IMG/VR virus record: IMGVR_UViG_3300036715_001203
Location: 1-20,826 of that record
Source of the DNA: a virus
DNA length: 20,826 nt
Reading direction: 5' to 3' (one strand)
Part shown: piece after piece, positions 1-20,826 of the stretch
How the letters are laid out: each line of letters starts with the position of its first letter
Position numbering within the stretch: position 1 is the first letter of the stretch
The notes under the pieces: model-generated
Seen by the model: only the letters and a program-made list of their open reading frames with translations
What the model was told of the DNA's origin: nothing
The model's database searches: none
Program-made: the position numbers and the translations under genes

Positions 1-47
1 GTTGAGAATATGTTTTGTTCAGTTAATATACGGTCAGCTTTCTTCAT
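1..47 (-). CDS. 5' end of an unrecognised gene, cut by the window edge
   Basis: A leftward reading frame starts with ATG at 47 and is still open at position 1. Only 15 codons are visible (MKKADRILTEQNIFS). That is too little to identify a family. It is listed because it follows the neighbouring leftward gene by 39 nt and has the ATATTTAT motif 17 nt upstream of its ATG, the same arrangement as five other genes in this window. Confidence 0.5.
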   Translation of the reverse strand, partial: MKKADRILTEQNIFS

Positions 48-64
48 GATTGGGTGATTTGTCA

Positions 65-72
65 ATAAATAT
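65..72 (-). promoter_or_regulatory. ATATTTAT motif, copy 1
   Basis: The minus strand reads GTGATATTTATTGAC here, 17 nt before the ATG at 47. This is one of six copies of the 8-mer, each just upstream of a minus-strand gene start. The promoter role is inferred from position only. Confidence 0.4.
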
Positions 73-86
73 CACGAAAAATAGGA

Positions 87-440
87 TTATCTTTGTAAAA
101 ACCGCTTTGCCTTCAGGTTTGTCAAAATCTCAAGAATGACCTGCCCATGGCAAATATAAGGGTAAGGTGGGTGATTTGAGTCGTCGATGCACCAGCAGCC
201 GAGGGTCTTGCCATCCAGCTCCATTATCTGGGCCATTAGCGCCTCATTAGCGAGCAGATATTCCCTGAACCGGCGAATTGCCTCATCTCTGGATTCAACG
301 ATAAATTCGGCCAGTACGTGCTTCTCAGTGATATGGGAGAATGGATTGCCCCAGATACTTGGTCGGCCTGTTGTTGGACATTTACCTCGACCAATGTAAA
401 CATCATAATTTTCCTTATTGACATGGACCACTTTAGACAT
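87..440 (-). CDS. DUF4326 family protein
   Basis: This 117-aa protein carries the signature of the DUF4326 family, which is common in phages: VYIGRG at residues 14-19, WGNPF at 30-34, an Ala/Arg-rich helix with an aromatic residue around 53-61, GCWC at 81-84 and CHGQ at 97-100. The conserved Cys and His residues suggest a metal- or nucleotide-binding site, but I know of no established reaction for the family. The start codon overlaps the 3' end of the upstream gene by 8 nt, which implies translational coupling. Length is normal for the family and no lesion is visible. Confidence 0.8.
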   Translation of the reverse strand: MSKVVHVNKENYDVYIGRGKCPTTGRPSIWGNPFSHITEKHVLAEFIVESRDEAIRRFREYLLANEALMAQIMELDGKTLGCWCIDDSNHPPYPYICHGQVILEILTNLKAKRFLQR

Positions 441-618
441 AAAGGCCCTTTTTTATACAGGTTTGAATAAACTTGTCCTTCAGCTTTTCGAGTTCAGCTT
501 GGACCACCTTACCCTGTTCAATTTCAAGGTCGGTTTCATGTACGGATAGGTCGAGGTGACCGATGACTTCATCGTACATTGTAATTCTTGCTTCAATTTG
601 AGATTGAGTCAATTTCAT
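433..618 (-). CDS. hypothetical small protein
   Basis: A 61-aa protein that I do not recognise. It is rich in charged and amphipathic residues (MKLTQSQIEARI at the start, then a long Glu/Lys-rich stretch) and is probably one helical hairpin. It sits 2 nt downstream of the previous gene and overlaps the DUF4326 start by 8 nt, so it belongs to the same leftward operon. The operon packing is the main reason to call it real. Confidence 0.6.
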   Translation of the reverse strand: MKLTQSQIEARITMYDEVIGHLDLSVHETDLEIEQGKVVQAELEKLKDKFIQTCIKKGLYV

Positions 619-620
619 GA

Positions 621-998
621 TTAATTCTGGCTTTCGAATAAAAAACCATTTTCGATTTCTTCAACAATTTTTATTTCATCTTTTTTCTTAGCCATATTAT
701 AAACATTAATCAGGTCTAAATCATCAAGATTGCCGTACCTTAAAGGTAGAAGTTTTTTCCATTCTGGAACTGTCGATGTTGTATCAACATATATAAAATC
801 CTCGCCATCCTGAATTAGTGAACCATAATTCAGATATGGTGCTAACCAAATAAAAGGAATTTTTGCAATTAACAATGTTAAGTTAGCATCTATTTTATAT
901 CGAATCATTGATTCCGAAAAAATTCTTCTATCAGTCACAAAAACTCTAAGTTCATCTGTTGATGCAAATTCAGTAGTTGTTGATAATTTAATTAACAT
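621..998 (-). CDS. hypothetical protein
   Basis: A 125-aa protein with no recognised domain. It mixes beta-prone segments (VFVTDRRIF at residues 19-27, LLIAKIPFIWLAPYL at 42-56) with an acidic C-terminal helix. The central hydrophobic stretch is too short and interrupted to call a transmembrane segment. It is 7 nt downstream of the GIY-YIG gene and 2 nt upstream of the next, consistent with co-transcription. Confidence 0.65.
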   Translation of the reverse strand: MLIKLSTTTEFASTDELRVFVTDRRIFSESMIRYKIDANLTLLIAKIPFIWLAPYLNYGSLIQDGEDFIYVDTTSTVPEWKKLLPLRYGNLDDLDLINVYNMAKKKDEIKIVEEIENGFLFESQN

Positions 999-1005
999 AC
1001 TAAAA

Positions 1006-1647
1006 TTATTTTTTTCGTCCTCTTACCCAGCCAGTTTCTAAATAATTAGAAATTTCAGTAAGTTTTATTTTTTGGTCTTGCCCATCTTTTGTTACCCAGC
1101 AAGTTCCGAATTGTGAATTTTCAACACCAATTCCTTTATTTTTATTCGCAAAACTCATTAACTTTTTTGATTCATCGGTATGCGTTTTATTTAGAAATGT
1201 TTTGAAATTATGATTACCTGATGTTATGTGATTGATACGAATTGCTTTCAAACGCTCTTTATATTCCGCTCTGAAAACCAAATCTGTCTTAACCTTATTA
1301 AGATAAGCTTTAACACCGGCTGCGGAACATTTCTTCATATGTTCTGCGCTAATAAACCCGCCAGTTCCACCACTCATCAAATTCATACAAAGTTCATGAG
1401 ATAAATGTTGCTCAGTGATTAATTCTCGCTCCCTTACAACTAATTCTGCTCTACTTTGGCAATATTCCAATATCTCTTTGGAATGGTTATTTTTACCATA
1501 CTTTCTAATTGACCTTCTTAACCTTTTCCCGCTACCCAGATAACCGTCATCTATATTGGATGTTGAGTGCATTCCGATGTAATATCGGTTTGTAACAGTA
1601 CATGTGGTCTTGTAGATGTAGTGAATGTTGTGTTGTTTCCTTGGCAT
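1006..1647 (-). CDS. GIY-YIG homing endonuclease (Seg-like)
   Basis: This 213-aa protein begins with a GIY-YIG nuclease domain: YIYKT at residues 10-14 and YYIGMHS at 22-28 are the two defining strands, followed by GYLGSGK at 35-41 and a helix with RERELI at 72-77 whose Glu is the likely metal-binding catalytic residue. NLMSGGTGG at 89-97 closes the domain. The remaining half (about 100-213) is basic and probably binds DNA, as in phage Seg-type free-standing endonucleases. Such proteins cut a site in related phage lacking the gene and spread by repair. It lies directly downstream (leftward) of a tRNA-Leu, within the cluster where other endonucleases also sit next to tRNAs. An ATATTTAT motif lies 14 nt before the ATG. 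Confidence 0.85.
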   Translation of the reverse strand: MPRKQHNIHYIYKTTCTVTNRYYIGMHSTSNIDDGYLGSGKRLRRSIRKYGKNNHSKEILEYCQSRAELVVRERELITEQHLSHELCMNLMSGGTGGFISAEHMKKCSAAGVKAYLNKVKTDLVFRAEYKERLKAIRINHITSGNHNFKTFLNKTHTDESKKLMSFANKNKGIGVENSQFGTCWVTKDGQDQKIKLTEISNYLETGWVRGRKK

Positions 1648-1661
1648 ATTTACGATTTCTC

Positions 1662-1669
1662 ATAAATAT
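1662..1669 (-). promoter_or_regulatory. ATATTTAT motif, copy 2
   Basis: The minus strand reads GATTATATTTATGAGA here, 14 nt before the ATG of the GIY-YIG gene and inside the gap to the tRNA-Leu. The promoter role is inferred from position only. Confidence 0.4.
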
Positions 1670-1696
1670 AATCAAAGGAACAAAAAAGTCAACCAG

Positions 1697-1778
1697 TGGG
1701 GATAGAGGGAGTTGAACCCCCACGCCTTTCGGCGGCAGATTTTGAGTCTGCTGCGGCTACCAATTACGCCATATCCCC
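1697..1778 (-). tRNA. tRNA-Leu(CAA)
   Basis: An 82-nt class II tRNA. The acceptor strands GGGGATA and TATCCCC pair perfectly, with discriminator A. The anticodon stem is GCAGA/TCTGC with loop CTCAAAA, giving anticodon CAA (codon UUG). A 12-13 nt variable arm forms a GCC-GAAA-GGC hairpin and the T arm has a TTCAACT loop. CCA is not encoded. All parts look functional. Confidence 0.92.
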
Positions 1779-1784
1779 AGTCCT

Positions 1785-2054
1785 TTACTGGATTGTTGTT
1801 ATGAACTCAGCATGCTCAGGATACCTAACCAACAACTCTTCTTTGCTAACCTTGTTGGCTTCCTTAAGAATTTCGAAATGAACCGGAGGAATCTTGCTCA
1901 TTCTCTCTGCGATTTTATCGTGCATCTTTTGCTTTGCTTCTTTCATAGCATCCATCTTCAAACGAAAACGTTTCATCTCGTCATCGGTTAATTCCTTCTC
2001 AACAATACGAGGCTCTTCGCCGGTAATGCGAGTTGTTATTGTTACTTTATTCAT
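1785..2054 (-). CDS. hypothetical protein
   Basis: An 89-aa, highly charged protein, unrecognised. The middle (about residues 25-60) is a Lys/Glu/Met-rich, predicted coiled-coil-like helix. The ATG at 2054 is one nucleotide from the 3' end of the tRNA-Leu(UAG), so any ribosome binding site would have to lie inside the tRNA acceptor/T arm. It could therefore be translated poorly, from a leaderless processed transcript, or from an internal Met (residue 27, MKRFRLKMDA). The 3' end stops 6 nt before the next tRNA. Confidence 0.6.
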   Translation of the reverse strand: MNKVTITTRITGEEPRIVEKELTDDEMKRFRLKMDAMKEAKQKMHDKIAERMSKIPPVHFEILKEANKVSKEELLVRYPEHAEFITTIQ

Positions 2055-2055
2055 G

Positions 2056-2141
2056 TGACCCCAGAGGGATTCGAACCCTCACACTACTTAATTCGCCGCA
2101 GATTCTAATTCTGCGTTGTCTGCCAGTTCCAGCACAGGGCC
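2056..2141 (-). tRNA. tRNA-Leu(UAG)
   Basis: An 86-nt class II tRNA. Acceptor strands are GGCCCTG and TGGGGTC (three G-U pairs, no mismatch), discriminator A. Anticodon stem GCAGA/TCTGC with loop ATTAGAA gives UAG, reading CUA. The variable arm is long, and the T arm is GAGGG-TTCGAAT-CCCTC. CCA is not encoded. It starts 2 nt after the stop codon of the split zinc-finger gene. Confidence 0.9.
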
Positions 2142-2253
2142 AATTATTCTTCCAACTTGCCGGTACCACGGCATTTCCAACAACTAACAACGATATTCAT
2201 TTCACCAGATGGCATTACTTCCAATCCGGTACCAGAACACAAATGACAAGTTA

Positions 2254-2469
2254 CTATTTGATTATTCGTGAACTACCCACCCACGCCAAAGGCGATGGGA
2301 TAGGCTTCTTTGCAGAAGTCTTATTTATAGCTCCACCCGTGTTTTCGACAGTTCCTGCCGAGTTTAATATTTTTAATCCTTCTTTTAGAATGTTCTTTGC
2401 AGCGTTTAAATCACGGTCTAATACGTGTCCATTCTTACAAGTCCAGATACTATTCGTGAGTATATTCTT
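2254..2469 (-). pseudogene. tnpB: TnpB C-terminal fragment
   Basis: About 70 codons remain. IWTCKNGHVLDRDLNAAKNI matches the last zinc-knuckle/RuvC-III block of TnpB, where the Asp in DRDxNAA is catalytic. The usual second Cys of the knuckle (CxxCG) is missing: the frame reads C-K-N-G. A 30-residue tail, ending in SSRIIK, runs through the right-end hairpin, and the stop TAG lies 3-4 nt outside the element. There is no start codon or upstream RuvC-I/II. The 3' hairpin region corresponds to where TnpB elements make their omega RNA, but no functional protein can be made here. Confidence 0.75.
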
Positions 2470-2545
2470 TCACAAGGTTAGTATTTGTCGCTTACATCCC
2501 ATCCACGTAAAAACGATGGATGGGTTTTACGCTCCGTTTTATAAA
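2258..2545 (-). mobile_element. IS200/IS605-family remnant, 288 bp, with TnpB C-terminus
   Basis: The element is defined by the split zinc-finger gene. The left flank on the minus strand is TTAT and the right end is TCAA, a left/right cleavage-site pattern known for IS608-like members. Near each end is a hairpin with one bulged T in its 5' arm: 2498-2524 (CCCATCCA, bulge T, CG, loop, CG, TGGATGGG) and 2280-2299 (CCCA, bulge T, CGCC-TTT-GGCG, TGGG). Bulged hairpins are what Y1 transposases recognise. Between them an open frame (2254-2469) encodes a TnpB C-terminus. TnpA and most of tnpB are gone, so this is an internally deleted, non-autonomous copy. Confidence 0.75.
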
Positions 2546-2651
2546 ATAATTTGCGCTTCCCAAATCATATTCCAACAATGCTATCTTCAAGTTTGACCCA
2601 TTCGCAACATCTTTTTGAACATCACGATATTTTTCCAATTCTTCTAATAAA

Positions 2652-2990
2652 TCACTCGATTTCATGGTTCTTGTTTTTTAGATACTCTTTATACTGTCCT
2701 TCAGTAATTACATACAGTTGAAGGGCTTCCTCCAATGGAAAGATTTCTTCTTCGACAACCTTCTCAACGATACGACTTCTTATTCTTATCTGAGAAGGAT
2801 GTTGTGGGTCAAGGTCAATCCAATCTAATTCGAACTGTTCACCAATACCTTGACCAGAGTTCATTATACGAGCTTCTTCAGTGAAGTATTCTTCACGTGT
2901 AACTCCAAATTGTAAAAGAGCATCCTCGAATATAAGACCGTTCTCAACGGCTATATCCAATTCTTTATATTTGCTTACTTCAGTACTCAT
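2652..2990 (-). CDS. hypothetical protein
   Basis: A 112-aa acidic protein, unrecognised. Two similar blocks can be seen: ALLQFGVTREEYF (about residues 24-36) and ALQLYVITEGQYKEYL (about 89-104). Both read A-L-x-x-[FY]-[GV]-[VI]-T-x-x-x-[EY], like two copies of a short helix-turn-helix or zinc-less recognition unit. It overlaps the split zinc-finger gene by 14 nt and begins 29 nt from the tRNA at 3020. Confidence 0.65.
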   Translation of the reverse strand: MSTEVSKYKELDIAVENGLIFEDALLQFGVTREEYFTEEARIMNSGQGIGEQFELDWIDLDPQHPSQIRIRSRIVEKVVEEEIFPLEEALQLYVITEGQYKEYLKNKNHEIE

Positions 2991-3019
2991 AAAACAAAGA
3001 TACTAAAAATAATTCAAAG

Positions 3020-3094
3020 TGCGCCAGATGGGATTCGAACCCACATAACCAAAGGTTTAAGCTTTGTACGGATTGCCGTTTTCGTCACAAGCGC
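3020..3094 (-). tRNA. tRNA with UAA anticodon and a short variable loop (Leu?)
   Basis: A 75-nt tRNA. Acceptor GCGCTTG/CTGGCGC has one T-T mismatch, discriminator A. The D arm has a 3-bp stem with GG in the loop. Anticodon stem CAAAG/CTTTG encloses CTTAAAC, giving UAA (codon UUA, Leu). T arm is GTGGG-TTCGAAT-CCCAT. The variable region is only GTTAT (5 nt), whereas bacterial tRNA-Leu has a long variable arm. Either it has lost that arm or its identity is not Leu. CCA is not encoded. Confidence 0.7.
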
Positions 3095-3100
3095 ATTCTG

Positions 3101-3188
3101 TAGCCCGTGAGAGACTCTAACTCTCAACGTTTCTGATGTTTTCCACTGGGTTTGAACCAGCAAGCTTTGCCAATTTGCTCAACAGGCC
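3101..3188 (-). tRNA. tRNA-Leu(CAA), second copy
   Basis: An 88-nt class II tRNA. Acceptor GGCCTGT/ACGGGCT with two G-U pairs, discriminator A. Anticodon arm GCTGG-TTCAAAC-CCAGT gives CAA. The variable arm is about 18 nt (an AAC/GTT stem), and the T arm is GAGAG-TTAGAGT-CTCTC with an unusual loop (TTAGAGT instead of TTCGAAT). It is separated from the next tRNA by 6 nt. Confidence 0.8.
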
Positions 3189-3251
3189 ATTTTTATGGTT
3201 TCGATATTCTCTTACAAAATTCTTCATAAGAAATTCCAAATAATAGTTTAG

Positions 3252-3323
3252 TGACCTTGGCACGAGCCTTACGGCCCACGAGATTTTAAGTCTCGCATGT
3301 GCTACCAATTTCATCACAAGGCC
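3252..3323 (-). tRNA. T-armless tRNA-Leu(UAA), probably non-functional
   Basis: A 72-nt sequence with a good acceptor stem (GGCCTTG/CAAGGTC, discriminator A), D arm, anticodon arm (CGAGA-CTTAAAA-TCTCG, anticodon UAA) and Leu-type long variable hairpin (GGGCC-GTAA-GGCTC). After the variable arm only GTGC separates it from the 3' acceptor strand, so the whole T arm is missing. Elongation factor binding needs the T arm in bacteria, so this is most likely a deletion derivative. The 63 bp between it and the next tRNA encodes a short frame (FGISYEEFCKRISKP, stop) that may be debris of another gene. Confidence 0.65.
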
Positions 3324-3463
3324 ATCCTTTTTTTCTTCCTGAATGTCGGCGTTTGACTGTGACAATTGGGACAAAGTATTTTCAGATTTTCCAATCTATT
3401 ATCGGTATTGTCGCCGTTTATGTGCTCCAACTCGAATATAATTTCTTTTCCCATCCATGTCAT
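3314..3463 (-). pseudogene. HNH endonuclease remnant (C-terminal half)
   Basis: A 49-codon frame starts with ATG inside a truncated tRNA anticodon arm and stops inside the 5' end of the next tRNA. It contains W-x-G-K, then FELEHINGDNTDNRLENL and CPNCHSQT at residues 31-38, which is the C-terminal HNH core (His14, Asn22/23 region, CxxCH) of a very common phage HNH family. The usual N-terminal helix-turn-helix and first zinc site are absent. The protein may still fold as a minimal HNH but is more likely a remnant left after recombination into the tRNA. Confidence 0.7.
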
Positions 3464-3544
3464 AGAAGTGCTCTGCCACTGAGCTAAAGAACCGCCGTCT
3501 TCGCCTTGTAAGGACGAGGTATTAAACCACTATACGACAGGGGC
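3450..3544 (-). pseudogene. chimera of two truncated tRNAs: Val(UAC) 5' part fused to Val(GAC)-like 5' part
   Basis: From 3544 leftward, GCCCCTG starts a good tRNA: D arm, then anticodon arm TCGTC-CTTACAA-GGCGA (UAC, Val) and the first bases of a T arm ending GGCGGTTC near 3489. Instead of the rest, the sequence becomes the start of another tRNA: GGTTCTT, then TAGCTCAGTGGCAGAGC (D arm), then CTTCT-ATGACAT (anticodon GAC). That second tRNA is broken in turn, because the 3' side of its anticodon stem is the beginning of the HNH frame. The shared GGTTC at the first junction suggests a deletion between short repeats. Confidence 0.65.
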
Positions 3545-3549
3545 ATTTG

Positions 3550-3588
3550 TGGGAGTTGACGGGCTCGAACCGCCGACCCTCTGCTTAT
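3550..3588 (-). pseudogene. tRNA 3' half
   Basis: AAGCAG (3' anticodon stem), AGGGTC (variable), GGCGG-TTCGAGC-CCGTC (complete T arm) and AACTCCC plus discriminator A form a perfect 3' half. The 5' half is absent, and the upstream bases are the last codons of a membrane-protein gene whose TAA stop lies at the edge of the anticodon loop. The 3' acceptor strand pairs perfectly, 7 of 7, with an isolated 5' half at 4516-4522. Confidence 0.7.
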
Positions 3589-3827
3589 TTCATAAGGTTC
3601 GTCAAGATAACACCAATGATTACCGAAATGACAGTAACAACAGCCATTGTTATTGTCGCAATTCTCGTTTCTCTGATTGTTTTCTTAAACCTCTCATCTT
3701 CTCTTTCCTTGTCTTCTTCTCTCATTTCCTTTTCTCGTTTCAAATCTTCTTCTCTTTCTCGTAATTCCCTTTTTAAATTCATCATGATTCTTTGTTCTTC
3801 AGGATTGGTTATATATGGTGCGTTCAT
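3585..3827 (-). CDS. small tail-anchored coiled-coil membrane protein
   Basis: An 80-aa protein. Residues about 10-50 are almost only Glu, Arg, Lys and Asp in a heptad-like pattern (a long charged helix or coiled coil). Residues about 56-78 (IATITMAVVTVISVIIGVIL) form one transmembrane helix at the very C-terminus, so it is probably anchored with the N-terminus in the cytoplasm. The function is unknown. The last codons merge with the tRNA 3' half at 3550-3588, which suggests the gene's 3' end was created or moved by recombination. The gene lies downstream of tRNA-Val(UAC) by 19 nt. Confidence 0.7.
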   Translation of the reverse strand: MNAPYITNPEEQRIMMNLKRELREREEDLKREKEMREEDKEREDERFKKTIRETRIATITMAVVTVISVIIGVILTNLMK

Positions 3828-3846
3828 ATTAATGAAAATTTATTTG

Positions 3847-3922
3847 TAGAAGTGACAGGATTCGAACCTGTGGTCTTCTGCTTGTAAGGCAGACGCTTTA
3901 AAACCAGCTAAGCGACACTCCC
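3847..3922 (-). tRNA. tRNA-Val(UAC)
   Basis: A 76-nt class I tRNA. Acceptor GGGAGTG/CACTTCT (two G-U pairs), discriminator A, no CCA. D arm GCTTAGCTGGTTTTAAAGC, anticodon arm TCTGC-CTTACAA-GCAGA (UAC), and a T arm with TTCGAAT loop and 5-bp stem (ACAGG/CCTGT). It looks complete. It starts 9 nt after the stop of the HNH gene. Confidence 0.9.
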
Positions 3923-3931
3923 ATTTGGCTG

Positions 3932-4453
3932 TTACCAGCCCTCTATCCCTGCATGTCGTACACGATGACAATTAGAACAAAGTAATACGCACTTATCCAA
4001 CTCTTCTTTAATTTTTTCCCAGCTCTGATATTTGATTCTCTCAAAATTCTCATCCTTGGTGGTCGGGTCCAGATGGTGAAAATCAAAGACTGCGTAATGA
4101 GTATCTTCCAACTTCAACTCACAATCCAGACATTCACCACCTTTGTAGTCAATCATTTTAAGTTTGACATTCTTAACCCTTTCCGTATGATATTGATTAC
4201 TACAATTTTTACAATAACCGCCGTAATCTTCTCTGTTGTATCTCTTATAAAAATCACCAAGTGGTTTAATGGTCTCACACTTCGGACAATATTTTTCAAC
4301 ATCATCTTTTTTGTTATACAGCTTCTTGATTGTTGCCAATTCAAGTTTCTTCAACCAGTACTTGATGTTCCCTTGAGACGTTTTAAGTTCGTTGGCCAGC
4401 TCTCGCTGCGATAGACCTTTTTCAATAAGTAATTCCAGTGTTTCTCGTTCCAT
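3932..4453 (-). CDS. HNH homing endonuclease with N-terminal HTH
   Basis: A 173-aa protein. Residues about 10-36 (LIEKGLSQRELANELKTSQ...) form a helix-turn-helix. A zinc ribbon follows with Cys pairs at 56/59 and 81/84. Cys 108/111, His-His at 126-127 (FDFHHLDP) and the C-terminal CSNCH at 159-163 form the HNH nuclease core, in which the first His is the likely general base. The architecture matches free-standing phage homing endonucleases. It lies between an orphan tRNA 5' half (4482-4522) and an intact tRNA-Val, and a tRNA 3' half follows further left, so it has probably taken part in disrupting tRNA genes. An ATATTTAT motif lies 14 nt before the ATG. Confidence 0.85.
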   Translation of the reverse strand: MERETLELLIEKGLSQRELANELKTSQGNIKYWLKKLELATIKKLYNKKDDVEKYCPKCETIKPLGDFYKRYNREDYGGYCKNCSNQYHTERVKNVKLKMIDYKGGECLDCELKLEDTHYAVFDFHHLDPTTKDENFERIKYQSWEKIKEELDKCVLLCSNCHRVRHAGIEGW

Positions 4454-4467
4454 TTATATGCTTTCAT

Positions 4468-4475
4468 ATAAATAT
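4468..4475 (-). promoter_or_regulatory. ATATTTAT motif, copy 3
   Basis: The minus strand reads GTGATATTTATATGA here, 14 nt before the HNH start and directly after the orphan tRNA 5' half. The promoter role is inferred from position. Confidence 0.4.
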
Positions 4476-4481
4476 CACTCA

Positions 4482-4522
4482 CTTTGAAAAAGGATGCTCT
4501 AAACCAACTGAGCTAAACTCCC
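4482..4522 (-). pseudogene. tRNA 5' half
   Basis: GGGAGTT (acceptor), TA, then GCTCAGTTGGTTTAGAGC (perfect D arm) and ATCCT-TTTTCAA read as the 5' half of a tRNA, broken just after the anticodon loop. If the stem is ATCCT, the anticodon would be UUC (Glu), but this cannot be confirmed without the other strand of the stem. The HNH gene's leader follows. Its acceptor strand complements the 3' half at 3551-3557, although the anticodon stems of the two halves do not match. Confidence 0.7.
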
Positions 4523-4529
4523 ACGTGTA

Positions 4530-4850
4530 TTAATGAAACTCATCGGCTTCAATAGCCTGCTGAATCCATCTTATCAACGTTGACCCCTTTATCTCCGGCT
4601 CAAATCTTGCTCCTTTGAGGTCATCCGTTAGCTTTATTGTATCCACATAGATTGAAGCTCCTTGTTCCTGCTCGATAAACTCGGCCTTGAACCTTGTCTT
4701 CTCTACTGTGTGAATAGGGAATGTGTAATTCTTTCCCAATGCAAATACCTGATAAATCAAATCACCGTTAGCTGGTTCATAATATAACAGCTTTGCATTT
4801 TCTTTGGACTTATATAAGTCCTTCTTGATTTCATTCTTGTCTACGCTCAT
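4530..4850 (-). CDS. hypothetical protein
   Basis: A 106-aa protein, unrecognised. It starts MSVDKNEIKKDLYKS and looks mixed alpha/beta, with no membrane segment. It overlaps the 3' end of the upstream gene by 20 nt and stops 7 nt before the orphan tRNA 5' half. It is part of a three-gene overlapping operon (4530-5321). Confidence 0.65.
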   Translation of the reverse strand: MSVDKNEIKKDLYKSKENAKLLYYEPANGDLIYQVFALGKNYTFPIHTVEKTRFKAEFIEQEQGASIYVDTIKLTDDLKGARFEPEIKGSTLIRWIQQAIEADEFH

Positions 4851-5160
4851 CTCGTTTCGTTTTTAAATAAATGTGATAAACTTCATCAAGGAATTTATTT
4901 TCTTTCGGATTGTGCAACTGATACCATTCATCAATCTTACCATTCCTGTACCAACCTTCTTTGATTCCGAACCTGTAGAAGTCAACAGCATCATTATTGA
5001 TGCCAGCTTCCCTTCCAGAGAAATCCTTGAACAATCCTTCAATCGTTCTGCTTATTCCCTGATTCGGTATCTGGTAAAGCCGGTCCATGTTTCGATTGTA
5101 AAACCATCTGTTCGCAAGCGAAAAATTAATAAATCCTAATGCGTCATCGTTAGTTTCCAT
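4831..5160 (-). CDS. hypothetical protein with an internal duplication
   Basis: A 109-aa protein. Two halves resemble each other: FSLANRWFYNRNMDRLYQIP (about residues 13-32) and FGIKEGWYRNGKIDEWYQLH (about 63-82), sharing a W-[FY]-x-N-x(2,3)-D-x-x-Y-Q core. Each repeat is followed by a helical segment. This suggests a two-repeat fold made by duplication. No known family was recognised. It overlaps both neighbours (25 nt upstream, 20 nt downstream). Confidence 0.7.
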   Translation of the reverse strand: METNDDALGFINFSLANRWFYNRNMDRLYQIPNQGISRTIEGLFKDFSGREAGINNDAVDFYRFGIKEGWYRNGKIDEWYQLHNPKENKFLDEVYHIYLKTKRDERRQE

Positions 5161-5321
5161 TCCCTTAATTGTTCTCGTTTGAGGTTAATCAATCTGGTTA
5201 TGTCTCCATAAGATACGTAGCTACTTTGTCTTAAGTCTTCAAGTGAACCTGTCCATGCCTGAACGTGATTCAATGAAAGCAAGAGTTCAATTTCGATTTC
5301 CAATTTCTCATTCTCACTCAT
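5136..5321 (-). CDS. hypothetical small protein
   Basis: A 61-aa, largely helical and acidic protein (MSENEKLEIEIELLLSL at the start). Unrecognised. It is the first gene of a three-gene operon with strong overlaps. It begins 17 nt after an orphan tRNA 3' half, so the operon may be transcribed from the tRNA/HNH unit upstream. Confidence 0.6.
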   Translation of the reverse strand: MSENEKLEIEIELLLSLNHVQAWTGSLEDLRQSSYVSYGDITRLINLKREQLREWKLTMTH

Positions 5322-5338
5322 AACTTAAAACATTTAAG

Positions 5339-5366
5339 AGTCCCCAACTGGATTCGAACCAGTGAT
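5339..5366 (-). pseudogene. tRNA 3' half
   Basis: ACTGG-TTCGAAT-CCAGT is a perfect T arm, followed by TGGGGAC and discriminator T. Nothing upstream can form the anticodon arm; those bases are the last codons of the HNH gene (stop TAA at 5367-5369). The 3' acceptor strand pairs at 6 of 7 positions with the orphan 5' half at 6005-6011. Its 3' flank (GACTCTTAA) is shared with the intact tRNA-Cys at 5873. Confidence 0.7.
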
Positions 5367-5816
5367 TTATTTAACGTGTTCATACCACCAACCTAATTGT
5401 TTTGATGTTCGTATTCTATGATGATTAGCACATAGAACATCACACTTCTCAATTTCTTTTAGTATGCTATCCCAGTTATGATGATAAATCATTTGTGAGA
5501 TATTCAAAATTTTATCTTCTTGCTCTCTGTGGTCAAAATCTAAAACAATTGGATTTGATTCGTCGCAGACAATACAGTGATGCGTCTTAAAATATTCTAA
5601 TAGGTTCATACGATTCTCAGTCGTCTTAATTATTTTCCTATCGGTACTTCTCTTAACATACTCATCACGATACTTTTTATAGTGACCTTGTGGGTCTCTA
5701 TTATCCTTATAACATTCTTTACACTGCGAATGAAATTGATTTTTTAATTTCATTCGTATAAAAAAATCAGTTACATTTTTAACCTTACCGCATTTGCTAC
5801 ATTTTTTTGTTTCCAT
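5367..5816 (-). CDS. HNH homing endonuclease (zinc-ribbon type)
   Basis: A 149-aa protein starting METKKCSKCGK, a usual beginning for this phage family; an in-frame ATG 48 nt upstream is less likely because it would put the ATATTTAT motif inside the gene. Cys 6/9 and 32/35 form a zinc ribbon, Cys 81/84 a second knuckle, Asp-His at 95-96 (LDFDH) and CANHH at 129-133 the HNH core. The second Cys of the last knuckle is His, so zinc binding there may be weaker. It is bracketed by tRNA pieces: an intact tRNA-Cys upstream and a tRNA 3' half fused to its 3' end. Its overall plan resembles the other intact HNH in the window but without the HTH. Confidence 0.83.
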   Translation of the reverse strand: METKKCSKCGKVKNVTDFFIRMKLKNQFHSQCKECYKDNRDPQGHYKKYRDEYVKRSTDRKIIKTTENRMNLLEYFKTHHCIVCDESNPIVLDFDHREQEDKILNISQMIYHHNWDSILKEIEKCDVLCANHHRIRTSKQLGWWYEHVK

Positions 5817-5820
5817 GATA

Positions 5821-5828
5821 ATAAATAT
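5821..5828 (-). promoter_or_regulatory. ATATTTAT motif, copy 4
   Basis: The minus strand reads GATGATATTTATTATC here, only 4 nt before the chosen HNH ATG. At this spacing a promoter would give a nearly leaderless mRNA. The role is inferred. Confidence 0.35.
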
Positions 5829-5872
5829 CATCATGAACTGCAAAAAACGAATAAAGTTTTGCAATTATTAAG

Positions 5873-5961
5873 AGTCTACGGTCAGATTCGAACTGACAAG
5901 ATAGCTTTCGCTAAAAAAGGTTTTGCAGACCTTTGGTTTCAACCACTCACGCCACGTAGAC
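5873..5961 (-). tRNA. tRNA-Cys(GCA) with a long variable arm
   Basis: An 89-nt sequence with a perfect acceptor stem (GTCTACG/CGTAGAC) and discriminator U as in tRNA-Cys. Anticodon arm AAGGT-CTGCAAA-ACCTT gives GCA. The T arm GTCAG-TTCGAAT-CTGAC is perfect. Odd points: the variable region is about 18 nt with an AGC-GAAA-GCT hairpin, a class II feature not expected for Cys, and the D stem pairs poorly. It may be a Ser/Leu-type body carrying a Cys anticodon, or an eroded copy. Confidence 0.75.
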
Positions 5962-5971
5962 ATATTAAAGA

Positions 5972-6011
5972 ACTTGCAGACCGGCACCTTTGACCACTCA
6001 GCCATGGGGAT
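5972..6011 (-). pseudogene. tRNA-Cys-like 5' half
   Basis: ATCCCCA, TG, a D arm (GCTGAGTGGTCAAAGGT) and GCCGGT-CTGCAAG form the 5' half of a tRNA with a GCA anticodon. It stops after the anticodon loop, and the following bases do not supply ACCGGC. The acceptor strand matches the 3' half at 5340-5346 except for position 1 (A opposite C). Confidence 0.65.
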
Positions 6012-6025
6012 ATATCTTATCGAAG

Positions 6026-6098
6026 AGCACCTGAACGGGTTCGAACCGCTGTAATATGGTTTGCAGCCATACGCCTGTATCCACTCGGCCACACGTGC
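6026..6098 (-). tRNA. tRNA-Cys(GCA)
   Basis: A 73-nt class I tRNA. Acceptor GCACGTG/CAGGTGC has one G-G mismatch; discriminator U fits Cys. D arm GCC/GGC, anticodon arm TATGG-CTGCAAA-CCATA (GCA), T arm AGCGG-TTCGAAC-CCGTT. CCA is not encoded. It is the first tRNA of the leftward cluster, 2 nt past a rho-independent terminator. Confidence 0.88.
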
Positions 6099-6100
6099 AT

Positions 6101-6136
6101 AAAAAAACCCAGCCAAAAATTAATTAAGCTGGGTTT
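6101..6136 (-). terminator. rho-independent terminator
   Basis: AAACCCAGC and GCTGGGTTT form a perfect 9-bp stem with a 14-nt loop. On the minus strand it is followed by a T run (the complement of seven As at 6101-6107). It ends the small lipopeptide unit and separates it from the tRNA cluster. Confidence 0.85.
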
Positions 6137-6156
6137 AATGTTATTTTTATAAGTTA

Positions 6157-6237
6157 TTATAACACCAATAGTCCAGCCTTGCATGCCACAAGTAGCACAC
6201 ATAAACAAAGGACCAATATGTTGTTATTCTTTCTCAT
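6157..6237 (-). CDS. 26-aa putative lipopeptide
   Basis: A 26-codon frame, starting MRKNNNILVLCLCVLLVACK. It has a basic N-terminus, a hydrophobic core and a lipobox-like LVAC, so it could be a prolipoprotein with a very short mature part or a small membrane peptide. It sits between a near-consensus promoter (24 nt leader) and a terminator (21 nt after the stop), which is the main support for it being expressed. Small phage lipoproteins sometimes block superinfection, but nothing here shows that. Chance remains possible because of its length. Confidence 0.5.
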   Translation of the reverse strand: MRKNNNILVLCLCVLLVACKAGLLVL

Positions 6238-6256
6238 TACTTTTTGTTGTATTGTT

Positions 6257-6264
6257 ATAAATAT
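6257..6264 (-). promoter_or_regulatory. ATATTTAT motif, copy 5
   Basis: The minus strand reads GCTTATATTTATAAC, 19 nt before the lipopeptide ATG and 3 nt downstream of a -10 element, so it overlaps the expected transcription start. Confidence 0.35.
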
Positions 6265-6267
6265 AAG

Positions 6268-6298
6268 CAAATATACGAAAGGTTTTCTAAAAAGCAAA
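6268..6298 (-). promoter_or_regulatory. Bacteroidota-type promoter for the lipopeptide unit
   Basis: On the minus strand TTTG (6295-6298) is followed after 19 nt by TATATTTG (6268-6275), an exact fit to the Bacteroidota primary sigma consensus TTTG-N19-TAnnTTTG. The expected start is near 6261. Confidence 0.7.
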
Positions 6299-6304
6299 TT
6301 TTTC

Positions 6305-6757
6305 TTAAGCTTTTTTTGATATTTTTTTAAATGCCAAGAAATCCAAGGTAACCGCTCTGATGAATGTTTCGTCCTCAAGGTAGATGTAATCGATTGGTTT
6401 TACACCGGCTGAACGCTTCTTGGTTAGGGTATCTGAAAAGGTTATTGCAATGGAATCATAGACCCTTTCAAGCGTCTCACCATACAACACAACAAAGGCT
6501 GTATACAACGCATCCGCTTTCTGATAAAGGTATTCCTCACGGCTCAGTCGGTAAATGACATACGATTTCTTGTCTGGTGTTGTTTGTGTTAATAAGCTGC
6601 ATCCAAGCTTAGGGGATTCCCCGTGCAAAAGGGTCTTAGCGAGGTCATCTCGTGGGTCATCGCTGGTTAGGTCTAATTCTGCTCTGATTAATGGCTCTCT
6701 GTCGCCAATGTGGTCGCCGAACCTTGATTGGTAGGCAATCTTTACTGAAGATTTCAT
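6305..6757 (-). CDS. hypothetical protein
   Basis: A 150-aa protein starting MKSSVKIAYQSRFGDHIG. An in-frame ATG 60 nt upstream lies within the palindromic promoter and before the expected transcription start, so the inner ATG is chosen. There are no recognised domains. Motifs that may help a search: a charged stretch with DLTSDDPRDDL near the N-terminus and YIYLEDETFIRAVTLDFLAF near the C-terminus. It is the first gene after a strong predicted promoter with an operator-like palindrome, so it is probably regulated. Confidence 0.7.
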   Translation of the reverse strand: MKSSVKIAYQSRFGDHIGDREPLIRAELDLTSDDPRDDLAKTLLHGESPKLGCSLLTQTTPDKKSYVIYRLSREEYLYQKADALYTAFVVLYGETLERVYDSIAITFSDTLTKKRSAGVKPIDYIYLEDETFIRAVTLDFLAFKKISKKA

Positions 6758-6810
6758 ATAATGGTTGTAAGCTATTTTTGGTCCGCCACAATGGGTCTGG
6801 ACTAACTCAC

Positions 6811-6845
6811 ATTTCAAATATAGGACTATATTTGAAATAAGTCAA
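6811..6845 (-). promoter_or_regulatory. promoter overlapping a perfect 28-bp palindrome
   Basis: Positions 6811-6838 form an inverted repeat with 13-bp arms (ATTTCAAATATAG and its complement) around a GA centre. On the minus strand TTGAC at 6841-6845 lies about 17-20 nt before TATATTTG at 6815-6822, a Bacteroidota-type promoter whose -10 element is inside the palindrome. The arrangement is typical of an operator for a dimeric repressor. The other arm also contains a TATATTTG on the plus strand. Confidence 0.65.
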
Positions 6846-6849
6846 GTCC

Positions 6850-7404
6850 TTATATATTATTCACGAAATTTATGGTATTTCCAATCTTCTCCATTGTGAA
6901 ATTGGCTGGTGTGAATTTGGTCGCAAAATAGGTATACATCTTGGTACGGCCAGTATCATCACCTGTCTCGACTTCACCCTTCTGCTTTTCTGCTATTCCC
7001 CTGATTTCAAGCTTACCCAGATTGGTTACCCTTGTTACAAAATTCTTGGCGTAATATCTCAGGAAAGCTGGGATTATACCCTGAAAAATAGTGGACATCT
7101 TGATAAATACGGTCTTCATATTGTTGGTCTTTTCCAATTTAAAATTACTCACAAAAGTAACGGAATAATCAAATAATGTACGACCCTTAACCTCTCTTTT
7201 CTTGATACCCTTGAAATGAACAAGAACATTCTCATCGCCAGCCTCAAAGGTGTAGAAAACTTCCTGAAGTACCGGCATACCTCTAACTGAGGTTGCACTT
7301 TCATCTGACATCTCAAACGGAGCTATCTGACTATCGCCAAGTTCCTGTAACATGGTCTGCTCTTGGAGAGCTTCTTTTAAAAGGGATTTAATCATTGATT
7401 TCAT
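6850..7404 (-). CDS. hypothetical protein
   Basis: A 184-aa protein starting MKSMIKSLLKEALQEQ; a further upstream ATG would place the ATATTTAT motif inside the gene. The N-terminal helix MIKSLLKEAL is a start I have seen on many proteins of large phages, including structural ones, but the rest is not recognised. The middle is beta-rich (VFYTFEAGDENVLVHFKGI) and the end is alpha/beta. No catalytic motif is seen. The stop lies 5 nt before the promoter of the next gene. Confidence 0.7.
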   Translation of the reverse strand: MKSMIKSLLKEALQEQTMLQELGDSQIAPFEMSDESATSVRGMPVLQEVFYTFEAGDENVLVHFKGIKKREVKGRTLFDYSVTFVSNFKLEKTNNMKTVFIKMSTIFQGIIPAFLRYYAKNFVTRVTNLGKLEIRGIAEKQKGEVETGDDTGRTKMYTYFATKFTPANFTMEKIGNTINFVNNI

Positions 7405-7408
7405 ACCA

Positions 7409-7416
7409 ATAAATAT
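7409..7416 (-). promoter_or_regulatory. ATATTTAT motif, copy 6
   Basis: The minus strand reads GTCAATATTTATTGGT, 4 nt before the chosen ATG, in the 41-nt gap between two divergent genes. Confidence 0.4.
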
Positions 7417-7445
7417 TGACAAATCCAAGCTTTTTCATTAAATTA

Positions 7446-7775
7446 ATGAAAATCATGAAAAAAGGGTACGTATATCTTTTGCTTGAAGTTAACCAGCACG
7501 GTGAGGAATACCACAAGATAGGGATTTCCATAAATCACCCTGAATTGAGGGTTAAACAGCTCCAGACGGGGAATCCTAACCTTATACGTGTCCTGTCCTT
7601 CTATGAATCGGTTAATTTCAAAAAGGTGGAGCGCTTGATGCATGCGAGATATCTCCGAACCTTGGCCGAGAATGAGTGGTTTAATCTGACCGATGAAGAA
7701 GTACTCAATTTCATTCCTACATGCAAAAAGGTTGACGAAACCGTCAACCTTCTAAAGGATAATCCTTTCTTTTAA
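7446..7775 (+). CDS. T5orf172/MUG113-domain protein (GIY-YIG superfamily)
   Basis: A 109-aa protein on the plus strand. GYVYLLLEVNQHG near the start and YHKIGIS about 17 residues later are the two strands of the T5orf172/MUG113 branch of the GIY-YIG fold. RVKQLQTGNP, an E-x-x-M-H-x-R-Y helix and ENEWFNL follow in the family order. The branch is widespread in phages and selfish genes, and its members are suspected nucleases. It is one of two plus-strand coding sequences here (the other is an HNH remnant), which suggests separate acquisition as a mobile gene. An alternative ATG is 9 nt further in (MKKGYVYLL). Its stop overlaps the end of the convergent S24-like gene by 4 nt. Confidence 0.8.
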   Translation: MKIMKKGYVYLLLEVNQHGEEYHKIGISINHPELRVKQLQTGNPNLIRVLSFYESVNFKKVERLMHARYLRTLAENEWFNLTDEEVLNFIPTCKKVDETVNLLKDNPFF

Positions 7776-8062
7776 AGCACCTCAATAACCTTCCCATAAA
7801 CGTTCTTGGTCCAGCCATTGATGTTGCCCCTATTATTTGCTATCTGGCACCCCTTAACATCATTCTTGGCATTTACCAGATGTGTAAAAAATCTTCCTTT
7901 CACCTTGCAGTAGACTATATCACCGACCTCAACCTCTTCCCATGTCGCCGGTGCTACCCGATGCTCTTGACCCGACCTTATTAGCGGAACCATTGAATTC
8001 CCCTTCTCACTGGTGGTTACTGTTTCACCATTCTGTAGCTTCTCTAATTTATAGTTTCGCAT
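7772..8062 (-). CDS. S24/S26 peptidase-like protein
   Basis: A 96-aa protein with the LexA/signal peptidase fold signature: GNSMVPLIRSG at residues 21-31, where Ser23 corresponds to the nucleophile of SMxPxI, then VGDIVYCKVKGRFFTHLV at about 46-63. The Lys of the usual Ser-Lys dyad is not obvious. THLV matches the place of HRV in Sec11-type enzymes, so a Ser-His arrangement is possible. There is no membrane anchor and no DNA-binding domain, so it is neither a full signal peptidase nor a LexA. Stand-alone versions occur in phages with unknown roles. It overlaps the upstream nucleotidyltransferase gene by 14 nt. Confidence 0.7.
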   Translation of the reverse strand: MRNYKLEKLQNGETVTTSEKGNSMVPLIRSGQEHRVAPATWEEVEVGDIVYCKVKGRFFTHLVNAKNDVKGCQIANNRGNINGWTKNVYGKVIEVL

Positions 8063-9002
8063 CTTGTTTCGGTAGTTCTATGTCGCTGCCCATGAGATAA
8101 AGATTGAACAAGGCATAGTTTCCAGTTTCATCATTTTCCATAATGATGTCATCGTAAGCCATGTTATGGAAATCAGTAATCCATTGCTTGAAGCCATCCA
8201 TGGCCTTGCCAAGATTCTTTCCACTCAGACCGTACCTTTCCATAACTATTCCACCATTGAACTTGGCCTTCAGGTAAAGTTCCCTGCAATGTTCGTATTC
8301 CAACCTCTTGATTTCAATGTCCATCTTAGCTTCAGGAAAGGTTTCCTTGATGAGCTTAAGAAAGACAGTCTTATCTTCAGGTACTGGACATTCATGTTCT
8401 TCGTCTGCCGCATACTTTTGAATCCATTCAAGGAATGACTTATAAGAAGCACGTTTCGCATTACGGTCACGGTTGATTTTATTCAATGATTCCAATTGGA
8501 ACATCTTCCAGTTAAAGAACGGTGATTCAGCAATGAAAACAAAGATGTCTTCAAGAGTCCAGAACCCATGACGGTACCTTTCGTAGTCCAACCCAAGGAA
8601 CTTAAAAATCTTCGGATAGTCCATTGAAACAGGAATCTTCCCGATGTTTTGTCCCTTGAATTGATGCTCGTACCAAAGACCTTCTTGTCCATACTTCAAA
8701 CCGAACCTGTGGGCCAGTCTTCCGATATAGTTACCAAGGTCATTGTATGAAAAATACATCAGGCTGGTATTATAAAACTTCCTTTCGGTATCAATCAGGT
8801 CTACTTGCAATTCCTTATAATCAAAGGACCAGCAATCACCATTATTGAAAATTTCATTTGGCTTGAAGGTTTCTTCAATGTATTCTTTCATGTTCAGTCT
8901 CGGCTCCCGGAGAACCAAGATGTCCGCATCACCGAATGATGGCTTTGAACCGTAGAATTTGGGCATGTCTACCCTCATGAAATCCTTTCTCAGAATTTCC
9001 AT
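8049..9002 (-). CDS. minimal nucleotidyltransferase (pol beta superfamily)
   Basis: A 317-aa protein when started at the first ATG. YGSKPSFGDADILV (residues 17-30) fits the GS...DxD signature with Asp25 and Asp27 as metal ligands, and LQVDLI (about 65-70) supplies the third Asp68. The C-terminal part is helical. In this superfamily the reaction is NMP transfer to RNA, protein or small molecules; the substrate here is unknown. The frame stays open upstream for 26 more codons that read GGRALKNTPTRRYERAEF and on into MEIL, which looks like the conserved N-terminus of related phage proteins, but the codon where Met is expected is ATA (9078-9080). The true protein may thus be 343 aa from a non-AUG start. 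Confidence 0.75.
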   Translation of the reverse strand: MEILRKDFMRVDMPKFYGSKPSFGDADILVLREPRLNMKEYIEETFKPNEIFNNGDCWSFDYKELQVDLIDTERKFYNTSLMYFSYNDLGNYIGRLAHRFGLKYGQEGLWYEHQFKGQNIGKIPVSMDYPKIFKFLGLDYERYRHGFWTLEDIFVFIAESPFFNWKMFQLESLNKINRDRNAKRASYKSFLEWIQKYAADEEHECPVPEDKTVFLKLIKETFPEAKMDIEIKRLEYEHCRELYLKAKFNGGIVMERYGLSGKNLGKAMDGFKQWITDFHNMAYDDIIMENDETGNYALFNLYLMGSDIELPKQDAKL

Positions 9003-9104
9003 GATTTCGTAGCTGATGTCTTCAAATTCAGCACGTTCGTAGCGTCTTGTCGGTGTATTTTTTAGTGCTCTTCCGCCTATAGTTGTAGACTGTTGTTGAC
9101 AGCC

Positions 9105-9110
9105 CCTCCT
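9105..9110 (-). promoter_or_regulatory. perfect Shine-Dalgarno sequence without a start codon at normal distance
   Basis: AGGAGG on the minus strand lies 24 nt before the ATA codon that begins the conserved nucleotidyltransferase N-terminus. No ATG, GTG or TTG lies 5-10 nt downstream. Strong SD sites are rare in this window, so it may mark a lost start. Confidence 0.4.
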
Positions 9111-9256
9111 TATTTAATTCGTTTAATAATAATTTTTCTATTTCTAAATTCTTGTCTCAATTTGTTAACACAAATTCCAAAGATATCAGATAATTCCTCA
9201 AAACTTCTCTTATCAATTTCTCTGGTTCTAAATATGTAGAAAAAATAAAAAAACAT
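9110..9256 (-). CDS. 48-aa hypothetical, possible remnant
   Basis: A 48-codon frame between the 2H-like gene and the nucleotidyltransferase gene. The first nine residues are aromatic and hydrophobic; the rest (EIDKRSFEELSDIFGICVNK, then a basic tail) looks like a helix-turn-helix DNA-binding unit such as those at the ends of homing endonucleases. Its stop overlaps the AGGAGG. It may be a real small protein or debris of an inserted gene that damaged the neighbour's start. Confidence 0.35.
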   Translation of the reverse strand: MFFYFFYIFRTREIDKRSFEELSDIFGICVNKLRQEFRNRKIIIKRIK

Positions 9257-9263
9257 CGAACAC

Positions 9264-9785
9264 TCAAAGAATAAGTCCAGATTGTATTAATTCATGAATA
9301 TATCTGGAATGGCCCTCATTCTTTTCATTGGCGTATCCTAAGCTCAAATGAAGTCCGTAGTAAGGCTTTCCCAATCCAAGCTCGTTACGTATGCCTTGAA
9401 GCTTATCCCGGCTCTCTGGGCTTACATTAAGCCACCAGTGCTTAGCATCGGTCCTTGGAGAAAGCTCCAGCATCAACGGAATGATTTTCTTGTCCCATTT
9501 GGCCTTGGTTTCGTCCCAAAGGATATCAACCTCATTCAGGTCCCGTTGGCCATTGAGGGTCATGTCCAGTGCTCTGTCATTAATGAATGAAATGTGTGCG
9601 CCACGCAGGGGTTTGTTAAGAATAAGATTGAAACGCTTTTTTATGAACCAAGCGTAGTATTCAGAAACATCACCGTCAAGAAAGACCATGGCTATCCGCT
9701 TCCAAGAGGCTTGGGAGTTGTGCTTTTTCGTCATGTTCCTTGGCTCGAAGCCAATCTTTCCAATAAGGGTTATTTTGTCGCTCAT
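9264..9785 (-). CDS. 2H phosphoesterase-like protein
   Basis: A 173-aa protein with two HxS motifs separated by about 80 residues: GAHISF (His64, Ser66) and GLHLSLG (His146, Ser148). Two HxS/T motifs define the 2H phosphoesterase superfamily (LigT/ThpR, CPDase, and phage Acb1). Such enzymes open 2',3'-cyclic phosphates or cleave 2'-5' bonds; Acb1 degrades CBASS cyclic nucleotides. The sequence does not tell which. With two RNA ligases in the window, RNA end repair is attractive. The start is uncertain: the ATG at 9785 overlaps the upstream gene by 110 nt, and Met18 (9734) would reduce this to 59 nt and still keep the first beta strand (WKRIAMVFL). Confidence 0.7.
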   Translation of the reverse strand: MSDKITLIGKIGFEPRNMTKKHNSQASWKRIAMVFLDGDVSEYYAWFIKKRFNLILNKPLRGAHISFINDRALDMTLNGQRDLNEVDILWDETKAKWDKKIIPLMLELSPRTDAKHWWLNVSPESRDKLQGIRNELGLGKPYYGLHLSLGYANEKNEGHSRYIHELIQSGLIL

Positions 9786-10290
9786 TTATCCATTCATTGT
9801 AGGTCATTTCATAAAAACAAAAACCATTTTTAATCCCATCAGGTTCCATCTCGTTTTCTTCCATGAGTCTGAACCCCAAGGCTTTCATGAAGGGAATCAG
9901 CTCCTTTATGTATCTTAATTTAAGAAGACCTGCCGGATTTAGGTCAACTAGTTCGTATTCATGAAATTCAAAATACTTAAGAATGCCATTTTTCATATAG
10001 TTGACAATCTCATGCTTGTATTGCGAAGTTATGAAAAGTTCTTCAGAATACGGCAAGTTATCTCCAATTTTTTCCCTGTATAGGTCAGTAGAATAGTTTT
10101 CGTTGTCGAATCCATTGTTTAATAACCAATCCTTTATGATTAAATAAACATCGTATTCCCTCATACCAAAAAAGAGTTCAATGTTCGGTCCGATATCAGA
10201 TATAAATTGTGGTTGACCTTCGGTTGTGTAGATTCCGAGGTCTTTTATGTAGTAGTTCCTGTTAAGATATTTAAAGATTATCTCATTCAT
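9676..10290 (-). CDS. hypothetical protein, paralogue of the next gene
   Basis: A 204-aa protein. It resembles the upstream gene product: YLNRNYYIKDLGIYT (about 8-22) against YLDKRYFINEHRFYT, and near the end NPYWKDWL against NPYWKEWV, with similar lengths between. The final 15-20 residues extend past the paralogue's end and lie over the 2H-like gene, so this tail may be a late addition from a lost stop codon. No known domain was recognised. The start overlaps the previous gene by 8 nt. Confidence 0.7.
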   Translation of the reverse strand: MNEIIFKYLNRNYYIKDLGIYTTEGQPQFISDIGPNIELFFGMREYDVYLIIKDWLLNNGFDNENYSTDLYREKIGDNLPYSEELFITSQYKHEIVNYMKNGILKYFEFHEYELVDLNPAGLLKLRYIKELIPFMKALGFRLMEENEMEPDGIKNGFCFYEMTYNEWINERQNNPYWKDWLRAKEHDEKAQLPSLLEADSHGLS

Positions 10291-10840
10291 CGCCTTGTTT
10301 TAAAACCCATTCCTTCCAGTAGGGATTCTTTTTTCGTTCTTCGAGAATATCCGAATAGTTCATCGATACCAAGAATTGTCTTGGTGAATAACCGAAATCT
10401 GAATACTCAGCTCTGCTTCTGGTGTAACCAATACATCTCAAGATACCAAGAAAATCATCAATTACGGTTAACCTTCCCCTGTAATAAGTAAGGATTGAAG
10501 ATTGCAGGTCGTCTATGATTTCATCAATAAGATAGTTGATGAGTTCTCTATTGGAATTGATATGAATGTATTCCCTGAAGTCTGGGGACCAAGCTATGTC
10601 CAGCTTGTGCTTATGATAAGCCATATGCCAAGCGTCCTTGACCATTCCATTTGAAAATGCCCATGACCTCAGTGTTCTTCTACAGAACTCAAAGTCATAG
10701 GCAAATATCATTGTGATGTCTTTTGTGATTTCAAGGCCCCACTCAGGCTCTTTTTCGAACTTGGTGTAAAATCTATGCTCATTAATAAAATAACGTTTAT
10801 CAAGGTACTTAACAATTTGAGGGTCGTCAGTGATAATCAT
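10283..10840 (-). CDS. hypothetical protein, paralogue of its downstream neighbour
   Basis: A 185-aa protein beginning MIITDDPQIVKYLDKRYF. It shares an N-terminal YL[ND][RK]x-Y-[YF]-I block and a C-terminal NPYWK[DE]W block with the next gene, so the pair arose by tandem duplication. The middle has conserved aromatic positions but I cannot assign a fold. The ATG is 8 nt after a TATAAT box, so the transcript would be almost leaderless if that promoter is used. Confidence 0.7.
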   Translation of the reverse strand: MIITDDPQIVKYLDKRYFINEHRFYTKFEKEPEWGLEITKDITMIFAYDFEFCRRTLRSWAFSNGMVKDAWHMAYHKHKLDIAWSPDFREYIHINSNRELINYLIDEIIDDLQSSILTYYRGRLTVIDDFLGILRCIGYTRSRAEYSDFGYSPRQFLVSMNYSDILEERKKNPYWKEWVLKQGDE

Positions 10841-10848
10841 ATATTATA

Positions 10849-10876
10849 ATTATACGAAAATCCCGAAAACTGTCAA
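10849..10876 (-). promoter_or_regulatory. sigma70-like promoter, TTGACA-N16-TATAAT
   Basis: On the minus strand TTGACA (10871-10876) and TATAAT (10849-10854) are both exact and 16 nt apart, in the gap between the PTH2-like gene and the paralogue pair. In a Bacteroidota host this would not be the standard promoter type, and AT richness makes chance possible. Confidence 0.5.
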
Positions 10877-10878
10877 TA

Positions 10879-11550
10879 TTACGCCCGTCTAAACTTTGGA
10901 AGCCAATCACGTAAAAATACGTTAGATGGGCCACCAACCTTCTCCACCCAGTGGTCGTATTGCCTCTGGTTATCCTCATCAGAACCAAATTCATTACGTA
11001 CAAAGTCTGGATAAGTTTCACGGTCAAATACCCTTTCGTCCACCAGAAAAACAACAGCTGTAAGCGCATCATTCAAATCAGGCTCAAAGAAAGGAGCATG
11101 GCGAATGTTGTTTTCACTCAATTCCAACATCTTCTTGTTCAGAGTACCCAGACGTTCTGGGTTGTTGTTGGTCGTGCCGCCGTCAAGGATAATGAATGTC
11201 TTGTCAACATTCGCAAACTTGTCGTAAGGAATTTCATGCTTTGAAAGCACCTTTGACCACTGGCCATATTCAACAACAGCATGGCCGAATTGAATACCCT
11301 GTTGGATTGGCTTGATGTTGTACGGAACAAAACCGTACATGCGGTAGATAAGATAACGAGGCGTTTTCCTTGGTGTTGAATTGGGCTTCATTTCGCAAAG
11401 TCTTGCTCTGGCAATGAAATCCGAATAAGGTATCTTTTCCTCAAAGAAAGCTTCTTCTGGGTCAGCCTTTGATGTTTCCCAATCCAATAGCTTGATTGGG
11501 CGTGTTCTTTCGAGTACGCACCAATCGTAAGCTGTTTTTAATAATTCCAT
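10879..11550 (-). CDS. PTH2-like (peptidyl-tRNA hydrolase II fold) protein
   Basis: A 223-aa protein. From about residue 80: QQGIQFGHAVVEYGQ resembles the AAQxxHAAVEA helix of PTH2, KTFIILDGGTTN matches the next strand, a helix with LNKKMLELSENNI follows, and EPDLNDALTAVVFLVDE at about 155-172 matches the final block (D-x-T-x-x-A). The first 65 residues and the last 45 are extra. PTH2 releases peptides from peptidyl-tRNA, and a phage with its own tRNAs could use it. The family call rests on pattern only; it could also be a related fold with another job. It lies 9 nt after the next upstream gene and just before the TTGACA/TATAAT site. Confidence 0.55.
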   Translation of the reverse strand: MELLKTAYDWCVLERTRPIKLLDWETSKADPEEAFFEEKIPYSDFIARARLCEMKPNSTPRKTPRYLIYRMYGFVPYNIKPIQQGIQFGHAVVEYGQWSKVLSKHEIPYDKFANVDKTFIILDGGTTNNNPERLGTLNKKMLELSENNIRHAPFFEPDLNDALTAVVFLVDERVFDRETYPDFVRNEFGSDEDNQRQYDHWVEKVGGPSNVFLRDWLPKFRRA

Positions 11551-11559
11551 TTTATAATT

Positions 11560-11922
11560 TTAAACTGATTTGAAAAATACATTGTTTCCAACAAGATTTG
11601 TCGCATAACTTTCAGCTTCCTCAACAGTTTCGAAGTACTGTATCATTTTATTCAAATGAAGGAAGTGAAGAACAACGCATGGCTTCTCCACGATTTTGGT
11701 TCCGTCATAGAACAAGTTGGGGTTTTCTTCAAGAACCTTTTCAAGGGTATAGATATCGTCATAGTAGCCCAATCCATCCACCCAACCAGCTTCTCTTGGT
11801 TGTTGTGTAACGAACCACAACCGTTTTAATTTTGGTTGAGCCGGTGAATAACTCCAAGCAGTTGCGCCCGTCTTATGAACGACCACCTTACCCAAATCCT
11901 TCATGTTAATGTACTTTGACAT
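11560..11922 (-). CDS. hypothetical protein
   Basis: A 120-aa protein, unrecognised. It starts MSKYINMKDLGKVVVHKTG and contains an aromatic-rich segment (RLWFVTQQPREAGW at about 34-47). No membrane segment. It lies 1 nt after the upstream gene, so it is in the same operon as 10879-13691. Confidence 0.65.
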   Translation of the reverse strand: MSKYINMKDLGKVVVHKTGATAWSYSPAQPKLKRLWFVTQQPREAGWVDGLGYYDDIYTLEKVLEENPNLFYDGTKIVEKPCVVLHFLHLNKMIQYFETVEEAESYATNLVGNNVFFKSV

Positions 11923-11923
11923 C

Positions 11924-12124
11924 TTACCAGTTTTTTGTAACGTCAGTAAATAGGGTTGGATTCTCTTTTATCCACTTTAACATAGTGGCCTGCATTTCGA
12001 AAGGTATTGGATGGCCACCCATGTAAACTACATCGGTTACTACTTCCAGTTCCTGACCTTCAGGTAAAGAAACGCCATTTGGAAGCTTGGCTGCTTTTTT
12101 TAATTTGAATACTCTGTTTATCAT
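11924..12124 (-). CDS. hypothetical small protein
   Basis: A 66-aa basic/mixed protein (MINRVFKLKKAAKLPNG...). A short beta-rich first half (VSLPEGQELEVVTDVVYMGG) is followed by a helix with MLKWIKENPTLF. The ending ENPTLFTD resembles ENPNLFYD in the middle of the downstream gene, so the two may share a small module. It overlaps the upstream gene by 4 nt (ATGA). Confidence 0.65.
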   Translation of the reverse strand: MINRVFKLKKAAKLPNGVSLPEGQELEVVTDVVYMGGHPIPFEMQATMLKWIKENPTLFTDVTKNW

Positions 12125-12564
12125 CCAAGGATTTTTTTAGTCAACTCTGCTAATTCCATTTCTTCTCTTGCTTCTTTGGAAATCAGCTTATTTAGGGACT
12201 TCTCGTAAGAGTCCAATTCTTCCTGATTTATCTTCAGTTGAATCTTGTTGATTCTTGTTTTGAAGTCGGCTTCCCAGTCAGCGACAGAGAAACCAGCCCA
12301 TTTGAAATCGCCTTTTACACCAAGCCTTGAAACGGCTTCAACGTAAGTACCTTCCTGCAACAGCAAGAAAGATAATGCCTGTACAAATACAGTCACATCA
12401 CTAACGGTCTGGATATTGAACGAATCAGCAATGCCATTGGCATATTTGAAAGAACAATTGGTGTTCCAGTTAGGTTTCTGTGAAGCACTTTTGATTGCTT
12501 CTTTCTTTTGAACTACAACGCTAATCAGCTTTTGTATTTGTTCGTCTTTTGTCAATGTTGCCAT
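12121..12564 (-). CDS. hypothetical protein
   Basis: A 147-aa protein. The N-terminus (MATLTKDEQIQKLISVVVQK) and C-terminus (a Glu/Lys-rich helix from about 105) are helical; the middle contains SFKYANG and an aromatic KWAGFSVADWEADF stretch. I do not know a function. It is 2 nt after the 374-aa gene and overlaps the next by 4 nt. Confidence 0.7.
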   Translation of the reverse strand: MATLTKDEQIQKLISVVVQKKEAIKSASQKPNWNTNCSFKYANGIADSFNIQTVSDVTVFVQALSFLLLQEGTYVEAVSRLGVKGDFKWAGFSVADWEADFKTRINKIQLKINQEELDSYEKSLNKLISKEAREEMELAELTKKILG

Positions 12565-12566
12565 AG

Positions 12567-13691
12567 TTATGCTACTTTAAAGATTTTGTTGTTTTTGATT
12601 TTCACCTTCAACTTCTTGAAATTCATCTTAGCGATTTCTTCCAAAGAGATGATGATGGTTCCCGGCTTGTTGGCAGCGTGTTTCTTTTCAGTAATAACGC
12701 CATCAACAACTGTTACGGTAGAGGTGTGGTTCAGTACAAAGCCAATTGTTACGTTGACATTGTTATAATACCTGTTATAGCCAGTACCGCCTTGGTTTTC
12801 TTCCTTCGTTCTTGGATACAACGCATATTGCTTGTATGTGTTGTCATTTTCCTTGATAAAGGCATGGTCAAATGGATAATCCTTCTCGTTTCTGCGAAAG
12901 TAATAATACCTGTGATTCGACTCCTTATTATACACAACATTCTCCAAAAGTACATCCTTTATGATAGGAGAATGTTCACTTTTTTTGAACTTTTCAACCA
13001 GCGCAGCGTAGTTATCTGGCACCACATCGCTGTGAACCTTGGCCAGTGTTGCAATTCCCGGCAGAAGGACAAATTTGTTATTCTTGTTAAGGAAAACGAA
13101 GCGTTTGCCCAGCTGAACATTGTCATTCCACTCATGTTCACGGTAAAGTGAATCGTACTTGCCCACGTAGGTCAGGATTTCCTGATTCTTTGTTTCGTAG
13201 GTGTAACCGTCAACCATTTCCTTCATGGAAACCTTGCCGCTCTGGAGCTTTGTGAACTCCAATGAATTTTGATACTCAGCGCAGCTCGCCGGTAACAATA
13301 CCAAATCCTTTCCGTCCCATGCGTAAACGAATTCGCCTTCCAATCCCTTGCCCTTCAAAGAGCTTGTTTCCTGCAAGATGAAAAGCAGGTTAGGAATGGT
13401 AATTTCAAACTCAAAACCACGTGGGTCCCAAACACGACAATATGTATTACGATGGTTCCAGCCGGTATCGTAACCGCCAGCCTTCTTGTTCAATACAAAC
13501 CCTTCGGTTGGTATGTTATCGTAGTCATTAGGCTTGATGTTTTTATGTCTCCAGCTGTCCCATGAGGTTTGCTTCCTTAGAACGCCCTTGTTATCGTAAT
13601 AGATAACATATGCCAACATTTTGGTATAGGTGTCATCACGCTTTTGATAACCAACCTTGATTTTTTTGGGGATGTTTAATTGACTATCCAT
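12567..13691 (-). CDS. conserved-looking phage hypothetical protein, 374 aa
   Basis: A 374-aa, Tyr- and Lys-rich beta-prone protein starting MDSQLNIPKKIKVGYQKRDD. It reads like proteins I have seen in several large Bacteroidota phages (KVGYQxRxDTYTxxLAYVIY, then a WxSWR motif and a WDPRGFEFEI block near residue 88), but I know of no assigned function. No catalytic motif, membrane segment or signal peptide is visible. It is probably the first gene of a run down to 10879. An upstream start is not available because the preceding codons contain stops. Confidence 0.75.
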   Translation of the reverse strand: MDSQLNIPKKIKVGYQKRDDTYTKMLAYVIYYDNKGVLRKQTSWDSWRHKNIKPNDYDNIPTEGFVLNKKAGGYDTGWNHRNTYCRVWDPRGFEFEITIPNLLFILQETSSLKGKGLEGEFVYAWDGKDLVLLPASCAEYQNSLEFTKLQSGKVSMKEMVDGYTYETKNQEILTYVGKYDSLYREHEWNDNVQLGKRFVFLNKNNKFVLLPGIATLAKVHSDVVPDNYAALVEKFKKSEHSPIIKDVLLENVVYNKESNHRYYYFRRNEKDYPFDHAFIKENDNTYKQYALYPRTKEENQGGTGYNRYYNNVNVTIGFVLNHTSTVTVVDGVITEKKHAANKPGTIIISLEEIAKMNFKKLKVKIKNNKIFKVA

Positions 13692-13705
13692 ATGTGTGTT
13701 TGTTT

Positions 13706-13942
13706 TTATTTTCGTTTTTCAAAATGAGTCAGATTCAAAAAGACTGGTTCATCATCTTCACCCAGCTCATACTCAGCACGAGCATAGAAACGATAATCCT
13801 TCGCCAGAGGATAATCCTCTGGAAAGTAACCGTTGGGGTAGAATCGGGTCGTTCTCCAGTCCATTACGCTGGGAACAACAACTTCAACGCCGTCTTCCTT
13901 AATCTCCACTACCCGTACCAGAGCCCGATGATTGTGTACCAT
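13706..13942 (-). CDS. hypothetical small protein
   Basis: A 78-aa protein, unrecognised: a beta-rich N-terminal half (VRVVEIKEDGVEVVVPS) and a Tyr/Glu-rich second half. It overlaps the 3' end of the frameshifted gene upstream by 44 nt and ends 14 nt before the 374-aa gene. Confidence 0.6.
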   Translation of the reverse strand: MVHNHRALVRVVEIKEDGVEVVVPSVMDWRTTRFYPNGYFPEDYPLAKDYRFYARAEYELGEDDEPVFLNLTHFEKRK

Positions 13943-14181
13943 ATTTTACTCTTATTTTATCATGCAAAATATCCAACTTTTTTTGTAATTCAGCATCAAC
14001 TTTATCAAAAGGTTCAAGATATTCCAGAATTTCAATTGATAATTTCTCAATATCACGCAGAATTGTTGCAGTACCATACTGCTGTTTTTTTTTTTACGTA
14101 TTTATTTTTCAATTCTTTTACGTGTTCCTTGAGACCTTCAAAGTCTTCAACTCTGGTTGATGTTTCCGTTACTTCTTGCAT
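13899..14181 (-). pseudogene. small helical protein gene with a frameshift at an A11 run
   Basis: The ATG at 14181 opens MQEVTETSTRVEDFEGLKEH and continues for about 32 codons into a run of 11 As (14085-14095). In frame it then stops after a few codons of odd composition. One frame over, the sequence continues with QQYGTATILRDIEKLSIEIL and a further 40-odd helical residues to a TAA at 13899-13901. The whole interval is 283 nt, one more than a multiple of three, so 10 As would restore a 93-aa protein. Transcriptional or ribosomal slippage could also produce it. The function is unknown; it looks like a coiled-coil protein. Confidence 0.6.
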
Positions 14182-14186
14182 AATGA

Positions 14187-15260
14187 TTATTTTATACCAA
14201 CCTCTTCGTTCTGCTTAAGAAAGAAGTATAGACGTGCTACTTCAGATATTTTTGAATTCAAGTCTTTCGGCTCAAGCCCTGCTTCTGCTATGATGTCAGA
14301 CTCTTCTTTAATTACATCATTAATCACCAGTCTAACATAATCACCAAGACGTTTCCTATCAATTGTACCACCGTTTAATAAATCACAAGCCGCTGTTAAC
14401 GCTTGGTCCAAACGCCATGTTGGTGTAACCTTATTTACAACGCCAATTACCTTGTTTAGCTTCTCGTCATCAACCGGCTTAAGGGTTGTTACCTTGGATG
14501 CCTTACTGTGCTTCTCGCCCTTGGACTTGAAACGGTAAATTACACCGCCATCGGTTTCATGGGTGAATACAATACCTTCGCCAATGCCGATGAATCCAAA
14601 TTCCTTACCAACTGGGCATTCTTCTTCCACCTCAAGCGTCATTTCAATGAGCTTGTTTTGGATAGCCGCAGGATTGTTGAAGTCGATGTCGATGCTGAAC
14701 TTCTTGTAATCACGAATATTGAAAACCCTTTTCTCTGGGTCTCTCAAGTAATCGAAACCTACCCAGTATGCCGGAGTCTTGTCTTCCTCATCCTTAAGGA
14801 ATGGGGATATCTTAACGCCAATAATAAACATTGACTTATCAATATTTGAAATGGCTACACCCTTTTGAATACCCTTACCTACCCACTCAGCATAGATTGA
14901 AATGGTGTTCTTTTCCATGTCAAGGTTATTTGTTATCATAACCTTTGCAAACAAATCAAGGAATGTTTCCCTGTTTGATTCAACAAAAAATGCTGAGCCA
15001 GCGTTATCGCTTTGTGGCGTAATAATGTTTTCTCTGGATTGTACCCACAGGCTATCGATGGCATTGTAGCATACACCAAAGTTTGTACCATGCAACTTCA
15101 CGGTACCCTCGAAGGTAAGAACCGGCTTCGGCTTACCAATGTCGTAGATTGCTTCCCCTTCTTCATCCAAACCAACAAAGTTGTGTGTACGATTAACGTG
15201 TGCAACAATGTTTCTGAATTGTTCAATACTTGGAAATGCGATGTGTTTCTTGTATCCCAT
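14187..15260 (-). CDS. Rnl2-type RNA ligase
   Basis: A 357-aa protein with all nucleotidyltransferase motifs: I KLHGTN with Lys55 as the AMP-accepting residue, Ia SREN (75-78), III SIYAEWVGKG (121-130), IV GEGIVF (227-232) and V RFKSKG with Lys245/Lys247. The H-G-T-N after the Lys marks the Rnl2 branch, which seals nicks in double-stranded RNA by joining 3'-OH to 5'-phosphate. The C-terminal 100 residues are a helical domain, as in T4 Rnl2. Its gene lies 5 nt from the start of the frameshifted small gene. A second RNA ligase of the Rnl1 type is at 18360-19478. Confidence 0.9.
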   Translation of the reverse strand: MGYKKHIAFPSIEQFRNIVAHVNRTHNFVGLDEEGEAIYDIGKPKPVLTFEGTVKLHGTNFGVCYNAIDSLWVQSRENIITPQSDNAGSAFFVESNRETFLDLFAKVMITNNLDMEKNTISIYAEWVGKGIQKGVAISNIDKSMFIIGVKISPFLKDEEDKTPAYWVGFDYLRDPEKRVFNIRDYKKFSIDIDFNNPAAIQNKLIEMTLEVEEECPVGKEFGFIGIGEGIVFTHETDGGVIYRFKSKGEKHSKASKVTTLKPVDDEKLNKVIGVVNKVTPTWRLDQALTAACDLLNGGTIDRKRLGDYVRLVINDVIKEESDIIAEAGLEPKDLNSKISEVARLYFFLKQNEEVGIK

Positions 15261-15274
15261 TATTTATCTTTAAT

Positions 15275-15370
15275 TTATTTGATTCTATTTTCGAGAATAG
15301 TCAGGTCATACTTGTGACTCCATTGAATCAGGTATATTAACCAAAAACTCCCTTGTCTTGTTGACTCCAT
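15275..15370 (-). CDS. 31-aa hypothetical, doubtful
   Basis: A 31-codon frame (MESTRQGSFWLIYLIQWSHK...) that overlaps the 3' end of the 45-aa membrane protein gene by 34 nt. It would continue the chain of overlapping small genes between the two ligases, but length and composition give little support. Confidence 0.25.
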   Translation of the reverse strand: MESTRQGSFWLIYLIQWSHKYDLTILENRIK

Positions 15371-15474
15371 GGTGCATAACCAAAAGCATACTGGGCCATC
15401 AACGATAATAAAAACGCTGGTACCAGTGTTGTTAGAGTTATGTAAAAGAAGTCGAATAGTGAAAAATATTTCAT
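15337..15474 (-). CDS. 45-aa small membrane protein
   Basis: A 45-codon frame starting MKYFSLFDFFYITLTTLVPA, with one hydrophobic segment (about residues 10-30) likely to span the membrane and a polar tail. The ATG overlaps the upstream gene's stop as ATGA, a sign of translational coupling. The role is unknown; small membrane proteins of this kind in phages can be holin- or immunity-related, but there is no specific evidence. Confidence 0.55.
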   Translation of the reverse strand: MKYFSLFDFFYITLTTLVPAFLLSLMAQYAFGYAPWSQQDKGVFG

Positions 15475-15680
15475 TTTACTTCCCCAAGTTTTTTTCGAAG
15501 TTCACGAATAATAAAAATATCTGCATATGCCCCACCCATAAACCATGCAAACATGCCCATCATAGCATCTGACTCACGGTCAGGTACTTTCATGAAATAT
15601 AATAATATTCTGAAGCCAATGGCCCAGAGTGCCCCGTAAACACCGGCAACTATTCTTTATTTCCAAGTTAGTCTGGTCAT
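15471..15680 (-). pseudogene. small two-helix membrane protein gene with an in-frame TAA at codon 8
   Basis: The frame starts with an ATG that overlaps the DNA ligase stop (TAATG) and ends in a TGA that overlaps the next ATG (ATGA), an ideal operon fit of 70 codons. It reads MTRLTWK, then TAA, then RIVAGVYGALWAIGFRILLY as a first membrane helix, a polar link (MKVPDRESD), a second helix (AMMGMFAWFMGGAYADIFII) and a basic tail. The TAA at codon 8 would stop synthesis. Possible explanations are a nonsense mutation, read-through, restart at an inner Met, or a base error. Confidence 0.6.
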
Positions 15681-17083
15681 TAGCTTAATCCTTTTATCAT
15701 GTTTTCGTTAGCAATGATGTCTTCCAGTGTATCCGTCTCAGTCTTCTCACCCTTCCTCAGTCCTTTGTAAACTGGGTGAAGCAATGAATACTGGCCCTTG
15801 CTGTCTTTTGATAGACCGCTGCACTTTACAGCAACGATTACACCCAGAAGGTCAGCTTGGTTATCGGTGATGTACTTCATGGTTGCTTCGTCGATACCTG
15901 TAGGGCTTGTTACAACCTTACCATCGGCAGATTCAGCATTCAATGAGGAAATCAGTGCGGCATTCTTGCCGGTGCCCAGATTGAAGCCTGTAATCTTCAG
16001 GTCAACGTCCATTTCCAGCTTCATCTTCACCTGCCAGTTGGGTTTGCCGTCCTTCCATGTACCAGCGTATGACTTCAGGATGGTTCCTTCAAAACCTTTG
16101 TTCAAAACTTCCTGAAAATGCGCTATCGCTTCTTCATATGACTTAACCATTCTTGTTTCCACAATCTGAACCATAGTTGGTTCCATTGTTGCAATAAGTT
16201 CTTGCAAGTTTGTTTCAAAACGCACGTTATACGGAGTCTTTGATTTTGTTTCAAAGTACTCATCAACGCTGATGGTATCCCAAACGGTATATTTTATTGA
16301 ATCCAAAGCTGCTTGGTATTCAACGTTGTGCTTTTTCTTCAGCTTGGCTATCTCCGGCGCAATATCCTTTCCTTCCAGCTTCTTATCACCGATGCTTACC
16401 AGTGATGCAATGATACCATTGCTTTCGTAACGTGACAGGCCATCGATGGTGAATTCACCGTTCAATACGCAGTCAGGAAACCCTTTCAATTCCTCAAGGA
16501 ACTTTGCACCTTCCAGCATGGTAACTTCACCCTGACGGCTTTCCAATTCAACATCACCACCACGGATGATAGCATTTGAATAGCGGCCATCCATCTTTAT
16601 CTGGCTGTAATGGTAAGGGTTGTTATTTACTTGGAAGATGGCTTGAGCCAATTTAGGTTCGAATGCCTTTGCTCCCATGTATGGGGTCTTTTCAATAAGA
16701 CCTGCGAATATCTTGTTCATATTGGTAGTACCCATACCAATCTTGCAATCCTTTTCGATGATGCGCTCGATAATGTAAGCGTCATCAACACTTGAATATT
16801 CAAGTACCCTTGATAGGTGGGTTATTGCCGCATGACCAGTAACTTCACGGTCACTCAACTTCTTCAATGATTTGATGTTATGGTCAAGCATTGCATATGT
16901 ATCGCCCAATTCGCTTGGCTTATATGCAGGTATTTGCTTGATATAAAACTTCACTCGCTTGGAGTTAGCCAGATACAGGACCTCTCTCAAGAGTTCGTTA
17001 TCCTTGTACTTGCCAAGAATTTCCATTTTCTTGTTTGTTCCCGGCTCAGCGGCGATTTCATCAAAGATTTTCTTTACTGACAT
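15680..17083 (-). CDS. ATP-dependent DNA ligase (T4 gp30-like)
   Basis: A 467-aa protein, close in length to T4 DNA ligase. Motif I is KMDGRYSN with Lys163 as the adenylated residue; Ia is SRQGE (Arg183); III is VLNGEFTI (206-213); IV is GFEGTILK (330-337); V is QVKMKLE with Lys353/Lys355. The N-terminal 150 residues are the helical DNA-binding region and the last 110 the OB fold. It seals nicks during phage replication, recombination and repair. It overlaps the upstream gene by 23 nt and its stop overlaps the next start (TAATG). Confidence 0.93.
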   Translation of the reverse strand: MSVKKIFDEIAAEPGTNKKMEILGKYKDNELLREVLYLANSKRVKFYIKQIPAYKPSELGDTYAMLDHNIKSLKKLSDREVTGHAAITHLSRVLEYSSVDDAYIIERIIEKDCKIGMGTTNMNKIFAGLIEKTPYMGAKAFEPKLAQAIFQVNNNPYHYSQIKMDGRYSNAIIRGGDVELESRQGEVTMLEGAKFLEELKGFPDCVLNGEFTIDGLSRYESNGIIASLVSIGDKKLEGKDIAPEIAKLKKKHNVEYQAALDSIKYTVWDTISVDEYFETKSKTPYNVRFETNLQELIATMEPTMVQIVETRMVKSYEEAIAHFQEVLNKGFEGTILKSYAGTWKDGKPNWQVKMKLEMDVDLKITGFNLGTGKNAALISSLNAESADGKVVTSPTGIDEATMKYITDNQADLLGVIVAVKCSGLSKDSKGQYSLLHPVYKGLRKGEKTETDTLEDIIANENMIKGLS

Positions 17084-17375
17084 GTTTATATCGGTTTTTA
17101 GTTGTTTGTATTGTTATTGAATGTGGCCATTTTGCATCCTTGCCGCCTGATAACATCAACGCTTTACTGGATAGTCTTCCATCTGTGAAAAAGATGTTCA
17201 TCTCGTCAAATCTCCAATTTGGGGCATTCTTTACATCACCCTGTACCGCAGTGATGGCCATGATACCATGCTTTTCACATAATATCTTGATGTCTTGAAG
17301 AATTTCCCACCGCTTTATTGAGTCCATAAGCAAATCTACGATTAAGTTTTTATACTGTGCAAATTTAATTTGCAA
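17061..17375 (-). CDS. hypothetical protein
   Basis: A 104-aa alpha/beta protein, unrecognised (MQIKFAQYKNLIVDLLMDSI at the start; GIMAITAVQGDVKNAPNWRF in the middle). Its position, overlapping the DNA ligase start by 23 nt, suggests co-expression. The ATG lies near a 15-bp near-palindrome (GCAAATT-T-AATTTGC, plus strand about 17359-17373) that could be regulatory or chance. Confidence 0.65.
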   Translation of the reverse strand: MQIKFAQYKNLIVDLLMDSIKRWEILQDIKILCEKHGIMAITAVQGDVKNAPNWRFDEMNIFFTDGRLSSKALMLSGGKDAKWPHSITIQTTKNRYKHVSKENL

Positions 17376-17649
17376 TTATTCTTGATTTATCTTCACCCCA
17401 CACCGAAAGGTAGCCTTGAAGGAAGAACATCATCTTGTCTGGGTACTTCTTTGTTGGGTAGATGTGATGCTTCAGAACGCACTTAGATGAATCCAGATTC
17501 AGGAAATTAAAACCCTTTTCTGTCGGTTGAATAAACCTACATTTCATGGTTCTACCAAAGATACTTACAAAGTATTCAGCACCCAGCGTTAATTGAACCG
17601 GAGCCTTCCAGCCGTATGGATTATTTGAAGTCTTCATTTTCAAATTCAT
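17365..17649 (-). CDS. hypothetical protein
   Basis: A 94-aa beta-prone protein. Met5 (MKTSNNPYGWKAPVQLTLG) is an alternative start. Content: AEYFVSIFGRTMKCRFIQPT, then a hydrophobic MMFFLQGYL segment. No family was recognised. It overlaps the membrane protein gene upstream by 29 nt and the next gene by 11 nt. Confidence 0.65.
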   Translation of the reverse strand: MNLKMKTSNNPYGWKAPVQLTLGAEYFVSIFGRTMKCRFIQPTEKGFNFLNLDSSKCVLKHHIYPTKKYPDKMMFFLQGYLSVWGEDKSRIIAN

Positions 17650-18217
17650 TTATGTATCCATAAAACAAAAGACCGCCAGTTACCATGAATGTAAGAATAT
17701 ACACCAGCCATACTTCCCATGCTGGGCTATCAACTGACAGGTAATCAAACTTGCTGAAGTCACGGTATACGAAGCTCTGTGTTGATTTTTCAATCACCGG
17801 ATACAGCGTAGTGAAGTCCAATTTCTTCAGGTCAGTAATATCTTCCCGCAGGTCAATTTCAATTCGTTTGTTTTCAGCCCATGTGAATGGCACTACCCAA
17901 TTTATTGCGCCGGTAGCCTTATCCACACCGATACATACAACCACCTCATTTTTGTTTCCGTTAACCCAATAATCTTTTTGTTTCTGGGCAACGTAAGGGT
18001 CAGCGTTGGTGAATAACAAGACAAATAATCTCATCTTGCGCTTAGGGCCATAATAACCGTTGAAGTACTCGTAGGTTTTATACGCATTCCATTTATCGGT
18101 GCTGGTCAGGAATGATACACTATCCATCCCTAAGATATTTCTCTGGGAATAGAAGTTTACATTCTGGTATTCATATAATTTGTATTTCTTGGCTTGTTCC
18201 TTGGTTACTGAGGGCAT
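17621..18217 (-). CDS. membrane-anchored hypothetical protein
   Basis: A 198-aa protein. Residues about 60-130 look like a soluble alpha/beta domain (MRLFVLLFTNADPYVAQKQK, NEVVVCIGVDKATGAINWVV). Near the C-terminus AWEVWLVYILTFMVTGGLLF forms one transmembrane helix followed by a short acidic tail. There is no signal peptide at the visible N-terminus, so topology is uncertain and an N-terminal piece may be missing. The start codon coincides with the beginning of an HNH remnant on the opposite strand, which suggests that the 5' end was reshaped by that insertion. Confidence 0.7.
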   Translation of the reverse strand: MPSVTKEQAKKYKLYEYQNVNFYSQRNILGMDSVSFLTSTDKWNAYKTYEYFNGYYGPKRKMRLFVLLFTNADPYVAQKQKDYWVNGNKNEVVVCIGVDKATGAINWVVPFTWAENKRIEIDLREDITDLKKLDFTTLYPVIEKSTQSFVYRDFSKFDYLSVDSPAWEVWLVYILTFMVTGGLLFYGYINEFENEDFK

Positions 18218-18359
18218 GAGCTGGGATAATTATGGTAAATGGCACATAGACCATAAAAGGGGTGTTAAAACTTTTAATCCTAACACCCCAATGAATATTG
18301 TTAACGCACTCTCTAATTTACAACCCATGTGGGCCATTGATAACCTTAGAAAGCAGTAA
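18216..18359 (+). pseudogene. HNH endonuclease remnant, plus strand
   Basis: A 47-codon plus-strand frame reads MSWDNYGKWHIDHKRGVKTF, then NLQPMWAIDNLRKQ and stop. WxxYGxWHIDH and NLQPxWxxDNxxK are the two halves of the HNH core in a well-known phage endonuclease group, with the intervening part shortened and the N-terminal half absent. A terminator hairpin now occupies the shortened middle. It ends one nucleotide before the stop codon of the convergent RNA ligase. Almost certainly inactive. Confidence 0.7.
18252..18289 (-). terminator. rho-independent terminator after the Rnl1-type ligase
   Basis: GGGGTGTTA and TAACACCCC (18259-18267, 18281-18289) form a 9-bp stem with a 13-nt loop. On the minus strand the stem is followed by TTTT. 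It lies 70 nt past the RNA ligase stop. On the plus strand no T run follows. Confidence 0.75.
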
Positions 18360-19478
18360 TTACAATAGCTTATAAAGAACCTTGTCGTCGTAATCCTTCA
18401 TGTAATCTTCAACTGATGTAGCCTTACCAAGTTGCAAGTTGAAAAACAAACCGGAGAACCCCTTAAGATTGTACTTCTCTACCACTGCAAATACCGCTGT
18501 TGCATACTTCTTTCTCTCTGGCGCTGAAATGTTCTTAGGCAACTCAGGCTGTAATTCGTTCCACACATTGTTGAGGTTTCCCACCAACTTGTCGTATGCA
18601 GTCTTCAGTCTCAACAGTTCTTCCTTACGGTCTGGGAATGTTGCAGCGAACTCTTCAATCTCGTTGGTCTTTATGATTGTAAGAATATTATGCTCAGCTG
18701 TCTTACCCTTCAAGTGGTGAACTGCACAGTATGCTGGGTTCTTTATCTTCACACGGTTAAAGTTCTTGTCACAAACAACATAGCCTTCTTCAGACCATGC
18801 CATGTTCTCAAGAGTCTTATGAATATCGTTAACACCCATGCTCTTGAAATCGAAAGTCTTAACTACTGGTACCTTGATGATTTCTGACTCCTTCAACAAC
18901 TCAGTATATGTCTTCTCTACCAGAGTCTTGTTGTTTCTAACCGCCAACAGTGTTATTTCAGATACGCCATGTGGCTTTACCACGATGTTGTATGGTGATG
19001 TCAATTCGAACACGTATGTGAACTTCTTATTCAGCAAGTCAACGATGTTATAGTCGTACTTTAAGGTTGTCTGCCAGAATAAGTCATTGAAGGTTGTACC
19101 CATCTTGTTATTCACTTCACCCTCACCTTCAGCAGTACCTGTAGTAGCTGCGAACCACTTGTAAGCATATTCATCCCAGTAAACCTGCATCATTGAACCA
19201 TCCAACTTTTCGTAGATGATTGCTGAATCCCAGTCAATCTTATGAGCATGACCTTCCTGTATGTTGAAGAACTTACGGAATGACATGGACATAACGTCCC
19301 ATGAATTCTTATGCAAGATAAGACCACGGCAATCCTGAACTTCTTGGTGCTCATATGAAGAGTTGATTTGGTCATACTTCAAATGAACCTTATGCTCATA
19401 GACACGAGACTTCAATTTGAACTTTTCAACTGTTTCAGTTAAACCGAACTCCTTGATATGTCTGATTACCGCTAACAT
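18360..19478 (-). CDS. Rnl1-type RNA ligase
   Basis: A 372-aa protein, the length of T4 RNA ligase 1 (374). Before the active site CRGLILHK and FRKFFNIQEG match the Rnl1 CRG...KFFNxxE block. Motif I is EKLDGS with Lys91 adenylated; III is YVFELTSPYN (155-164); IV is EEGYVV (230-235); V is VKIKNPAY with Lys244/Lys246. Rnl1 seals breaks in single-stranded RNA, in T4 the anticodon loop cut by PrrC. A C-terminal helical domain follows. The gene ends beside an HNH remnant and a terminator and is preceded by the Lys-rich-tail gene, 10 nt away. Confidence 0.9.
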   Translation of the reverse strand: MLAVIRHIKEFGLTETVEKFKLKSRVYEHKVHLKYDQINSSYEHQEVQDCRGLILHKNSWDVMSMSFRKFFNIQEGHAHKIDWDSAIIYEKLDGSMMQVYWDEYAYKWFAATTGTAEGEGEVNNKMGTTFNDLFWQTTLKYDYNIVDLLNKKFTYVFELTSPYNIVVKPHGVSEITLLAVRNNKTLVEKTYTELLKESEIIKVPVVKTFDFKSMGVNDIHKTLENMAWSEEGYVVCDKNFNRVKIKNPAYCAVHHLKGKTAEHNILTIIKTNEIEEFAATFPDRKEELLRLKTAYDKLVGNLNNVWNELQPELPKNISAPERKKYATAVFAVVEKYNLKGFSGLFFNLQLGKATSVEDYMKDYDDKVLYKLL

Positions 19479-19488
19479 GATTTCTGCT

Positions 19489-19878
19489 TTATTTGAGTTT
19501 TGCTTTCTTTTTTGGTACCGCTTTCTTTTTGGCTACGGGCTTCTTTTTTGGCACTGCTTTCTTTACCGCCTTCTTTACAGGAATTCTTTTTCTTACCCTT
19601 GGCTTGGCTTCTTCCGCTTTCAACTTTTTAAGCATATCCGGTAGGGTTGGTTGTTCATCTTTCATCGAATCCAAGATTTTCTTGGCTGAGAACATTAAGC
19701 ATAATTCACTGAATAGAAACATATCGGAATCGTTCAATAGAACGGCCCCCGCCAAGTTAAGGATTGAACCCAATTGTATCAATGCGAAGTCCTGAGTAGC
19801 TGAACCATCCTTTATAAGGGCTTGACTCATCTGATTAAACATCTTACTGATTTCGATTCTTTTCTGTTGGTTCTGCAT
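19489..19878 (-). CDS. hypothetical protein with histone H1-like Lys/Ala/Pro tail
   Basis: A 129-aa protein. Residues 1-85 are a helical domain (MQNQQKRIEISKMFNQMSQA...). From about residue 92 the chain becomes RVRKRIPVKKAVKKAVPKKK and a further PVAKKKAVPKKKAKLK-type repeat of Lys, Ala, Val and Pro to the end. Such tails bind DNA or RNA non-specifically, as in histone H1-like Hc1 proteins. A role in DNA packing or nucleic-acid binding is plausible; the globular part is unrecognised. Confidence 0.75.
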   Translation of the reverse strand: MQNQQKRIEISKMFNQMSQALIKDGSATQDFALIQLGSILNLAGAVLLNDSDMFLFSELCLMFSAKKILDSMKDEQPTLPDMLKKLKAEEAKPRVRKRIPVKKAVKKAVPKKKPVAKKKAVPKKKAKLK

Positions 19879-19911
19879 ATTAGATTTTACGCAAACTTAC
19901 AACAAAAAGAA

Positions 19912-20355
19912 TTACAAAACAAATGGAATCTCTAATTCTGTCAAAATTTTTGAAATGCCTTCGTTGTAGTCGCCGAAGCTGCCTTTGTTAAGCTCACTGA
20001 AGCCGGTGAATTTCACCACGTGAGGCTCATCTGTATGAATAATACCTTACCAATCAGCCAAGTAGGCGTACTGTTGGTCACCACGGTAAAGCCCAGCGTG
20101 AATCAAACGAAGATTCGAGATATTCAGGCCGGTTTCCTCTCTGGCTTCCCTTATGATTGCCACTTCAGGATTATCTCCGTCTTCTGGGTCAACCTTGCCA
20201 CCAACCCATTTAAGGAACGGGGCTGCACCTGTTTCCGTTGGTGCTGGTTCATTGGCTGTTGTTAAATCCCTTGTATTGACATTTGCAAATCGTTGCATTG
20301 CTTCGTCAAAAGGCATGTCAAGTTTAAACGGTTCTTCGTATTTTTTCTTAGCCAT
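19912..20355 (-). pseudogene. Nudix hydrolase gene interrupted by an in-frame TAA
   Basis: From the ATG at 20355 the protein reads MAKKKYEEPFKLDMPFDEAM, then a linker and a Nudix box: GGKVDPEDGDNPEVAIIREA followed by REETGL, with the core REAREETGL. After YLADW a TAA (20047-20049) stops it at 102 aa. The same frame then continues GIIHTDEPHVVKFTGFSELN and on to a normal end (TAA at 19912), a plausible Nudix C-terminus, total 147 codons. The DMPFDEAMQRF start is a motif I know from other small phage/plasmid proteins, and the first Nudix strands seem missing, so the gene may also be a fusion. Nudix enzymes cleave NDP-X compounds; the substrate is unknown. Confidence 0.65.
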
Positions 20356-20826
20356 TGTTATTTGCTATTAGGTTTTGATAAGTCAATCTTTTGTCAGCGG
20401 TCGCACTTAACAGTAAATTAAATCTGTTTTCTTCCGAAAAATCTTTGCTGTTATATCTAAAGGTAAATTCATTTAAGTAGTTGTCTAAATGCTTTGCACT
20501 TACAAAATGATAGATACCAACGATACCACGTTTTAACAATGAAAAGAACCCTTCTATTGTATTGGTGTGGCAATTACCTTGTACATATTGCCCGTCACCA
20601 TGTTTTACAAAGCCTTGCCTTTCAACTACAGCCAGTACCGGGGTTTTAGTTAATGTGCTGCGACCTTGTGTACCTTCGGTTTTCTTGCTTTTATGTTTGT
20701 TCTTTACCACCAATGTAAGTTTCGTCTGCTTCAACTGTGTTGCTTAATGGTGCATTGAAAGCAGCGGTATTACTTGCATGACGTAAACGGTGTAAAAGGA
20801 ACCAAGCATTTTTTTGAGTAATGCCT
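20348..20826 (-). pseudogene. IS1595-family (ISXO2-like) transposase, frameshifted, internally deleted, cut by the window edge
   Basis: The right part (from 20826 leftward) reads GITQKNAWFLLHRLRHASNT and then VEADETYIGGKE with the first catalytic Asp. A missing base then shifts the frame (stop at 20692). The other frame continues NKHKSKKTEGTQGRSTLTKT, AVVERQG, then directly FVKHGDGQYVQGNCHTNTIE and GFFSLLKRG. Full-length relatives have some 50-60 residues with TDE/TDEW, the second catalytic Asp, between AVVERQG and the HTNTIEG block. They are absent here. The element therefore cannot transpose. The stop (20348) overlaps the Nudix ATG by 8 nt, and no terminal inverted repeat is visible at this end. 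Confidence 0.75.

Follow-up and report, generated by a model that had tools for sequence, protein, structure and literature searches.

The interrupted tRNA-Val gene

The window, a 20.8-kb fragment of a virus record, carries on its minus strand the two parts of an interrupted tRNA-Val(UAC) gene. The 5' part (4493-4522, tRNA positions 1-28, GGGAGTTTAGCTCAGTTGGTTTAGAGCATC) and the 3' part (3550-3584, tRNA positions 39-73, a 35-mer with one N) are separated by a gene for an HNH endonuclease, an intact tRNA-Val(UAC) gene and an open reading frame (ORF) with a membrane segment. The acceptor strands of the two parts, GGGAGTT and AACTCCC, pair at seven of seven positions. The original prediction of tRNA halves with complementary 7-nt acceptors that bracket an HNH gene, a whole tRNA-Val and a membrane-protein gene is borne out, with every element present on the minus strand. 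A second record, IMGVR_UViG_3300035180_001073, is 99.98% identical to the window and adds a further 16.5 kb of tRNA array with about 19 more tRNAs. The order of elements around the split tRNA-Val is the same there, which argues that the arrangement is not a one-off misassembly.

The 3' part was used as a 35-nt pattern with one free base to scan bacterial genomes. Matches were found in at least 117 genome stretches, nearly all from Bacteroidota and chiefly from Chitinophagaceae, and the intact versions of the split gene are standard tRNA-Val genes of these bacteria. Among the matches listed, GGGAGTTTAGCTCAG is present in 111 of 126 aligned copies of the 3' part, and in 14 aligned host tRNA-Val genes the first 30 nt are identical to the 5' part in the window. 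The complete host gene is a tRNA-Val(UAC) that reads GGGAGTTTAGCTCAGTTGGTTTAGAGCATC - TGCCTTACAA - GCAGAGGGTCGGCGGTTCGANCCCGTCAACTCCCA, such that the window lacks only the middle 10 nt, TGCCTTACAA. Judged solely by this host-like type of tRNA-Val, Bacteroidota may be the hosts of the phage.

Comparison with the host gene places the true break of the 5' part after position 28 (GAGCATC). The 5' half had been thought to reach 4482, which is about 11 nt too late, given that the additional "CTTTTTCAAAGTGAG" belongs to the leader of the HNH gene, as seen from the homologous leader in the related record L234 (ACTTTTTTCAAAAGTGAG). For the same reason, the comparison of anticodon stems (ATCCT against AAGCAG) that had argued against a single split tRNA is not valid: 10 nt are missing, and the "ATCCTTTTTCAAAG" end is HNH leader. 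The apparent mismatch is explained by the loss of TGCCTTACAA together with the leader sequence, rather than by two different tRNAs. The tail of the 5' piece could also be read as an anticodon loop, which would give UCA or UUC as the anticodon; the same L234 homology led to the rejection of this reading.

Orphan 3' halves of tRNA-Val(UAC) occur among the bacterial stretches (L021, L031, L035, L052, L053, L054, L069, L076, L092, L093, L104 and L125), and these probably mark attachment sites used by integrative elements of Chitinophagaceae and related bacteria. The 3' part in the window could similarly be the attachment-site remnant of an integrative element that used the host tRNA-Val(UAC), with the 5' part a product of unrelated decay. 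The presence in about 12 host genomes of orphan halves that run from the anticodon loop on, the pattern expected of an integrase site, fits this idea. However, the host orphans retain CTTACAAG, which is lost in the window, and none of the window ORFs was recognised as an integrase. The 5' part, in addition, has its break at the complementary point and occupies the syntenic tRNA-Val slot. An origin as an attachment site is therefore improbable.

Archaeal split tRNAs consist of two complete halves that are broken at the anticodon and joined in trans. The phage halves are likewise broken at the anticodon, their acceptors pair perfectly, and three phage ligase genes, one for a DNA ligase and one each for an Rnl1-like and an Rnl2-like RNA ligase, lie in a cluster on the minus strand (14187-15260, 15680-17083 and 18360-19478). 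Separate transcription of the halves, followed by joining by the phage RNA ligases, is nonetheless very unlikely. Unlike the archaeal halves, the phage halves lack the anticodon; it and most of the anticodon stem are in neither half. A functional split tRNA was rejected on the ground that a complete anticodon arm is not encoded, with 10 nt that include the anticodon absent. In addition, the 3' anticodon strand is missing from the halves of a second split gene in the window, a tRNA-Cys described below; the phage already has an intact tRNA-Val(UAC); and the repair of cut tRNAs is a normal task of phage RNA ligases.

Synteny shows where the interrupted gene belongs. ORF106 (4530-4850, minus strand), next to the 5' part, has homologues by tblastn in L158 (42% identity), L234 (45%) and L006 and L007 (32-33%), and in all four the gene after ORF106 is an intact tRNA-Val(UAC). 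The L158 gene is of the same host-like type (GGGGATGTAGCTCAGTTGGTTTAGAGC). L005 has no significant match to ORF106, yet a tRNA-Val(UAC) lies at the corresponding place. In the window, the slot next to ORF106 is occupied by the 5' half of the split tRNA-Val. Thus, the HNH gene sits at a site that is uninterrupted in L158, L234, L006 and L007, and this site may be the target of the enzyme.

Acceptor pairing was also compared across seven split cases, in which the true partners rank at the top of all 5040 permutations. Acceptor pairing is 6.3 pairs for matching halves versus 2.6 for mismatched halves, and the joined halves are called as a tRNA by ARAGORN in 28% of matching joinings versus 0.9% of mismatched ones. 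The host-gene matches, the acceptor permutation and the synteny together rule out halves from different tRNAs, and they are strong evidence that both halves derive from one tRNA-Val(UAC) gene. It had been proposed that relatives with each half in a different tRNA at a different ancestral position would refute the insertion; the relatives showed the opposite, one intact tRNA-Val(UAC).

An alternative is that two host-like tRNA-Val copies once flanked the segment with the HNH gene, tRNA-Val and membrane ORF, and that independent truncations removed the 3' part of one and the 5' part of the other. Duplicate isoacceptors are common in such arrays, and this array holds other truncations and a deletion fusion (3544-3455); the chance that two truncations would fall within 10 nt of each other without overlap is roughly estimated at one in eight. 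On the other hand, the pieces meet at the anticodon arm without overlap, the arrangement recurs in other phages with acceptors that match within each case, and none of the relatives seen has two complete flanking copies. Two truncated copies are thus an unlikely source of the arrangement, and interruption of a single tRNA-Val gene is preferred.

Contents of the interruption

The HNH leader (4454-4492, minus strand) directly follows the 5' part of the tRNA. It is homologous to the L234 leader and is not tRNA sequence, and it can form a hairpin, ATTTATATG-AAAG-CATATAAAT, over the start region, with a fold of -8.9 kcal/mol (z -5.2). The HNH gene itself (3932-4453, minus strand) encodes 173 aa and matches the HNH family phrog_2255 in PHROG (E=1e-34), with an N-terminal helix-turn-helix-like region suggested by weak Pfam matches. 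A 62% identical relative is present at the same locus in L234, on a 362-kb contig with 45 tRNA matches, suggesting that the window is probably part of a giant phage. A PDB profile search gave no useful match.

The intact tRNA-Val(UAC) (3847-3922, minus strand) is called by ARAGORN and scores 68.1 bits with Rfam. It is of the same type as the tRNA-Val of L006 and L007 and differs from the interrupted, host-type one. It is the sole intact tRNA with a UAC anticodon seen in the known 37 kb of the phage, and as such is a candidate replacement for the broken gene. The 17-nt anticodon arm is identical between the enclosed and host-type tRNA-Val, with flanks that differ; given the identical arms, resistance of the enclosed gene to cleavage is not evident.

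The last gene of the interruption, ORF80 (3585-3827, minus strand), encodes 80 aa with a charged, coiled-coil-like region and one membrane segment. Its stop codon lies within the remnant of the tRNA anticodon loop. Neither the phage collection nor the 11 related records yielded a relative of ORF80.

The anticodon loop of tRNAs is a classical site for introns, and introns can hold HNH genes. A group I or group II intron, or another spliced insertion that carries the HNH gene, would therefore suit the position of the break. No intron family was matched in the window by Rfam at E up to 1, and the intron reading was rejected on that basis. Moreover, in the insertions that carry the second family of HNH genes, of 151 aa, ORFs take up the space that a ribozyme core would need; the junctions lack 10 nt of the tRNA; and the insertion in tRNA-Val contains another tRNA and an ORF. 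A spliced insertion is accordingly hard to credit.

Other interrupted tRNA genes

A second interrupted gene, for tRNA-Cys(GCA), is found in the same array, again on the minus strand. The 5' part (5974-6011, tRNA positions 1-38) is followed by an intact tRNA-Cys(GCA) (5872-5961), a 151-aa HNH gene (5367-5822, phrog_2255, E=1.4e-31) and the 3' part, which comprises the T-arm and acceptor (5339-5363). The 3' part starts 4 nt past the HNH stop, its acceptor pairs at six of seven positions with 6011-6005, and the 3' anticodon strand is absent from the two halves. Relatives of the 151-aa HNH protein occur at split tRNAs in L140, L158 and others, and the cultured Streptomyces phages Sham and JimJam also encode relatives.

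A third gene, for tRNA-Val(GAC), is represented by a 5' part (3455-3493, minus strand) that is broken just past the anticodon loop and has intact relatives in L005-L007. Next to it is a 49-aa C-terminal remnant of a third kind of HNH endonuclease (3314-3463, minus strand). This remnant is near-identical to the C-terminus of an HNH gene in L140 (4807-5277, phrog_10822) that is itself behind a broken tRNA, in that case for Leu. In L140 (4733-5342), the tRNA-Leu 5' half and the phrog_10822 HNH gene are followed by an intact tRNA-Leu(UAA) that overlaps the HNH stop. Adjacent to the third case in the window, a tRNA-Val(UAC) truncated in the T-loop (3489-3544, minus strand) is fused by deletion to the next tRNA via a shared GGTTC; the counterparts of the fused tRNA-Val(UAC) and tRNA-Val(GAC) genes are intact and abutting in L005.

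Database loci add five HNH-split tRNAs (Cys, Cys, Phe, Asn and Val) and one tentative case (Arg). In L140, where the HNH gene is 65% identical, the order is 5' half, intact tRNA-Cys, HNH gene and 3' half, as in the Cys case of the window, and the two cases are probably not independent. The tail of the L140 5' half, CTGCAAAATAAAT, recurs at the start of the HNH leader, CTGCAAATAAATTTTG, when read by eye, as if a short duplication had accompanied the insertion of the intact tRNA-Cys. L158 has a tRNA-Cys 5' half, an HNH gene and a 3' half with nothing enclosed, and acceptors that pair at seven of seven positions. In L162 the anticodon loop of a split tRNA-Phe, also without an enclosed tRNA, contains the start codon of the HNH gene, and the acceptors (CCTCTGG and CCAGAGG) again pair at seven of seven. 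The split tRNAs of L229 (Asn) and L177 (Val) each enclose a tRNA of the same anticodon, the one in L177 being atypical. The L178 (Arg) case is tentative because the 5' half lies about 340 nt upstream. Across the cases the HNH gene may come before or after the enclosed tRNA, and the displaced native 3' part is found downstream of the HNH gene or of ORF80. As a further observation on L177, the region at about 2337-2500 holds a tRNA-like gene and a half, with C33 instead of U and a T-loop without TTC, that were missed by ARAGORN.

Broken and enclosed tRNAs share their anticodon in each of the four clear cases with an enclosed tRNA (the tRNA-Val described above, the Cys case of the window, L140 Cys and L229 Asn) and in two weaker ones (L177 Val and the tentative L178 Arg). 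For comparison, array neighbours share an anticodon in 8.7% of cases and an amino acid in 25.5%, a partial clustering by isotype. Where an HNH gene is flanked on each side by an intact tRNA, shared anticodons are not significantly in excess (4 of 29, p=0.24). Given that other HNH-split tRNAs enclose the same anticodon, the enclosed tRNA-Val is probably not an incidental passenger. The earlier suggestion that an endonuclease gene entered a tRNA, with rearrangement thereafter, stands insofar as a single tRNA-Val(UAC) was interrupted that is intact in relatives; it changes in two respects, as the stem mismatch does not come from two tRNAs and the enclosed tRNA-Val is probably more than a by-product.

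Anticodon-loop copies in the HNH leaders

Short leaders in the 151-aa HNH family often hold the reverse complement of the anticodon loop of a flanking tRNA. Such copies include ATTAAAAGT against ACTTTTAAT in L205 (Lys), TCCCAAA in Streptomyces phage Sham (Pro) and TTTTGCAG in the window, L140 and L158 (Cys). The summed longest matches for the family are 193, versus 146 +/- 5.5 with random anticodon loops, and matches of at least 7 nt are found at 11 of 34 loci, versus 0.9 expected. The leaders of the 173-aa HNH branch, to which the gene in tRNA-Val belongs, give sums of 93 versus 83 +/- 3.7 and no inverted match of at least 7 nt, which is unconvincing. With no clear leader copy in its branch, the 173-aa HNH protein may not target tRNA-Val.

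For homing endonucleases of T4, a copy of the homing site serves as an operator (PMC2988022). On that precedent, it is proposed that the leader copies mark the target specificity of the HNH proteins and contribute to autoregulation. A parallel is I-TevI, which has a copy of its homing site at its own promoter as an operator (PMC2988022), much like the inverted anticodon-loop copies in the leaders. However, I-TevI is intron-encoded and its operator has been tested, whereas the operator role of the phage leader copies is proposed from sequence statistics. The leader copies would predict the target of each enzyme.

Proposed mechanism and comparison with known systems

It is a long-standing observation that phage tRNA clusters are crowded with endonuclease genes, usually as neighbours of the tRNA genes. 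The split tRNAs in unrelated phages suggest that selfish endonucleases may instead break tRNA genes while bringing a spare. For the window, the most probable account is that a host-type tRNA-Val(UAC) was interrupted by a segment with an HNH gene, an intact tRNA-Val(UAC) and a membrane ORF, as one instance of a recurrent homing element. The segment would have entered the anticodon arm of the tRNA-Val(UAC) gene with the loss of 10 nt. The broken tRNA would then be dead, with decoding presumably supplied by the enclosed tRNA-Val(UAC) in a rescue role. More generally, the HNH gene would insert at a tRNA anticodon loop in a segment that usually brings a tRNA of the same anticodon. The HNH protein is predicted to cut the tRNA gene, and the 173-aa protein may have broken the tRNA-Val. 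Spread could occur when phages co-infect a cell, through a double-strand break and recombination in which the homology arms include the flanking tRNA halves.

A broader and more tentative possibility is that these are natural cut-and-replace elements, each with an HNH enzyme specific for an anticodon loop, a replacement tRNA of the same anticodon and control by an inverted copy of the target in the leader. If so, such elements would solve the problem of insertion into a conserved site in the absence of an intron or intein, and would offer a selfish gene a way to reside in a conserved RNA gene with no need of splicing. They would also help to explain the gain, duplication and swapping of tRNA genes in large phages, as well as the broken tRNAs that litter the arrays. 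The open-access papers searched contained no account of an HNH gene inserted at a tRNA anticodon loop together with an enclosed same-anticodon tRNA.

The nearest described logic is that of the WHO elements and the mitochondrial mobile ORFs. In Torulaspora and Lachancea yeasts, FBA1 is the homing site of WHO elements, which put a new 3' end in place of its own (PMC7282813). The endonuclease gene thereby enters a conserved gene and supplies a substitute for the displaced part without splicing (PMC7282813), as is proposed for the phage loci. Unlike WHO, where the chimeric FBA1 works, the phage loci carry the putative replacement as a whole tRNA gene of its own, and their enzyme is an HNH protein of the phage; the replacement is not fused to the native 5' part, which is left over as a half. 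Mobile ORFs of Glomus and Allomyces mitochondria bring a new C-terminus (PMC3630166). They too combine an endonuclease ORF with a foreign copy of the gene end, and the native end is displaced downstream, but they act on protein genes, with a fused replacement and LAGLIDADG or GIY-YIG enzymes.

The nearest setting is that of SegB, a homing endonuclease resident in the tRNA region of T4 and T6 (PMC2988022) that helps to spread and amplify tRNA genes (PMC13096335) and for which hairpin-controlled expression has been described (PMC2988022, PMC13096335). SegB resembles the HNH proteins in its residence in a phage tRNA cluster. It differs in that it is a GIY-YIG enzyme whose gene lies between tRNA genes rather than within one, and for which no broken target with a same-anticodon replacement has been described; neither HNH gene of the interrupted tRNA-Val and tRNA-Cys encodes a GIY-YIG domain, both being phrog_2255 HNH genes. 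Synthetic Cleave-and-Rescue drives similarly link a gene-disrupting nuclease to a functional copy of the gene, but these are engineered constructs whose rescue copy has been recoded to withstand cleavage (PMC7951863).

Other features of the tRNA array

Further truncated or mobile genes lie in and around the array, all on the minus strand. A tRNA-Leu(UAA) (3323-3250) has normal acceptor, D and anticodon arms and no T-arm, and its 3' end runs into an ORF tail (VTKLLFGISYEEFCKRISKP). A C-terminal remnant that resembles an IS605-type TnpB (2470-2270) lies inside the tRNA array. A SegE-like GIY-YIG homing endonuclease gene (1006-1647, phrog_314) is found at the array end, and its start bears an inverted repeat, ATATTTA...TAAATAT. 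An IS1595-type transposase fragment at the extreme end of the contig (20348-20734) is possibly a contig-end chimera or a true phage insertion. HNH genes in such arrays very often end on the conserved T8-A9-G10 of the next tRNA, or on a TAA at that place, such that the stop codon is inside the next tRNA gene. This arrangement is found in L161, L179, L191, L205, L217, L222, L223, L225 and L250, and in the phages JimJam, Hena1 and KIL4.
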